Of a DNA stretch of 57,396 bases, positions 1 through 57,396 are shown one piece after another; within the stretch, counting starts at the first letter, position 1; the number at the start of each line of letters is the position of its first letter. Below the pieces are notes generated by a model. It was given only the letters and a program-made list of their open reading frames with translations. It had not been told where the DNA came from and made no database searches. The position numbers and the translations under genes were made by a program. Source of the stretch: Burkholderiales bacterium (GTDB lineage: Bacteria > Pseudomonadota > Gammaproteobacteria > Burkholderiales > SG8-41); contig JALHRQ010000018.1 of the NCBI GenBank assembly GCA_022841375.1, forward strand, positions 1 to 57,396. The letters run 5' to 3'.

Positions 1-96
1 ACCCGTTATGCATTGTCCTGCACGGTTATGCACTTCAGCAGCGAGCGTCGTGCATTTAGTGGTTAATAAACAGTTGCTTAATTAAGCATCGCTTCA
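1..96. other. Left flank of the tRNA-Pro fragment, possible integrase arm sites
   Basis: No gene is seen. The octamer GTTATGCA occurs at 5-12 and again at 25-32, 20 bp apart, and related TGCA-centred words follow. Next to a tRNA fragment this may represent arm-type binding sites of an integrase encoded outside the window. That role is inference. Confidence 0.3.
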
Positions 97-141
<45 letters not shown>

Positions 142-150
142 TTTAATCAA

Positions 151-176
151 AGGGTTCCGCAAGGAACCCTTTTTTT
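151..176 (+). terminator. Rho-independent terminator after the tRNA fragment
   Basis: Perfect 8-bp stem (151-158 with 163-170), GCAA loop and a run of T to 176. It follows the CCA end by 10 bases, as expected for the original tRNA transcript. Confidence 0.9.
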
Positions 177-215
177 ATTCCGCCCCCGCAGTATTCAATA
201 CATTCAGCGCAGCCA

Positions 216-1013
216 TTATTTGTGCGTATTGATCCACTGGATCAGCATCGCGTTGAACGCATCGGGCTGCTCCATGTTGGGCAAATGACGCGCCCCGACG
301 AATTCGCCGTATGTGCCGTTGCCGAACAGGCTGGCGATGTGTCTGACCTCTTCAGGTGAACCGGCTGGGTCATCGGTGCCGCAGACGACCAGCGTTGGTG
401 TTTTGACCGAGGGCAGTTGTTTGATGAAATTGAAATTGCCGATCGCCTGCGCACAACCGATGTAGCCGGCCGGCGTGCAGCCGGCGATGGTGTCACGGAT
501 CTGTTGCCAGCGGCCCCGATGGGCCTTTTTGTAGTCCGCGGTGAGCCAGCGTGCCATGGTCGCGTCGGCGATGGGTTCGAGTGAATTTGCTTTCAGTATC
601 GCTTCGATGCGCGGGCCCCAGCGCGAAGCCGCGTCGGCAGGGGAGGCCGCCTGCGTATCGCACAGCATCAGGGATTTGACGCGACCCGGGTACCGGATAC
701 CGAGCGATTGGCCGATCATGCCGCCGATCGAAAGGCCGACAAAATGGCATTGCTGTTCGCCGATGGCGTCGAGCACCAGAATGACGTCGTCGGCGAGCTG
801 GTCGATGGTATACGGTCCGGGCGGTGCGCCGCTGCCGCCGTGTCCGCGCAAATCCATGCGCAGCGCGCGATAGCCGGCGGCGACGAGCGCAGGCACCTGT
901 TCCGCCCACATGCCGAGATCGGCGGCGAGCGAATGTGAAAAGACGACGACGGGTGCGTTTTCAGAGCCGACGATATCGTAAGAAATGTTGCGTCCAGCGA
1001 GCGGAAGAAGCAT
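216..1013 (-). CDS. pcaD: Alpha/beta hydrolase, 3-oxoadipate enol-lactonase-like
   Basis: 265 residues, the usual length for the family. The alpha/beta-hydrolase fold shows a nucleophile elbow GLSIGG (Ser95), an acid in the CGTDDP turn (Asp214/215) and His243 in ARHLPNMEQP. In the beta-ketoadipate pathway such enzymes hydrolyse 3-oxoadipate enol-lactone to 3-oxoadipate in the cytosol. I chose the ATG at 1013 because AGGA lies at suitable spacing upstream; the longer open frame reaching 1478 overlaps the divergent amidase gene and does not look conserved. No other pca gene is nearby, so the substrate is not certain and another lactone or ester is possible. Confidence 0.75.
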   Translation of the reverse strand: MLLPLAGRNISYDIVGSENAPVVVFSHSLAADLGMWAEQVPALVAAGYRALRMDLRGHGGSGAPPGPYTIDQLADDVILVLDAIGEQQCHFVGLSIGGMIGQSLGIRYPGRVKSLMLCDTQAASPADAASRWGPRIEAILKANSLEPIADATMARWLTADYKKAHRGRWQQIRDTIAGCTPAGYIGCAQAIGNFNFIKQLPSVKTPTLVVCGTDDPAGSPEEVRHIASLFGNGTYGEFVGARHLPNMEQPDAFNAMLIQWINTHK

Positions 1014-1121
1014 GACGTGCGTTCCTGTGTGAAGTTCTGCGGTACTGCATATCCTACGGTCTGCGACTGCTGATGTCACACCCCGTTTACAGTAAGATCC
1101 TTTTTTTAATGTTGGATTTTC

Positions 1122-1955
1122 ATGATGACCAAGCCATTCCGCGCCGCCTGTCTGCAGATGAACAGCGGTAGCGATCTCCCTGACAATCTCCGGCAACTCA
1201 AGCAGATGGTCGCCGAGGCGGCCGGCAACGGTGCGCATTTCGTGCTGTCGCCGGAATATTGCCTGATGATGGATGGCAGCGGCCGTGTCATGCGCGAAGG
1301 TGCGTTGCCTGCTGATGGCGGCAGCGTGTTGACCGAACTGCAGGCCCTGGCCGCGCAACTGAAGATCTGGCTGCTGGCGGGTTCTCTGACCTTGAAGACG
1401 GATGACGAGCGCATCGTTAACCGCTCCTTTCTGATTGCTGACGATGGCCGCATTGTCGCCACCTACGACAAGATTCACATGTTTGATGTCACGCTACCCG
1501 ACGGCAAGGTCATCCGCGAGTCTTCAGCCTACCGGCCAGGTGAGCAGGCAGTGATCGCCGCGACGCCCTGGGGCAGACTGGGAATGACGATTTGTTATGA
1601 CCTGCGTTTTCCGCATTTGTATCGCGCGCTGGCGCAGCGGGGTGCGGAATATCTGTCAGTGCCTTCGTCGTTCCAGCGGCAGACCGGCAAAGTGCACTGG
1701 CACACGCTGCTGAAGTCACGCGCTATCGAGAATGCGGCCTATGTGCTGGCGCCGGCCATGTGCGGCGAACATCCGGGCAACCGCCAGACCTATGGTCATG
1801 CACTGATCGTCGACCCCTGGGGTGAGGTGCTGGCCGACGCCGGTGAAGAGCGGGGCATCATCTACGCCGAGATCGACCCCGCGCGGGTGGCGAAAATCCG
1901 CAGCATGATGCCTTCGCTGCAGCATGACCGCCCTTATGCTTTTGATATTAAATAA
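1122..1955 (+). CDS. Carbon-nitrogen hydrolase, NIT1-like amidase
   Basis: 277 residues, full length for the nitrilase superfamily. The catalytic triad is visible: Glu45 in SPEY, Lys117 in TYDKIHM and Cys158 in TICYDLRFP. Sequence style and length resemble the Nit1 / deaminated-glutathione amidase branch, cytosolic repair enzymes acting on aberrant keto-acid amides. Two ATG codons stand at the start (1122 and 1125). The gene is divergent from the hydrolase at 1013 and convergent with the acyl-CoA dehydrogenase, separated by a 35-bp AT-rich gap. Exact substrate is inferred from family only. Confidence 0.85.
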   Translation: MMTKPFRAACLQMNSGSDLPDNLRQLKQMVAEAAGNGAHFVLSPEYCLMMDGSGRVMREGALPADGGSVLTELQALAAQLKIWLLAGSLTLKTDDERIVNRSFLIADDGRIVATYDKIHMFDVTLPDGKVIRESSAYRPGEQAVIAATPWGRLGMTICYDLRFPHLYRALAQRGAEYLSVPSSFQRQTGKVHWHTLLKSRAIENAAYVLAPAMCGEHPGNRQTYGHALIVDPWGEVLADAGEERGIIYAEIDPARVAKIRSMMPSLQHDRPYAFDIK

Positions 1956-1960
1956 AATAT

Positions 1961-1980
1961 AATAAAAACAAATACTTACG
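1961..1980 (+). repeat. AT-rich dispersed motif, copy A
   Basis: AATAAAAACAAATACTTACG, filling most of the 35-bp gap between two convergent genes. It matches the copy at 22388-22407 at 19 of 20 positions in the same motif orientation. No GC-rich terminator hairpin is present in this gap. Confidence 0.6.
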
Positions 1981-1990
1981 CTGCACATAC

Positions 1991-3157
1991 TTAGTAAGAT
2001 TTCGGCAATCCCAGCACGCGTTCGGCGATGTGGCAGAGGATCAACTGCGTGCTGACCGGCGCGATGCGCGGAATCATCGCCTCGCGGAAATAACGCTCGA
2101 CGTGGAATTCCCTCGCGTAGCCCATGCCGCCGTGCGTCAGCACCGCGGTTTCGCAGGCCTTGAATCCGGCTTCTCCGGCAAAGTATTTCGCAGCATTGGC
2201 TTCGGCGCCGCAGGGTTTGCCGGCGTCATACAAACTCGCCGCGCGGTACGTCAATAATGCTGCGGCTTCAAGCTCGATCCAGCGCTGCGCCAGCGGATGC
2301 TGGATCGCCTGGTTCTGGCCGATGGGGCGGTCAAAGACGATGCGTTCACCGGCATATCGGGCGGCGCATTGCAGCGCGACCTTGCCCAGCCCCACGGCTT
2401 CCGCGGCAACCAGGATGCGTTCTGGATTCAAGCCGTCGAGAATGTAGCGGAAGCCTTTGCCTTCTTCGCCAATGCGGTCCGTCGCGGGCACACGCATGCC
2501 GTCGATGAACACCTGATTGGAGTCGACCGCCTTGCGACCCATCTTGTCGATCTCGCGCGCCTCAAAAGTTTTGCGATCGATATCGGCATAAAAAAGCGTC
2601 AGCCCGTCGACCGGCTTGCTGGTTTCTTCGATCGGTGTGGTTCGCGCGAGCAGCAGAATCTTGTTGGCAACCTGTGCGGTGGAGATCCACACTTTCTGGC
2701 CGGAAATCACGTAGTCGTCGCCGTCACGCACGGCTTTGGTCGTCAACCGCGTGGTATCGAGTCCGGCGCCGGGCTCGGTGACACCGAAGCAGGCCTTGTC
2801 GGTGCCGGCAATCAATGGCGGCAGCCAGCGTGCTTTTTGCGCATCGGATGCATAGACCACCACGGGGTGAAGACCAAATATGTTCATGTGCACGGCCGAC
2901 GCACCGGAAAAACCGGCGCCGGAAGCGGCGATCGTTTCCATCATCAGCGCCGCCTCGGTGATGCCTAGGCCGCTGCCGCCGTATTGTCCGGGCATGGCGA
3001 TGCCCAGCCAGCCGTCGGCGGCGATCGCGGCGTGGAATTCGTGTGGAAAACCGCCATCGCGGTCGTGCTGCAGCCAGTAGTCCGGGCCGAAGCGCGCACA
3101 GGTGCGGGCAACGGCGTCACGGATGGCGCGCTGGTCTCCGGAAAATTCGAAATCCAT
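1991..3157 (-). CDS. Acyl-CoA dehydrogenase family protein
   Basis: 388 residues. Typical flavoprotein dehydrogenase layout: helical N-terminal domain, a middle beta domain with FGVTEPGAG and KVWIST around residues 125-165, and a C-terminal helical domain with the GGMGYAREFHVERYFREA block. The usual glutamate-containing YEGT motif after that block is replaced by RIAPVSTQLIL, so the canonical C-terminal catalytic base is missing; the substrate or reaction may differ from standard beta-oxidation. It is the last gene of a minus-strand operon, 13 bases after the CoA-transferase. ATG at 3157 was chosen because it starts the conserved MDFEFSGDQRAIRD. Confidence 0.85.
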   Translation of the reverse strand: MDFEFSGDQRAIRDAVARTCARFGPDYWLQHDRDGGFPHEFHAAIAADGWLGIAMPGQYGGSGLGITEAALMMETIAASGAGFSGASAVHMNIFGLHPVVVYASDAQKARWLPPLIAGTDKACFGVTEPGAGLDTTRLTTKAVRDGDDYVISGQKVWISTAQVANKILLLARTTPIEETSKPVDGLTLFYADIDRKTFEAREIDKMGRKAVDSNQVFIDGMRVPATDRIGEEGKGFRYILDGLNPERILVAAEAVGLGKVALQCAARYAGERIVFDRPIGQNQAIQHPLAQRWIELEAAALLTYRAASLYDAGKPCGAEANAAKYFAGEAGFKACETAVLTHGGMGYAREFHVERYFREAMIPRIAPVSTQLILCHIAERVLGLPKSY

Positions 3158-3170
3158 CGGGTTTCCGCAG

Positions 3171-4373
3171 TCAGGCTGGCCGCGTGGTGACGCCGGCAGC
3201 GGCAAGGGCATTGATTTCGTCGTCGCTGTAGCCCGCGGCGCGCAGCACTTCAGCGCCATGCTCCCCCAGTCGCGGGGCGCCACACTGGGGCGCAGCCGGT
3301 GTGCGCGACCACTGCGTCGCCGCGGCGGTGGTGCGCAGGGTGCCTTCGCTGGGGTGCTGCTCTTCGTGGATGAAGCCGGTGACATTGAGGTGCGCGTCGT
3401 TAATCACCTCGTCGATCGAATTCATCGGCGCACAGGGGATGTCGGCCTGTTCCAGCGCCGCCAGCCATTCGGAAGTGGTACGCTGGAGCATTTCGCCGGC
3501 AACAAAGGCGTTGGCCTCGGCGATGCGCGCCGAGCGGTTTTCGTGGCTGTTGAAACGCGGATCGTCGCGGAACAGATCCTCGCGGCCGATCAGCCGGAAA
3601 AAGCTTTGCCACTGTTTGTCGTTGTACATCAGCACGCAGACATGGCCGTCGCGGGTGCGGAACGGTTTGCGCTCCGGCGCCAGCACCCTGGCGTAGCCGG
3701 CAGTGCCGAGCGGCGGCTCGAAACTGCGGCCGCCGAGATGGTCGCCGAGGATCATCTGGCTCATGCATTCGAACATCGGCACTTCAACGGCCTGGCCTTC
3801 GCCGGTGCGCTCGCGATGGTAAAGCGCGGTGGTCACCGCATAGACGGCATGCAGGCCAACGATGCGGTCGGCCAGTGTGGCAGGGATATACCGCGGATCG
3901 GCGGCGCCGGCCTGCTGCATCAGCCAGGGCAGCCCGGTCATGCCCTGGATCAGGTCGTCGTAGGCGGGGCGGGCCGCATAGGGGCCCTGCTGGCCGTAAC
4001 CGTAGGCGCCGACATAGATGATGCGCGGATTGACTGCCGCCACATCGGCGTAGCCCAGTTGCAGCCGCTGCATCGCCTGCGGCCGGATGTTGTAAATCAG
4101 CACATCGGCTTTCGCCGCGATACGCAGCAATGCATCACGGCCGGCCGGCTTCTTGAGATCAAGCACCACGCTTTTTTTGTTGCGGTTCAGATGCAGGAAC
4201 ATGTGGCCCATGCCGCGGTTGCGCATGGGACCGACATGGCGGACGTTGTCCCCGCCAGGCGCTTCGATTTTGATGACCTCGGCGCCCAGATCACCGAGGA
4301 TCTGGGTGGCATAGGGCCCCATGACCACCGTGGTCAGGTCGAGCACGGTGGTCCCGGCAAGGGGGCCGGCCAT
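3171..4373 (-). CDS. CaiB/BaiF family (class III) CoA-transferase
   Basis: 400 residues, standard length. N-terminal AGTTVLDLTTVVMGPYATQ and GDLGAEVIKIE are the family's nucleotide/CoA-binding start, and Asp169 in TLADRIVG occupies the position of the catalytic aspartate that forms the acyl anhydride. These enzymes move CoA between carboxylic acids in the cytosol. The start codon overlaps the stop of the upstream RraA-like gene (TGATG at 4371-4375), so the two are translationally coupled; the dehydrogenase follows. Together they suggest activation and oxidation of an organic acid. The acid itself cannot be told from sequence. Confidence 0.9.
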   Translation of the reverse strand: MAGPLAGTTVLDLTTVVMGPYATQILGDLGAEVIKIEAPGGDNVRHVGPMRNRGMGHMFLHLNRNKKSVVLDLKKPAGRDALLRIAAKADVLIYNIRPQAMQRLQLGYADVAAVNPRIIYVGAYGYGQQGPYAARPAYDDLIQGMTGLPWLMQQAGAADPRYIPATLADRIVGLHAVYAVTTALYHRERTGEGQAVEVPMFECMSQMILGDHLGGRSFEPPLGTAGYARVLAPERKPFRTRDGHVCVLMYNDKQWQSFFRLIGREDLFRDDPRFNSHENRSARIAEANAFVAGEMLQRTTSEWLAALEQADIPCAPMNSIDEVINDAHLNVTGFIHEEQHPSEGTLRTTAAATQWSRTPAAPQCGAPRLGEHGAEVLRAAGYSDDEINALAAAGVTTRPA

Positions 4374-5068
4374 CAGCTGCGCATTTTGGGCGGGATGACG
4401 CAGCCTTTCGCACGCAGCGTTTCATCGACCCAGCGGCGATCGAGCTTGCCCTTGCCGCGTATGGTTTTGAGCATCGCGGCTTCTTTTTTGGCCTGAATCT
4501 GCGCCAGTGCGATGGTTGCATTGGCCATGGCCTGGGGCAGGGCGAGCAGTCCGTCATCATCACCGATGATAATGTCGCCGGGATTGATCACCGCATCTCC
4601 GATGACCACCGGCACGTTGATTTCGCCGGGACCGTTTTTGTACGGTCCGCGATGAGTGACCCCGCGCGCATAGACCGGGAACGATGAAATCGCCAGCGCA
4701 TCAGCATCGCGGATAGCGCCGTCGATGACCATGCCGGCGGCGCCGTGGCGCTCGGCGATGGCGGACATGATTTCACCGATGATGGCCTGGGTGCAGATGC
4801 CGCCGGCATCCACGACGATGACGTCACCGGGGCGGACGATGTCGATGGCTTTATGCACCATCAGGTTGTCGCCGGGACCGACCTTGACAGTCAGCGCAGT
4901 GCCGACCATGCGGCCGCCGCTGTGGCAGGGCCACAGATCGGGGCCGATGGCGTGCAGACGGTTCATGTTGTCGCTGAGGTGCGCGGTGGCGATCTTGCGC
5001 AGTGTAGCAATGGTTTTGGCCGGCGGTTGCGGCGCGAAAGGAAGGATGCGGAAGCCGATGGGTGCCAT
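4373..5068 (-). CDS. RraA-family protein (aldolase/decarboxylase-like)
   Basis: 231 residues from the ATG at 5068; the open frame extends to 5110, but conservation begins at APIGFRILPF. The RraA/demethylmenaquinone-methyltransferase-like fold is indicated by GPGDNLMVHKAIDIVRPGDV, VVDAGG, GAAGMVIDGAIRDAD and NPGDIIIGDDDG; the GAIRD Arg-Asp pair is the metal/substrate site in the HMG/CHA aldolase branch. Such enzymes cleave 4-hydroxy-4-methyl-2-oxoglutarate-type acids or decarboxylate oxaloacetate. First gene of the operon with the CoA-transferase and dehydrogenase, which favours a metabolic enzyme over the RNase E inhibitor RraA. Confidence 0.8.
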   Translation of the reverse strand: MAPIGFRILPFAPQPPAKTIATLRKIATAHLSDNMNRLHAIGPDLWPCHSGGRMVGTALTVKVGPGDNLMVHKAIDIVRPGDVIVVDAGGICTQAIIGEIMSAIAERHGAAGMVIDGAIRDADALAISSFPVYARGVTHRGPYKNGPGEINVPVVIGDAVINPGDIIIGDDDGLLALPQAMANATIALAQIQAKKEAAMLKTIRGKGKLDRRWVDETLRAKGCVIPPKMRS

Positions 5069-5229
5069 GATCTGGTCGCCGTAGTATTGAAGGAGCGGAT
5101 ATCGTAGCACTCAAGACTGCCCTTGCAGGAGCACGTGCTAAAATCGGGCTCAATATCAAGGGATACGATTTACAAGACTCCGCCGGCAAGGCGGGGCGCA
5201 GCAAACACCCCGAAACGGCAAACACCAGA

Positions 5230-5979
5230 GTGCGCATTCTGCTCAGCAACGACGACGGTTATTTTGCACCGGGCCTGGCCGCCCTGGAGCGCGCGTTGTC
5301 GCCACTGGGCAAGGTCACCGTCGTCGCCCCCGAGCGCGATCGCAGCGGCGCGAGCAATTCACTGACTCTGGACCGGCCGCTGTCGGTGAGACAGGCGCCA
5401 AGCGGTTTCTACTATGTCAATGGCACGCCCACGGACTGCGTGCATCTGGCGGTGACCGGTTTGCTGCCGGAACTGCCGGATGTCGTTGTTTCAGGCATCA
5501 ATGACGGGGCGAACATGGGGGATGACACGATTTATTCCGGCACCGTTGCCGCCGCAACCGAAGGTTTCCTGCTGGGCATCCCGTCAATCGCCGTATCTCT
5601 GGTATCCGGCAAGAACGATTATTTCAATACCGCAGCCCGAGTCGCGGCCGAGCTGGTGCTGCGTTTCGGCCAGCACCGCATTGACCAGCCCGTGTTGTTG
5701 AATGTGAATGTGCCTGATGTGCCGTACGAAGAGTTGCGCGGCTTCAAGGTGACCCGCCTGGGCAAGCGCCACAAGGCCGAGCCTGTGGTCAAAGCGAGCA
5801 ATCCTCGCGGTGACACGGTGTATTGGGTCGGCGCAGCAGGACGTGCGCAGGACGCCGGTGAAGGTACTGATTTCCATGCCACGGCAGCGCAGATGGTTTC
5901 GGTGACGCCGCTGCAGATGGATCTGACGCGGTTCGGACAGATGGAACTGGTCGGCAACTGGCTGGATAGGCCGGCATGA
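5230..5979 (+). CDS. surE: 5'/3'-nucleotidase SurE
   Basis: 249 residues. The N-terminal [10 protein letters not shown] carries the two metal-binding aspartates (8 and 9), followed by [16 protein letters not shown] and [14 protein letters not shown], the other metal-site segments. It dephosphorylates nucleoside monophosphates in the cytosol. It begins with GTG, with only weak Shine-Dalgarno complementarity. The stop overlaps the start of pcm (ATGA at 5976-5979), the widely conserved surE-pcm arrangement. Confidence 0.95.
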
Positions 5980-6635
5980 ACGCGGTGAATTCCGGCATCG
6001 GCATGACCTCCCAGCGCACGCGCATGCGCATGGTGGAGCGGCTGCGCGGCGAAGGCATTGTGGATGAGGTCATACTCGCAGTGATGGGCGAAATACCGCG
6101 GCATATTTTTGTCGACGAAGCACTGGCGAGCAGAGCCTATGAAGACATGGCGCTGCCGCTGGGTTTTGGCCAGACCATCTCCAGCCCGTATACGGTGGCG
6201 CGCATGCTCGAGCTGTTGCGCAGCGGCGGCAAACTCGACAAGGTATTGGAGATCGGCACCGGCTGCGGTTATCAGGCCGCTGTATTGTCACGACTCGCGC
6301 GTGAAGTTTATTCGCTGGAACGACTGGCCCCGTTGCTGACCAAGGCGCGCCGGCATCTGCGCGATGCACGGGCGCACAATGTGCGTGTGCGCACGGCCGA
6401 CGGCCAACTCGGATGGCCGGAGCATTCTCCGTTTGACGGCATTGTGGTGGCGGCAGCGGCAACCCATGTGCCGCAGGCGCTGCTCGATCAGTTGGCGGTG
6501 GGTGGTAAAATCATCATCCCATTGACGCATCAGGGCAAACAGTCGTTGCATGTCATCGAACGCACAGCAGAGAGCTATGTCGACCGCAAAGTCGAAGACG
6601 CTCTTTTTGTCCCTTTGCTGCCCGGCCTCGGCTGA
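5976..6635 (+). CDS. pcm: Protein-L-isoaspartate O-methyltransferase
   Basis: 219 residues. The class-I methyltransferase SAM motif [13 protein letters not shown] is preceded by the family-specific [21 protein letters not shown], which binds the isoaspartyl substrate. The enzyme methylates isoaspartyl residues in aged proteins so that they can be repaired. Translationally coupled to surE through ATGA and followed 7 bases later by nlpD. Confidence 0.95.
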
Positions 6636-6642
6636 TCGCGCA

Positions 6643-7569
6643 GTGATCACCATTGCCGGCGCGCGGCGTGCTGTTGCATTGGCCACGTTCGTAGCGGCTG
6701 CACTGCTTGCCGGGTGTGCGACGCCCAGACCTGCACCGGCGGTTGACCGCCTGCCCCAGACCACAGCAAAACCACCGGTCAAACCTGCGCCCGGTGCGCG
6801 TGTGGCGCAACCGGTGGACCAGCCGCGTCCCGAGACCTACACCGTCAAGTCCGGTGACACCCTGTATTCAATCGCGCTGGAATTTGGACTTGATTACCGC
6901 GAACTGGCCGGATGGAACAACATCGATCCCGCGCGCATCCGCGTCGGCCAGCAACTGCGGCTGTCGCCGCCGCGTGGCGCAGTGGCATCGCCCCTGCGTA
7001 CGCCGGGCGGCACTGTTGAAGCGCAACCGCTGGATGGCGCAGGTCGCGCTACCGCCGGCGGGGCCCGCACCGAACCGCGGGGTGTACGTGTTCCCTATTC
7101 CGACCAGACCTATGCCCAGATGTCAGGTATCAAACCGGAGCCGGCGCCCAAGCCCGAACCTCAGCCCCAGCCTGAAACCAGGACACCGGTTGCTGTCGGC
7201 GATGATGTCGACTGGATCTGGCCGGTCAGTGGCAAAGTGGTGTCGCCGTTTAATGAATCATCGAGCAAGGGTATCGGCATTTCCGGCAAGCTGGGTCAGC
7301 CGGTGGTTGCTGCAGGTCCCGGCCGCGTTATTTTCAGCGGCACCGGCATCCGCGGTCTGGGCAAGCTGATTGTCATCAAACATAACGAGAAATTTCTCAG
7401 TGTTTATGCGCACAACCGGGAACTGCTGGTGAAGGAAGGGCAGACGGTGACGCGCGGCCAGCGGATTGCGGAGATGGGTGACACCGACACTGATCAGGTC
7501 AAATTGCATTTCGAGATTCGTCGGCTGGGTAAGCCGATTGATCCGGCGACACTGCTGCCACCGGCTTGA
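6643..7569 (+). CDS. nlpD: NlpD-like lipoprotein, LysM plus degenerate LytM/M23 domain
   Basis: 308 residues from the GTG at 6643, just after the pcm stop. A lipoprotein signal ends in LLAGC, a LysM peptidoglycan-binding domain follows (TYTVKSGDTLYSIALEFGL), then a Pro/Ala/Glu-rich linker and a C-terminal M23-like domain (WPVSGKVVSPF to LHFEIRRLGKPIDP). In active M23 peptidases the first metal ligand is a His in a GIDIA-like stretch; here the equivalent is GIGISGKLG without His or Asp. NlpD proteins are catalytically dead activators of septal amidases, so this fits. rpoS, which often follows nlpD, is absent here. Confidence 0.9.
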   Translation: MITIAGARRAVALATFVAAALLAGCATPRPAPAVDRLPQTTAKPPVKPAPGARVAQPVDQPRPETYTVKSGDTLYSIALEFGLDYRELAGWNNIDPARIRVGQQLRLSPPRGAVASPLRTPGGTVEAQPLDGAGRATAGGARTEPRGVRVPYSDQTYAQMSGIKPEPAPKPEPQPQPETRTPVAVGDDVDWIWPVSGKVVSPFNESSSKGIGISGKLGQPVVAAGPGRVIFSGTGIRGLGKLIVIKHNEKFLSVYAHNRELLVKEGQTVTRGQRIAEMGDTDTDQVKLHFEIRRLGKPIDPATLLPPA

Positions 7570-7578
7570 AGAATATAT

Positions 7579-7598
7579 CGTAAGTTATTGTTTTTATT
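7579..7598 (-). repeat. AT-rich dispersed motif, copy B
   Basis: On the minus strand reads AATAAAAACAATAACTTACG, 17 of 20 matches to copy D. It lies in the 36-bp gap between the convergent nlpD and transglutaminase genes, with no GC hairpin. Confidence 0.55.
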
Positions 7599-7605
7599 AA
7601 TTAAT

Positions 7606-9576
7606 TTATGAGGCAAAGCGACTGACACTGCGCTGGAATTGGCGCACGGCTTGCGGCGTCGCCGAGTTACCGTAACGCAGCGCCACGTAGTTTTCGGTGA
7701 TAGTGGTGATCTCCTGCGCAGTATCGGGCCGCCATTGCGCGGCGCGGCGGGCATACACCACGGGACCTTCTGCGGGGTGGCGCGGCAATCCCCGACGTGC
7801 CAGCTTGCGGCAGAAGCGCTCATAGGCCGCCCGTACCGCATCATTGCGCGACCGGCGCAGATCGCGGAAGGCTAACAGCGCGCCTGCGAGTACCGCCAGC
7901 CCGGCCAACACAAACAGCAGTACCGCCAGTTTTTGCCAAGTGGCGTCACTGAAGCCGATGTTGGCAAGGAACTGGCGCTGGCGTTCCGGGTTGTAACCGA
8001 GCACCCACTGGTTCCAGGTATAGGTCACGGAATCCCAGGTCAGGCGCATGCGCTGCAGAAACGCGAAATCGCCGCGGACAAACATCGGCAGCGCATCGCT
8101 TCGCGGCAAGGCCGATGCGATGCCGCGCTCCACGCGTGCCGGTGATACGGCGGCAGTGGGGTCTACCCGTATCCATCCCGTTCCCGAAATCCAGATTTCG
8201 TTCCAGGCATGGGCATCAGCCTGGCGAATCAGGATGTAGTCGCTCACCGGATTGACCTGTCCGCCCTGATACCCGGTGACCACGCGTGCGGGTATGCCTG
8301 CCGCACGCATCAATACGGTAAACGCCGAAGCGTAGTGCTCACAGAATCCGCGCCGGGTGTCGAACAGGAATTCATCGACTGCGTGTTCGCCGAGCAACGG
8401 CGGCGACAGGGTGTAAACAAAGTTTTGATTGCGGAAATCATTGAGCACCGCAGCAACCAGTTGCCGGTCGTCGTTGAATTTACGCCGTAATTCCCGGGCA
8501 TGCTGCAGCGTGCGCGGGTTGAAACCGTCGGGCAGCTGCAGCGCGCGCTGGAGCACGGTTTCGCTGTCGTCCGCGCCATAGGCCGCCTCCAGCTGGGAAC
8601 TCATGTTGTAGCGCATGCGGCTGCGCACCGGGGTTGTGCTCAATAACTGCATGTCACGCGTGGCAACGGAGCGGGGCGGACGCTGCATCGGCATTTCAAG
8701 CGCAAACAGCCAGCGTTTGTTGTGCGGCTCCAACGTGACGGTATATTCGATGGAGGGTTCGCCGGCCGGCAGTTCATTGGCATTGAAAACAAAACGCGCT
8801 GCTGTCCACGTTCTGCCGTCGTAATCCCACAGCACTGGGCCGCGCCAGTACAGCGCGCGCGCCTCGGGGATGCGGTCGCGGAACTCGGCCCGAAACGCGA
8901 CGGCATCGGACAGGATCAGGCTGTTGAGGCTGCCCGGACTCATGTTGTCGGAAAGCCCGCTGAGGCCGGCATGGGAGTCATGGGGCAGGCCCCACAGCGG
9001 GCCCTGAATGCGGGGAAAGAGCAGGAACAGCACCAGCATCAGGGGCAGGGCCTGCAGCAGCAGCACGGTGGTGCGCCGCGCCGGCTGGCGCCAGCCGGGC
9101 CATGTTCCGGTGAACTGCATGCCGATCAGCACGACAATCAGCAACCAGGCGCAGCCCAGCATGTAAAGCGCTGTGGTGATAGTCTGCGAAAAAAGGAAAT
9201 TGGTGACCAGCAAAAAGAATCCGAGGAAGCCGAGCAGGATGCCGTCGCGCAGCGTGCGTGTTTCGAGCACCTTGAGCGCGAGCATGACCACGAGCAAAGC
9301 TACGCCGGCATCGCGACCCAGCAGGGTGCGGTATTCGATCATGATGCCGGCGGCCGCCGCAAAGGCCAGCAGACCGAGCAGCCATTTGCCCGGAGTCGGC
9401 AGTTTGCGGTGTGCCAGATAAATGCGCCAGAACACGATGACGCCGATCAGTGCCCCGAGCCATAGCGGCAGTCGCAGCAGATGAGCGGCCGAGGCCAGCA
9501 GAAAACCGACGGCAAGCCCGTACGCCTCGCGCGCAATGATCGGACGTGAATTAAGCGAGATCGGCCGTTGTGCCAT
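7606..9576 (-). CDS. Transglutaminase-like membrane protein (TgpA/DUF3488 type)
   Basis: 656 residues from ATG 9576, the start of MAQRPISLNSRPII; a longer frame upstream lies inside the DUF58 gene. About six membrane helices fill the first 200 residues, then a periplasmic domain with a transglutaminase core: Cys in RRGFCEHYASAF, His in ADAHAWNEIW and Asp in RVDPTAAVSP. A further helix (LAVLLFVLAGLAVLAGALLAF) and a cytosolic tail follow. It overlaps the upstream DUF58 gene by 26 bases. The MoxR-DUF58-transglutaminase trio is widespread; its biochemical role in the cell envelope is not settled. Confidence 0.9.
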   Translation of the reverse strand: MAQRPISLNSRPIIAREAYGLAVGFLLASAAHLLRLPLWLGALIGVIVFWRIYLAHRKLPTPGKWLLGLLAFAAAAGIMIEYRTLLGRDAGVALLVVMLALKVLETRTLRDGILLGFLGFFLLVTNFLFSQTITTALYMLGCAWLLIVVLIGMQFTGTWPGWRQPARRTTVLLLQALPLMLVLFLLFPRIQGPLWGLPHDSHAGLSGLSDNMSPGSLNSLILSDAVAFRAEFRDRIPEARALYWRGPVLWDYDGRTWTAARFVFNANELPAGEPSIEYTVTLEPHNKRWLFALEMPMQRPPRSVATRDMQLLSTTPVRSRMRYNMSSQLEAAYGADDSETVLQRALQLPDGFNPRTLQHARELRRKFNDDRQLVAAVLNDFRNQNFVYTLSPPLLGEHAVDEFLFDTRRGFCEHYASAFTVLMRAAGIPARVVTGYQGGQVNPVSDYILIRQADAHAWNEIWISGTGWIRVDPTAAVSPARVERGIASALPRSDALPMFVRGDFAFLQRMRLTWDSVTYTWNQWVLGYNPERQRQFLANIGFSDATWQKLAVLLFVLAGLAVLAGALLAFRDLRRSRNDAVRAAYERFCRKLARRGLPRHPAEGPVVYARRAAQWRPDTAQEITTITENYVALRYGNSATPQAVRQFQRSVSRFAS

Positions 9577-10531
9577 GAAGGGCCAGTGCGTGCAGGCAAT
9601 CGTTGCGATGCGTCGGACCGCTGGATAACGACAATGTGGTGCCCGGCAGGCGCAGGCCGTAGGCCATGCCGAGGGCGTCAGCTTCAATAACCCAGCGCGT
9701 CAGGTGCGACAGGCGTTGTTCAGTGTTCAGCGTGGGCGGTAGAACATCCCAGGCCAGCCATAACTCGGCATCGGCCCGCCCCGCAAATTGTTTGGTGAGC
9801 AGCGTGTCGTCTCGCGCGACGGCTTTCCAGGCGATATGACGCGGCGAGTCGCCCGGGCGGTAAGGTCGCAAACCGGAGAATTCGTCATGTCCCTGACCGG
9901 CCATTCCACCCTCACCATCACCCGCCACAACCGCGGGCAGTGGCAGACCGGGCGTCGCAGGGGCAGGGTAGACCAGACATCGCACATCCGGCTCGGCGTA
10001 AGACCAGGCGCGAAAAAGTCCGACCGGAAATCGCGTGAACAGGGTCATGCGTCCCGGCCGCAACCAGCCGCGCTGGCCGGCGGTAACCGGGACCTGTGCC
10101 ATGACTGTATTGTCAGCCGGCACATCAATGTAATCGGCGGTGATTTGATTGCCTGTCACGCCGATACTGAAACGGTCGGCCCTGGTGTTGTTGTGGATTT
10201 GCAGCTGGAATTGCGCGGTTTCACCGGCAAATACCGGCTGCACGCGTCCGGCGCTGATCCGCAGATGCGCCAGATTGCGGAAGGTATGCAGCATGGTCTG
10301 GATTCCGGCAGCACCGAGCAGAAAAGCCAGTATGAAGCCCAGCGACAGGTCGTAATTCACCGAGCCGGTGAGCATTAACAGAATCACCCCCGCGTAAAGC
10401 AGACCCTGGCGCGTCGGCAGGATGAACACCCGTCGTTGCACCAGAACAATGGTGCCGCGTTCAGGGCCCCGCCATTGGAACAGCCATTTGAACGCACCGT
10501 TGAGTGCGCTGTTTTTGAGCGGTTGAGCCAT
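9551..10531 (-). CDS. DUF58 domain-containing protein
   Basis: 326 residues. Two hydrophobic helices lie near residues 42-85, followed by a beta-rich region and the DUF58 signature GLRPYRPGDSPRHIAWKAVAR near residue 225. DUF58 proteins carry a von Willebrand-like fold and are encoded with MoxR ATPases, which probably act on them. Middle gene of the three-gene minus-strand operon, starting 6 bases after the MoxR stop. Confidence 0.9.
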   Translation of the reverse strand: MAQPLKNSALNGAFKWLFQWRGPERGTIVLVQRRVFILPTRQGLLYAGVILLMLTGSVNYDLSLGFILAFLLGAAGIQTMLHTFRNLAHLRISAGRVQPVFAGETAQFQLQIHNNTRADRFSIGVTGNQITADYIDVPADNTVMAQVPVTAGQRGWLRPGRMTLFTRFPVGLFRAWSYAEPDVRCLVYPAPATPGLPLPAVVAGDGEGGMAGQGHDEFSGLRPYRPGDSPRHIAWKAVARDDTLLTKQFAGRADAELWLAWDVLPPTLNTEQRLSHLTRWVIEADALGMAYGLRLPGTTLSLSSGPTHRNDCLHALALHGTTADLA

Positions 10532-10537
10532 TGCGAC

Positions 10538-11458
10538 TCAGGGGATCGCAACCTGTTGCAGCAGTTGTTCTGCGAGCATTGCGCCGGAGGCGTTACTGCT
10601 TCCGCTACCAGCTGCCGTCAGGCGATGCGCGACCACCGAGGGCATCACCGCCTGCAAATCCTCCGGCAACACCAGTTTTCTGCCGTCCATGTAGGCCCAT
10701 GCCCGCGAACCTTGCAGTAACGCCAGTCCGGCCCGCGGCGACAATCCATGCGCAAATTCCGGGGCCTGGCGCGTGTAATTAAGCAGCGCCTGCAGATAAT
10801 CGAGCAGGGCGGGTGCGGCATGCACTTCCTGCACTTCGCGCTGCATCCTTGACAGGTCATCCGGGCCGATGTGCGGCTTCAGGCCGGCGAGCAGGGCGCG
10901 ACGGTCGGTGCCATTGAGCAGCGCGCGTTCGGCCTGTGCGTCCGGATATCCCAGTTCAAGGCGCATCAAGAAACGATCCAGTTGCGATTCAGGCAGCGGG
11001 AAAGTACCGATCTGATGGGAAGGGTTCTGGGTGGCAATGACAAAAAACGGCTGCGGCAGGGCTCGGGTTTCACCTTCGGTGGTGACCTGGTTTTCTTCCA
11101 TCGCTTCCAGCAGCGCACTTTGCGCGCGCGGGGTAGCACGATTCACTTCATCGGCGAGAACCACGTTGGTAAATACCGGGCCGGGATGAAATTCAAATTT
11201 TGCGGAGTCGCGGTTGTAAACGGATACGCCGAGGATGTCAGCGGGCAGAAGGTCGCTGGTGAACTGGATGCGCTGGAACTTGAGGCCAAGACAGGTCGCG
11301 ATGGCATGCGCCAATGTGGTTTTGCCGACTCCCGGGACGTCTTCAATCAGCAGATGGCCTCGCGCCAGCAAACAGGCGACAGCCAGCCGGATCTGCTGTG
11401 TCTTGCCGAGAATGATGCCGTTGATCTGATCTTCGATGGCATTGATTTGGGCGTGCAT
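10538..11458 (-). CDS. MoxR-family AAA+ ATPase
   Basis: 306 residues from ATG 11458. Walker A is EDVPGVGKTTLA, Walker B includes VVLADEVNRA, and sensor 1 is FVIATQNPSHQIGTFPLPESQLDRF, all typical of the MoxR/RavA class. These are chaperone-like ATPases that remodel or metallate partner proteins, here presumably the DUF58 and transglutaminase products of the same operon. The upstream frame to 11542 lacks family similarity and approaches the divergent kinase gene. Confidence 0.92.
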   Translation of the reverse strand: MHAQINAIEDQINGIILGKTQQIRLAVACLLARGHLLIEDVPGVGKTTLAHAIATCLGLKFQRIQFTSDLLPADILGVSVYNRDSAKFEFHPGPVFTNVVLADEVNRATPRAQSALLEAMEENQVTTEGETRALPQPFFVIATQNPSHQIGTFPLPESQLDRFLMRLELGYPDAQAERALLNGTDRRALLAGLKPHIGPDDLSRMQREVQEVHAAPALLDYLQALLNYTRQAPEFAHGLSPRAGLALLQGSRAWAYMDGRKLVLPEDLQAVMPSVVAHRLTAAGSGSSNASGAMLAEQLLQQVAIP

Positions 11459-11562
11459 GAAGGCAGTGACCTTACTGTGTTTATGGATTAGACAACTGGG
11501 AGAGCGGATTATAAGATGAAGCTTCATTCGAGGCCCGGGCATCCGGGTCAGGAAAGCCCTTC

Positions 11563-14500
11563 TTGAGCGATTCCCCGGAGAAGCTGCCGTTCAGCGAAAA
11601 GCGTGCCGTAGGCAGCGCCGGATTGGCTCGGGCGCCGGGTTTGCTGTTCGTCGCTGGCGGGCTGGGCGTGGTTGTTGCAATGATTGCCGCCAACGATCTC
11701 ATCCTGGTAGCGGCGGTATTGCTGATGCTTTCTGCTGCAATACTTGCAGCTGTCATGCGGCAGCGCGCGACGCAGCAGGCGTTGCGTGAAAGTGAGGCGC
11801 GATTCCGCGCGTTAAGCGCGCTCGGATCCGACTGGTATTGGGAGTCTGACGCGGAGTATCGTTTGACCCATGTTTCAGAAGGGCTGGCCAGGCTATCGGG
11901 GCGCGCGATCAGCGAGTTTTTAGGCAAACCACGCTGGCACAACACGTTTGTGACGCCTGTCGGTGCTGAATGGACGATTCACAAAACAGTGATTTCAAGG
12001 CGTGCGCCATTTCGCGATCTGGTGCTTCGTTACGTCAGTCCCCAGGGCATGGTGGCCTACGGCAGCGTCAGCGGAGAACCTGTGTTCAGTTCAGCCGGCA
12101 TCCTGGAGGGCTATCGCGGCGTCGGCAATGATGTGACTGCGGAAGTGGTGCTGAGGCAGCGCTTGCGCATGCAGCACGATGTAACGCGCATCCTGAGTCA
12201 GGCTAATGATATTCCGACGGCGCTCAAGGCGGTCATTGAAACCATCTGTCGCACTCTGGAGTGGAGCTGGGGTGCGCACCGTCATGTTGATCCGGCGAAC
12301 TCGCTGCTGACCTGTGGGGCCTACTGGCTGGCCCCGAGATTGAACGCCCAGGCATTCGTCGATCATACGCTGCAGCCCAAGCCGGCCAATCAAAGAAACG
12401 GGCCGGTGAGCCGGACCATCGCCCAGGGCGAGATCTTCTGGATCCCGGACCATACCCAGGGAAGTCTGCAGCGGAGTAAATTCGCCCAGGATGCGGGGCT
12501 GATGGGTGCGGTATTCGTACCCGTCAAACGCAGCGCCGGCACCTTCGACGCCTTGGAATTTTTCAGTGGACGCACCGAGGCGCCGGACCAGGTGCTGCGC
12601 GACACGCTGGATGCGATCGGCAGGGAGGTCGGTCAGTTCATGGATCGCCGCGAAGCGCAACAGACCAGCAGCAATCTGGAGCGCGAACGGCGCCACCTGC
12701 TCGACTTGCTGGAGCTGCAGCTTGAACACATGCCGGTCGCGTGCGTGCTTCAGGATGAACAGTTTCGCGTGGTTTATTGCAACCCGTCGGCGGAGCGCAT
12801 CTTCGGTTATTCGCTGGATGAATTGCGCGGCCTGGATATTACCGCGCTGATTGTTCCGGAAAATGCGCGGACGGCGGTCGCTGGAAGGCGCGCCCGCCTT
12901 CGCAGCGGCGACCGCGATGTTGCCGCAACAGTGGATAACCGGCGCAAGGACGGAACACCGGTGACATGCGAATGGAACTACATGCCGCTTTACGGAGAAT
13001 CCGGCGAGTTCACGGGGGCGCTGGCGACTGCTCAGGATGTCACGGAGCGCATGCGTATGATGGCCGCACTGGAGGAAAGCGAGGAACGTTATCGGCAGAT
13101 TTTTGCTGCAACACCGCTGCCGATGTGGGTGGCCGACGCGTTGAACCCCAGGTTTCTGGCAGTCAACGATGCTGCGATCCGGAAATACGGTTACAGCCGC
13201 GCCGAGTTTCAGCAAATGACCGCTATAGAACTGCAGGCTGAAGAGAATCGCGATACCGTGACCCAGCAATTGCTGACGCGCGACCCATTGCTGCCGATGC
13301 AGTTCATTCGCAACCATGTGACCAAAGATGGCGAACACATCACTGCGGAAATCACCGCGCAGCCGTTCCAGTTTGGCGGACAGCAGGCGAGGCTGATTGT
13401 CGCCAATGACGTGACGGACCGCCTGCGCGCGCAACAGGCCCTGGAAAACAGTGAAGCACGTTTTCGGGCGATGTTTGAGCAGGCCTCGGTCGGAATTGCC
13501 ATTCGTGAGTTGATGGATCAACCCCGATTCCTTCGCGTGAACAGGAAGTTATGCGAGATCCTCGGCTACACCGAAAGCGAACTACTGGAGATGACGACCA
13601 CTACTCTGACTGCAGAGGAAGATCTCGAGTCAACACAGCATATCAACCGCAAGCTGATGTCAGGCGAGTTGACCCATTATTCCCGGCGCAAGCGTTACCG
13701 GCGCAAGGATGGAAGGATTATCTGGGTCAATCTGTCGGTATCGCGCCTCGACGAGGAGGAGCACGGCAGCAAGATCTGTTACCTGTTGTCGGTGGTTCAG
13801 GACATTACAGATCAAGTCGAAAGCGAGGCGCGAATGATTGAAAGCGAATCGCGCTACCGGCAGATTTTTGCGCTGGCGCCATTGCCGATGTATCTGCGCG
13901 ATGAAGAATCATTGCAATTCATCGATGTCAACAAGGCCTGCCACGAGATGTACGGCTATACGCGCGACGAGATGCTGACGATGTCGCTGATTGATATTCA
14001 GACGCCCGAGGGGCGGCAGCGTTACCTTCATGCACCTTATGCGCGGCCGATGGGTTCGGTCGAACGCCTGCAGAAGCAGCACGCCCATCGCGATGGGCGG
14101 TTAATCGATGTCGATATCCATTCCTATCCGACCATGCTCGCCGGTCGCAAAGTGCGACTGGTGCTGATTCGCGATATGACCGAACAATTGAACATGGAAC
14201 GGTTGTTGCGGGATAACGAAGCCCGGCTGCGCGCGATTGCCGACAACGTACCCGCTGTCATTGCGTTTTTCGATGTGCACAGCGGGCTGCAGTATTCGAA
14301 TTTTGCCTTTGATCGCTGGTTTGGCGGAAACGACGCCCGGGAACGGGCATCCGGCAACTTCAACCAGAGTCTGGGACCGTTGCTGGCGCGGGCTTTGCAA
14401 GGCGAAGAAGTGACCACCGAGCGCGTTCTTGAAACGCGCGCGGGGCAGCGTGTGGTTCGCCTAACGCTGATACCGCACCGCAGGGATGAGGGATTGGTCG

Positions 14501-15336
14501 AAGGTGCCTACCTGATGGGCTATGACCTGACCGATTTTCGCCGTGCAGAAGCCGAGGTCCGTCACCTGAACGCCGAACTGGAGCAGCGTGTCGAACAACG
14601 GACCCGTGCACTGGCCGCAGCAAATCGCGAGCTTGAATCGTTTTCCTATTCGGTGTCGCATGATCTGCGGGCGCCGCTGCGCACCATTGATGGATTCAGC
14701 CAGATTCTGATTGATGAATATGCGGATGTTCTGGATGAAGCTGGCAAGGGTTATCTCGGACGGGTGCGCGCGGGCAGCCAGCGCATGGCCAGATTGATCG
14801 ATGACCTTCTGGAACTGGCGCGAGTCACGCGCCGCGATCTTCAGATCCGGCAATGCGACCTTTCGGCGATTGTGATGGACATCGTTCGCGATCTGAAGGC
14901 GTCCGCGCCGGAAAGAAAGGTCAGGGTCAACGTGGCCGCAGGCATGCGGGTGGCCGCCGACGAAGGCTTGCTGAGGATTGCGCTGGATAATCTGTTGCGC
15001 AACGCCTGGAAATTCACAGGTCTGGCTGCTGCAGCGGAAATTGAAGTTGGCTGTATTGAGGATGCCGGCACCCGCACATTTTTTGTCCGTGACAATGGCG
15101 TCGGATTCGATATGGCTTATGTTGACAAGCTGTTCGGCGCCTTCCAGAGGCTGCACAGTGAAGCGGAGTTCCAGGGCACCGGAATCGGCCTGGCTCTGGT
15201 GCAAAGGGTGATCCGCCGTCATGGCGGGCAGGTCTGGGCAGAAGCGGAACCGGAACGCGGCGCGACGTTCTATTTCTCGATGCCGTCCGCGGTTTTCGCC
15301 GTGGAGGATGCAGCCCGTCTTATGGCAGGAACATAG
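11563..15336 (+). CDS. Multi-PAS/GAF sensor histidine kinase (orphan)
   Basis: 1257 residues beginning with TTG, preceded by AGGAAA. Two membrane helices (about residues 25-65) are followed by a PAS domain, a GAF-like domain (about 215-365), five further PAS repeats (about 380-990) each ending in a DVT- or DIT-like strand, a coiled coil, then HisKA with phospho-acceptor His1033 in SVSHDLRAPLRT. The HATPase domain has an N-box (DNLLRNAWKF), DNGVGF and GTGIGLAL. No receiver or output domain and no adjacent regulator gene is seen, so the partner is unknown. The 3' end overlaps the convergent Mth938-like gene by 17 bases. Confidence 0.9.
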   Translation: MSDSPEKLPFSEKRAVGSAGLARAPGLLFVAGGLGVVVAMIAANDLILVAAVLLMLSAAILAAVMRQRATQQALRESEARFRALSALGSDWYWESDAEYRLTHVSEGLARLSGRAISEFLGKPRWHNTFVTPVGAEWTIHKTVISRRAPFRDLVLRYVSPQGMVAYGSVSGEPVFSSAGILEGYRGVGNDVTAEVVLRQRLRMQHDVTRILSQANDIPTALKAVIETICRTLEWSWGAHRHVDPANSLLTCGAYWLAPRLNAQAFVDHTLQPKPANQRNGPVSRTIAQGEIFWIPDHTQGSLQRSKFAQDAGLMGAVFVPVKRSAGTFDALEFFSGRTEAPDQVLRDTLDAIGREVGQFMDRREAQQTSSNLERERRHLLDLLELQLEHMPVACVLQDEQFRVVYCNPSAERIFGYSLDELRGLDITALIVPENARTAVAGRRARLRSGDRDVAATVDNRRKDGTPVTCEWNYMPLYGESGEFTGALATAQDVTERMRMMAALEESEERYRQIFAATPLPMWVADALNPRFLAVNDAAIRKYGYSRAEFQQMTAIELQAEENRDTVTQQLLTRDPLLPMQFIRNHVTKDGEHITAEITAQPFQFGGQQARLIVANDVTDRLRAQQALENSEARFRAMFEQASVGIAIRELMDQPRFLRVNRKLCEILGYTESELLEMTTTTLTAEEDLESTQHINRKLMSGELTHYSRRKRYRRKDGRIIWVNLSVSRLDEEEHGSKICYLLSVVQDITDQVESEARMIESESRYRQIFALAPLPMYLRDEESLQFIDVNKACHEMYGYTRDEMLTMSLIDIQTPEGRQRYLHAPYARPMGSVERLQKQHAHRDGRLIDVDIHSYPTMLAGRKVRLVLIRDMTEQLNMERLLRDNEARLRAIADNVPAVIAFFDVHSGLQYSNFAFDRWFGGNDARERASGNFNQSLGPLLARALQGEEVTTERVLETRAGQRVVRLTLIPHRRDEGLVEGAYLMGYDLTDFRRAEAEVRHLNAELEQRVEQRTRALAAANRELESFSYSVSHDLRAPLRTIDGFSQILIDEYADVLDEAGKGYLGRVRAGSQRMARLIDDLLELARVTRRDLQIRQCDLSAIVMDIVRDLKASAPERKVRVNVAAGMRVAADEGLLRIALDNLLRNAWKFTGLAAAAEIEVGCIEDAGTRTFFVRDNGVGFDMAYVDKLFGAFQRLHSEAEFQGTGIGLALVQRVIRRHGGQVWAEAEPERGATFYFSMPSAVFAVEDAARLMAGT

Positions 15337-15691
15337 CCGCCAGCACGCGGCGGCCTTCCGCGACCAGAACGTTGTAAGTCCGGCACGCCGCCGGCGTATT
15401 CATGATTTCAAGGCCGACCTTGGCGTCGATCAATGGGTGCAAGCGGAAAGGCTCCGGGAAAAGCTGAGTCTTTCCGGTGCCGATGAGGACAATTTCAGGG
15501 GTTTCGGCCAGTAACAACCCGCAGGCTTCAGCGCTGAGACTGGATATTGCAGCCACCGTCCAAGGCGCGGGCGGGGCGTCTGGCATCACGATGAGGGGAT
15601 GTTCATAACGGATGCCGTTGACGGCCAGGTAACCCGTCCCGTAACCGGTCAGCGTATAGCCGTTTCTGGGGTTCGCCAGATGCAGTTTCAT
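15320..15691 (-). CDS. Mth938-like (DUF498) domain protein
   Basis: 123 residues. The pattern [35 protein letters not shown] and [28 protein letters not shown] is typical of the Mth938/NDUFAF3-like family, small alpha/beta proteins of uncertain function. It overlaps the 3' end of the kinase gene tail-to-tail and is divergent from alaC, so its promoter lies in the 157-bp gap before 15848. Confidence 0.85.
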
Positions 15692-15701
15692 GGCCTAATC
15701 T

Positions 15702-15730
15702 TTGCCGGGAGTGGTCCGCTTCGCTACAAT
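15702..15730 (+). promoter_or_regulatory. Sigma-70-type promoter candidate for alaC-hom-thrC
   Basis: TTGCCG at 15702-15707 and TACAAT at 15725-15730 are separated by 17 bases, leaving a leader of about 110 nt before alaC. Found by pattern only. Confidence 0.5.
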
Positions 15731-15847
15731 TATACGTTTTCCGCCCGCAATCCGTGTTTCGGACGTGCCGAAAGGCTGCTGAAACCCGTAAGCAGCGATC
15801 AAGAACTTTTTTTCGTCACCCAAGCAGCATCGCATCGAGATCGGTCC

Positions 15848-17032
15848 ATGGAAGAGTTTTCACGCATCAAACGCCTGCCGCCCTACGTGTTCAACGTGAC
15901 CGGCGAACTGAAACTGGCAGCCCGCCGGCGTGGTGAAGACATTATCGACTTCAGCATGGGAAATCCCGACCAGCCGACGCCGCGTCATATCGTCGACAAG
16001 CTGATCGAATCCGTGCAACGCACGGATACCCATGGTTATTCGGTATCCAAGGGCATCACGCGGCTGCGCAAGGCGATCTGCACCTGGTATCAGACGCGTT
16101 ATGGCGTTGAGCTCGACCCTGAATCCGAAGCGATCGTCACCATCGGTTCGAAGGAGGGCATTGCCCATCTGGCGCTGGCCACCCTTGACCGCGGCGACAT
16201 CGTGCTGGTGCCGAATCCGAGTTATCCGATCCACATCTACGGTCCGGTGATTGCCGGCGCCGACATCCGCCACGTGCCGATGCATGCCGGCGTGGATTTT
16301 TTTGCAGAACTCGAGCAGTCGATCCGCGACAGCTATCCCAAGCCGAAGATGCTGATCGTGAATTTCCCGAGCAATCCGACGACGCAGTGCGTGGATCTCG
16401 CGTTTTTCGAGCGCCTGATCGCGGTTGCCAGGGAGCATGACATCTACGTTGTTCATGACCTGGCTTATGCGGACATCGTGTTTGACGGCTACAAGGCGCC
16501 GTCAATCCTGCAAGTGCCGGGCGCACGGGATGTCGCGGTCGAATTCTTCACGATGTCAAAGAGCTACAACATGGCCGGCTGGCGTGTCGGATTCATGGTC
16601 GGCAACCGTGACCTGGTCACCGCACTGGCGCGGATGAAGAGTTATCACGATTACGGCACGTTTACGCCGATTCAGGTGGCATCGATCATTGCCCTGGAGG
16701 GGCCGCAGGACTGCGTCGAGAACGTGCGTCAAATCTACCAGGGGCGCCGCGACGTGCTGTGGTCCGGCATGAATGCGATGGGCTGGAAAGTCGACAAACC
16801 CCAGGCCACGATGTACATCTGGGCGCCGATTCCCGAGCCATACAAGGCGATGGGCTCGCTGGAGTTTTCCAAAAAACTGCTGCTCGACGGCAAGGTGGCC
16901 GTTGCGCCGGGCACCGGTTTCGGGCACTACGGTGACGGACATGTGCGTTTCGCGTTGATTGAGAACGAGGCGCGAACCCGTCAGGCGATCCGCACCATCA
17001 AGGAAATGTTCCGCAAGGACGGGCTGCTGTAA
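15848..17032 (+). CDS. alaC: Alanine transaminase (glutamate-pyruvate aminotransferase)
   Basis: 394 residues from ATG 15848. Class-I/II PLP aminotransferase: substrate-binding [22 protein letters not shown], and the PLP lysine Lys238 in [12 protein letters not shown]. The sequence follows the AlaC type, which makes alanine from pyruvate and glutamate. The gene precedes hom and thrC on the same strand (26-base gap to hom), a frequent arrangement in betaproteobacteria. The open frame extends to 15599 but that part overlaps the divergent Mth938-like gene. Confidence 0.92.
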
Positions 17033-17058
17033 GCAGTCAACTGGAAAAAGCACAAACA

Positions 17059-18369
17059 ATGAAACCGATCAATGTAGGACTGTTGGGTATCGGCACCGTC
17101 GGCAGCGGCACCTTCAAAGTACTGCAGCGTAACAGCGAGGAAATCTCGCGCCGCGCCGGCTGTGCGATCCGCATGACGGTGGTTGCCGACAAGGACACAG
17201 CCCGGGCGAAGGCGGTCGTCGGCGATGCCGCGCGCGTTACCGCGGATGCCAACGAGGTGGTGAACAGCCCTGACGTCGACATCGTTGTCGAACTCATCGG
17301 CGGTTACGGTATTGCCAAGGAGCTGATCCTCAAGGCCATCGCCAACGGCAAACATGTGGTGACGGCGAACAAGGCGCTGCTGGCGCTGCACGGCAACGAG
17401 ATCTTTGCGGCGGCTCGCGCCAAGGGCGTGATGGTGGCTTTCGAAGCCGCGGTGGGCGGCGGCATTCCCATCATCAAGTCGCTGCGCGAAGGACTAACGG
17501 CCAACCGCATCGAATGGATCGCCGGCATCATCAACGGCACCAGCAATTTCATCCTTTCCGAAATGCGCGCCAAAGGGGCGGCGTTTGCCGACGTGCTGAA
17601 AGAAGCGCAGCGCATGGGTTATGCAGAAGCGGATCCGACTTTTGATATCGAGGGTGTGGATGCCGCGCACAAGTTGTCCATCATGGCAGCCATCGGCTTC
17701 GGCATTCCGGTGCAGTTCGAGAAAGCCCATGTCGAGGGTATTTCGAAGCTGACGCAGGATGACATCCGTTATGCCGAGGAATTGGGCTACCGGATCAAGC
17801 TGCTGGGCATCGCCAAGCGCAAGGCCACAGGGTTTGAACTGCGCGTGCATCCGACGCTGATTCCCTCAAGCCAGCTGATCGCCAATGTCGAAGGCGTGAT
17901 GAACGCCATCCTGGTCAAGGGCGATGCCGTCGGCCAGACCATGTATTACGGCGCGGGCGCCGGTTCCGAACCGACCGCTTCGGCGGTAGTGGCCGACTTG
18001 GTGGACGTGGCGCGCATGCTGACGGCCGATCCGCAAAACCGCGTGCCGCATCTGGCGTTTCAGCATGACCAGTTGTCGGCTGTGCCGATTCTGCCGATGG
18101 GTGAAGTCGAAACTTCGTATTACCTGCGGCTGCGCGTGGTCGACAAGGCCGGTGTGCTTGCCGACATCACCCGCATATTGGCGGATCAGGATATTTCGAT
18201 CGAAGCCCTGGTGCAGAAGGAACCGCATGCGGGCGAGCAGCACGTTGACATCATCATGCTGACCCATCTCACCCAGGAAAAGAAAATCGATGCAGCCATC
18301 CAGCGCATTGAAGCGCTGCCGGTAGTGGATGGAAAAATCACCCGCATCCGCATGGAAGCGCTGCAATGA
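17059..18369 (+). CDS. hom: Homoserine dehydrogenase
   Basis: 436 residues. N-terminal Rossmann motif GLLGIGTVGSG binds NAD(P); the catalytic domain contains GIINGTSNFILSEM and AEADPTFDIEGVDAAHKL; a C-terminal ACT domain (from about residue 350, LRLRVVDKAGVLADITRIL) likely gives feedback control by threonine. It reduces aspartate semialdehyde to homoserine. The stop overlaps the thrC start (ATGA at 18366-18369). Confidence 0.96.
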   Translation: MKPINVGLLGIGTVGSGTFKVLQRNSEEISRRAGCAIRMTVVADKDTARAKAVVGDAARVTADANEVVNSPDVDIVVELIGGYGIAKELILKAIANGKHVVTANKALLALHGNEIFAAARAKGVMVAFEAAVGGGIPIIKSLREGLTANRIEWIAGIINGTSNFILSEMRAKGAAFADVLKEAQRMGYAEADPTFDIEGVDAAHKLSIMAAIGFGIPVQFEKAHVEGISKLTQDDIRYAEELGYRIKLLGIAKRKATGFELRVHPTLIPSSQLIANVEGVMNAILVKGDAVGQTMYYGAGAGSEPTASAVVADLVDVARMLTADPQNRVPHLAFQHDQLSAVPILPMGEVETSYYLRLRVVDKAGVLADITRILADQDISIEALVQKEPHAGEQHVDIIMLTHLTQEKKIDAAIQRIEALPVVDGKITRIRMEALQ

Positions 18370-19814
18370 GCGTGCCCGCTTCGCGTCTCGCAGCGGCTTC
18401 TCCGGCCCGTTATGTCAGCACGCGCGGCCGCATGCCGGTGGCGCGCTTCTGCGACGTGCTGCTGGGCGGCCTCGCACCTGACGGCGGCCTGGTGGTGCCG
18501 CAGGCCTATCCGCGGCTGACGACCGATGAACTTTCGGCAATGCGCAAGCTGTCGTACGCGGATCTGGCTTTTGCCATCATCAGCCGTTATGTCGACGATA
18601 TCCCGGAAAACGATCTGCGCTCGCTGGTGCACCGCGCCTACCGCAGCGAAGTCTTCGGTTCGGCCGAGATCACGCCGCTGAAGACGCTGGAACCCGGACT
18701 GCACCTGCTGCAATTGTCCAACGGTCCGACGCTGGCGTTCAAGGACGTTGCCATGCAGTTGCTGGGCGAAATGTTCGAATACGTTCTGCAGCGGGAAGGG
18801 CGTACGCTGAATATCCTCGGCGCCACTTCGGGCGACACCGGTTCCGCGGCGGAATATGCGATGCGCGGGCGCAAGGGCATCCGGGTGTTCATGTTGTCAC
18901 CGCACGGCAAAATGAGCCCCTTCCAGCGCGCGCAGATGTATTCGCTGCAGGACGCCAACATATTCAATATCGCCATCCGCGGCGTTTTCGACGACTGCCA
19001 GGACATCGTCAAGGCGGTCAGCGGTGACGCCGCTTTCAAGAGTGCGCACCAGATCGGCGCGGTGAATTCGATCAACTGGGCGCGGGTTGTCGCCCAGGTC
19101 GTGTATTACTTTAAAGGCTATTTTGCGGCGACGCGCAGCAACGATGAGCAGGTGTCTTTTGCGGTGCCCTCGGGCAATTTCGGCAATATCTTCGCCGGTC
19201 ACATCGCGCGCATGATGGGGTTGCCGATCCGCAATCTGGTCATGGCTTCCAACGAAAACGACGTGCTCGACGAGTTTTTCCGCAGCGGCCGCTACCGTGT
19301 CCGTTCCAGCCGCGAAACCCTGCAGACATCGAGTCCGTCGATGGATATTTCCAAGGCTTCGAACTTCGAACGCTTTGTATTCGATCTGGTAGGTCGCGAC
19401 CCTGCGATGGTGGCGCGCCTGTGGCGTGAAGTCGAAGATGCCGGCGGTTTTAATATCGGCGAAGCACCGTGCTGGCGCAGCGTCGGGCAGTATGGTTTTG
19501 TGTCGGGACGCAGTTCGCACGCGGACCGGTTGAATGCGATCCGCAAGGTCAGCAGCCAGTACGGCGTGACCATAGACCCGCATACCGCTGACGGCATCAA
19601 CGTCGGCTTGCAGCACCGGGAGCCGGGCGTGCCGCTGATCTGCATGGAAACGGCGTTGCCGGCGAAATTCGCTGAAACCATCCGGGAGGCGCTGGGACAC
19701 GATCCGGAAGTGCCGCCCGGGTATCAAGGACTCGAAAGCCGGTTGCAGCGGGTAGCCATCATGGATCCCGACGTGGAAGCGGTAAAAACTTATATTGCCG
19801 GTCGCACCAAGTAA
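18366..19814 (+). CDS. thrC: Threonine synthase
   Basis: 482 residues, the long gamma/beta-proteobacterial type. YVSTRGRMPVARFCDVLLGGLAPDGGL is the characteristic N-terminus, PLP lysine lies in LAFKDVAMQLL, and ATSGDTGSAAEYA binds phosphate. It converts O-phosphohomoserine to threonine. Coupled to hom by ATGA. homoserine kinase (thrB) is not in the window and must lie elsewhere. The gene ends 37 bp before the convergent nadC, in a gap carrying the AT-rich motif. Confidence 0.96.
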   Translation: MSVPASRLAAASPARYVSTRGRMPVARFCDVLLGGLAPDGGLVVPQAYPRLTTDELSAMRKLSYADLAFAIISRYVDDIPENDLRSLVHRAYRSEVFGSAEITPLKTLEPGLHLLQLSNGPTLAFKDVAMQLLGEMFEYVLQREGRTLNILGATSGDTGSAAEYAMRGRKGIRVFMLSPHGKMSPFQRAQMYSLQDANIFNIAIRGVFDDCQDIVKAVSGDAAFKSAHQIGAVNSINWARVVAQVVYYFKGYFAATRSNDEQVSFAVPSGNFGNIFAGHIARMMGLPIRNLVMASNENDVLDEFFRSGRYRVRSSRETLQTSSPSMDISKASNFERFVFDLVGRDPAMVARLWREVEDAGGFNIGEAPCWRSVGQYGFVSGRSSHADRLNAIRKVSSQYGVTIDPHTADGINVGLQHREPGVPLICMETALPAKFAETIREALGHDPEVPPGYQGLESRLQRVAIMDPDVEAVKTYIAGRTK

Positions 19815-19823
19815 TAAAAAAAT

Positions 19824-19843
19824 ATATAAAACAAATACTTAAA
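19824..19843 (+). repeat. AT-rich dispersed motif, copy C
   Basis: ATATAAAACAAATACTTAAA; 14 contiguous identities to copy D. Sits in the 37-bp thrC/nadC convergent gap, which has no hairpin terminator. Confidence 0.5.
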
Positions 19844-19851
19844 TATATTTC

Positions 19852-20688
19852 TTAAGAGGCAACCATAAATCGCATCGACAAGTCGATCGCACTGACGTCC
19901 TTGGTCAGCGCACCGATCGAGATGCGGTCCACGCCGGTCTCGGCGATGGCGCGCACGTTTTCCAGCGTAATCCCGCCTGAAGCTTCGAGCAACGCACGCC
20001 CTGCGGTCCATTGCACCGCTTCACGCATCTGCGCCGGTGTCATGTTGTCGAGCAACACCATTTTTACGCCGGTGCCGACCGCTTCGCGCAACTGATCCAG
20101 CGTTTCCACCTCGATCTGAATCCATTGCGCTTGATCAGCCAGTTTGGCGGCAGCTGCAAGTGCGGGGGCAATGCCTCCGGCCGCGGCAATGTGGTTTTCC
20201 TTGATCAGGATGGCGTCCCACAAGCCCATGCGATGGTTGATGCCGCCGCCCACCGTGACCGCGTGTTTCTGCGCCATGCGCAGGCCGGGCAGAGTCTTGC
20301 GGGTGTCGAGGATCACTGCCCGCGTGCCGGCCACGGCGTCGACAAAAGTCCGCGTGGCGGTAGACACGGCTGAAAGCAGTTGCAGAAAGTTCAGTGCGGT
20401 GCGTTCGGCTGTCAGCAGGGCGCGTGAAGAGCCGCTGAGATCGCAGAGGCGAGTGTCGGGTGCGATGCGGTCGCCGTCTTTGACTTGCCATGCAACGCGT
20501 GCCTCTGGATCGAGCCGCCTGACGCAGGCATCAAACCAGAGCGTGCCGCAGAGCACCGCTGACTGGCGGCAGACCACATAAGCCCGGGCTTTCCGGTCCG
20601 GGGTGAGCTGTGCTGTCAGGTCGCCGTTACCAACATCTTCGGCAAGCGCTGCGCTGACATTGCGTTCAATTTCGGTTTTCAGATCCAT
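19852..20688 (-). CDS. nadC: Nicotinate-nucleotide pyrophosphorylase (carboxylating)
   Basis: 278 residues. Quinolinate phosphoribosyltransferase motifs: AERTALNFLQLLSAVSTATR, ILDTRKTLPGLR, KHAVTVGGGINHRMGLWDAILIKENH and the phosphate-binding GGITLENVRAIAETGVDRISIGALT. It makes nicotinate mononucleotide from quinolinate and PRPP in de novo NAD synthesis. Single gene, divergent from the glutamate-synthase-like gene across about 170 bp. Confidence 0.96.
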   Translation of the reverse strand: MDLKTEIERNVSAALAEDVGNGDLTAQLTPDRKARAYVVCRQSAVLCGTLWFDACVRRLDPEARVAWQVKDGDRIAPDTRLCDLSGSSRALLTAERTALNFLQLLSAVSTATRTFVDAVAGTRAVILDTRKTLPGLRMAQKHAVTVGGGINHRMGLWDAILIKENHIAAAGGIAPALAAAAKLADQAQWIQIEVETLDQLREAVGTGVKMVLLDNMTPAQMREAVQWTAGRALLEASGGITLENVRAIAETGVDRISIGALTKDVSAIDLSMRFMVAS

Positions 20689-20859
20689 GCTGAGGTTGAT
20701 AGCAGTTAGATGGTGTATTGAAGCGTTTTACGGCCCGTTTGCAGGGGTGTGATGGTTTTTTATACGGGCATGGTGCGATACGAATTTGCCGCATTTACGG
20801 GTTACGGCAAACTGCTATAGTGCAATGATAATTTTAACCGACTGTCCGGGGGAGTGCGT

Positions 20860-22386
20860 ATGAGCGACGTCTTCAGCGTGGTGTCTTACGGCTTGGGTAC
20901 GGTGCTCGGGTTTCTGATGATCGGCGGGCTGATCTTTCTGATCATCCATGACGTCACCCAGAAAAAACATACTGTACTGCGCAATTACCCGGTGATCGGG
21001 CGCTTGCGTTTCTTTTTTGAGGACCTCGGCGAATATTTCCGCCAGTATTTTTTCGCCAACGACCGTGAGGAAATGCCGTTCAACCGTGCAACCCGCGGCT
21101 GGGTTTACAAGAGTGCCAAAAACGAAGGCGGCATCATCGGTTTCGGTTCGACCAATGATCTGAGTTCGCCGGGTTCGATCATTTTTGTAAACCATCCTTA
21201 TCCGGTGCTGGAAGAAGACAAGTTGCCCACGCCTTCGATCCTGATCGGCGACGGTTATTGTGCGCAGCCCTTTGAGGCCAAATCCATCGTCAATGTCAGC
21301 GGCATGAGTTTCGGCGCCATCTCGCAACCTGCAGTTGAAGCCCTGTCACGCGGTGCCGCCTCTGCCGGCTGCTGGATGGACACCGGCGAGGGTGGTCTGT
21401 CGCCGCACCATCTGTCCGGCGGCTGTGATGTCATCATGCAGATCGGTACCGCCAAATACGGCATTCGCGAACTCGACGGCAGCTTCTCCGCGAAAAAAGC
21501 CAAAGAACTGGCAAAACACGTCAAAGCTTTCGAAATCAAGCTCTCCCAGGGCGCCAAGCCGGGTAAGGGCGGTGTGCTTCCCGGCGCAAAGGTCACCGCG
21601 GAAATCGCCCGTATCCGCGGCATACCTGAAGGGGAGGATTCGATCAGTCCGAATCGTCATTACGACATTGCCAATGTCGACGACCTGCTCGATAAAATCG
21701 CTTACATCCGCAACCTGACCGGTCGTCCGGTCGGTGTTAAAACAGCCATCGGCGGCTGGTCATTCATGAATGATCTGTGTGACGCCATTCTGCGCCGGGG
21801 TGCCGAATTCGCACCGGACTTCATCGCCATCGACGGCGGCGAAGGCGGCAGCGGAGCCGCGCCGCAGACGCTGATGGATCACATGTCGCTGCCGATTGCA
21901 GAAGCGTTGCCACGGGTCGTGGATGCGCTGATCCAGTCGGATCTGCGCGGCCGCGTGCGGGTGATTGCCGCCGGCAAGCTGGTGACGTCCGCGAAAGCGG
22001 CCTGGGCCTTGTGCATGGGTGCCGATTTTATCAACTCTGCCCGTGGTTTCATGTTTGCACTGGGTTGCATCCAGGCCCTGCGCTGTCACCAGAACACCTG
22101 TCCTGCCGGCGTTACGACCCACAACAAAAGGTTGCAGCGCGGCCTGGTCGTTGCGGAAAAGTATCTGCGCGTCGCCAATTACTGCAACAGCATGAACAAG
22201 GAAATCGACATGATTGCGCATGCCTGCGGCTGTCGCCATGCGCGGGAACTCAAGCGCGAGCATGTACGCATTGTGCAAAGTGCCGATCAGAGCATTGCCC
22301 TGAACATGCTCTATCCGTATCCGGAAGTCGGTTACCGGCGTAGCGGAGCCATCAACAGGCAGCCACCGGGGTCTGTCGCGGTGTAA
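20860..22386 (+). CDS. FMN-binding glutamate synthase family protein
   Basis: 508 residues from ATG 20860 with a strong GGGGGAG just upstream; GTG 20854 overlaps that site. A membrane helix lies at residues 8-30, then a domain like the alpha-subunit FMN/synthase region of GltB (FGAISQPAVEALSRGAA, GAKPGKGGVLPG, DGGEGGSGAAPQTLMDH, ALRCHQNTCPAGVTT with clustered cysteines suitable for an Fe-S cluster). It lacks the glutaminase domain. Known relatives are membrane-anchored, single-gene paralogues of glutamate synthase whose reaction is uncertain; glutamate synthase activity should not be assumed. Confidence 0.85.
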   Translation: MSDVFSVVSYGLGTVLGFLMIGGLIFLIIHDVTQKKHTVLRNYPVIGRLRFFFEDLGEYFRQYFFANDREEMPFNRATRGWVYKSAKNEGGIIGFGSTNDLSSPGSIIFVNHPYPVLEEDKLPTPSILIGDGYCAQPFEAKSIVNVSGMSFGAISQPAVEALSRGAASAGCWMDTGEGGLSPHHLSGGCDVIMQIGTAKYGIRELDGSFSAKKAKELAKHVKAFEIKLSQGAKPGKGGVLPGAKVTAEIARIRGIPEGEDSISPNRHYDIANVDDLLDKIAYIRNLTGRPVGVKTAIGGWSFMNDLCDAILRRGAEFAPDFIAIDGGEGGSGAAPQTLMDHMSLPIAEALPRVVDALIQSDLRGRVRVIAAGKLVTSAKAAWALCMGADFINSARGFMFALGCIQALRCHQNTCPAGVTTHNKRLQRGLVVAEKYLRVANYCNSMNKEIDMIAHACGCRHARELKREHVRIVQSADQSIALNMLYPYPEVGYRRSGAINRQPPGSVAV

Positions 22387-22387
22387 C

Positions 22388-22407
22388 CATAAGTATTTGT
22401 TTTTATT
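22388..22407 (-). repeat. AT-rich dispersed motif, copy D
   Basis: Minus strand reads AATAAAAACAAATACTTATG, 19 of 20 matches to copy A. It starts 2 bases after the stop of the glutamate-synthase-like gene. Confidence 0.6.
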
Positions 22408-22446
22408 GATAATTTATTAATTTCCCGGAGTGTCCCTTCTCCCAGT

Positions 22447-22475
22447 ATTGAAATCGGGCTGCCGAGGCCCCATCT
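22447..22475 (+). promoter_or_regulatory. Sigma-32 heat-shock promoter of clpB
   Basis: ATTGAAA (22447-22453), 14-base spacer, CCCCATCT (22468-22475), close to the RpoH consensus CTTGAAA / CCCCATNT. Transcription would start near 22482, 27 bases before clpB. Confidence 0.8.
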
Positions 22476-22508
22476 CTTGTGCATCGCAACTTTTAGCACG
22501 GGGCTGCC

Positions 22509-25109
22509 ATGCGCTTCGACAAATTCACCACCAAGTTTCAACAGGCCTTCGCTGACGCGCAAAGTGCGGCGGTTGGCGGCGATCATGCTTACATCGAACC
22601 CCAGCATCTGCTGCTGGCGTTGATCAATCAGGAAGATGGCGGCACGGCATCTCTGCTGCAACGCGCCGGCGTCAATGTGACGGGTCTGCGCGGCGCGCTG
22701 AAGACCGCGCTGGAGCGGCTGCCCAAGGTCGAGGGCACCGGCGGCGAGGTGACCCTCTCCCGCGATCTCGGCAATCTGCTCAATGTCACCGATAAGGAAG
22801 CACAGAAACTCGGCGATCAGTACATCGCATCGGAACTGTTCCTGCTCGCGCTGACTCAGGACAAGGGGGAAACAGGACGGCTGCTGAAACAGTTTGGCGG
22901 CGATCGCGCGCACATAGAAAAAGCAGTCGAAGGGCTGCGCGGCGGTGAAACCGTCAGTAACGCGGAGGCTGAAGGCAGTCGTGAAGCACTGAAAAAATAC
23001 ACCATGGATCTGACCGAACGGGCACGTGCCGGCAAGCTCGATCCAGTGATTGGCCGCGATGACGAAATCCGTCGCGTAATCCAGATCCTGCAGCGCCGCA
23101 CCAAGAACAACCCGGTGCTGATCGGCGAGCCGGGTGTCGGCAAGACCGCGATCGTCGAGGGTTTGGCCCAGCGCATCATCAATGGCGAAGTGCCGGAGAC
23201 GCTGAAAAACAAGCGCGTGCTGTCGCTGGACATGGCGGCATTGCTGGCAGGCGCCAAATACCGCGGCGAATTCGAAGAACGGCTGAAGTCCGTGCTCAAG
23301 GAAATCTCGCAGGATGCCGGGCAGACCATTGTCTTCATCGACGAACTGCACACCATGGTAGGGGCGGGCAAGGCCGAAGGCGCGATGGATGCCGGCAATA
23401 TGCTGAAGCCGGCGCTGGCGCGCGGCGAACTGCACTGCGTCGGCGCAACGACGCTTGACGAATATCGCAAATACATCGAAAAAGACGCCGCGCTGGAGCG
23501 CCGTTTCCAGAAGGTGCTGGTGGACGAGCCTTCCGTAGAGGCAACCATCGCCATCCTGCGCGGGCTGCAGGAGAAATACGAACTGCACCATGGCGTCGAG
23601 ATCACCGACCCGGCAATCGTCGCGGCTGCGGAGCTGTCGCACCGCTACATCACTGACCGTTTTCTTCCGGACAAAGCCATCGACCTGATCGATGAGGCAG
23701 CCTCGCGCATCAAGATGGAAATCGATTCCAAACCGGAATCGATGGACAAGCTCGACCGCCGTCTGATCCAGCTCAAGATCGAGCGCGAAGCGATCAAGAA
23801 GGAAAAAGACGAGGCTTCGAAAAAACGACTGGCGCTGCTCGAAGATGAGATCAAGCTGTTGTCGCGTGAATCTGCCGATCTTGAGGAAATCTGGAAAGCC
23901 GAAAAAGCCCAGGTCCAGGGCAGCGCGCATATCAAGGAAGAGATCGACCGCATCCGCGCCGACATCGTCAAGCTGCAGCGCGCCGGCAAGCTCGATAAAG
24001 TCGCCGAGCTGCAATACGGCAAGCTGCCGCAGCTGGAGGCGCAGCTGAAGCAGGCGGAGACTGCAAACGCTGCGCCAGCCAAACACCGTCTGCTGCGCAC
24101 CCATGTCGGCACTGAGGAAATCGCCGAGGTGGTGTCGCGGGCTACCGGCATCCCGGTGTCGAAAATGATGCAGGGTGAGCGCGAAAAATTGCTGAAAATG
24201 GAAGAACGGCTGCACGATCGCGTGGTGGGCCAGGACGAAGCGGTGCGTCTGGTATCGGATGCGATCCGTCGTTCACGAGCTGGTTTGGGCGATCCGAAGC
24301 GGCCCTACGGTTCGTTCCTGTTTCTCGGGCCGACGGGCGTCGGTAAAACCGAGCTGTGCAAGGCACTGGCCGGGTTCATGTTCGACTCTGAAGATCATCT
24401 GATCCGCATCGACATGTCGGAATTCATGGAAAAGCATTCGGTCGCCCGTCTGATCGGTGCGCCGCCAGGATATGTCGGCTATGAAGAGGGTGGCTATTTG
24501 ACGGAAGCAGTGCGGCGCAAGCCGTATTCGGTGATCCTGCTCGATGAAGTCGAGAAGGCGCATCCTGATGTATTCAACGTGTTGCTGCAGGTGCTTGATG
24601 ACGGTCGCATGACCGACGGGCAGGGGCGCACAGTGGATTTCAAGAACACGGTGATCGTGATGACATCCAACCTCGGCTCGCAGATGATCCAGGCGATGCA
24701 GGGTGACGATTATCAGGTGATCAAACTCGCGGTGCTGGGTGAAGTGAAAACCCAGTTCCGGCCGGAGTTCATCAACCGCATCGATGAGATCGTGGTGTTC
24801 CATGCGCTTGATGAGAAAAACATCAAGTCCATCGCGCGTATTCAGCTCGGCTACCTCGAGAAGCGACTCGCGCAGATGGAAATGAAGCTCGAAGTCGGTG
24901 ATGCTGCACTCAGTGAAATCGCGGCGGCAGGGTTTGATCCGATCTATGGCGCGCGCCCGCTGAAGCGGGCGATCCAGTCACAACTGGAAAATCCGCTGGC
25001 CAAGCAGATCCTTGAAGGCCGTTTTGGCCCCAAAGATGTGATCCGCGTTGATGCGAAAAAAGGCGTGATGACCTTCGAGAAGCTGCAGGCATCGGCTGCT
25101 GCGGCTTGA
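22509..25109 (+). CDS. clpB: ATP-dependent disaggregase ClpB
   Basis: 866 residues, full length. N-terminal Clp repeats (1-145), first AAA domain with Walker [10 protein letters not shown], coiled-coil middle domain (about 405-525, [19 protein letters not shown]), second AAA domain with [18 protein letters not shown] and the C-terminal small domain. No ClpP-binding loop, so it is the disaggregase rather than a protease subunit. It works with DnaK to resolubilise aggregated proteins. A heat-shock promoter stands upstream. Confidence 0.98.
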
Positions 25110-25694
25110 GCGGTTTCGCATGTCTTTGTCGTAACCGGTTGTTTTTCAGCGAAGTCATAAATCATGCCACGGGTCTGAAAAAACGCATTTGCAAATGCAT
25201 GGTGGCAGGCGTAAAAATGTCGGCAGAGTCGCGCAGCACTGAGGAGCAGGTACCAGTTCCTTAGCGTGCGAAATTCCGGGCGATCGTCCGGATATCGCCT
25301 GTCAGAATTGCAGTTGCAACTGCAATGGGCGCAGCTCCAGAGTGGTGTGATGCCATTCACCCAAGGACGCCGCTCTGGCGGCGCCGTGCCGGGAAACCGG
25401 TCACACCCAAGCCCCGCTTCGGCGGGGCTTTTCCATGTCCAGGTCTGTTCCACGCCACGGGGTGGCGAAAGCGCAAGTAACCTGCTGATTTAATTGATAT
25501 ATAAGAGCTAAACTTGCCATTTTGTTAAGTTTGGCTTTAGTCTGAACTTCGGTAAATATGTCCCTGTTTTAACAGATAAAAATGGACGCAAAAGTGTTCG
25601 CAGACAGGGGATATGTTGAAACCGTGGCCGGCGGCGTTGAAGCACCGCCGCGTGTTCCGCGTGTCAACAGGGCCTGTGGCGGAACCCGCTGAAT
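25110..25694. other. 585-bp non-coding stretch with palindromes, possible small RNA
   Basis: No convincing gene is seen. It contains a TGCCAC/GTGGCA pair (25165-25170 with 25202-25207) enclosing the 14-bp palindrome 25185-25198, a perfect 20-bp palindrome at 25307-25326, a hairpin 25337-25342 with 25373-25378, and a strong terminator at 25409-25432. The order of structured stretch then terminator resembles an sRNA gene on the plus strand, or the long 3' region of clpB. AT-rich sequence with a hairpin (AAACTT / AAGTTT near 25511-25533) precedes the HD-GYP gene. No known RNA family was recognised. Confidence 0.4.
25409..25432 (+). terminator. Rho-independent terminator
   Basis: Nine-bp stem AAGCCCCGC / GCGGGGCTT with TTCG loop and a short T run. 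It lies 300 bp after clpB and may end the clpB transcript or a separate small RNA. Confidence 0.85.
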
Positions 25695-27044
25695 ATGGCT
25701 AATGATGACGACACACTGCTGCACTGGCTCTCGATCGAAAATGCCAACGACGGTATTTATGTCGTAGACCTGCAGGGCAAGGTCCTGCACGTCAATCGGG
25801 CGTTCTGCGAAATGCTCGGCTACACCCGCGATGAACTCGAAAATTGCAATGTCCGGAATTGGGATGCGGAGTTTGATCCCGTGCGCTTGCATAATGATCT
25901 GACCGAACTGACCGACCAGCGCAAAATCGTTCACACCACCTACCGCCGCAAGGACGGTTCATCGCAGGAAGTGGAAGTGGCCGTCGCGGTCTCCTACCTC
26001 GGCGGCAGCGCGGTAGTGCACTGCGCCTGTCGCGATGTCACTGATCATCGCCGGGCCAAAGATGCGCTTGCTGAATCCGAGCGCCGATTCTCGTCACTGA
26101 TGCAGCAGTCGATTGCCGGCGTGTACATCATTCAGGATGGCGAACTGGTTTTCGTCAATTCGCGGCTGGCCGGCATGTTTGGGTATCCGAAAGAGTCAGA
26201 GGTCATGGGGCTCAGGGTGGAGAATCTGGTCGCGCTGTCCTCGCGTGATCAGGTCATCGAGAACATGACCCGGAGACTGGCTGGCGAGTGCCATCGCACG
26301 CGTCTCGAGTTCGTCGCGCTGCGGCGAGACGGCACAGAATTCGATGTTTCCGTTGATGGCACTGTTTCAAGCTATCAGGGGCGGCCGGCGCTGGTTGGTC
26401 TGATCGAGGATCTGTCGGATCGCCAGAAAAGCGCCAACGAACTCAAAGACTATGTTTCGAAGCTGGAACTTGCGGTATTGGGCACGGTGCAAGTCGCATC
26501 ATCGATGGTCGAAATGCGCGACCCCTATACCGCCGGCCACGAGCGGCGAGTGGGCGAAATTGCGGCAGCGATCGGCCGCAAGATGCAGCTCGACGGCCGC
26601 CATATCGACGGCCTGCGCATCATCGGACAGGTGCACGACATCGGGAAAATCGGCATCCCCGCCGAGATATTGTCCAAACCCGGACGACTGTCTCGCAGTG
26701 AAATGGATCTGATCCGCGAGCATTCGCAGAAGGGTTACGACATTCTGAAAACGGTGGAATACCCCTGGCCGATCGCCGATGCCGTGCTTCAGCATCATGA
26801 GCGCATGGACGGTTCTGGTTATCCGCAGGGTTTGGCCGGAGATCAGATCGTGCTTGAAGCCCGGATCATGGCCGTAGCCGATACCATCGAAGCAATGTCG
26901 GCGCACCGGCCATACCGTGCAGGATTGGGCCTGGATGCGGCACTGAACGAAATTGAACGGGGTAACGGCATTCAATACGATACCGAGACTGCAGATGCCT
27001 GTCTGACGTTGTTTCGCGAAGACCGCTACGAACTTCCGGCGTGA
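25695..27044 (+). CDS. PAS-PAS-HD-GYP protein, probable c-di-GMP phosphodiesterase
   Basis: 449 residues. Two PAS domains (about 8-125 and 130-245) are followed by an HD-GYP domain with HERRVGEIA, the metal-binding HDIGKIGIPAEILSKPGRLS, HHERMDGSGYP and HRPYR. All key HD and GYP residues are present, so hydrolysis of cyclic di-GMP is likely; the PAS domains would sense an unknown signal. No membrane helices. Single gene, convergent with the AttH-like gene, whose stop begins 1 base after this one ends. Confidence 0.92.
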   Translation: MANDDDTLLHWLSIENANDGIYVVDLQGKVLHVNRAFCEMLGYTRDELENCNVRNWDAEFDPVRLHNDLTELTDQRKIVHTTYRRKDGSSQEVEVAVAVSYLGGSAVVHCACRDVTDHRRAKDALAESERRFSSLMQQSIAGVYIIQDGELVFVNSRLAGMFGYPKESEVMGLRVENLVALSSRDQVIENMTRRLAGECHRTRLEFVALRRDGTEFDVSVDGTVSSYQGRPALVGLIEDLSDRQKSANELKDYVSKLELAVLGTVQVASSMVEMRDPYTAGHERRVGEIAAAIGRKMQLDGRHIDGLRIIGQVHDIGKIGIPAEILSKPGRLSRSEMDLIREHSQKGYDILKTVEYPWPIADAVLQHHERMDGSGYPQGLAGDQIVLEARIMAVADTIEAMSAHRPYRAGLGLDAALNEIERGNGIQYDTETADACLTLFREDRYELPA

Positions 27045-28142
27045 TCAAAGTGCCAGCGGGCGTCCGTATCCGGTGAGCTCGAGATAACCACGGCCGATGG
27101 GACGTCCTCTGCTGGAAACCCGCACCGCACCTTCCCAGTAAACAGCCCCGGTCGTCTGGCGTGTGTCGTTCTCCTGATCGTCCATCAGCGGTTCAAGTTC
27201 AATCTCCAGCGCGCCGATCTGCACGCGAAAAGCCACCGGATACCGGGTTCCGGTTCGCGGCGACTGCCATGTGCGCAAAGCAGTAAAACGCACTGTATCT
27301 GCCGCGTAAGTACGGCTTGTTCCGGCGGCATCGCGCAGGGTTGCCGACGACCATAACGGCTGCCCGGTATCGCCTTGACGCATGCGGAAAGCCATCAATG
27401 CGCCACCATCGTCGAGGTTGATGCCGATCCAGTCCCAGCCTGCAGCGTTTGCAGGCAGATAGGAGGATGACCACTCATGGTCGAGCCAGGCTTTGCCACT
27501 GACGGTGCGCGGTTGACCGCTGTCGCGAAGGGTACCGCTGACCTGCAGATGCGGGATGCTGTAGTAATGGCTCGCAGCCTCCGCGGCGGCGCCTTTGCGA
27601 CTGTAACCATTGACGCCCTGCAGCAGCAACGGTTGCGATGCTGCAAATTTCATTTCCAGCGCAAGCTCGGAGGCGGTGATTTTCGCCGTGTAAGTGTTAC
27701 CGTGGCGGGTCAGATGCCATTCGTCCAGCCATACCCCGGTGTTGTCGGTGGCAGCACCGGCGAGATCAAACACCGCGCGCGCCGCCTTTTGGCTGTGTAT
27801 CAATCGGCCCTGCACTGGGTCGGCGATCGCAGCGTGGGCAATGATGATGTGTTCAGGGGTAAAAGCGCTCGGATTGCCCGGACGCAGTTGCGGTCTGGCG
27901 CGGAAAAACGTGATCTGGAATCCAATGTCGCGGGCGGCACGGTCCTGCAGCCAGCCGGTGAGGTACCACCACTCGATACGGAATGCCGGATGACTGCCAT
28001 GATCGCGCGGGAACTGCAATATACGGCGGGGATCGGCAATGCCGGAACGCTCTGGCGCTGCTTTGACCACCGGCGGGCCACTGATTCCACAACAGCCCGC
28101 GATCGCGGCGAGAAGCAGGCGCCGTCTTGACACGTAACGCAT
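27045..28142 (-). CDS. AttH/CrtC-like lipocalin domain lipoprotein
   Basis: 365 residues from ATG 28142 (a GTG one codon earlier is also possible). The N-terminus SRRRLLLAAIAGC combines a twin-arginine-like stretch with a lipobox. The body has the hydroxyneurosporene-synthase/AttH pattern: FPRDHGSHPAFRIEWWYLTGWL, EWHLTRHGNTY, GKAWLDHEWSS and GWDWIGINLDDGGALMAFRMR. The start overlaps the permease stop (TGATG), so it belongs to the ABC operon upstream. Such proteins are exported lipocalin-like carriers or enzymes; substrate unknown. Confidence 0.82.
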   Translation of the reverse strand: MRYVSRRRLLLAAIAGCCGISGPPVVKAAPERSGIADPRRILQFPRDHGSHPAFRIEWWYLTGWLQDRAARDIGFQITFFRARPQLRPGNPSAFTPEHIIIAHAAIADPVQGRLIHSQKAARAVFDLAGAATDNTGVWLDEWHLTRHGNTYTAKITASELALEMKFAASQPLLLQGVNGYSRKGAAAEAASHYYSIPHLQVSGTLRDSGQPRTVSGKAWLDHEWSSSYLPANAAGWDWIGINLDDGGALMAFRMRQGDTGQPLWSSATLRDAAGTSRTYAADTVRFTALRTWQSPRTGTRYPVAFRVQIGALEIELEPLMDDQENDTRQTTGAVYWEGAVRVSSRGRPIGRGYLELTGYGRPLAL

Positions 28143-30652
28143 CACCAGTCCTCGCGCACGGCAGCAATACTGTCAGCGCGCATCACGCTGCGCGCGCTGA
28201 ATACCGCTGTTGCCGCAGCGCAGATTGCAGTCACGACAAATAGCAGCAGCAGTTGCGGCCAGGGCATGTGCAATTCCATGCTCCAGTGAAACGACTGACG
28301 ATTGATGACATGGATCAGCACGATGCCGATGACGGTGCCGACCGCCAGTCCGCACAACGCGCCCACGCCCGCCGTCAGCGCGCCTTCGCCGGCGAGCATG
28401 GCTGAAATCTGGCCGCGGGTCATGCCGAGGTGGCGCAGCACGCCGAACTCGCGACGACGTGCCAACGCCTGTACGCTGAATGCGACGCTGACGCCGAACA
28501 GGCCAACAACCAGCGCGGCCAACTCAAGAGCCCAGGTAATGGCAAAGGTGCGGTCGAAAATACCCAGGGAAATTTTGCGGATGTCGGCGGCGCTGGCGAT
28601 TTCAATGGTGGCAGCGGAGGGCAAGGCCGCGCGCAGTGATCGCTCAGCCTCCGATGGTGTGGCGCCGGCGGTGAGGCGGATGGCGGCGTCGTTTGCCGAA
28701 TGGTCGTCGGTCAGTTTCCGGTACACCCGGCGATCAATGAGGACAGCGCCATTCTGGCGTGAATAATCGCGCCAGATGCCGGCCACTGTGAATGGATGCT
28801 CTGCGCCACCGAGCGGCAGCGCGATGACCTGTCCGGTTTCCCATTCGAACAAAGCTGCAGCGATTTCACTGATCCATGCCGCAGGGGGCGCTCCGGGGGC
28901 TATGGTGAGCGGCGCATTGACCAGCGGCAACGAGTTATGCACGTCTTCAACGGGCAGGTCCCGGGCAATCAGCGTCAACGGCGTCTGGTCGGCCTTGATG
29001 AGCAGGCTCTGAAAACGGGAAAATGAAATGGATGCGACGCCGGCGCTTTGTGCGATGCGCAGTTGTTCCGCTGCGGAGAGTGTCGCCGTTTCTCCCGAGA
29101 CAGCGGCCCGCACGTAGAGATCCGCAGGAAGCACCTGGTCCAGCCATTGCCCCAGTGACAGGCGGAATGACAGCACCATGATCAGCATGGCGACGACCAG
29201 GCTGAAACTCACCAGGATGGCAGCGACACTGATGGCGACGTGGCGCGGTGTGGCTTTCAACTGTGCCAGGCCCAGCGCCAATGCGGTAGATGAGGGCAAC
29301 GGAGCGGGTGACAGCATAAGTCCTGTCAGAGCGGGCATCAACAACACCGCGCCGATCAGCAGCAATGCCACCGCACCATAGCCGGCGATGGGCAGACCTC
29401 CCATTGGTGGCAACAAGGCCAGTACGGCACCGGCGATCATCGCCGCCAGTCCCGCGCCAATCCACAGCGGGCGATGCAGCGCGTCGTTGTCGTCACGCGC
29501 GTGTAATTCGCTGGCCGGTTGCCGTCGCGCGGCATCCCATGCCGGCAGCGCAGCGCCGATAATGGCGAAAGTCATGCCCAGTCCGAGAAAGGCGAGCAGT
29601 GTCAGTGGCTCCACGGTCAATTCGGCATGGAGGTTGCGAAAGTAATCGGCGCCGAGATCGGCACCGGCAAAAGTCATGGCCTGCCCCGCCAGCAGGTAAC
29701 CGCCGGCCAGTCCGATGAGACTGCCGATGCCGCCCAGCAGTGCGCCTTCGACGATCAGCCAGCCCAGCACGGCGCTTCGGGTCACGCCGAGAGCACGCAA
29801 TAAAGCGATATGCGTGCGACGTCGCAATAAAGCAAGTACCTGGGATGAAAACACCATGAACGTGCCCGTGAACAGCGCGATCAACGCCAGCATGTCCAGA
29901 TTCAGACGGTAGGCGCGGGTGATGGCAAGGCCGCGCTCGCTATCGGTCTGCGGGGTGACGGCGTGTACCCCGGGTGGCAGCAGCGCCTGCAGGTTCTGCC
30001 GGAATGCATGCGGATCCGTTCCTTTGGCCAAGCGCAGATCGATGCGACTGAGCATGCCCGTGCGCTCGAACCGCCATTGAACGGCGGCGATGTCCATCAG
30101 CCCGAGGCGTTGACGGTAGCTGCTGTCGGGCAGGATTTCGACGACTCGCAACGGGAGTGGTTGCGTGCCCACTTTGAATGTAACCATGTCATTGATGCCG
30201 GCATTGAGTTCCCGAGCTGCGCTGGCGGTGAGCCGGATGGCGTCGGCATCAAACAATGCATTACGCGCACCATTATCTGTTGCTGCAAGTTGCGGCTGGA
30301 TGGCATAAGCCTGCAGTGCGTCGATGCCGATGATTTTGAGAGTTTCGCGTCGACCGTGCAGCGAGGCTTCCAGTTCAACTACCGGACTCGCTGTTGCCAC
30401 GCCCGGCATTTTTGCGATCAAGGGATAGAGCTGTTCCTTAAATCCGGCGCGGCCGCCACGAACGACAAGATCGGCTTCGCCGGCAAGCTGCCGCGCAGCG
30501 CGTTCAAACTCGCTGGCAGCGCTGGCATTGATCAGGTGAACCGCGAGACCCAGCGCCACACCAATGGCGATAGCAGCCACGGCCAGCAACGAGCGGCCGG
30601 GCGCGGCAAACAGCGGACCGCTGATCAGCGCGCGCCAAACCGCGGTGTTCAT
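28142..30652 (-). CDS. ABC transporter permease, FtsX/MacB-like (AttG-type)
   Basis: 836 residues. One helix near residues 20-40, a periplasmic domain, then two FtsX-type four-helix blocks (about 255-440 and 715-825) with LLRRRTHIALLRALGVTRSAVLGWL and ALARRREFGVLRHLGMTRGQISAML as cytosolic coupling helices. This is the duplicated-permease arrangement used for lipoprotein or lipid handling (LolCE, AttFG). Its start overlaps the ATPase stop (ATGA at 30649-30652), and the lipocalin-like gene follows. Confidence 0.88.
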   Translation of the reverse strand: MNTAVWRALISGPLFAAPGRSLLAVAAIAIGVALGLAVHLINASAASEFERAARQLAGEADLVVRGGRAGFKEQLYPLIAKMPGVATASPVVELEASLHGRRETLKIIGIDALQAYAIQPQLAATDNGARNALFDADAIRLTASAARELNAGINDMVTFKVGTQPLPLRVVEILPDSSYRQRLGLMDIAAVQWRFERTGMLSRIDLRLAKGTDPHAFRQNLQALLPPGVHAVTPQTDSERGLAITRAYRLNLDMLALIALFTGTFMVFSSQVLALLRRRTHIALLRALGVTRSAVLGWLIVEGALLGGIGSLIGLAGGYLLAGQAMTFAGADLGADYFRNLHAELTVEPLTLLAFLGLGMTFAIIGAALPAWDAARRQPASELHARDDNDALHRPLWIGAGLAAMIAGAVLALLPPMGGLPIAGYGAVALLLIGAVLLMPALTGLMLSPAPLPSSTALALGLAQLKATPRHVAISVAAILVSFSLVVAMLIMVLSFRLSLGQWLDQVLPADLYVRAAVSGETATLSAAEQLRIAQSAGVASISFSRFQSLLIKADQTPLTLIARDLPVEDVHNSLPLVNAPLTIAPGAPPAAWISEIAAALFEWETGQVIALPLGGAEHPFTVAGIWRDYSRQNGAVLIDRRVYRKLTDDHSANDAAIRLTAGATPSEAERSLRAALPSAATIEIASAADIRKISLGIFDRTFAITWALELAALVVGLFGVSVAFSVQALARRREFGVLRHLGMTRGQISAMLAGEGALTAGVGALCGLAVGTVIGIVLIHVINRQSFHWSMELHMPWPQLLLLFVVTAICAAATAVFSARSVMRADSIAAVREDW

Positions 30653-31314
30653 GCCGCGTGCAGTGTGCCGCGATGCAGCCGGTAGATCCGATCAGCCGTT
30701 GCGGCAGCGTCGCTGGAGTGGGTGACCAGAATACCGATGCTGCGCTGCGCTTTCACGCGATCACGCAACAACTGCAAAACAACATCGGCACTTTCGGTAT
30801 CGAGGTTCCCAGTAGGTTCATCCGCCAATACCAGTTTAGGTTCGTGGGCGAGGGCGCGCGCCACCGCAACACGCTGGGATTCGCCGCCTGACAATGTGCC
30901 GGGGAAACGGTGAATGAGTTCAGACAGTCCCACCGCGGACAGCGCCGCTTGAGCCTTGTGCTGCGCTTCACGATGGGTGATACCGTTCAATTTGAGTGTC
31001 AACGCTGCATTGTCGAGGACTGTCAGGTAGGGCAGCAGCAGAAAAGCCTGAAATACGAAACCGATGTCGCGGCGGCGTATGCGAGTGCGGGTATTGTCGT
31101 CGAGCGCGGTAATTTCGCGATTCTGCAACCGGACGCTGCCGGAGTCGGGCAGATCCAGACCGGCAATAAGGTTCAACAGGGTTGATTTGCCGCAGCCGGA
31201 ATCGCCAACGATGGCGATGAAATCGCCGGGGACCAGTTCAAGACTGACGTCCTGCAGGATGGCGCGTTGGGCTGGACCGGAATAGGTTTTATGAAGATGG
31301 GACAGACTCAGCAT
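30649..31314 (-). CDS. ABC transporter ATP-binding protein, LolD/MacB type
   Basis: 221 residues from ATG 31314. Walker A GDSGCGKSTLLNLIAG, signature LSGGESQRVAVARALAHEP, Walker B LVLADEPTGNLDTESAD, switch His in VTHSSDAAA. The LDTES/GNLD pattern is typical of the MacB/LolD subfamily that powers FtsX-like permeases. First gene of the three-gene operon. Confidence 0.92.
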   Translation of the reverse strand: MLSLSHLHKTYSGPAQRAILQDVSLELVPGDFIAIVGDSGCGKSTLLNLIAGLDLPDSGSVRLQNREITALDDNTRTRIRRRDIGFVFQAFLLLPYLTVLDNAALTLKLNGITHREAQHKAQAALSAVGLSELIHRFPGTLSGGESQRVAVARALAHEPKLVLADEPTGNLDTESADVVLQLLRDRVKAQRSIGILVTHSSDAAATADRIYRLHRGTLHAA

Positions 31315-31492
31315 GGCAAGCCCATTATGAAGCACGACGCAGCTGGCATAGCAGGCAAAGGCCGTCACGGATGGCTTGTCGTGGACGTGATGTCTGCAAC
31401 TGGATGAAACCAAAGGCCCTGCAGGGACTCTTAGAAGTCAGTGGTATCATTATCGGCGTTCTACTCAGTTCCGAATTAATGGAGAAAACTAA

Positions 31493-32473
31493 ATGAAATC
31501 AATAACTTATAATTTTTCGAGGATAGGATTCGGTTTTATTGCGGCGACCCTGGCTCTGCCGCTCGCTGCCCAGGGTTACCCCACCAAACCGATCCGTATG
31601 ATCATCCCGTTTTCAGCCGGCGGCGCCGCCGATGTGCCGGGCCGTATCGTGACGAATAAGCTCAGCGAAGCCATCAAACAGCAGGTACTGGTGGACAACC
31701 GGCCCGGTGCCGGATCGACGATCGGTGCCGATACTGCATCCAAAGCAGCACCCGATGGTTATACCGTTTTCATGATCAGCAATACGCATTTTGTCAGCGC
31801 TGCCCTGCACAAAAAACTTCCCTACGACTCGCTTAACGATTTCACTCCGGTGACGCAGATCACCAGTGCGCCCAATGTGATGGTGGTACATCCGTCATTA
31901 CCGGCAAAAACCGTGAAAGAACTGATTGCTCTCGCCAAAGCGAGACCGGGTCAGATCGATTATGCGTCGTCGGGCAATGGCAGCACGCAACATCTGACCG
32001 GGGCATTGTTTGCCAGCATGGCCGGCATCAATATCACGCACATTCCTTACCGTGGCAGCGGTCCGGTGACGGCCGATTTGCTGGGCGGTCAGGTACAGCT
32101 GGCATTTCCTGGCATCGCCGGCATGCTGCCGCACATCAAAACCGGCAAGCTGCGTGCGTTGGGTGTGACCGGCGGCAAACGTTCCCCCGAATTGCCCAAT
32201 GTGCCGACTATCGCCGAAGCCGGCGTCAAGGGTTACGAAATGGTGGCCTGGTTTGGCGTATCGGGTCCGAAAGGGCTGCCGCGCGACATTCAAATGAAGC
32301 TGCACGGCGAACTGCTGAAAGTGCTGAAGACGCCTGAAATGGGCAAGAGCCTGCAGGCGGTCGGCCAGGAAGCAGCGTGGCAGGATACGCCGGAGAAATT
32401 CTTTGACTTCCTGAAAGTTGAATCCGACAAATGGGCCAAGGTGGTCAAGGCCAGTGGTGCCGAGATCAACTAA
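31493..32473 (+). CDS. Bug-family tripartite tricarboxylate transporter substrate-binding protein
   Basis: 326 residues with a signal peptide (MKSITYNFSRIGFGFIAATLALPLAAQG). The mature start YPTKPIRMIIPFSAGGAADVPGR and the ligand-loop region YASSGNGSTQHLTGALFASMAGI define the TctC/Bug family of periplasmic binding proteins for carboxylates. No TctA/TctB membrane genes are adjacent, which is usual for this expanded family in Burkholderiales. The first codons are AT-rich and carry part of the dispersed motif (31496-31512). Ligand unknown. Confidence 0.92.
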   Translation: MKSITYNFSRIGFGFIAATLALPLAAQGYPTKPIRMIIPFSAGGAADVPGRIVTNKLSEAIKQQVLVDNRPGAGSTIGADTASKAAPDGYTVFMISNTHFVSAALHKKLPYDSLNDFTPVTQITSAPNVMVVHPSLPAKTVKELIALAKARPGQIDYASSGNGSTQHLTGALFASMAGINITHIPYRGSGPVTADLLGGQVQLAFPGIAGMLPHIKTGKLRALGVTGGKRSPELPNVPTIAEAGVKGYEMVAWFGVSGPKGLPRDIQMKLHGELLKVLKTPEMGKSLQAVGQEAAWQDTPEKFFDFLKVESDKWAKVVKASGAEIN

Positions 32474-32490
32474 TCTCAGGTGATGCCATG

Positions 32491-32518
32491 AAAACGCCGC
32501 CCTCGGGCGGCGTTTTTT
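32491..32518. terminator. Bidirectional rho-independent terminator
   Basis: AAAACGCCGCCC stem with a two-base loop and matching GGGCGGCGTTTT, flanked by A run and T run, between convergent Bug-family and dioxygenase genes. Confidence 0.9.
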
Positions 32519-32551
32519 ATGTTGGCCCTGGGTTAATTCAGAGCCGCTGAT

Positions 32552-33433
32552 TCAGGCCGCGGTGCGCTGCGGCCACATGCCCGCGAGTCCATCGGCATCC
32601 GTGGCCGTGATGGTCGTACGCATCATGTTGCGCGGCTGATCTTCAGGCCAGGGGCGACCGCGGTGCATGGTGGCGCGGTTATCCCACATCACCACATCAC
32701 CCGCCTGCCAGCGATGCTGGTAGATGCATTCCGGTCGCGTTGCCAGTGCGGTCAGTTCATCGATGAGCTGGAGTGCCTCATTCTCAGCCATGCCGTCGAT
32801 GCCGCAGGTGTGCGAGGCGATGTAGAGGGCATCGCAGCCATTCACCGGGTTACGCCAGCGCATGCGCCAAGCCACCGGCGGCATGGTGGAGCGCTCACGT
32901 TCTGAAGCGAGGTGCGGCGCGATTTTGCCGCGCGAGTGGGCGTAGTCATGCCAAGCATAGGCGTTGTCGAGCCTGGTGCGCAGGCCGGACTCCAGGTTTT
33001 GCCAGGCCCGGCGCATGGATACGAATTCGGTTTCCCCGCCAGTGGTGGCGACGATACGCGCTGACAACACGGAGGCCAGGGCCGGTGGAATTTTGAAACA
33101 ACTGTCGGTGTGCCACAGCTGGTTGGCGCGGGCGCGCAGGGCTTCCTTGTGATCCGGCGGCACCAGAGTTCCGTCGGGCTCGATATTGGTGAGTATGCTG
33201 AACGATGTGCCTTCACCGCGCGAGGCGGCCTTGGCGATTTCCAGCGGGCCGAAGCGGCGAGAAAAAGCGACCTGCAGTTCGTCGGTAATCGGCTGCCTGC
33301 GGAACACCAGCACCGAATGTTCTTCGAACGCCGCTCGAACAGCGGCGTAGATCGCATCATCGGCAGCGACTTCTGACATGCCCGCGCCGCGTATTTCTGC
33401 GGCGAATCCGGGTCCCACCGGCATCACTTCCAT
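32552..33433 (-). CDS. TauD/TfdA-family 2-oxoglutarate dioxygenase
   Basis: 293 residues. The iron ligands are visible as His-X-Asp in LWHTDSCFK and the distal His in NRATMHRGRPWPEDQPR, whose final Arg would bind 2-oxoglutarate. VPGFAAEIRG at the N-terminus is typical of the TfdA branch. Family members hydroxylate and thereby cleave substrates such as taurine or phenoxyacetates; the substrate here is unknown. Single gene. Confidence 0.88.
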   Translation of the reverse strand: MEVMPVGPGFAAEIRGAGMSEVAADDAIYAAVRAAFEEHSVLVFRRQPITDELQVAFSRRFGPLEIAKAASRGEGTSFSILTNIEPDGTLVPPDHKEALRARANQLWHTDSCFKIPPALASVLSARIVATTGGETEFVSMRRAWQNLESGLRTRLDNAYAWHDYAHSRGKIAPHLASERERSTMPPVAWRMRWRNPVNGCDALYIASHTCGIDGMAENEALQLIDELTALATRPECIYQHRWQAGDVVMWDNRATMHRGRPWPEDQPRNMMRTTITATDADGLAGMWPQRTAA

Positions 33434-33465
33434 TGATCAGCTCCTCCGCTGGCGCTTGCTGCGTT

Positions 33466-33909
33466 TTATTGAACGGATTCTACGCTTTGCAATGCGGGAA
33501 AATCCGCAGGAGTCACGATATGGAACGGCAAGCGATAACGGGATTTGGCGAGCTTGAGCAATGCCCGATCCTTGGTGATCAGACACCAGGCCTGCGCCCC
33601 CGCGGCAAGTAGAAGAAACTTCTGGTCGTCGGGATCCCGGCACGCCGGCAACCCGGCGGGCGGCGTCGTGCTGACATTGCGTGCAATGCTGCGAAACTGC
33701 CGGATGCAGGCGGCTTGCGCGTCTGCATTGAGAGTCCATTTCTGCAATGGGTAGTTGAGCACGCGTACCAGTTCGGCATCGCATTCGGCGTCAATGATGA
33801 TTTCGGCTTTGCCGGCATCAACGAGAGCCTGCAACGGCGCCAGCCCGGCATCGTTGAACACCAGCCAGTCGAGCCAGACATTGGTATCCAGCACAACCCG
33901 CAGCGGCAT
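33466..33909 (-). CDS. PIN-domain protein (COG1569-type putative toxin)
   Basis: 147 residues. The PIN RNase acids appear in VVLDTNVWLDWL, in DAECDAELVRVL and in DPDDQKFLLLA, with a further acidic site in LITKDRALLKL. The family is labelled as putative toxin of toxin-antitoxin pairs, but no antitoxin-like gene is adjacent: upstream by 4 bases is a thioesterase in the same orientation. It may be a solitary RNase rather than part of a toxin pair. Confidence 0.82.
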   Translation of the reverse strand: MPLRVVLDTNVWLDWLVFNDAGLAPLQALVDAGKAEIIIDAECDAELVRVLNYPLQKWTLNADAQAACIRQFRSIARNVSTTPPAGLPACRDPDDQKFLLLAAGAQAWCLITKDRALLKLAKSRYRLPFHIVTPADFPALQSVESVQ

Positions 33910-33913
33910 GGTT

Positions 33914-34381
33914 TCAGCCGGCTTTGGCCGCGGGATGGGCGTGCTGTTTCAGCGACTTCCAGGTTGATGTCGCGTAAGCGATCATTTCGCCGTGTTCATC
34001 GACCAGTTCCGAACGCAGGAAGGAGATGCTGCCGCCGTGACGGATGAAACGCGCGGTGCAGGTGAGGCGCCCGGAGCGGGCAGCTTTGAGGTACTGCACT
34101 TTCATTTCGATGGTGGTGCCGGGGCCGCTGCTCTGGCGCAGCAGATGGCCCATCGAAATGTCGAGCACAAATGCCGAGATGCCGCCATGCAGGCCGCCCT
34201 GCGGATTGAACATGAAATCTTTGAGGTCGAAAGTGATGATGCATTCTTCGTTCGTGTATGCCAGTTCCAGACCAAACAGACGGGCCAGAAAAAACTTGCC
34301 GAAATCCTGCTCGTAGGTGGCCAGTGCGTTTTCGAATGCGGCTCTGGCCGCGGTTTCGTCGATGTGCGTTTTGCGGGTCAT
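33914..34381 (-). CDS. PaaI-family hotdog thioesterase
   Basis: 155 residues from ATG 34381. A hotdog fold is indicated by NPQGGLHGGISAFVLDISMGHLLRQ, in which HGG and the following Asp/Glu region form the active site, then TIEMKVQYLKAARSG and ATSTWKSL. It would hydrolyse an acyl-CoA thioester in the cytosol; substrate unknown. Probably cotranscribed with the PIN gene 4 bases downstream. Confidence 0.85.
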   Translation of the reverse strand: MTRKTHIDETAARAAFENALATYEQDFGKFFLARLFGLELAYTNEECIITFDLKDFMFNPQGGLHGGISAFVLDISMGHLLRQSSGPGTTIEMKVQYLKAARSGRLTCTARFIRHGGSISFLRSELVDEHGEMIAYATSTWKSLKQHAHPAAKAG

Positions 34382-34507
34382 GATGGTCTGCAAAAGGCGC
34401 AATCCTAACACCGGCCCTGTTGCGGCGCGATGCCGGGCTTCGCCGCGAAACTTTGCGCTAAACTGCCGGCACTGGAGTGTGTCTTTACCGATGCCTGAGG
34501 AGGCCAG

Positions 34508-35503
34508 ATGCAGATGTTGAAAATGATGCGGGCTGGAGGATTATTTTTAGTGCTGCTGTTTACTTCGAGTGTCTTTGCACAGCCAAGTGCATGGAAACCT
34601 GAACGCAATGTCGAAATTATTGTTGGAACAGCTCCCGGTGCCGCGCCGGACAAAACCGCGCGCCTGATCCAGCGACTGTGGCAGTCGCAGCGCATTTACG
34701 AAGGTCCGCTGACCATCATGAACAAGCCCGGTGGCGGCAATGTCATTGCCTGGACCTATCTCAATCAGCATGCCGGCAACGGACATTACCAGATGATCGG
34801 CAACCTCAACGTTTTGATCAGCCGTTCGCTCGGGCTGAGTCCGTATGCGCATGGTGACTTCACCTGGATCGCAACTTTGTTCGATGAATATTTCGCTTTG
34901 TCGGTGCGCGCAGATTCTCCGATGAATACCGGGCGTGACTTGATCGCGCGCTTGCAGAAGGATCCGGCATCTGCAGTAATCGGTGTTTCCACCTCGATCG
35001 GCGGCGCCAATCATCTGTCTGCAGCGCTGATGTTGCAGCGGGCCGGCATTGACCCGCGCCGCGTGCGGTTTGTGGCTTTCAAGGGCAGCGGTGAATCGGT
35101 GACCGCACTGCTGGGCGGGCATGTCGAAGCCATTTCGACGGCGGTATCCACTACGGTGCCGTATATCCGCAATGGACAGATGCGGACCATTGCCGTGTCA
35201 TCACCTAAACGTCTGGGCGGGGCGCTGGCGACCGTGCCAACGTGGGGCGAGCTGGGCATCCGCGGCACAATGACCAATTTCCGCGCGGTGATGGCGCCCA
35301 GGGGAACCGATGCCGGTGCGGTAAAGTTCTGGGAAAACCGTTACGCGCAACTTGCGGCGCAGGACGAGTGGAAAAAGGATCTAGAGGAAAATCTGTGGGC
35401 GTGGAATTATCTTGACGCCGCAAAAACGGTTGTCGAAGTGGCTGAATATGCGAGCGATGTTGAAAGCCTGGTCAGCACCTTGGGACTGCGCAAGGCCCAG
35501 TAA
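34508..35503 (+). CDS. Bug/TctC-like periplasmic substrate-binding protein
   Basis: 331 residues with a signal peptide ending near VFAQPS. VEIIVGTAPGAAPDKTARLIQRLWQ, IMNKPGGGNVIAWTYLNQ and GVSTSIGGANHLSAALML match the Bug family, though the sequence departs clearly from the copy at 31493. Stand-alone gene ending in a 35-bp convergent gap with the AT-rich motif. Ligand unknown. Confidence 0.88.
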   Translation: MQMLKMMRAGGLFLVLLFTSSVFAQPSAWKPERNVEIIVGTAPGAAPDKTARLIQRLWQSQRIYEGPLTIMNKPGGGNVIAWTYLNQHAGNGHYQMIGNLNVLISRSLGLSPYAHGDFTWIATLFDEYFALSVRADSPMNTGRDLIARLQKDPASAVIGVSTSIGGANHLSAALMLQRAGIDPRRVRFVAFKGSGESVTALLGGHVEAISTAVSTTVPYIRNGQMRTIAVSSPKRLGGALATVPTWGELGIRGTMTNFRAVMAPRGTDAGAVKFWENRYAQLAAQDEWKKDLEENLWAWNYLDAAKTVVEVAEYASDVESLVSTLGLRKAQ

Positions 35504-35512
35504 CCGGATTAT

Positions 35513-35532
35513 TGTAAGTAATTGTCTTAAAT
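35513..35532 (-). repeat. AT-rich dispersed motif, copy E (diverged)
   Basis: 14 of 20 matches to copy D. In the 35-bp gap between convergent Bug-family and YaiI-like genes. Confidence 0.35.
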
Positions 35533-35538
35533 AACTAT

Positions 35539-36000
35539 TTACGTTGATCCGGAACTGGAATGCCGCGCCATCCAGCGTTCCAGCTGGGCGGCAAAAGTTT
35601 GACGGTCATTGCTGGTCAAGGCCGGCGGCCCGCCGGTCTCGACGCCGCTGCTGCGCAGTGTGTCCATGAAATTGCGCATGTCGAGCAGGCCCTGCACATT
35701 GTCTTTGGTGTACAGCTCGCCGCGCGGATTCAGCGCGCTGGCGCCTTTGCCGACAACGGCGGCAGCCAGCGGGATATCGGCAGTGATGACCAGATCACCG
35801 GCGGCGGCCATCTCAACGATATGGTTGTCAGCGACATCAAAGCCGCGGGGTACCTGCACCATGCTGATCCACGGCGAGCGCGGTACCTGCAACGCTCGAT
35901 TGGCAACCAGCGTAAGCTGGAGCGAAGCCCGCTGTGCAGCCCGATAGAGTATGTCCTTGATGACGCCGGGGCAGGCATCGGCATCAACCCAGATCGTCAT
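35539..36000 (-). CDS. YaiI/YqxD family (DUF188) protein
   Basis: 153 residues. [22 protein letters not shown] and [32 protein letters not shown] are the family hallmarks, with a PIN-like arrangement of conserved acids ([20 protein letters not shown]). A nuclease role has been suggested for the family but its function is not established. It follows the rhodanese gene by 10 bases on the same strand. Confidence 0.9.
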
Positions 36001-36010
36001 CTGCGACGAG

Positions 36011-37597
36011 TTATTGCGTTGGAAGCCGGAACACGGATTTGTCCTGCTCGCCGAGTTGCGCCATCAGCCCGGTTTCCCAGGCGAGATATTGCTTCATCGC
36101 CTCCCGGTTGCCGGCATGGCGGTCATGCACAAAGAACAGGTAGTCGATGCATTCGCGGTCTTCAGGACTGTCGATTGATGAATCAGTGGAATGTCCGGCC
36201 TGGATCCATCCGGTGATACCGCCTTCAAGCACGCGGACATCCTTGATGCCGTCATCGGCCAGCTCGGTTGCCGACAACTGCGCAACCTCGGCGTCGGCGG
36301 CGACCAGAACAACCGGCAACTTTGCTGCTTTGGCGTCTGTAGCGATGCGTGTACGAATGCTCCAGCGACTGCCAGGCACATGAGATTTGCGGTAATTCAT
36401 GCTCGGGCCGACATCAAACACCGTGCAGGCTTTATCTTCGACCAATTGTTTCAGTTCATTTGCGCTGATGGTTGCCAAAGAGGGCAAGGCCGGGGCGACA
36501 GGTTTCATGCCTTCGAGTTTCGCCTTGACCCCGCCATCGAGCACGCAGGCGTCACAGCCCAGTTGCAGCAGCCAGCTGGCTACGACCGGTGCGCGCACCA
36601 TGTCACCACCGTCAATCAGCACGATGCGGGCGTTACGCACGCCGACCCACTGATCGGTGGCCTGTATCAGTTGTCCGCCCGGCGTGTGTTGAGCGCCAGC
36701 GATGCTGCCAGTTGCAAATTCTTCCGGCGTGCGCACGTCGCAGAGATACGTGGTGCGACCCGCTTCTTTCAGCCACTGCGCGACTTCCGCTGCGCCTGCA
36801 ACGTGGATATTGAAACGTTTTATCAGCGCACGCGCCGCTTCCTGCTGCGCCGGGAGCTGCGCGGCATCGACGGTGTCCGGATATTGAAGCGGCGATCCGT
36901 ATTCCAGCTGCAGGTCGGACAAATACCAGCCCTGGGTGCCGTTCTCCAGAGCATAGACCGGGTTCGGTATACCGAAGTTGATCAGTGTCTGCGCGCCGAG
37001 AATCGAGCGGGTACGTCCGGCGCAGTTAACGATGATTTTGGTCCTGGAATTCTTAACCATGCTGGCGATGCGGTATGGCAACTCCGCATTGGGACAGCAG
37101 GTGCTGCCGGGAATTGTCATTTTGTGATGTTCGTGCACGGGGCGGCCGTCAAACAGCGCAAAGTCCTCTCCGGACTCGCGCATGTTCACCAGATCCTGTG
37201 CAGTGATGCGCGGCGTGTTGTAAGCGTGTTCGACCATTTCACCGAACAGCTTGCTTGGCACATTGACACCCTTGAACAGTACATAGCCCGCGGCTTTCCA
37301 GCCGAGAATGCCGCCCTCAAGCAGAAAAAGATCGGTGTAGCCCAGCGCGGCAAGCCGATGGGCCGCGCGTCGTGCGATGCCGGAACGGCCGTCGTCACAC
37401 AATACGATACGCACGCTTTTTCGCGGCACTAGGGACAGGATGCCCAGTTCCAGCCGGCTGTAAGGCAATGGTGTCGCAAACAGCAGATGATCTTCGCCGA
37501 ACTCGCCATCTTCACGAACGTCCAGCAGCGCCATTTCGCCGCCATCATGCAATGCCGCCTGCAACGCTGCGGGAGTGATCAAACGTGCATCAGCCAT
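36011..37597 (-). CDS. Four-domain rhodanese-like sulfurtransferase
   Basis: 528 residues made of four rhodanese modules (about 5-110, 130-245, 265-370 and 380-480). The active-site loop keeps cysteine in module 1 (LCDDGRSG) and module 2 (NCAGRTRS). It lacks cysteine in module 3 ([10 protein letters not shown]) and module 4 (LVAADAEVA), so those two are probably non-catalytic. Family members move sulfane sulfur from thiosulfate or persulfides in the cytosol. First gene of a short operon with the YaiI-like gene. Confidence 0.88.
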
Positions 37598-37773
37598 GCT
37601 TACACCTTGTTCCGGGAATGAGCGGCGATTATAGCTGTGGTGAAAGCGGCCGGAGTCAGTTGCTGAATCTGCAGGGTGGTGCTAATTCTCGCGAAGCCGC
37701 GGAAGAAGCAAGAAATGAACAAGATGAAATGGTAAAAACAGGCGCCGGAGGAGGGTGCCGAGGGGGGGGCTGA

Positions 37774-39213
37774 TTACTTCTTGTCTCTGGAAACGGATCC
37801 GCCGAGGAGCGCGGCTTGCGGACGGTTGAGTCGCTGACGCTGTGGCACCGGGGACGCGTTTGTCGCAGCTGACGGGTTGGACGCGGGTTCGTAGGGTTTG
37901 CTGAAATCAAAACCATCGGCGGCCAATTGCGGCCTAGGCTTGTGGGCTGCAACAGGTGAGGGTGCGGCAGCCATGGCAGGAGCAGGTGCTGCAATTCGAG
38001 GTTCCGCATTGCGCTCTTCACGCCGCGGCCGACGTTCCTGGCTGCGTTCATACTCACGTTCGGCTTCGCGATCAGCAGCGCCTTCTTCGACGGACTGGCG
38101 CGGGATTGCGCGTTTGAGCAGTTTTTCGATGTCTGCGAGCAGGCGCATTTCGTCGGGACAAACCAATGAAATGGCTTCACCGGGCATGCCGGCTCGACCG
38201 GTGCGACCGATGCGATGCACATAGTCTTCGGGCGTGTAGGGCAGTTCGTAATTAATGACGTACGGCAGTTCTTCAATATCAATGCCGCGGGCGGCAATGT
38301 CGGTCGCTACCAGTACGGTCGAACGGCCTTCCTTGAAATCAGCCAGAGCCTGTTCACGCTCCGCCTGGGTGCGGTCGCTGTGAATCGCTGTGGCGTTGAT
38401 GCCGTCGCGCAGCAGTTCGCGCGCAAGCTTGTTGCAGTCGCGTTTCATGCGCAGGAACACGAGCACCTGTTTCATGTCGCGAGAACGGATCAGATTGGCC
38501 AGCACCGCGCGTTTACGCAATGCCGGCGTCTCGTAGACCTGGTGCTTGACCAGATCCGCCGGCGCATTGCGCCGCGCGACCTCGATCAGCATCGGGCTGT
38601 GCAGCATCTGGTTGGCGAGCTTCTTGATTTCTTCGGAGAACGTGGCCGAAAACAGCAGGCTCTGACGCTGGGTCGGCAACAACGCGAGGATGCGTCGTAT
38701 GTCGGGGAGGAAGCCCATGTCGAGCATGCGGTCTGCTTCATCCATGACCAGGATTTCAACCTGACCCAGGGCGACACTTTTCTGCTGCACGTGATCCAGC
38801 AGCCTTCCTGGCGTCGCAACCAGAATATCAACACCCTCGCGCAGCGTCTTGGTCTGCGGCTGCATATCGGTGCCGCCGTAAACAACGGTCGAGCGCAGTT
38901 TCAGGAACTTGCCGTAGGTTTTAACGCTGTCGAATACCTGGGCGGCGAGTTCACGCGTCGGCGTCAGCACCAGTGCGCGCACAGGATGGCGCGCCGGCGA
39001 TGGGCTGGTGTTGGCGTAAGGGGCGAGCAATTGCAGCATCGGCAGCGTGAATCCGGCGGTCTTGCCGGTGCCGGTCTGGGCGCAACCCATGATGTCACGG
39101 CGTTCGAGCACCGCCGGTATGGCTTTGGCCTGGATGGGGGTGGGTTCGCTGTAGCCTTCATCGGCGACGGCACGCTGCAGCTCGGGAATCAGATTTAGAT
39201 CGGCAAACGACAT
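37774..39213 (-). CDS. rhlE: DEAD-box RNA helicase, RhlE type
   Basis: 479 residues. All DEAD-box motifs are present: Q motif with [21 protein letters not shown] (I), PTRELAAQ (Ia), [19 protein letters not shown] (II), SATF (III), [11 protein letters not shown] (V), HRIGRTGR (VI). A basic, Pro/Ala-rich tail of about 110 residues ([17 protein letters not shown]) probably adds RNA affinity. RhlE-type helicases remodel rRNA precursors and mRNA. Single gene. Confidence 0.92.
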
Positions 39214-39479
39214 GGGCTAACTGAAGTGGGGGGCGTGAACGCGGACGTCACGCTCGCAAAGCGCGGCGCGGAGGCGCGACGCTACAGGATGGAACCGGCG
39301 AAGACGCCGGATTGGAATAATGACATTGGGGGTAAATCACGCCGGCGGAGTATAACGTGACCGGCGCTGCGGGGCCAGTCACAATGGCAAATTGTTCCAA
39401 ATATTCAAAAATCTGGTAAATTGGATCGGTGAATACAAGCGCGTCTTAAACTTCATTTTTTGGATGAAAACTGCCCGCG

Positions 39480-40097
39480 ATGGATGGCGATCTTCCGATT
39501 CTGAGTGAACCGGCAACAGTCAACCTGTTCCCGCTGATTCTGACCTTGGACACCCACGGCATTCCGCACCGCTGGATTTCCTGGCAGCACGCCTGCTACT
39601 ACTATTCCAAAAATCAGGTGGCCTGGAGTCTGGGCGAACGCGCCTTTACTGTGCACGGCGGCCTGAACCGCATCACCGGCGAACGTTCGACCATCAGCGG
39701 CGCCAGCATCATTGCCATCAAGGGCAAGGCGATGGCAATGAAGTCGTTCAACCAGGTGCCGCCGCTGAACAACCGAGAGCTGTTTCACCGGGATCGCCAG
39801 ATTTGTGCGTATTGTGCGACGAGTTTCTCCGGCGCCCGGTTGACCCGCGACCACATCGTGCCGTTTTCCAAGGGCGGACGTGATACCTGGATGAATGTGG
39901 TGACAGCCTGCCGTTCCTGCAATGAACGCAAGAGCGACCGCACGCCCGAAGGTGCAGGCATGGAACTGGTTTATCTGCCCTATGTGCCGAATCGCGCCGA
40001 ATATCTGATTCTGACCAATCGGCGCATCCTCGCCGACCAGATGGAATTTCTGGCGCAGCACGTGCCTGCGCAAAGCCGGCTGCATCAGCCGAGATAA
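39480..40097 (+). CDS. HNH endonuclease family protein
   Basis: 205 residues. The C-terminal half has the treble-clef HNH fold: CAYC, then RDHIVPFSKGGRDTWMNVVTACRSCNERKSDRTP, in which the paired CXXC motifs bind zinc and the DH/N/H residues are catalytic. The N-terminal ~100 residues (ILTLDTHGIPHRWISWQHACYYY) have no recognised domain but are found in similar chromosomal proteins. No restriction or phage genes adjoin it. Function unknown; DNA cleavage or repair is possible. Confidence 0.85.
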   Translation: MDGDLPILSEPATVNLFPLILTLDTHGIPHRWISWQHACYYYSKNQVAWSLGERAFTVHGGLNRITGERSTISGASIIAIKGKAMAMKSFNQVPPLNNRELFHRDRQICAYCATSFSGARLTRDHIVPFSKGGRDTWMNVVTACRSCNERKSDRTPEGAGMELVYLPYVPNRAEYLILTNRRILADQMEFLAQHVPAQSRLHQPR

Positions 40098-40148
40098 ATT
40101 CCGGCTCCCCGCCAGTCTGATCAAGCGGGATTCAAAACTTTAATCTGT

Positions 40149-40703
40149 TTATTTGAGCTGGAAGTCGCGCATCGCTGCGCGAATTTCTTCCGCAGTAGGC
40201 GGCTTTCGTTCCTTGAAGATCAGCCAGAGAAATGCGCCGTTGACCAGGATAAAAGAGATTTCCAGGTAGAGCAGCGTGTCGACGATCACGTGCGCGGGTT
40301 TTTGCGCAAAAATGAAAAAGAATCCCTCGAAGGTGGGAATGGCTGCCTTGGTCACGGCGAATACGGATTCCATCGGCGGAAACAGCAGCATCAGTACCAG
40401 ATTGATTCCGGTGAACAGCAGCGAGGCATTCTGCAGCCCCAGCTTGCGTCTGGTGGGGGCTGCCGGTTTGTCAGTGAGCAGCAGCCACGCGATCGCCAGA
40501 TTGACCATCACCACAACAATTTCAATGATCAGCAGATCGGCGTTGATCACGCTGAGCGGCGGCTTCGCCAAGATAAAGTAAAACCCCGCGAATACGGGGA
40601 TGCTGGATGACGCCACTGAAAACTGATCAATCGGCGGAAACACCGTGATCAGCAGGATGTTGGCGACAGCGATGGCGAGTGCGATGGCTTGATGGCGGTT
40701 CAT
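40149..40703 (-). CDS. Hypothetical membrane protein with internal duplication
   Basis: 184 residues, not recognised as a named family. Six probable membrane helices form two related halves. Residues about 16-75 (LITVFPPIDQFSVASSSIPVF then YFILAKPPLSV) parallel about 105-165 (LMLLFPPMESVFAVTKAAIPTF then FFIFAQKPAHV), sharing FPP, IP.F.GF and the spacing of helices. The C-terminus KERKPPTAEEIRAAMRDF is cytosolic. Single gene, convergent with the HNH gene. Confidence 0.75.
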   Translation of the reverse strand: MNRHQAIALAIAVANILLITVFPPIDQFSVASSSIPVFAGFYFILAKPPLSVINADLLIIEIVVVMVNLAIAWLLLTDKPAAPTRRKLGLQNASLLFTGINLVLMLLFPPMESVFAVTKAAIPTFEGFFFIFAQKPAHVIVDTLLYLEISFILVNGAFLWLIFKERKPPTAEEIRAAMRDFQLK

Positions 40704-40870
40704 TCCCGCGACAGCCCGTTCAAAAATGTCAGACCTCAGTATAGCTGAAGAACTTTATCTAAATGCCGTATAAGCCGAGACGCGACGTTTATCGGGCCGC
40801 ACGTATGACATTTCTGATCATCGCCTGTGGGTGCCGGCGAGTTTGGTATCATGCCGGCCTTGTGATACAT

Positions 40871-40888
40871 AAAACTATGATTTTATTA
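40871..40888 (-). repeat. AT-rich dispersed motif, copy G (diverged)
   Basis: Resembles copy F with a two-base deletion (CTAT-GATTTTATT). Lies just upstream of the PHP gene start. Confidence 0.3.
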
Positions 40889-40895
40889 AATTTTC

Positions 40896-41723
40896 ATGCG
40901 CTTTGACCTGCACAGTCATTCGACCTGTTCGGACGGATTGCTGAGCCCTGCCGAACTGGTGGAGCGTGCAGTACAACGCGGTGTCGATGTGCTGGCGCTG
41001 ACGGACCATGACGAAATCAAAGGCCTTGCCGAGGCGCGCAATGCGGCTGCCCAATGGGGCTTGCGCCTGATTGACGGCGTTGAAATTTCCGTGCTTTGGG
41101 AAGAAGTCACGCTGCACATTGTCGGCTTGAATATCGATACTGGATATGTGCCGCTGGTGGATGGCCTGGCCGCCATCCGCATCGGACGCGAGCTGCGGGC
41201 GCAACGTATGGCTGAGAGTCTTGCCGCGACTGGAATCGAAGGTGCGCTGGAGGGTGCGCGGCGTTATGCCAAGAACCCGGAACTGGTGAGTCGCTCGCAT
41301 TTCGCTCGTTACCTGGTGGAAGCCGGCCATGCCCGTGATACCAACGCAGTATTCCGTCATTACCTGACGCCCGGCAAACCGGGTTATGTGCCGCATCAAT
41401 GGGCGACTCTTGCCGAGGCGGTGCAATGGATCGGTGGCGGGGGTGGCACAGCCGTGCTTGCGCACCCCGGTCGTTACGACCTGGGTGAAGCCAAATGTGA
41501 AAGACTGCTCGGCGAATTTGTCGCAATGGGTGGCGCTGCCGTTGAGGTCGTGACCGGTTCGCACACGCCATCCGAGTTTGTGACCTGGGCGCGCCACGCC
41601 AGGAATTTCGGGCTGCTGGCCTCGGCGGGTTCGGATTTCCATGGGCCGGGGGAAGGCTACCGCGACATCGGTAACGTTCCGGCGCTGCCTTCCGGTTGTG
41701 AGCCGGTGTGGGACCGGTTTTAA
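40896..41723 (+). CDS. PHP-domain phosphoesterase (RNase AM / YciV-like)
   Basis: 275 residues. Metal ligands appear as DLHSHSTCSDG, LTDHDEIKG, the Glu in DGVEISVLWEE, VLAHPGRY and GSDFHGPG. The length and order fit the YciV/RNase AM branch, which removes 5'-terminal nucleotides and hydrolyses 3',5'-nucleoside bisphosphates. It is followed 23 bases later by the YciO-like gene, a typical pairing upstream of trpS. Confidence 0.9.
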   Translation: MRFDLHSHSTCSDGLLSPAELVERAVQRGVDVLALTDHDEIKGLAEARNAAAQWGLRLIDGVEISVLWEEVTLHIVGLNIDTGYVPLVDGLAAIRIGRELRAQRMAESLAATGIEGALEGARRYAKNPELVSRSHFARYLVEAGHARDTNAVFRHYLTPGKPGYVPHQWATLAEAVQWIGGGGGTAVLAHPGRYDLGEAKCERLLGEFVAMGGAAVEVVTGSHTPSEFVTWARHARNFGLLASAGSDFHGPGEGYRDIGNVPALPSGCEPVWDRF

Positions 41724-41746
41724 CCGGTCATCGCGCATAACCCCGC

Positions 41747-42370
41747 ATGTCGCAGTTCTTCTCGATACACCCCGATAATCCGCAACCCCGACTGATCAAA
41801 CAGGCGGCGGGGATTATTCGTGGCGGTGGCATCGTGGTATATCCGACGGACTCCTGTTATGCACTCGGTTGCCATATTGGTGACAAGACGGCAATGGAGC
41901 GCATACGCCGGATCCGCGACATCGATGACCGCCACCATTTAACGCTGGTTTGCCGCGATTTATCAGAACTGGCCGCCTATGCCCGGGTGGATAACCAGCA
42001 GTTTCGCTTGCTGAAAGCGGCGACACCGGGAAGTTATGTTTTTATTCTTGAAGCTACTCGTGAGTTGCCGAAACGTCTGCAGCATCCGAAGCGGCGGACC
42101 ATCGGGCTGCGCATTCCGGATCATCCGGTGGTGAATGCGCTGCTTGCAGAACTGGGGGAACCCATTTTGTCGTCGACGCTGTTACTGCCAGGTGATGAAG
42201 TGCCGATGACCGACGCCCATGAAATCCGTGAACGGCTCGAGAAACTGGTCGATCTGGTGCTTGATGGCGGTTCCTGCGGTATCGAACCCAGTACTGTCGT
42301 CGATTTGACCGGGCCCGCACCGGTGGTGACCCGTGAGGGCAAGGGTAGCCTGGCTCCGTTTGGCCTGTAA
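41747..42370 (+). CDS. yciO: Sua5/YciO/YrdC family protein
   Basis: 207 residues. GGGIVVYPTDSCYALGCHIGDKTAMERIRRIRDIDDRHHLTLVCRDLSEL and the late SSTLLLPGD and GGSCGIEPSTVVDLTGPAPVVTREG motifs define the Sua5/YrdC fold. The compact form without a C-terminal Sua5 domain is the YciO subtype, a paralogue of the threonylcarbamoyl-AMP synthase used for t6A tRNA modification; whether it does this reaction is not certain. Confidence 0.9.
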   Translation: MSQFFSIHPDNPQPRLIKQAAGIIRGGGIVVYPTDSCYALGCHIGDKTAMERIRRIRDIDDRHHLTLVCRDLSELAAYARVDNQQFRLLKAATPGSYVFILEATRELPKRLQHPKRRTIGLRIPDHPVVNALLAELGEPILSSTLLLPGDEVPMTDAHEIRERLEKLVDLVLDGGSCGIEPSTVVDLTGPAPVVTREGKGSLAPFGL

Positions 42371-42451
42371 TCCGTCCCTGGCGCAGTGCTGTAACGGGTG
42401 TGCGCTAAAATCGGGCTTCACGCCATCTGGCATTCAATGCATTAACTACTA

Positions 42452-42471
42452 TTAACTATTTGATTTTATTG
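42452..42471 (-). repeat. AT-rich dispersed motif, copy F
   Basis: Minus strand reads CAATAAAATCAAATAGTTAA; 16 of 18 matched positions to copy D after a one-base shift. It lies 60 bases before trpS. Confidence 0.45.
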
Positions 42472-42531
42472 AAATCTATGGATCGCGGAGTATTGTCTTG
42501 ATCCGTTTCCTCACCCCGGAATCCCCTCGCA

Positions 42532-43737
42532 ATGTTTGAAAACCGTGTTCTCTCCGGCATGCGCCCGACTGGCGCGCTGCACTTTGGCCATTATCACGGC
42601 GTGTTGAAAAACTGGGTCAAGCTCCAGCACGAGCACCAGTGCCTGTTTTTTGTTGCCGACTGGCATGCGTTAACAACCCATTACGATGATCCCGCAACCA
42701 TCGAGAACCACGCCTGGGATATGGTGGTCGACTGGCTCGCTGCCGGCGTTGATCCCGCGCAAGCCACGCTGTTCATCCAGTCCAAAGTGCCGGAACACGC
42801 AGAATTGCATCTGTTGCTGTCGATGATCACGCCGCTGTCCTGGCTCGAGCGCGTGCCAACCTACAAGGATCAGCAGGAAAAACTCGCGGAGAAGGATCTG
42901 GCGACTTACGGATTTCTCGGCTATCCGCTGCTGCAGAGTGCGGACATCCTGATTTACCGGGCCAATCTGGTGCCGGTTGGTGAAGATCAGGTTCCCCATG
43001 TCGAAATTACCCGGGAAATCGCGCGGCGTTTCAATCACGTGTTCGGTCGCGAAAAGGGTTTTGAAGAAAAAGCGGAAATCGCCATCAAGAAACTCGGTGC
43101 CAAGCGCGGCAAGCTCTACCGCAAACTGCGTACCGATTATCTGGAAAAAGGCGATGTCGAGGCGCTGGCTTCTGCGCGTGCGCTGCTGGAGGAAACCCAG
43201 AATCTGCCGCTCGGCGATCGTGAACGCTTGTTCGGCTATATCGAGGGCGGCGGCAAGGTCATCCTGACCGAACCCAAAGCGCTGTTGACCGAGGCTTCGA
43301 AAATGCCCGGCCTCGACGGGCAGAAAATGTCCAAGTCCTACAACAACACCATCGGACTCCGCGAAACGCCGGAAAACGTCGCCAAAAAAGTAAAAACCAT
43401 GCCCACGGATCCGGCGCGCATCAAGCGTACGGACCCGGGCGATCCGGAAAAGTGCCCGGTATGGCAGCTCCACCTCATCTATTCAGATGACACGAAGAAG
43501 AAGTGGGTGCAGGAGGGTTGCCGCAGCGCCGGTATCGGCTGCATTGAGTGCAAGCAGCCTGTTATTGACGCGATCGTAGCCGAGCAGAAACCGATGCGCG
43601 AACGCGCAGAACGTTACCTCGATGATCCGACGCTGGTGCGCAACATCATCGCCGATGGCTGCGAAAAAGCACGCAAGATGGCGCAAGAAACCCTGCGTGA
43701 CGTGCGCGAAGTGATGGGACTGGACTACACGCTGTAA
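42532..43737 (+). CDS. trpS: Tryptophan--tRNA ligase
   Basis: 401 residues. Class-I synthetase signatures: HFGHYHG (HIGH-like, residues 17-23) and GQKMSKSYNN (KMSKS). Tryptophan-pocket segments FFVADWHALTTHY and DILIYRANLVPVGEDQVPHVEI are present. It carries a lysine-rich insertion (about 190-250, KLGAKRGKLYRKLRTDYLEK) of the kind seen in betaproteobacterial enzymes, making it longer than the ~335-residue E. coli form. Monocistronic-looking, convergent with lexA. Confidence 0.95.
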   Translation: MFENRVLSGMRPTGALHFGHYHGVLKNWVKLQHEHQCLFFVADWHALTTHYDDPATIENHAWDMVVDWLAAGVDPAQATLFIQSKVPEHAELHLLLSMITPLSWLERVPTYKDQQEKLAEKDLATYGFLGYPLLQSADILIYRANLVPVGEDQVPHVEITREIARRFNHVFGREKGFEEKAEIAIKKLGAKRGKLYRKLRTDYLEKGDVEALASARALLEETQNLPLGDRERLFGYIEGGGKVILTEPKALLTEASKMPGLDGQKMSKSYNNTIGLRETPENVAKKVKTMPTDPARIKRTDPGDPEKCPVWQLHLIYSDDTKKKWVQEGCRSAGIGCIECKQPVIDAIVAEQKPMRERAERYLDDPTLVRNIIADGCEKARKMAQETLRDVREVMGLDYTL

Positions 43738-43775
43738 GCGGAGAGAGCAGAAGAGACCCGCTCACCGGGCGCGCT

Positions 43776-44402
43776 TCAGGACCACTTGCCGTTGCGAATG
43801 ACGCCGACGGCAATGCCTTCGATTTCCAGCGGATCACGCTTGAGGTCGACGACGATCGGTTCAAAATCAGGATTTTCCGGAAGCAGTTCCACAACATTGC
43901 GGTTGCGCTGTATGCGCTTGACCGTGACCTCGTCATGCAGCCGGGCCACCACGATTTGTCCAGAACGGAACTGGGTCGTGCGGTGTACGGCGAGCAGATC
44001 GCCTTCAAGGATGCCGGCATCGCGCATGCTCATGCCGCGTACCCGCAGCAGATAATCCGCGGGCGGATCAAAGACCGTTGGATCAACCCGGCATTGCTGC
44101 TCGATATTCTGCTCGGCCAGCATCGGGCTGCCGGCGGCGACGCGGCCAATCACCGGCAGGGTGGCGGGGGCGGTCTGCTGGGTCACCCGAATGCCGCGCG
44201 ACGCGCCGGAAGTCATCTCAATGACGCCTTTGCGTTCCAGGGCGCGTAAATGGGTTTCTGCGGCATTCGGTGAACTGAATCCCATCGCGGTGCAGATTTC
44301 AGCGCGCGTCGGCGGAAACCCGGATTCTTCGACATGGGTTTCGATCATGCGCAGAATTTCATTCTGGCGTGCGGTCAGTGGCTTATGGTTGTCATCGTTC
44401 AT
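43776..44402 (-). CDS. lexA: SOS repressor LexA
   Basis: 208 residues. N-terminal winged helix ([52 protein letters not shown]), self-cleavage site Ala90-Gly91, catalytic Ser125 in GMSMRDAG and Lys162 in VKRIQ. RecA filaments trigger self-cleavage and release of SOS genes. An SOS box ends 3 bases upstream of the start codon and overlaps the -10 element, so the gene is autorepressed. The predicted transcript starts at or next to the ATG, suggesting a leaderless mRNA. Confidence 0.97.
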
Positions 44403-44404
44403 GC

Positions 44405-44420
44405 CTGTAATTATATACAG
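44405..44420. promoter_or_regulatory. LexA (SOS) box of lexA
   Basis: CTGTAATTATATACAG fits the CTG-N10-CAG SOS-box pattern and covers the -10 element of the lexA promoter. Confidence 0.9.
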
Positions 44421-44437
44421 TCTTTACAGAGCCGCAA
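44410..44437 (-). promoter_or_regulatory. lexA promoter
   Basis: On the minus strand TTGCGG (44437-44432), 16-base spacer, TATAAT (44415-44410). The predicted start point lies within a base or two of the lexA ATG at 44402. Confidence 0.75.
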
Positions 44438-44545
44438 GTCAGTAATTGAGGAACACTGCGATATTAGCTCAATTGGTTTTCATAAGTTTTTGATTATTAT
44501 ACTGAATTTTGCCCAGCTCAGGTGTTCAATGATGGCAGCTGCACA

Positions 44546-44574
44546 TTGATCGAATAGCAATTTTTTGTTATACT
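44546..44574 (+). promoter_or_regulatory. Sigma-70 promoter of the rimP-nusA-infB operon
   Basis: TTGATC (44546-44551), 17-base spacer, TATACT (44569-44574). Initiation near 44581 would give a leader that contains the rimP-leader hairpin. Confidence 0.75.
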
Positions 44575-44594
44575 TCAAAGTTCTGTAAAACAAG

Positions 44595-44654
44595 TTGGGT
44601 GTCACACAGAGTATGGGCGGATCGCCCATTTTTTGTTTGTGGCGCCGTTTTGGT
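44595..44654 (+). ncRNA. rimP-leader RNA element with terminator-like hairpin
   Basis: A 7-bp stem ATGGGCG / CGCCCAT (44613-44619 with 44623-44629) is followed directly by a run of T (to 44634) ahead of the rimP start. The known rimP-leader motif has this design and is thought to attenuate the operon. The hairpin is directly visible; regulation is inferred from the family. Confidence 0.7.
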
Positions 44655-45083
44655 ATGGATTTGCAAGGTTTACTCGAGAACACCCTCGCAGGACTGGGCT
44701 ATGAACTGGTGGATCTGGAAAGATCCCCCAAGGGTGCACTTTTGCGGATTTTTATCGATAAACCCGGCGGCATCATGGTCGAAGACTGTGCTTTGGTCAG
44801 CAACCACCTGAGCCGGGTGTTTACGGTGGAAAACGTGGCTTACGACCGCCTGGAAGTGTCATCTCCGGGTCTGGACCGGCCACTGCGCAAGGCGGAGGAT
44901 TTTGTGCGTTTCTCCGGTCAGAAAGCGAAGTTGAAATTGCGTGTGCCGCAGGAAGGGCAGCGTAATTTTGTCGGCGTGATACGCGAATGCGAGGCAGGCA
45001 AGGTAGGTATCGAGGTTGACGGACGCGTGCTGTCGGTCGATTTGGGCAATGTGGATAAAGCGCGGCTTATGCCGGCGTTTTAA
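44655..45083 (+). CDS. rimP: Ribosome maturation factor RimP
   Basis: 142 residues from ATG 44655; the frame reaches 44595 but that part is the leader hairpin. [42 protein letters not shown] and [21 protein letters not shown] are diagnostic. RimP aids late 30S assembly. First gene of the operon running to truB and on to rpsO and pnp; nusA follows after 13 bases. Confidence 0.96.
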
Positions 45084-45096
45084 GCGGGAGACGGAT

Positions 45097-46581
45097 ATGG
45101 GTCGTGAAATTCTGTTGTTGGTTGATGCGCTGGCGCGCGAAAAGAACGTCGACAAGGAAATTGTGTTCGGCGCGCTCGAACTCGCCCTGGCTTCTGCAGC
45201 CAAAAAGAAGTTCACCGAGGATGTCGAGGTTCGCGCTTCGGTGGATCGTGCGACCGGTGAATTTACTTTCTTCCGTCGCTGGGAAGTGGTGAAGAACGAG
45301 GAAATCGAAGTGCCCTCGCGGCAGTACAAGCTGCACGAAGCTCAGGAAGAGGATCCCGAAGCCGAGGTCGGAGAATTTATCGAGGAACCGCTTGAAGGCA
45401 TGGAAGTCGGCCGCATCGGTGCGCAGACTGCCAAGCAGGTCATAGTGCAGAAGATCCGTGACGCGGAACGCGAGCAGATCCTCAATGACTTCCTCGCCCG
45501 CAAGGAGCATCTCGTCACCGGCGTCATCAAACGCATGGAGCGCGGCAACGCGATTGTCGAATCCGGCCGTCTCGAAGCCATGCTGCCCCGCGACCAGATG
45601 ATCCCGAAGGAGAATCTTCGCCTGGGTGACCGTGTCCGCGCCTACGTGTGGAAGGTTGACCGATTGGCCCGCGGCCCGCATCTGATGCTGTCGCGCACCG
45701 CGCCGGAATTCATTGCCAGGCTGTTTGAACTCGAGGTTCCCGAGATCGAGGAAGGTCTGCTCGAAATCAAGGGTGCCGCCCGCGACCCAGGCTCACGCGC
45801 CAAGATAGCCGTGCATTCCAAGGATGCCCGTATCGATCCGATCGGCACCTGCGTCGGCATGCGCGGCTCGCGCGTGCAGGCAGTAACCGCCGAACTCGCG
45901 CAGGAGCGCGTCGACATCGTGTTGTGGAATTCGGATCCGGCGCAGTTTGTCATCAATGCGCTGGCGCCCGCTGAAGTCACCAGCATTGTGGTCGATGAGG
46001 AAAAACACAGCATGGATATCGTTGTCGACGAGGAGAACCTCGCGCAGGCGATCGGCCGCAATGGCCAGAACGTCCGTCTGGCGGCCGAGCTTACTGGCTG
46101 GGAATTGAACCTGATGACGGAAACCGACGCGCAGAAAAAGAGCGAAGAAGAAACATCAAAGACGCGTGCCGAGTTCATGGAAAAACTGGACGTTGACGAA
46201 GAAGTCGCCGACATCCTCGTGCAGGAAGGTTTCGCCACGCTCGAAGAAGTGGCTTATGTGCCGCTCACCGAAATGCTCGAAATCGAGGCGTTTGACGAAG
46301 CGACTGTCAATGAGCTGCGCAGCCGCGCGCGCAATGCATTGCTGACCCAGGCGATTGCCAGTGAAGAGAAGGTCGAACACGACATCGAAGATCTGATGAA
46401 GGTCGAGGGCATGGATCACGATACCGCGCGCCTGCTGGCGTCGAAGGGAATCGCGACCCAGGAAGACCTTGCCGACTTTGCAACCGATGATCTCATCGAG
46501 CTGACCGCAATTGACTCCGAACGCGCCAAAACGCTGATCATGGCGGCACGCGCCCCGTGGTTCGCCGAAACCAACGCCTGA
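45097..46581 (+). CDS. nusA: Transcription termination/antitermination protein NusA
   Basis: 494 residues from ATG 45097, with GGGAGA just upstream. N-terminal RNA-polymerase-binding domain (1-~130), S1 domain (~135-200, [29 protein letters not shown]), two KH domains ([21 protein letters not shown] and [26 protein letters not shown]), and two C-terminal acidic repeats (~370-490, [16 protein letters not shown] and [16 protein letters not shown]) as in proteobacterial NusA. It controls pausing, termination and rRNA antitermination. Confidence 0.97.
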
Positions 46582-46606
46582 TATCGCAGAAAAGAAAAGT
46601 CCGGTT

Positions 46607-49138
46607 ATGCCCCAGATCAAAGTCAAAGAATTTGCCAAGGAGCTCGGCGTGCAGCCGGAGCTGCTGATTGAACAGCTCCAGGCGGCCGGCGTGAAAAAAG
46701 CGCTGACCGAAGATGCCGCGTTGACCGAAAAGGACAAGACGCAGTTGCTCGATCATCTGCGTGAAGCGCATGGCGGAAAAGAAGCCAAACAGAAGATTAC
46801 GCTGACCCGGCGGCAGACGACCGAGATCAAAAAATCCGATTCGACGACCGGCAAGGCACGCACCATCCAGGTCGAGGTGCGCAAGAAACGGGTGCTTATC
46901 AAACGTGATGCGCCCGAACCCGAAAAGGTTGAAGACGGTCCCAAGCCGATCATTGACGCGGCCGAGATCGCGGTGCGCGAAGGGGAGGCCCGCAAGCAGG
47001 CTGAGCTGGCCGCACGCCAGGCCGACGACGTTGCAAAAAAACGCAAGAAGGAAGCTGACGCTGAAGTGGCGGCAAAGGCAGATGCCGTAGCTGCCGCACC
47101 GGCTCCGGCTGCGCCCGTGGTTGATCCTTCCATCGTAGTCGAAGGCACGATCCATAAACCGGCTGCGCCGGCCGGCGAAACCGGTGAGAAGGCTAAAAAG
47201 GGCACTAAAAAACCCGCCAAGCAGGTGGTCTGGCAGGATCCTACCGCCCGCAAGCGCACGATCAAAACTCGCGGCGACGCATCCGGCGGACTGGGCTGGC
47301 GCGACCGCAAGGTTCACCGCACCTCACACAAGCAGGAAGGCGATCAGCAGCATGGTTTTACCGCGCCGACCGAACCGTTGGTGAAAGACGTGCTGGTGCC
47401 TGAAACGATCACAGTTGCCGATCTGGCTCACAAGATGTCGGTCAAGGCGGCCGAAGTCATCAAGACCCTGATGAAGCTGGGTACGATGGCGACCATCAAC
47501 CAGGTTCTGGATCAGGACACTGCCATCATCCTCGTTGAGGAAATGGGACATGTCGGCAAGCGCGCAAAACTCGACGAACCGGATGCTTATCTGGCCGAGC
47601 CGACTGGCGTGCAGGTGGAGGTCAAAGCTGAACCGCGTGCTCCCGTAGTCACGGTCATGGGCCATGTTGACCACGGCAAAACTTCGCTGCTGGATTACAT
47701 CCGCCGCACCAAGGTGGCGACTGGCGAGGCGGGTGGCATTACACAACATATCGGCGCATATCACGTCGAGACGCCGCGCGGCATGATCACTTTTCTTGAT
47801 ACCCCCGGCCACGAAGCCTTTACGGCGATGCGGGCACGCGGCGCCAAGGTCACCGATCTGGTCATTCTGGTGGTGGCAGCCGATGACGGCGTGATGCCGC
47901 AGACGGCTGAGGCCATTCACCACGCCAAAGCGGCGAAGGTGCCTTTGATTGTGGCGCTGAACAAGATCGACAAACCGGAAGCCAATGCCGAACGGGTCAA
48001 GCAGGATCTGGCTGCGCAGGAAGTTGTGCCCGAGGAATGGGGCGGCGATACGATGTTTGTCGAAGTGTCCGCCCGCACCGGGCAGGGCATCGACAGCCTG
48101 CTGGAGCGCATTTTGTTGCAAGCTGAAGTGCTGGAATTGCGGGCCCCCAAAGACGCGCCGGCCAAGGGCATTGTGGTCGAATCGCGATTGGATAAAGGTC
48201 GTGGCCCTGTGGCGACGGTGCTGATTCAGTCCGGCACGCTGAAACGCGGCGATATCGTGCTCGCCGGCGCCGTGTTCGGTCGCGTGCGCGCTTTGCTCAA
48301 TGAGGCTGGCGATTCCATCGACTCCGCGGGACCTTCGATTCCTGTTGAAATTCTCGGCTTGTCCGATGTACCGGGAGCAGGCGCCGAAGTCATGGTGCTT
48401 GGCGATGAACGCAAGGCGCGCGAAATCGCGCTGTTCCGCCAGGGCAAGTACCGCGACGTCAAGCTGGCCAAGCAGCAGGCGGCAAAACTTGAAAACATTT
48501 TCGACCAGATGGGCGAGGGCGAGGTCAAGACGCTGTCGCTGATCATCAAGGCGGACGTGCAGGGTTCATACGAAGGCCTGACGCACGCGCTGGGCAAGCT
48601 GTCCACCGACGAGGTCAAGGTCAATATCGTGCATGCGGCCATCGGCGGCATTACCGAATCCGACATCAACCTGGCACTGGCATCCAAGGCCGTGGTAATC
48701 GGTTTCAACGCCCGGGCCGATGCATCTGCGCGCAAGCTGGCCGAGAGCAGCGGCGTTGACATCCGCTACTACAACATCATTTATGACGCGGTCGATGAGA
48801 TCAAAGCCGCTCTGACCGGCATGCTGTCGCCCGAGCGCAAGGAAAGCACGTTGGGTCTGGTGGAGATTCGTCAGGTGTTCCGCATTTCCAAGGTCGGCGC
48901 CGTTGCCGGCTGTTATGTGCTTGAAGGCCTGATCCGCCGCAGTTCCAAACTCCGTCTGCTGCGCGATAACGTCGTCATCCATGAAGGCGAACTCGATTCG
49001 CTGAAGCGCTTCAAGGACGATGTCCGCGAAGTCAAGGCCGGTTTCGAGTGCGGTCTGTCGCTGAAGAATTTCAACGACATCAAGGAAGGCGATCAGCTGG
49101 AAATTTTTGAAGTAGTTGAAGTGGCGAGGTCTCTGTAA
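46607..49138 (+). CDS. infB: Translation initiation factor IF-2
   Basis: 843 residues. N-terminal IF2_N motif ([23 protein letters not shown]), a charged Ala/Lys/Glu linker (about 60-250), then the GTPase core with G1 [10 protein letters not shown]3 DTPGHEAF, G4 NKID, and C-terminal domains that bind fMet-tRNA. It positions initiator tRNA on the 30S subunit. Encoded 25 bases after nusA, in the conserved order. Confidence 0.97.
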
Positions 49139-49201
49139 CCGCCGTGTCTTGCGGGTGCCGCCTGACGGCGCACCCGGCTGGTTTTCAGGAGTAATTGCCG
49201 C

Positions 49202-49576
49202 ATGCCTAAAGATTATCCCCGCGGTCGGCGCATCGCCGACCAGATCCAGCGCGAATTGTCCGAGATCATTCGCATGGAACTCAAAGACCCGCGCGTCGGC
49301 CTGATCACCATCACCGACGTCGAGGTGACACAAGACAATGAGCACGCCAAGGTTTTTTTTACCGCGCTTGGCGAACCGGTGCAGCAGGAAGCCGCAGCGC
49401 GCGCGCTCAACCATGCATCTGGTTTTCTGCGTAGCGCACTTGCCAAAGAAATGAAGCTGCGCACGGTGCCGCAATTGCGCTTCAATTACGATATTTCAGT
49501 CGAGCGTGGCGTGCGCCTGTCGAATCTGATCGACGAAGCGATCGCCAGCAAACCGGGCAATAAAACCCCGCAGTGA
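49202..49576 (+). CDS. rbfA: 30S ribosome-binding factor RbfA
   Basis: 124 residues. RRIADQIQRELSEIIRMELKDPRVGLITITDVEVTQDNEHAKVFF and LRTVPQLRFNYDISVERGVRLSNLIDEA are typical of the KH-fold factor that acts in 16S rRNA 5'-end maturation. Its stop codon overlaps a GTG that could start truB. Confidence 0.96.
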   Translation: MPKDYPRGRRIADQIQRELSEIIRMELKDPRVGLITITDVEVTQDNEHAKVFFTALGEPVQQEAAARALNHASGFLRSALAKEMKLRTVPQLRFNYDISVERGVRLSNLIDEAIASKPGNKTPQ

Positions 49577-49578
49577 AT

Positions 49579-50523
49579 ATGCCCCGCGCCGAGCGCAAGG
49601 ACGTCAACGGCGTATTGCTGCTCGACAAATCGCTTGGCCTGACTTCGCAGCAAGCCGTGGCGCGGGTCAAACGCCTGTTTTCCGCACGCAAGGCTGGTCA
49701 CACCGGAACCCTGGATCCGATGGCCGATGGGCTCCTGCCGATCGGTCTGGGTGAGGCGACCAAGTTTTCCCAGTTTTTGCTCGATGCCGACAAAGGTTAT
49801 CTGGCCACATTGCGTCTGGGAGCAACCACCACCACCGGGGATGCCGAAGGTGAAATTCTGGAACAGCGTCCGGTGCAGGTAAGTGATACAGAGATCAGGG
49901 CGGTGCTGCAGCGTTTCGTCGGCGCGCAAAACCAGACGCCGCCGATGCATTCCGCATTGAAGGTGGCCGGAAAGCCCCTTTATGCCTATGCCCGAGCCGG
50001 CCTCACGATCGAACGCCAATCTAGACCCATTATCATTAAAATTATTCAAATAATTGATTTTAAAGAGAATAATTTAAGAATTCGAGTGCAATGCAGCAAA
50101 GGAACCTATATCCGCGTATTGGCCGAGGACATCGGCGCCGCCCTCGGATGCGGCGCGCACCTTATTGCGCTGAGTCGGGAGAGCGCCGGGGGCTTCACGC
50201 TGGCCCAGGCGGTATCCTGTGACACCCTGGAATCCCTGTCCATGCCGGAACGGATGGATCGGCTGCTGCCTGTTGACGCCTTTGCTTCCAGCCTGGAACG
50301 CATTGAACTGGGGTCTGACGAGGCCCGCCGCATCATTAACGGGCTGGAGGTGGGACAACCGGTCGTTATGACCGGTTTATACCGCCTGTACGGCGTCCAG
50401 GAGGGGTTTCTGGGCGTAGGCGAGGTGGAGGGGAGCACTTTGCGGGCGCGTCGTCTGACCAGCCAGTTGCAGCAGAAAGATGAATCGGAAAACTGCTTGA
50501 GTAATCCGGCAGTTAACGGTTAA
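49579..50523 (+). CDS. truB: tRNA pseudouridine-55 synthase TruB
   Basis: 314 residues from ATG 49579 (GTG 49573, overlapping the rbfA stop, is an alternative). Catalytic Asp lies in KAGHTGTLDPMADGLLPIGLGEATK; also NQTPPMHSALKVAGKPLYAYAR and CSKGTYIRVLAEDIG. A C-terminal PUA-like part follows. A stretch at about 50026-50090 encoding RPIIIKIIQIIDFKENNLRI is strikingly AT-rich compared with the rest of the gene, although the protein family pattern is kept. The product isomerises U55 in tRNA T-loops. Confidence 0.95.
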   Translation: MPRAERKDVNGVLLLDKSLGLTSQQAVARVKRLFSARKAGHTGTLDPMADGLLPIGLGEATKFSQFLLDADKGYLATLRLGATTTTGDAEGEILEQRPVQVSDTEIRAVLQRFVGAQNQTPPMHSALKVAGKPLYAYARAGLTIERQSRPIIIKIIQIIDFKENNLRIRVQCSKGTYIRVLAEDIGAALGCGAHLIALSRESAGGFTLAQAVSCDTLESLSMPERMDRLLPVDAFASSLERIELGSDEARRIINGLEVGQPVVMTGLYRLYGVQEGFLGVGEVEGSTLRARRLTSQLQQKDESENCLSNPAVNG

Positions 50524-50553
50524 AATTGCGTGATTTTTCGTCGGAGACAGAAT

Positions 50554-50823
50554 ATGGCTGTTAGCACCGCCCAAAAGGCGCAAGTACTGCAGGATTTTCA
50601 GCGGATGAAAGGCGACACTGGTTCGCCCGAAGTGCAGGTCGCTTTGCTGACTGCGCGCATCACGGACCTGACTGAGCATTTCAAGGCCCACAGCAAGGAT
50701 CACCACTCCCGTCGCGGTCTGTTGCGCATGGTGAGCACGCGTCGCAAATTGCTGGATTACCTGAAAAGAACCAAAGTTGAGCAGTACAAGACGCTGATCG
50801 AGCGTCTGGGCCTGCGTAAGTAA
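50554..50823 (+). CDS. rpsO: 30S ribosomal protein S15
   Basis: 89 residues from ATG 50554, preceded by [63 protein letters not shown] is the S15 core that binds the 16S central domain. It is separated from pnp by a leader containing three hairpins. Confidence 0.98.
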
Positions 50824-50935
50824 TCTGCAGCACATGCAAGTACGGTTCGCCCGCTTTTTTGACCGGTCCGCTGGGCGGTCCGGTCGGCTGTCGACGCTGG
50901 AGGGCGTCGGTTTCTAGTCAGCATTGATCCTCCCG

Positions 50936-50959
50936 AAGACCGCGTGTGCGGTCTTTTTT
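50936..50959 (+). terminator. Rho-independent terminator between rpsO and pnp
   Basis: AAGACCGC / GCGGTCTT stem, GTGT loop, T run. It stands 24 bases before pnp, so it may attenuate pnp or end the rpsO transcript; an SD-like AAGGAAA follows. Confidence 0.85.
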
Positions 50960-50982
50960 GTTTTTGAGAAAAGGAAATCATT

Positions 50983-53094
50983 TTGAACCCGGTAAAGAAA
51001 TCATTGATGTGGGGTCGCCACCAGTTGACGCTGGAAACCGGCGAAATCGCGCGCCAGGCCTCCGGCGCAGTCATGGTGACCATGGAAGACACGGTAGTGT
51101 TGGTAACTGTCGTCGGCGCCCGTAACGCCAAACCGGGACAGGACTTCTTCCCGCTGACCGTCGATTATCAGGAACGTACTTACGCTGCAGGCAAGATTCC
51201 CGGCGGATTTTTCCGTCGTGAAGGCCGCCCGTCTGAAAAAGAAATCCTGACCTGCCGCCTGATTGACCGTCCCATCCGCCCGCTGTTCCCCGAGGGCTAC
51301 AACAGTGAAGTGCAGATTGTCGCGACCGTAATGTCTTCGAACAACGAAATTGACTCCGACATTCCGGCGATGGTCGGTGCTTCGGCCGCTCTGGCGTTGT
51401 CCGGCATGCCGTTCGGCGGCCCGATCGGCGCGGCGCGCGTGGGTTACGCCAACGGCCAGTACATCCTCAATCCGACCCAGACTGAACTGAAAACCTCGCA
51501 GCTCGATCTGGTGGTAGCGGGCACGCAGCAGGCGGTGCTGATGGTGGAATCCGAAGCACAACAACTGCACGAAGACGTGATGCTGGGTGCAGTGGTGTTT
51601 GGTCATGAGCAGATGCAGGCCGTGATCAACGCGATCAACGAAATGGTCGACGAAATCGGTGTTCCGGAGTGGAACTGGACGGCACCGCAGAAAGACGAGT
51701 CGCAGATCACGCGCATCGCGCAAGCGGCGGAAGCAGACCTGCGCCAGGCCTACCAGATCAAGCAGAAGCAGGCGCGCACGGTTCGTCTCAAGGAAATCAC
51801 CGCCAAGGTTGTGGCAGAAGTGTTGCCGGCCGATGCAACATCCGACCAGATCAACAATGTCAAAAATGAGTTGGGCAATCTGGAAGCCAAAATCGTCCGC
51901 AACCAGATTCTCGATGGCGAGCCTCGTATCGATGGCCGCGACACCCGTACCGTGCGGCCGATCACCATCCGCACCGGCGTGCTGCCGCGCACCCATGGTT
52001 CGGCGCTGTTTACCCGCGGTGAAACGCAGGCGATCGTGGTGGCTACGCTGGGCACCTCGCGCGATGAGCAGATCATCGACGCGCTGCAGGGCGAATACCG
52101 CGACCGCTTCATGCTGCATTACAACTTCCCGCCGTATTCAACCGGTGAAACCGGCCGTGTCGGCTCCCCGAAACGCCGCGAAATCGGCCATGGCCGACTC
52201 GCCAAGCGCGCTCTGGTCGCAGTGCTGCCGACAGCGGAAGAGTTTGCCTATTCGATACGCGTGGTTTCGGAAATCACCGAATCCAACGGCTCAAGCTCGA
52301 TGGCGTCGGTCTGCGGCGGCTGCCTGTCGCTGATGGATGCGGGCGTGCCGTTGAAAGCGCAGGTTGCTGGTATCGCGATGGGCCTGATCAAGGAAGGCAA
52401 CCGCTTTGCCGTGCTGTCCGACATCCTGGGTGACGAAGATCACCTCGGAGACATGGACTTCAAGGTTGCCGGTACCGAAAACGGTGTTACCGCGCTGCAG
52501 ATGGACATCAAGATCACCGGCATCACCAAGGAGATCATGCATGCCGCGCTGGTTCAGGCGCGCGAAGGCCGACTGCACATCCTGGAGAAAATGCGCAGCG
52601 CGATCGACACTCCGCGCACCGAACTCTCTGCCTGGGCGCCGCGCATGATCACCATGAAGATCAAGCCGGAGAAAATCCGTGATGTGATCGGCAAGGGCGG
52701 TGCGGTGATCCGCGCGATCACCGAAGAAACCGGCACCACCATCGACATCCAGGATGACGGCACGGTCGTTATCGCCTGCGTTTCATCCGAAGGCGGCGAG
52801 AATGCTCGCAAGCGCATTGAAGATCTGACCGCCGATGTCGAAGTAGGCCGTATCTACGAAGGTACCGTGCTCAAGCTGCTCGATTTCGGCGCCATTGTCA
52901 GCGTCCTGCCGGGACGCGACGGTCTGTTGCACATCTCGCAGATTGCCAACGAACGCGTCAACAGCGTGGCCGACCACCTCAAAGAAGGCCAGATTGTTCG
53001 CGTCAAGATCATCGAGGCTGACGAGAAGGGCCGTCTCCGCCTGTCGATGAAGGCGGCGGCTGCAGAGGCTCAGGAAGCCGCTCCTGCGCAATAA
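50983..53094 (+). CDS. pnp: Polyribonucleotide nucleotidyltransferase (PNPase)
   Basis: 703 residues beginning with TTG, with a good AAGGAAA upstream. Two RNase PH-like domains ([13 protein letters not shown] and [13 protein letters not shown]... [17 protein letters not shown]), an all-helical linker, then KH ([21 protein letters not shown]) and S1 ([33 protein letters not shown]) domains. It degrades RNA phosphorolytically in the degradosome. The rare start codon fits a gene known for post-transcriptional autocontrol. Confidence 0.97.
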
Positions 53095-53112
53095 TCAGGG
53101 GTATTTCCAATG

Positions 53113-53143
53113 ACAAAGGGGGCCGGTGGCCCCCTTTGTTTTT
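53113..53143. terminator. Bidirectional terminator between pnp and dksA
   Basis: Twelve-bp stem ACAAAGGGGGCC / GGCCCCCTTTGT, three-base loop, T run on the plus strand; serves convergent pnp and dksA. Confidence 0.9.
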
Positions 53144-53159
53144 CTATCTTGACGCAGCG

Positions 53160-53582
53160 TTATTTGGCAACCTGACGTTCGCGCATTTCGTCCAGAGTCT
53201 TGCAGTCGATGCACAGGGTGGCGGTCGGACGGGCCTCCAGGCGTTTCAGGCCGATCTCGACGCCGCAGGAGTCGCAATAACCATATTCCTTGGCGCTGAT
53301 GCGTGCGATCGTTTCGTCAATCTTTTTGATCAACTTGCGTTCCCGGTCCCGGTTGCGCAATTCCAGTGACATATCCGATTCCTGGCTGGCACGGTCATTG
53401 GGGTCGGCGAAAATGGTGGCCTCGTCCTGCATCGTATGCACGGTTCGGTCGATATCCTGGGATAGCCCGCTCTTCATTTCCTCGAGCATCTTGCGAAAAT
53501 GCGCCAACTGCCGCGCATTCATGTATTCCTCTTTGCCCTTGGGTTTGTAGGCGGGGTAATTCTTGAGTATTTCGGTGGACAT
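53160..53582 (-). CDS. dksA: RNA polymerase-binding transcription factor DksA
   Basis: 140 residues. Coiled-coil with the tip acids (ATIFADPNDRASQESDMSLELRNRDRERKLIKKID) and a C4 zinc finger CDSC... CIDC. DksA enters the RNA polymerase secondary channel and works with ppGpp, notably on rRNA and tRNA promoters. A Met at residue 21 is an alternative start, but the longer form matches the usual length better. Single gene on the minus strand. Confidence 0.95.
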   Translation of the reverse strand: MSTEILKNYPAYKPKGKEEYMNARQLAHFRKMLEEMKSGLSQDIDRTVHTMQDEATIFADPNDRASQESDMSLELRNRDRERKLIKKIDETIARISAKEYGYCDSCGVEIGLKRLEARPTATLCIDCKTLDEMRERQVAK

Positions 53583-53672
53583 GAGGGCTTTGTGTGCTTA
53601 AAAAAAGAGCTTTAATATCAGAATTCGATACCTGTCGCAAGCAAGTACCGCGCTTTGGGTGCTGATGCGGAA

Positions 53673-53702
53673 TTGACGCTCGCTTAAGGGGTAGCGTATA
53701 TT
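53673..53702 (+). promoter_or_regulatory. Promoter of the tRNA-Arg/tRNA-His unit
   Basis: TTGACG (53673-53678), 18-base spacer, TATATT (53697-53702), then a GC-rich discriminator, as in stringently controlled stable-RNA promoters. Confidence 0.65.
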
Positions 53703-53750
53703 ACGCGCCTTCGGTTTCGGCGGGAGAAAACCCGGCTTGCCGGCCCTAAT

Positions 53751-53827
53751 GTGCCCGTAGCTCAATCGGATAGAGCACCGGCCTTCTAAGCCGGGGGTTG
53801 TGGGTTCGAGTCCCGCCGGGCGCGCCA
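53751..53827 (+). tRNA. tRNA-Arg (anticodon TCT)
   Basis: Full cloverleaf of 77 nt: acceptor GTGCCCG with CGGGCGC, anticodon stem CCGGC/GCCGG around loop CTTCTAA, T-loop TTCGAGT, encoded CCA at 53825-53827. Confidence 0.97.
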
Positions 53828-53865
53828 CAAATCAGAGTGTTTTCAGGTTGTTCTCGCAGTTCAGT

Positions 53866-53942
53866 GGTGGCTGTAGCTCAGCTGGTAGAGTCCCGGATTG
53901 TGATTCCGGTTGTCGCGGGTTCGAGTCCCGTCAGCCACCCCA
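53866..53942 (+). tRNA. tRNA-His (anticodon GTG)
   Basis: Acceptor GTGGCTG with CAGCCAC, the extra 5' G (53866) opposite C73 typical of tRNA-His, anticodon stem CCGGA/TCCGG around TTGTGAT, CCA at 53940-53942. The element with the integrase starts directly after it, so its 3' end is the probable integration site. Confidence 0.96.
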
Positions 53943-54021
53943 AGAATCAATAAGTTAGGTGACGCGCAACAGCGCGTTTCCTAATAAAACAAGTTTCTTC
54001 CTAATATTCTCCGTTTACAAG
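53943..54021. other. Probable att-flanking segment of the integrated element
   Basis: Contains a two-part hairpin (TTAGG 53955-53959 with CCTAA 53980-53984; ACGCGC 53962-53967 with GCGCGT 53972-53977) and the nonamer TTCCTAATA twice (53978-53986 and 53998-54006), exactly 20 bp apart. Placed between a tRNA 3' end and integrase genes, these may be arm-type sites or a terminator; neither is proven. Confidence 0.4.
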
Positions 54022-54234
54022 TCATCTCAGTATTCCGCATTCAGCTTGGGCATTTTGAATGATAAGGTCAATCTGTGACGGCTCCGCGGTCATTTCCTTT
54101 GGATGCTCCACTGGTTGCGCGTCGTTGGCGCCCCACTTGTATGCTTCATTCGCGATGGTGTTGATAAACAATTGCAGCTTCATCGCCTGTGCCGCGTCCA
54201 GTGAGAATTCTCGCTGCAGGTCTGACAGTTTCAT
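54022..54234 (-). CDS. Hypothetical small protein after the integrase
   Basis: 70 residues (MKLSDLQREFSLDAAQAMKL...), mostly helical, not recognised. Its ATG overlaps the integrase stop (ATGA at 54231-54234), so it is translationally coupled and probably real. The position between the integrase and the attachment site could suit an accessory factor, but no function can be assigned. Confidence 0.55.
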   Translation of the reverse strand: MKLSDLQREFSLDAAQAMKLQLFINTIANEAYKWGANDAQPVEHPKEMTAEPSQIDLIIQNAQAECGILR

Positions 54235-55274
54235 CGTAATGGCCTTACTTTAGTAGGTCCGCGCCGGTAACTTCTGCGCGTGGTCCTCGTGCTTTCGTGG
54301 CCGAGCAGATCCTGTGCGCGCTGATCACTTTCGACATCGCTGCCAGACTTCGCGCGGATGTCGTGCTCCCAGAATCTCTTATGGCCAGCTGCAGCGTGTG
54401 CAGCCATCGCGCGCTGCCATGCGCTCTTGAATCCTTTTGGGCTGAGCCCTGATCCGAAGCGGCCTGGGAACAGTGGGCGCGGCGCGATGGGCTCGACGTT
54501 CTCCGGCAATGGCTCGCGGAGCGATTGCGCAGCGGTGATGACGGTGCGCAGGGCCCATGACCAGCGGATGATGCGGTGCTGTCCGGTCTTGCTGATCTGC
54601 ACCTTGATGCCGCGATCGGTCAGGTGCGCGTCGTTGATGCGGAGCATGTCACCCTGGCGCAGCGCGGTCAGGCGTTTCAGTAACACGTAGCAGCGCATCC
54701 ATGGTGTGCAGTATCCGGCGCTGGTGAAGGTGCGGACCTCACTGGTCTCGACGTAGCGATCGCGCGGTGTCTCCGTGTTCCGGCGCACGCCGTAGCAGGG
54801 GTTGGTCTTGATGTCGAAGCGATCCTCGCCCATACCCCACGAGTAGGCCGACGACATGAAGGCCAGCTCGCGATTGGCGCGGATCGGCGCCGGCATGCCG
54901 TTCTTGTCGGTGCGTTTGCGCAGATAGGTGGCGCAGTGTTTCGAGGTGACGGCGTTGTAGTGCATGCGGCCGAAGGCCAGTTTCAGCACACGGCGCTCGA
55001 TGTTGTTGTCCTCCAGCGTGCGCTTGGCGCGTTTGCCGGCGCGCACCAGGCCCTCGCAGTGCTCGTAGAACGCATCGAGCAGCTCCGCGACGGTGCCATC
55101 CGCCGCCTTGCCTGTGGTGAGCCTCACCCAGGTGTCCCGGGCTTCCTTGTCCCATTCCCGCCCCAGCTTGTGCCATTTCCCGTTCTTGTCGACGTAGAAG
55201 TGCCAGCCTTTGCTCTGGTACACGCGCTCGGGCAGGTGGTGTAAGGTGGTGCGGATGCGTCCCATGGGCGGCAT
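54231..55274 (-). CDS. Tyrosine recombinase / phage-type integrase
   Basis: 347 residues. The catalytic set is complete: Arg206 in TALRQGD, Lys229 in ISKTGQ, His304 and Arg307 in HDIR, His326 in LLGHES and Tyr336 in RRSYRR. The N-terminal part (HLPERVYQSKGWHFYVDKNGKWHKLG) is the DNA arm-binding type seen in phage integrases found with DUF4224 genes. It points toward the tRNA-His 3' end, the expected layout for an element integrated there. The upstream DUF4224 gene ends 3 bases before its ATG. An ATG three codons in (55265) is an alternative start. Confidence 0.9.
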   Translation of the reverse strand: MPPMGRIRTTLHHLPERVYQSKGWHFYVDKNGKWHKLGREWDKEARDTWVRLTTGKAADGTVAELLDAFYEHCEGLVRAGKRAKRTLEDNNIERRVLKLAFGRMHYNAVTSKHCATYLRKRTDKNGMPAPIRANRELAFMSSAYSWGMGEDRFDIKTNPCYGVRRNTETPRDRYVETSEVRTFTSAGYCTPWMRCYVLLKRLTALRQGDMLRINDAHLTDRGIKVQISKTGQHRIIRWSWALRTVITAAQSLREPLPENVEPIAPRPLFPGRFGSGLSPKGFKSAWQRAMAAHAAAGHKRFWEHDIRAKSGSDVESDQRAQDLLGHESTRTTRRSYRRGPTKVRPLR

Positions 55275-55277
55275 AGT

Positions 55278-55508
55278 CTACGCCCTCATTCCAAAAACCG
55301 TGAAATCGGGCTCCGTGGCCAGGCCGTGCGTCGGCTGCGGCGCTTCCGGTACCACACCGAAGCGGCGCTCGATGTAGGCGCTGGCCACCAGCACCTCGCC
55401 CAGTCCGTTGACCTCGTGCGGGATCTTCCGCTCAATGAGGTTGCGGATCTGCGCCGGCCGGTTTTTTTTGCCGGTCAGGCGACGGACTTCGGCGGTGGTC
55501 AGCCACAT
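55278..55508 (-). CDS. DUF4224 small DNA-binding-like protein (possible excisionase)
   Basis: 76 residues. MWLTTAEVRRLTGKKNRPAQIRNLIERKIPHEVNGLGEVLVASAYIE has the helix-turn-helix look of DUF4224, which is regularly encoded directly before phage integrases and is thought to act as excisionase or regulator. Its ATG overlaps the stop of the reverse transcriptase (TGATG at 55506-55510), physically coupling the retroelement and integrase modules. Confidence 0.75.
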   Translation of the reverse strand: MWLTTAEVRRLTGKKNRPAQIRNLIERKIPHEVNGLGEVLVASAYIERRFGVVPEAPQPTHGLATEPDFTVFGMRA

Positions 55509-56920
55509 CAGTGGCTTCCCCTGTAGGTCTTCGTCAATCGCGCATCAATGCACCGGCCACGCTTGCGCAGGATGTTGGCGATGCGCACGCGGTCGTGCTG
55601 GCTGTGGGTGGTCTGCCGGCACAGTCCGAAGTAGCTGTTGGCGGTGGCGAACAGGTCGGCGTCGTCGATGGTTTGCAGCCGGCGCAGGGCTTCGTCATAG
55701 GTGCGGCGGCGGAGCGTGGTGCGCCAGGGCTTGATGACCTGCCCGGCGAAGTCGATGCCGCGGTCGACGGGCTGCAGGATCGTCTTCGCGGGGTTGTGCT
55801 GGAGGTGCAGCCGTTCGGGCAGGAAGGCCTCGATCGCGCGGCGCCAGGCGGTGAGCTGCTGCGGTGATTCGTGGAGCAGCACGAAGTCATCGACATAGCG
55901 GATGTAGTGCTTGACGCGGAGGCGGTGTTTGATGAACTGATCCAGCGCGTCGAGGTGGACGTTGGCGAAGAACTGGCTGCTCAGGTTGCCGATCGGCAGG
56001 CCTTTGCCGGCCGGCGCTTCGGACAGGCGCTTGTGGAGCGGTACGCGGGCCATCAGCGCGGGCGTGCTCTGGTGCACGGCGCCGGGGCGCGGATCGTGCC
56101 ACAGGACCTGCAGCGCCAGATCCTGCAGCAGCGGGTCGCGGATGCGGGCGCGGAGCTGTTCGGCGAGGATGGCTTTATCGATGCTGACGAAGAAGTTGGC
56201 CAGGTCCATCTTGAGGTAGAACGCCGGCCGCGACCAGTTGTGGGTGACGTTGCGGACCTTGTGTTCGAGCCGACGCACCGCGTACAGGGTGCCGCGCCCC
56301 TTGATGCAGGCGCAGCTGTCGGCGATGAACGTGCGCTCGATGGCGGGCCCGATCGCGGCGTAGAGCAGGTGGTGAACAATCCGATCGCGGAACTCGGCTG
56401 CCCACACCTCGCGCGGCCGCGGCCGGGTGATGACGAAGCAGGTCGACGGGCCCGGCCGGTAGGTGCCGGCGGCGAGGTCGGTGTGGAGCGTGTAGAGATT
56501 CTGCTCCTGGTTGACCTCGAATGCGGTGGCCGATCGTTTTCTGCGTTTGGTTTGGCGGCAGGCGAGATAGGCTTCCACCCACTGCGCGAAAGAAAAGCCA
56601 GCGCGGCGGCCGGCGACGGTCTGATCTGCGGACGAGCACGACCTCGAACTCGTTGTCCTTGTGGTTGTTGTTCTGGTTGCCGTTTCTGAAGTTCTGACAC
56701 CAGGCATAAGCCTCGTTGCCGGCGTTCTGGGGCCTGTCGCACTATCTACGTCGCCACCGCGAAGGCCGGATGTTGCGCCGATCAGGGTGGTGACTGCGCC
56801 GGACGCACCGAACAGATCGAACTGCCCGGAGGTATCCGTTGCGCGCGTGACGGTGGCCGGTTTGGCCAGCGGTGCGACCAGATTAGAAAAGCGCTCGGAC
56901 ATGGCTGTCTTGACAGTCAT
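55508..56920 (-). CDS. DGR reverse transcriptase
   Basis: 470 residues if started at ATG 56920, which overlaps the avd stop (ATGA). The catalytic core (last ~360 residues) shows FRDRIVHHLLY, FYLKMDLANFFVSIDK with the first catalytic Asp, YVDDFVLLH with the other two, and LPIGNLSSQFFANVHLDALD. The SQ ending in place of the usual SP of group II intron enzymes is typical of retroelements that diversify genes. No endonuclease or maturase domain. The first ~140 residues of the open frame do not resemble the family and contain the template repeat in another reading. Starts compatible with the FSFAQWV beginning of the core are ATG 56707 (inside the template), 56902 or 56920; GTG 56578 would cut it. 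Confidence 0.92.
   Translation of the reverse strand: MTVKTAMSERFSNLVAPLAKPATVTRATDTSGQFDLFGASGAVTTLIGATSGLRGGDVDSATGPRTPATRLMPGVRTSETATRTTTTRTTSSRSCSSADQTVAGRRAGFSFAQWVEAYLACRQTKRRKRSATAFEVNQEQNLYTLHTDLAAGTYRPGPSTCFVITRPRPREVWAAEFRDRIVHHLLYAAIGPAIERTFIADSCACIKGRGTLYAVRRLEHKVRNVTHNWSRPAFYLKMDLANFFVSIDKAILAEQLRARIRDPLLQDLALQVLWHDPRPGAVHQSTPALMARVPLHKRLSEAPAGKGLPIGNLSSQFFANVHLDALDQFIKHRLRVKHYIRYVDDFVLLHESPQQLTAWRRAIEAFLPERLHLQHNPAKTILQPVDRGIDFAGQVIKPWRTTLRRRTYDEALRRLQTIDDADLFATANSYFGLCRQTTHSQHDRVRIANILRKRGRCIDARLTKTYRGSH
56625..56730 (-). repeat. DGR template repeat (TR)
   Basis: On the minus strand the segment is rich in AAC codons and, in the frame of the variable repeat, reads NAGNEAYAWCQNF, then RNGNQNNNHKDNEF, then EVVLVRR. 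Bases 56625-56678 align without gaps to 57343-57396 with seven differences, each a template adenine (sense strand). The distal limit is not fixed because the variable copy runs off the window; the sense frame is open back to a TAG near 56741. The core 31 bp at the 3' end are identical in both copies and probably contain the initiation site for mutagenic homing. Confidence 0.93.
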
Positions 56921-57291
56921 ATAAGCTGGCGCTGTGATCCGTCGCCAGCATGGTGCTTCCGCCAGCCGTTCGCCTGACGCCCCACGGATTGCGTGTGGGT
57001 GATCAGACGTGCATAGGCCGGGGTCTTGATGAACCGCTTGTCCCGGCACATGCGCACGACTGTCTCGACCGTGGCGAGCTTCTCCAACAGCTTCAGCAGA
57101 TGGGGCTCGCGGGATTCAGCCGGCGCCATATTGGCCGCGCGGATGTCGAGCTCCATTGCCAGGCAGTTGTCGAGGATCGTCCGGCCGAGCACCGGTTTGA
57201 CATCCCTCCGCATCTGCAAAACGACGTCAACGGCTTCGCCGGCGAGATCGAAGATGGCGCGGTAGATATCGGTTTCGGTGTGAAGTGCCAC
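56917..57291 (-). CDS. avd: DGR accessory variability determinant (Avd)
   Basis: 124 residues from GTG 57291, preceded by AAAGG. Small, all-helical, with basic surface residues (LLKLLEKLATVETVVRMCRDKRF), the size and pattern of Avd four-helix-bundle proteins, which form pentamers that bind the reverse transcriptase and template RNA. It lies between the target gene (36 bases upstream) and the reverse transcriptase, whose frame starts at its stop. Four-helix (23S rRNA intervening-sequence-type) proteins look similar; the context decides for Avd. Confidence 0.85.
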   Translation of the reverse strand: MALHTETDIYRAIFDLAGEAVDVVLQMRRDVKPVLGRTILDNCLAMELDIRAANMAPAESREPHLLKLLEKLATVETVVRMCRDKRFIKTPAYARLITHTQSVGRQANGWRKHHAGDGSQRQLI

Positions 57292-57327
57292 GCTGGTAAA
57301 ACCTTTAAAAATTATTGAATGATCGAA

Positions 57328-57396
57328 TTACCGAATCAGCACTCTGCGGACGAGCACGACCTCGAACTCGTTGCCCTTGGGGCCGTAGTTCTGGAG
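57328..57396 (-). CDS. 3' end of the DGR target gene (partial)
   Basis: Only the last 22 codons are inside the window; they end ...NEFEVVLVRRVLIR and stop at 57328-57330. Comparison with the template shows N-to-L, N-to-Y, N-to-G, H-to-P and D-to-G changes in the diversified positions, while NEFEVVLVRR is constant. By analogy with known DGR targets the C-terminal domain would be a C-type-lectin-like binding fold, but the rest of the gene must be read to name it. Confidence 0.85.
   Translation of the reverse strand, partial: LQNYGPKGNEFEVVLVRRVLIR
57343..57396 (-). repeat. DGR variable repeat (VR), truncated by window edge
   Basis: 47 of 54 bases identical to the template at 56625-56678. Differences opposite template positions 56656, 56662, 56665, 56666, 56669, 56677 and 56678: three A-to-G, two A-to-C, two A-to-T on the sense strand; none of the 35 non-adenine positions differs. 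Confidence 0.93.

Follow-up and report, generated by a model that had tools for sequence, protein, structure and literature searches.

The DNA stretch analysed here (the window; 57,396 nucleotides of contig JALHRQ010000018.1 of a Burkholderiales bacterium, GCA_022841375.1) harbours at its right end a diversity-generating retroelement (DGR). Read along the minus strand, the order is PRTRC A, PRTRC ThiF, target 1, target 2, avd, RT-15 RNA, template repeat (TR), reverse transcriptase (RT), xis, int and attL. The contig itself, C18, is 59,972 bases long and extends 2.6 kb past the window, whose end coincides with the start of a 10-N scaffold gap (C18:57397-57406; L010 5398-5407) inside VR2, the variable repeat of target 2, while the contig end lies further. 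Upstream of target 1, PRTRC ThiF and PRTRC A are followed by the contig end. The following features were located in the window.

53897..53942, plus strand: attL core in the 3' end of tRNA-His; the same 46 bp stand at C5:13059-13104 (attR)
54231..55274, minus strand: tyrosine integrase of the prophage (Pfam Phage_integrase, E 1.9e-9; phrog_1, E 6.7e-35)
55278..55508, minus strand: excisionase (phrog_4764 'excisionase', E 2.2e-11; Pfam DUF4224)
55508..56578, minus strand: DGR RT, running to the stop from the first residue that relatives conserve (phrog_1423, 372 bits; start codon unsure)
56625..56725, minus strand: TR, from repeat comparison
56730..56934, minus strand: RT-15 RNA (Rfam RF03018), a structured leader that immediately precedes TR (141.2 bits, gathering 82; covariation in 56 loci)
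56917..57291, minus strand: avd, from PHROG, Pfam and NCBIfam profiles; the RT-15 match begins within its 3' end
57328..57396, minus strand: 3' end of target 2 in the VR frame, stop at 57328-57330; gene start at C18:57848, across the 10-N gap
57343..57396, minus strand: 3' half of VR2, the left half being C18:57407-57472

An earlier note on the window had described a complete DGR cassette, and its components, namely RT, TR, an Avd-sized gene and a VR end, are indeed all present on the minus strand; the DGR membership of the element is secure. The RT frame, which is conserved with its relatives from 56578 down and stops at 55508, contains both motifs previously pointed out, YVDD and LPIGNLSSQ, and represents the one RVT_1 match in the whole genome. 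DGR RTs carry [IL]GxxxSQ at the position where group II intron RTs have QGxxxSP. LPIGNLSSQ fits the former pattern, which is present in BPP-1 and five further RTs taken as DGR controls (the TR/VR check among them covered only the tail RT of viral contig L108), and QGxxxSP occupies the same position in three group II RTs. The RT phylogeny suggested earlier agrees with this assignment: in a tree of 19 rows, with no retron among them, two rows on long branches and two of odd letter make-up, the window RT grouped within a phage clade (100/99), on the same side as BPP-1 Brt, and the three group II intron RTs were split off by a 100/100 branch. A group II intron RT is also not indicated by the corresponding NCBIfam model (88 bits against a cut-off of 300), in line with the position of the window RT outside the group II cluster of the tree, and the retron_St85 model of NCBIfam scored 43 bits against a cut-off of 235. 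Identity of the RT to those of named Burkholderia, Pseudomonas and Shewanella phages was 60-64%, and to that of L108 79%.

The Avd-sized protein noticed before matched PHROG 3206 'Avd protein of DGR' (E 1.9e-21), while the matches to Pfam bAvd and NCBIfam DivGenRetAVD stayed below the curated cut-offs. The 160 scanned loci, namely the best 80 of 190 genome loci and the best 80 of at least 538 viral loci, gave an avd match in 157 cases. The earlier reading of a single target gene cut by the window was right in that the gene runs past the window end, but the targets are two. Past 57396 the frames continue into the VRs, which speaks for the DGR reading. Target 1 (C18:57884-58483; 199 aa with ATG) carries VR1 at its 3' end, and target 2, which starts at C18:57848, has the gap inside VR2 and stops at 57328-57330 in the VR frame, would be ~160 aa long if VR2 has the length of TR. 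A frame of 170 aa was rejected as the true end of target 2, since it passes through the N run in another frame. The C-type-lectin fold that the earlier note had proposed to model was predicted with confidence for target 1; the model of target 2 was weak (pLDDT 67). It should be mentioned that the first 40 residues of target 2 (L010 5730-5849, minus strand) comprise 15 K/R and no D/E, and that among 27 compared rows, with gene starts chosen by script, a similar N-terminus occurred only in the PRTRC phage L189 (12 K/R, 0 D/E). It was discarded as a trait of PRTRC phages, being absent from L106, another phage of this kind.

The repeats carry the signature of adenine mutagenesis. In the right flank of VR2, situated in the window, 7 of 54 sites differ from TR, all seven at TR adenines, which make up 19 of the 54 sites (chance 2.8e-4); in the left flank, past the gap, 4 of 66 sites differ, again all at TR adenines (chance 0.012). 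Altogether 11 of 11 mismatches fall at TR adenines, in agreement with the template/variable repeat pair claimed before. A stretch of 19 nt of TR is read by both flanks, and their two readings disagree at eight positions, all of them TR adenines. The simplest reading of this single assembly gap, made from the assembly and not from reads, is that the flanks represent two alleles of one VR between which the assembler set the N run; the alternative would be that part of the VR is truly duplicated. The two readings bear on mutagenic retrohoming only indirectly. Breaks in an assembly that fall inside VRs may be a cheap sign of live DGRs.

VR1 (C18:57900-57982) differs from the present TR at 10 adenines and 6 other positions in 83 sites, and from the TR of L108 at 8 adenines and 3 others. 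With fewer mismatches to the latter, target 1 was probably last rewritten by a more L108-like TR and, because of the non-adenine mismatches of VR1, only target 2 tracks the present TR; therefore only one target is clearly live. These six positions could also be read as signs of a dead DGR whose VR differences are old. We consider this quite improbable, as VR2 equals TR at every non-adenine site on both flanks, the flanks differ mutually only at adenines, and RT, Avd and RNA all look intact. Decay does occur in the clade, since in one locus, L158 (3100-3510), the RT lies directly behind a VR-like gene end with neither an RT-15 nor an avd match; the arrangement looks like a deletion by recombination between VR and TR.

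Beyond the window, repeats were searched in 170 loci, comprising five named phages, the best 80 of 190 confirmed genome loci, the best 80 of at least 538 confirmed viral loci and six PRTRC loci, with one locus omitted as lacking upstream sequence. Two VR-like repeats per locus were found in 127 loci, three in 26, four in 2, one in 11 and none in 4, so that two VRs appear, judging from these repeats, to be the rule in the large phage clade of the window RT. In a neutral count over the 170 loci, 4340 of 10467 TR adenines were changed, compared with 293 of 24526 among the remaining bases combined.

Between the end of avd and a point 4 nt before TR lies a structured RNA that the earlier note had not reported. 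The Rfam RT-15 model matched over its entire length (1-192 of 192) at 56730-56934, and RT-15 was also found in L108, in 19 of 20 short clade loci (L158 being the one miss), in all six PRTRC-DGR loci and in all five named phages. In some ten loci compared, its 3' end lies at the TR 5' edge. For two RT pieces from plasmids, L266 and L267, no RNA match was found within the 300 bases before each. The other Rfam family, Phage_DGR (RF03022), matched BPP-1 and the tail DGR of L108, and gave no match next to the window TR up to E 0.1 in L010.

The fold was further assessed in an alignment of 56 dereplicated loci selected by script from 171 with two motifs (47 loci dropped out without the leader motif and 9 without the TR-end motif, several of these matching RT-15 in Rfam). 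Forty pairs fold, with standard pairs in 96.1% of cells versus 85.8 in shuffled alignments, and double changes were seen in 27 pairs versus 12.7 in shuffled and 8-13 in slid copies, figures that are somewhat favoured because the structure was predicted from the same alignment. A 186-nt control stretch from the same loci, beginning 25 nt before the TR 3' end, gave -0.84 kcal/mol and no double change, an imperfect control, as it is mostly RT coding sequence. One might suppose that the stretch between avd and TR codes for an N-terminal extension of the RT instead of forming an RNA domain, considering that the RT frame is open for at least 200 nt upstream in 124 of 169 loci. Yet the frame is not open that far in the remaining 45, base-pair covariation is strong and the aligned loci differ in length by numbers not divisible by three, which makes a coding role hardly credible.

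The room left on the opposite side of the template is small: in 162 of 171 loci, 29-60 nt lie between the end of TR and the first RT residue that is conserved, and in the other nine the end motif was not found. In BPP-1, 144 nt separate TR from brt and the Phage_DGR RNA is located there. PMC12875486 assigns two roles to this spacer, recruitment of bRT-Avd and priming of cDNA synthesis, and states that synthesis is stopped by a motif at the avd end. We infer that RT-15 may take over recruiting and priming, stopping, or both, from the 5' side of TR. Our literature search, whose cover did not extend to bioRxiv preprints, returned no paper naming the RT-15 RNA.

The second feature beyond the earlier note is the PRTRC cassette adjoining the DGR. 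Both the ThiF protein (294 bits) and protein A (207 bits) scored above the curated NCBIfam cut-offs; protein A keeps HxH...SxxD, which we take to be JAMM-like. C18 ends in protein A, before any PRTRC E, C, F or B could be met, and the only PRTRC ParB match in the genome (contig C2) was far under its cut-off. A full row is found in L190, the other end of the L108 record, where E, C (prokaryotic ubiquitin), F, B (E2 family D), A and ThiF follow each other, with one further, unassigned frame between ThiF and target 1. Such ubiquitin-like operons were described as group 6d (PMC1779556), and we take the PRTRC system to be group 6d of Iyer, Burroughs, Aravind 2006.

A DGR with a ubiquitin-like PRTRC cassette as its neighbour occurs in this prophage and in a few phages related to it. 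At the thresholds used, ThiF relatives were present in 65 viral contigs (L189-L253), 64 of them with protein A, as well as in phage records (1 of 50,697) and plasmid records (336 of 72,556). An RT was found in the flank of 6 of the 65 viral ThiF loci, or 7 if L190/L108 is counted; in one of them, L195, the RT is merely 32% identical, and another, L215, resembles the phage of L106 with the same TR/VR counts and the same RT-15 score. Conversely, ThiF occurred in the flank of one (L106) of the 80 genome RT loci (best 80 of 190), 72 of which have at least 6 kb upstream, and in none of the fetched flanks of the 80 viral RT loci (best 80 of at least 538), 58 of which have at least 6 kb upstream, the ThiF of L108 itself being at the opposite contig end. 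Only 16 of the 65 viral ThiF loci have at least 6 kb after ThiF, so some pairings may be missed. A functional pairing of PRTRC and DGR was nevertheless set aside, as co-occurrence is weak and the two modules were mostly found apart; since the pairing is uncommon, their joint function is a guess. No papers joining PRTRC with DGRs were found in the literature search, which had the same cover as above.

The earlier note had placed the cassette in an integrated element. The att cores support integration, and the element can be refined to a temperate tailed prophage. The 46-bp core at the 3' end of tRNA-His (53897-53942) recurs identically at C5:13059-13104. The tail genes in C5:1-13104 comprise a large one whose product matches the tail-fibre and central-fibre-J families, one for a likely tail fibre and another one; an Rz-like spanin is also encoded there. 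Past attR, IMP dehydrogenase follows from C5:14883 on; host genes on the other side, in the window, include NusA, IF-2, polynucleotide phosphorylase and DksA. The integrase is 52% identical to that of L108. Capsid genes were not located at the two prophage ends examined (C18 and C5). By its att repeats, integrase and excisionase, and tail and lysis genes, the carrier is a tailed temperate prophage in tRNA-His, split over contigs. As a side observation, tRNA-His is the attachment site of both the window prophage (53867-53942) and BPP-1 (1-27). The plasmid records counted above show that PRTRC ThiF relatives are common on plasmids, and the element could accordingly be regarded as an integrative and conjugative element of PRTRC type, or a plasmid-derived island, with an acquired DGR. 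Such an origin seems very unlikely to us: the att cores pair the locus with an end that carries genes for a J-like tail protein, a tail fibre and an Rz spanin, the excisionase/integrase and the RT have their matches in phages, and the 65 viral contigs contain PRTRC ThiF as well.

An alternative reading is a tropism switch of the BPP-1 type, in which the targets would be displayed on the virion, at the tail tip or as decoration, and the host range changed. However, both targets are small and lie on the integrase side, a weak Lcl_C match was the only Pfam match in each, and the tail genes were found at the opposite prophage end. Moreover, the nearest relative has a separate DGR of BPP-1 type at a tail gene: L108 8038-11518 contains a second RT, Avd, repeat pair and Phage_DGR RNA, and its RT is the sister of BPP-1 Brt in the 19-row tree (100/100). 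Two DGRs of different lineages thus reside in one phage. We regard the tropism switch as rather unlikely, and, from the position, size and fold of the targets, infer a role for them outside tail tropism.

Taken as a whole, the locus is very probably an accessory DGR of a temperate tailed prophage in tRNA-His, with a putative RT-15 guide RNA and small lectin-fold targets. The template RNA would be the avd/RT-15/TR/RT transcript, whose RT-15 fold, 5' of TR, would bind RT-Avd and place the TR 3' end for the start of cDNA synthesis, stop the cDNA at the TR 5' edge, or both. The adenine-mutated cDNA would then replace the VR of target 2; target 1 was probably rewritten at an earlier time by a TR differing slightly from the present one, which it would no longer track. 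The targets would be small lectin-fold proteins, most likely produced in the lysogen or in the early phase of infection, that bind variable ligands, and our best guess is that they recognise competing phages or host factors. A bolder scheme, to which we give little credence, would have the DGR make libraries of cytosolic lectin-fold proteins as interchangeable substrate receptors for the adjoining PRTRC cassette, with which the lysogen marks or disables proteins of competing phages, the guide with its 5' fold being a second architecture.

These observations matter in several respects. A clade with little room for a 3' spacer and a conserved 5' fold instead makes priming and stopping testable against BPP-1, and the DGR clade gives a setting for the RT-15 family of Rfam. 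Furthermore, the integrase-side layout with two targets, together with the separate tail DGR of the nearest relative, points to temperate phages using hypermutation for purposes beyond tropism switching. The PRTRC genes next door hint at a link to ubiquitin-like conjugation but do not prove it; such a link would fit the immune-sensor proposals (PMC10053308, PMC10907252).

Two targets, the lectin fold and the idea of an immune role are themselves not new. Viral DGR targets are reported to be mostly tail proteins in clades 1, 4 and 6, with clade 3 mixed (PMC8144416), and PMC11792537 has nothing to add here; phage DGRs with two lectin-domain targets (PMC10743442) and VRs in DUF1566 genes of Bacteroides phages (PMC8143477) were reported; antigen sensors in multicellular bacteria were proposed (PMC10907252), as was DGR-based immunity through cytosolic sensors coupled to degradation, the authors' own data giving no hint of a mechanism (PMC10053308). 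Among individual systems, Burkholderia phage Magia, Pseudomonas phages LPPA56, Haboob and SC_8_H2H8_2017 and Shewanella phage vB_Sb_QDWS share RT-15 with the window, have RTs 62-63% identical to that of the window and two or three VRs each, and the depositors of Magia had already annotated a 'lectin fold' and a 'potential DGR target'; unlike the window, none of the five has a PRTRC ThiF relative in the region covered (L020-L024).

Closest to the window is IMGVR_UViG_3300032024_000106 (L108, L190), with RT, integrase, excisionase, avd, RT-15, target 1 and PRTRC in one order, which holds if the contig ends meet; unlike the window, it has the additional DGR of BPP-1 lineage at a tail gene. It should be added that a gene at L190 2634-3233, some 8 kb before target 1 of this phage, is weakly similar to target 2 (38% over ~100 aa; phrog_4245 like the targets, E 7e-6) and could possibly represent a third target. 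Compared with the PRTRC system, the window has ThiF and protein A in common, whereas the full set of E, C, F, B, A and ThiF is found in L190. The BPP-1 DGR (brt, TR, avd, mtd) resembles the window in its DGR-kind RT, Avd, TR/VR pair, lectin-fold target and tRNA-His attachment. It differs in that its annotated VR belongs to mtd, a tail protein gene with other tail genes next to it, whereas the window has two small targets beside an integrase, and in that its RNA domain, Phage_DGR, stands 3' of TR, whereas RT-15 of the window stands 5' of it.
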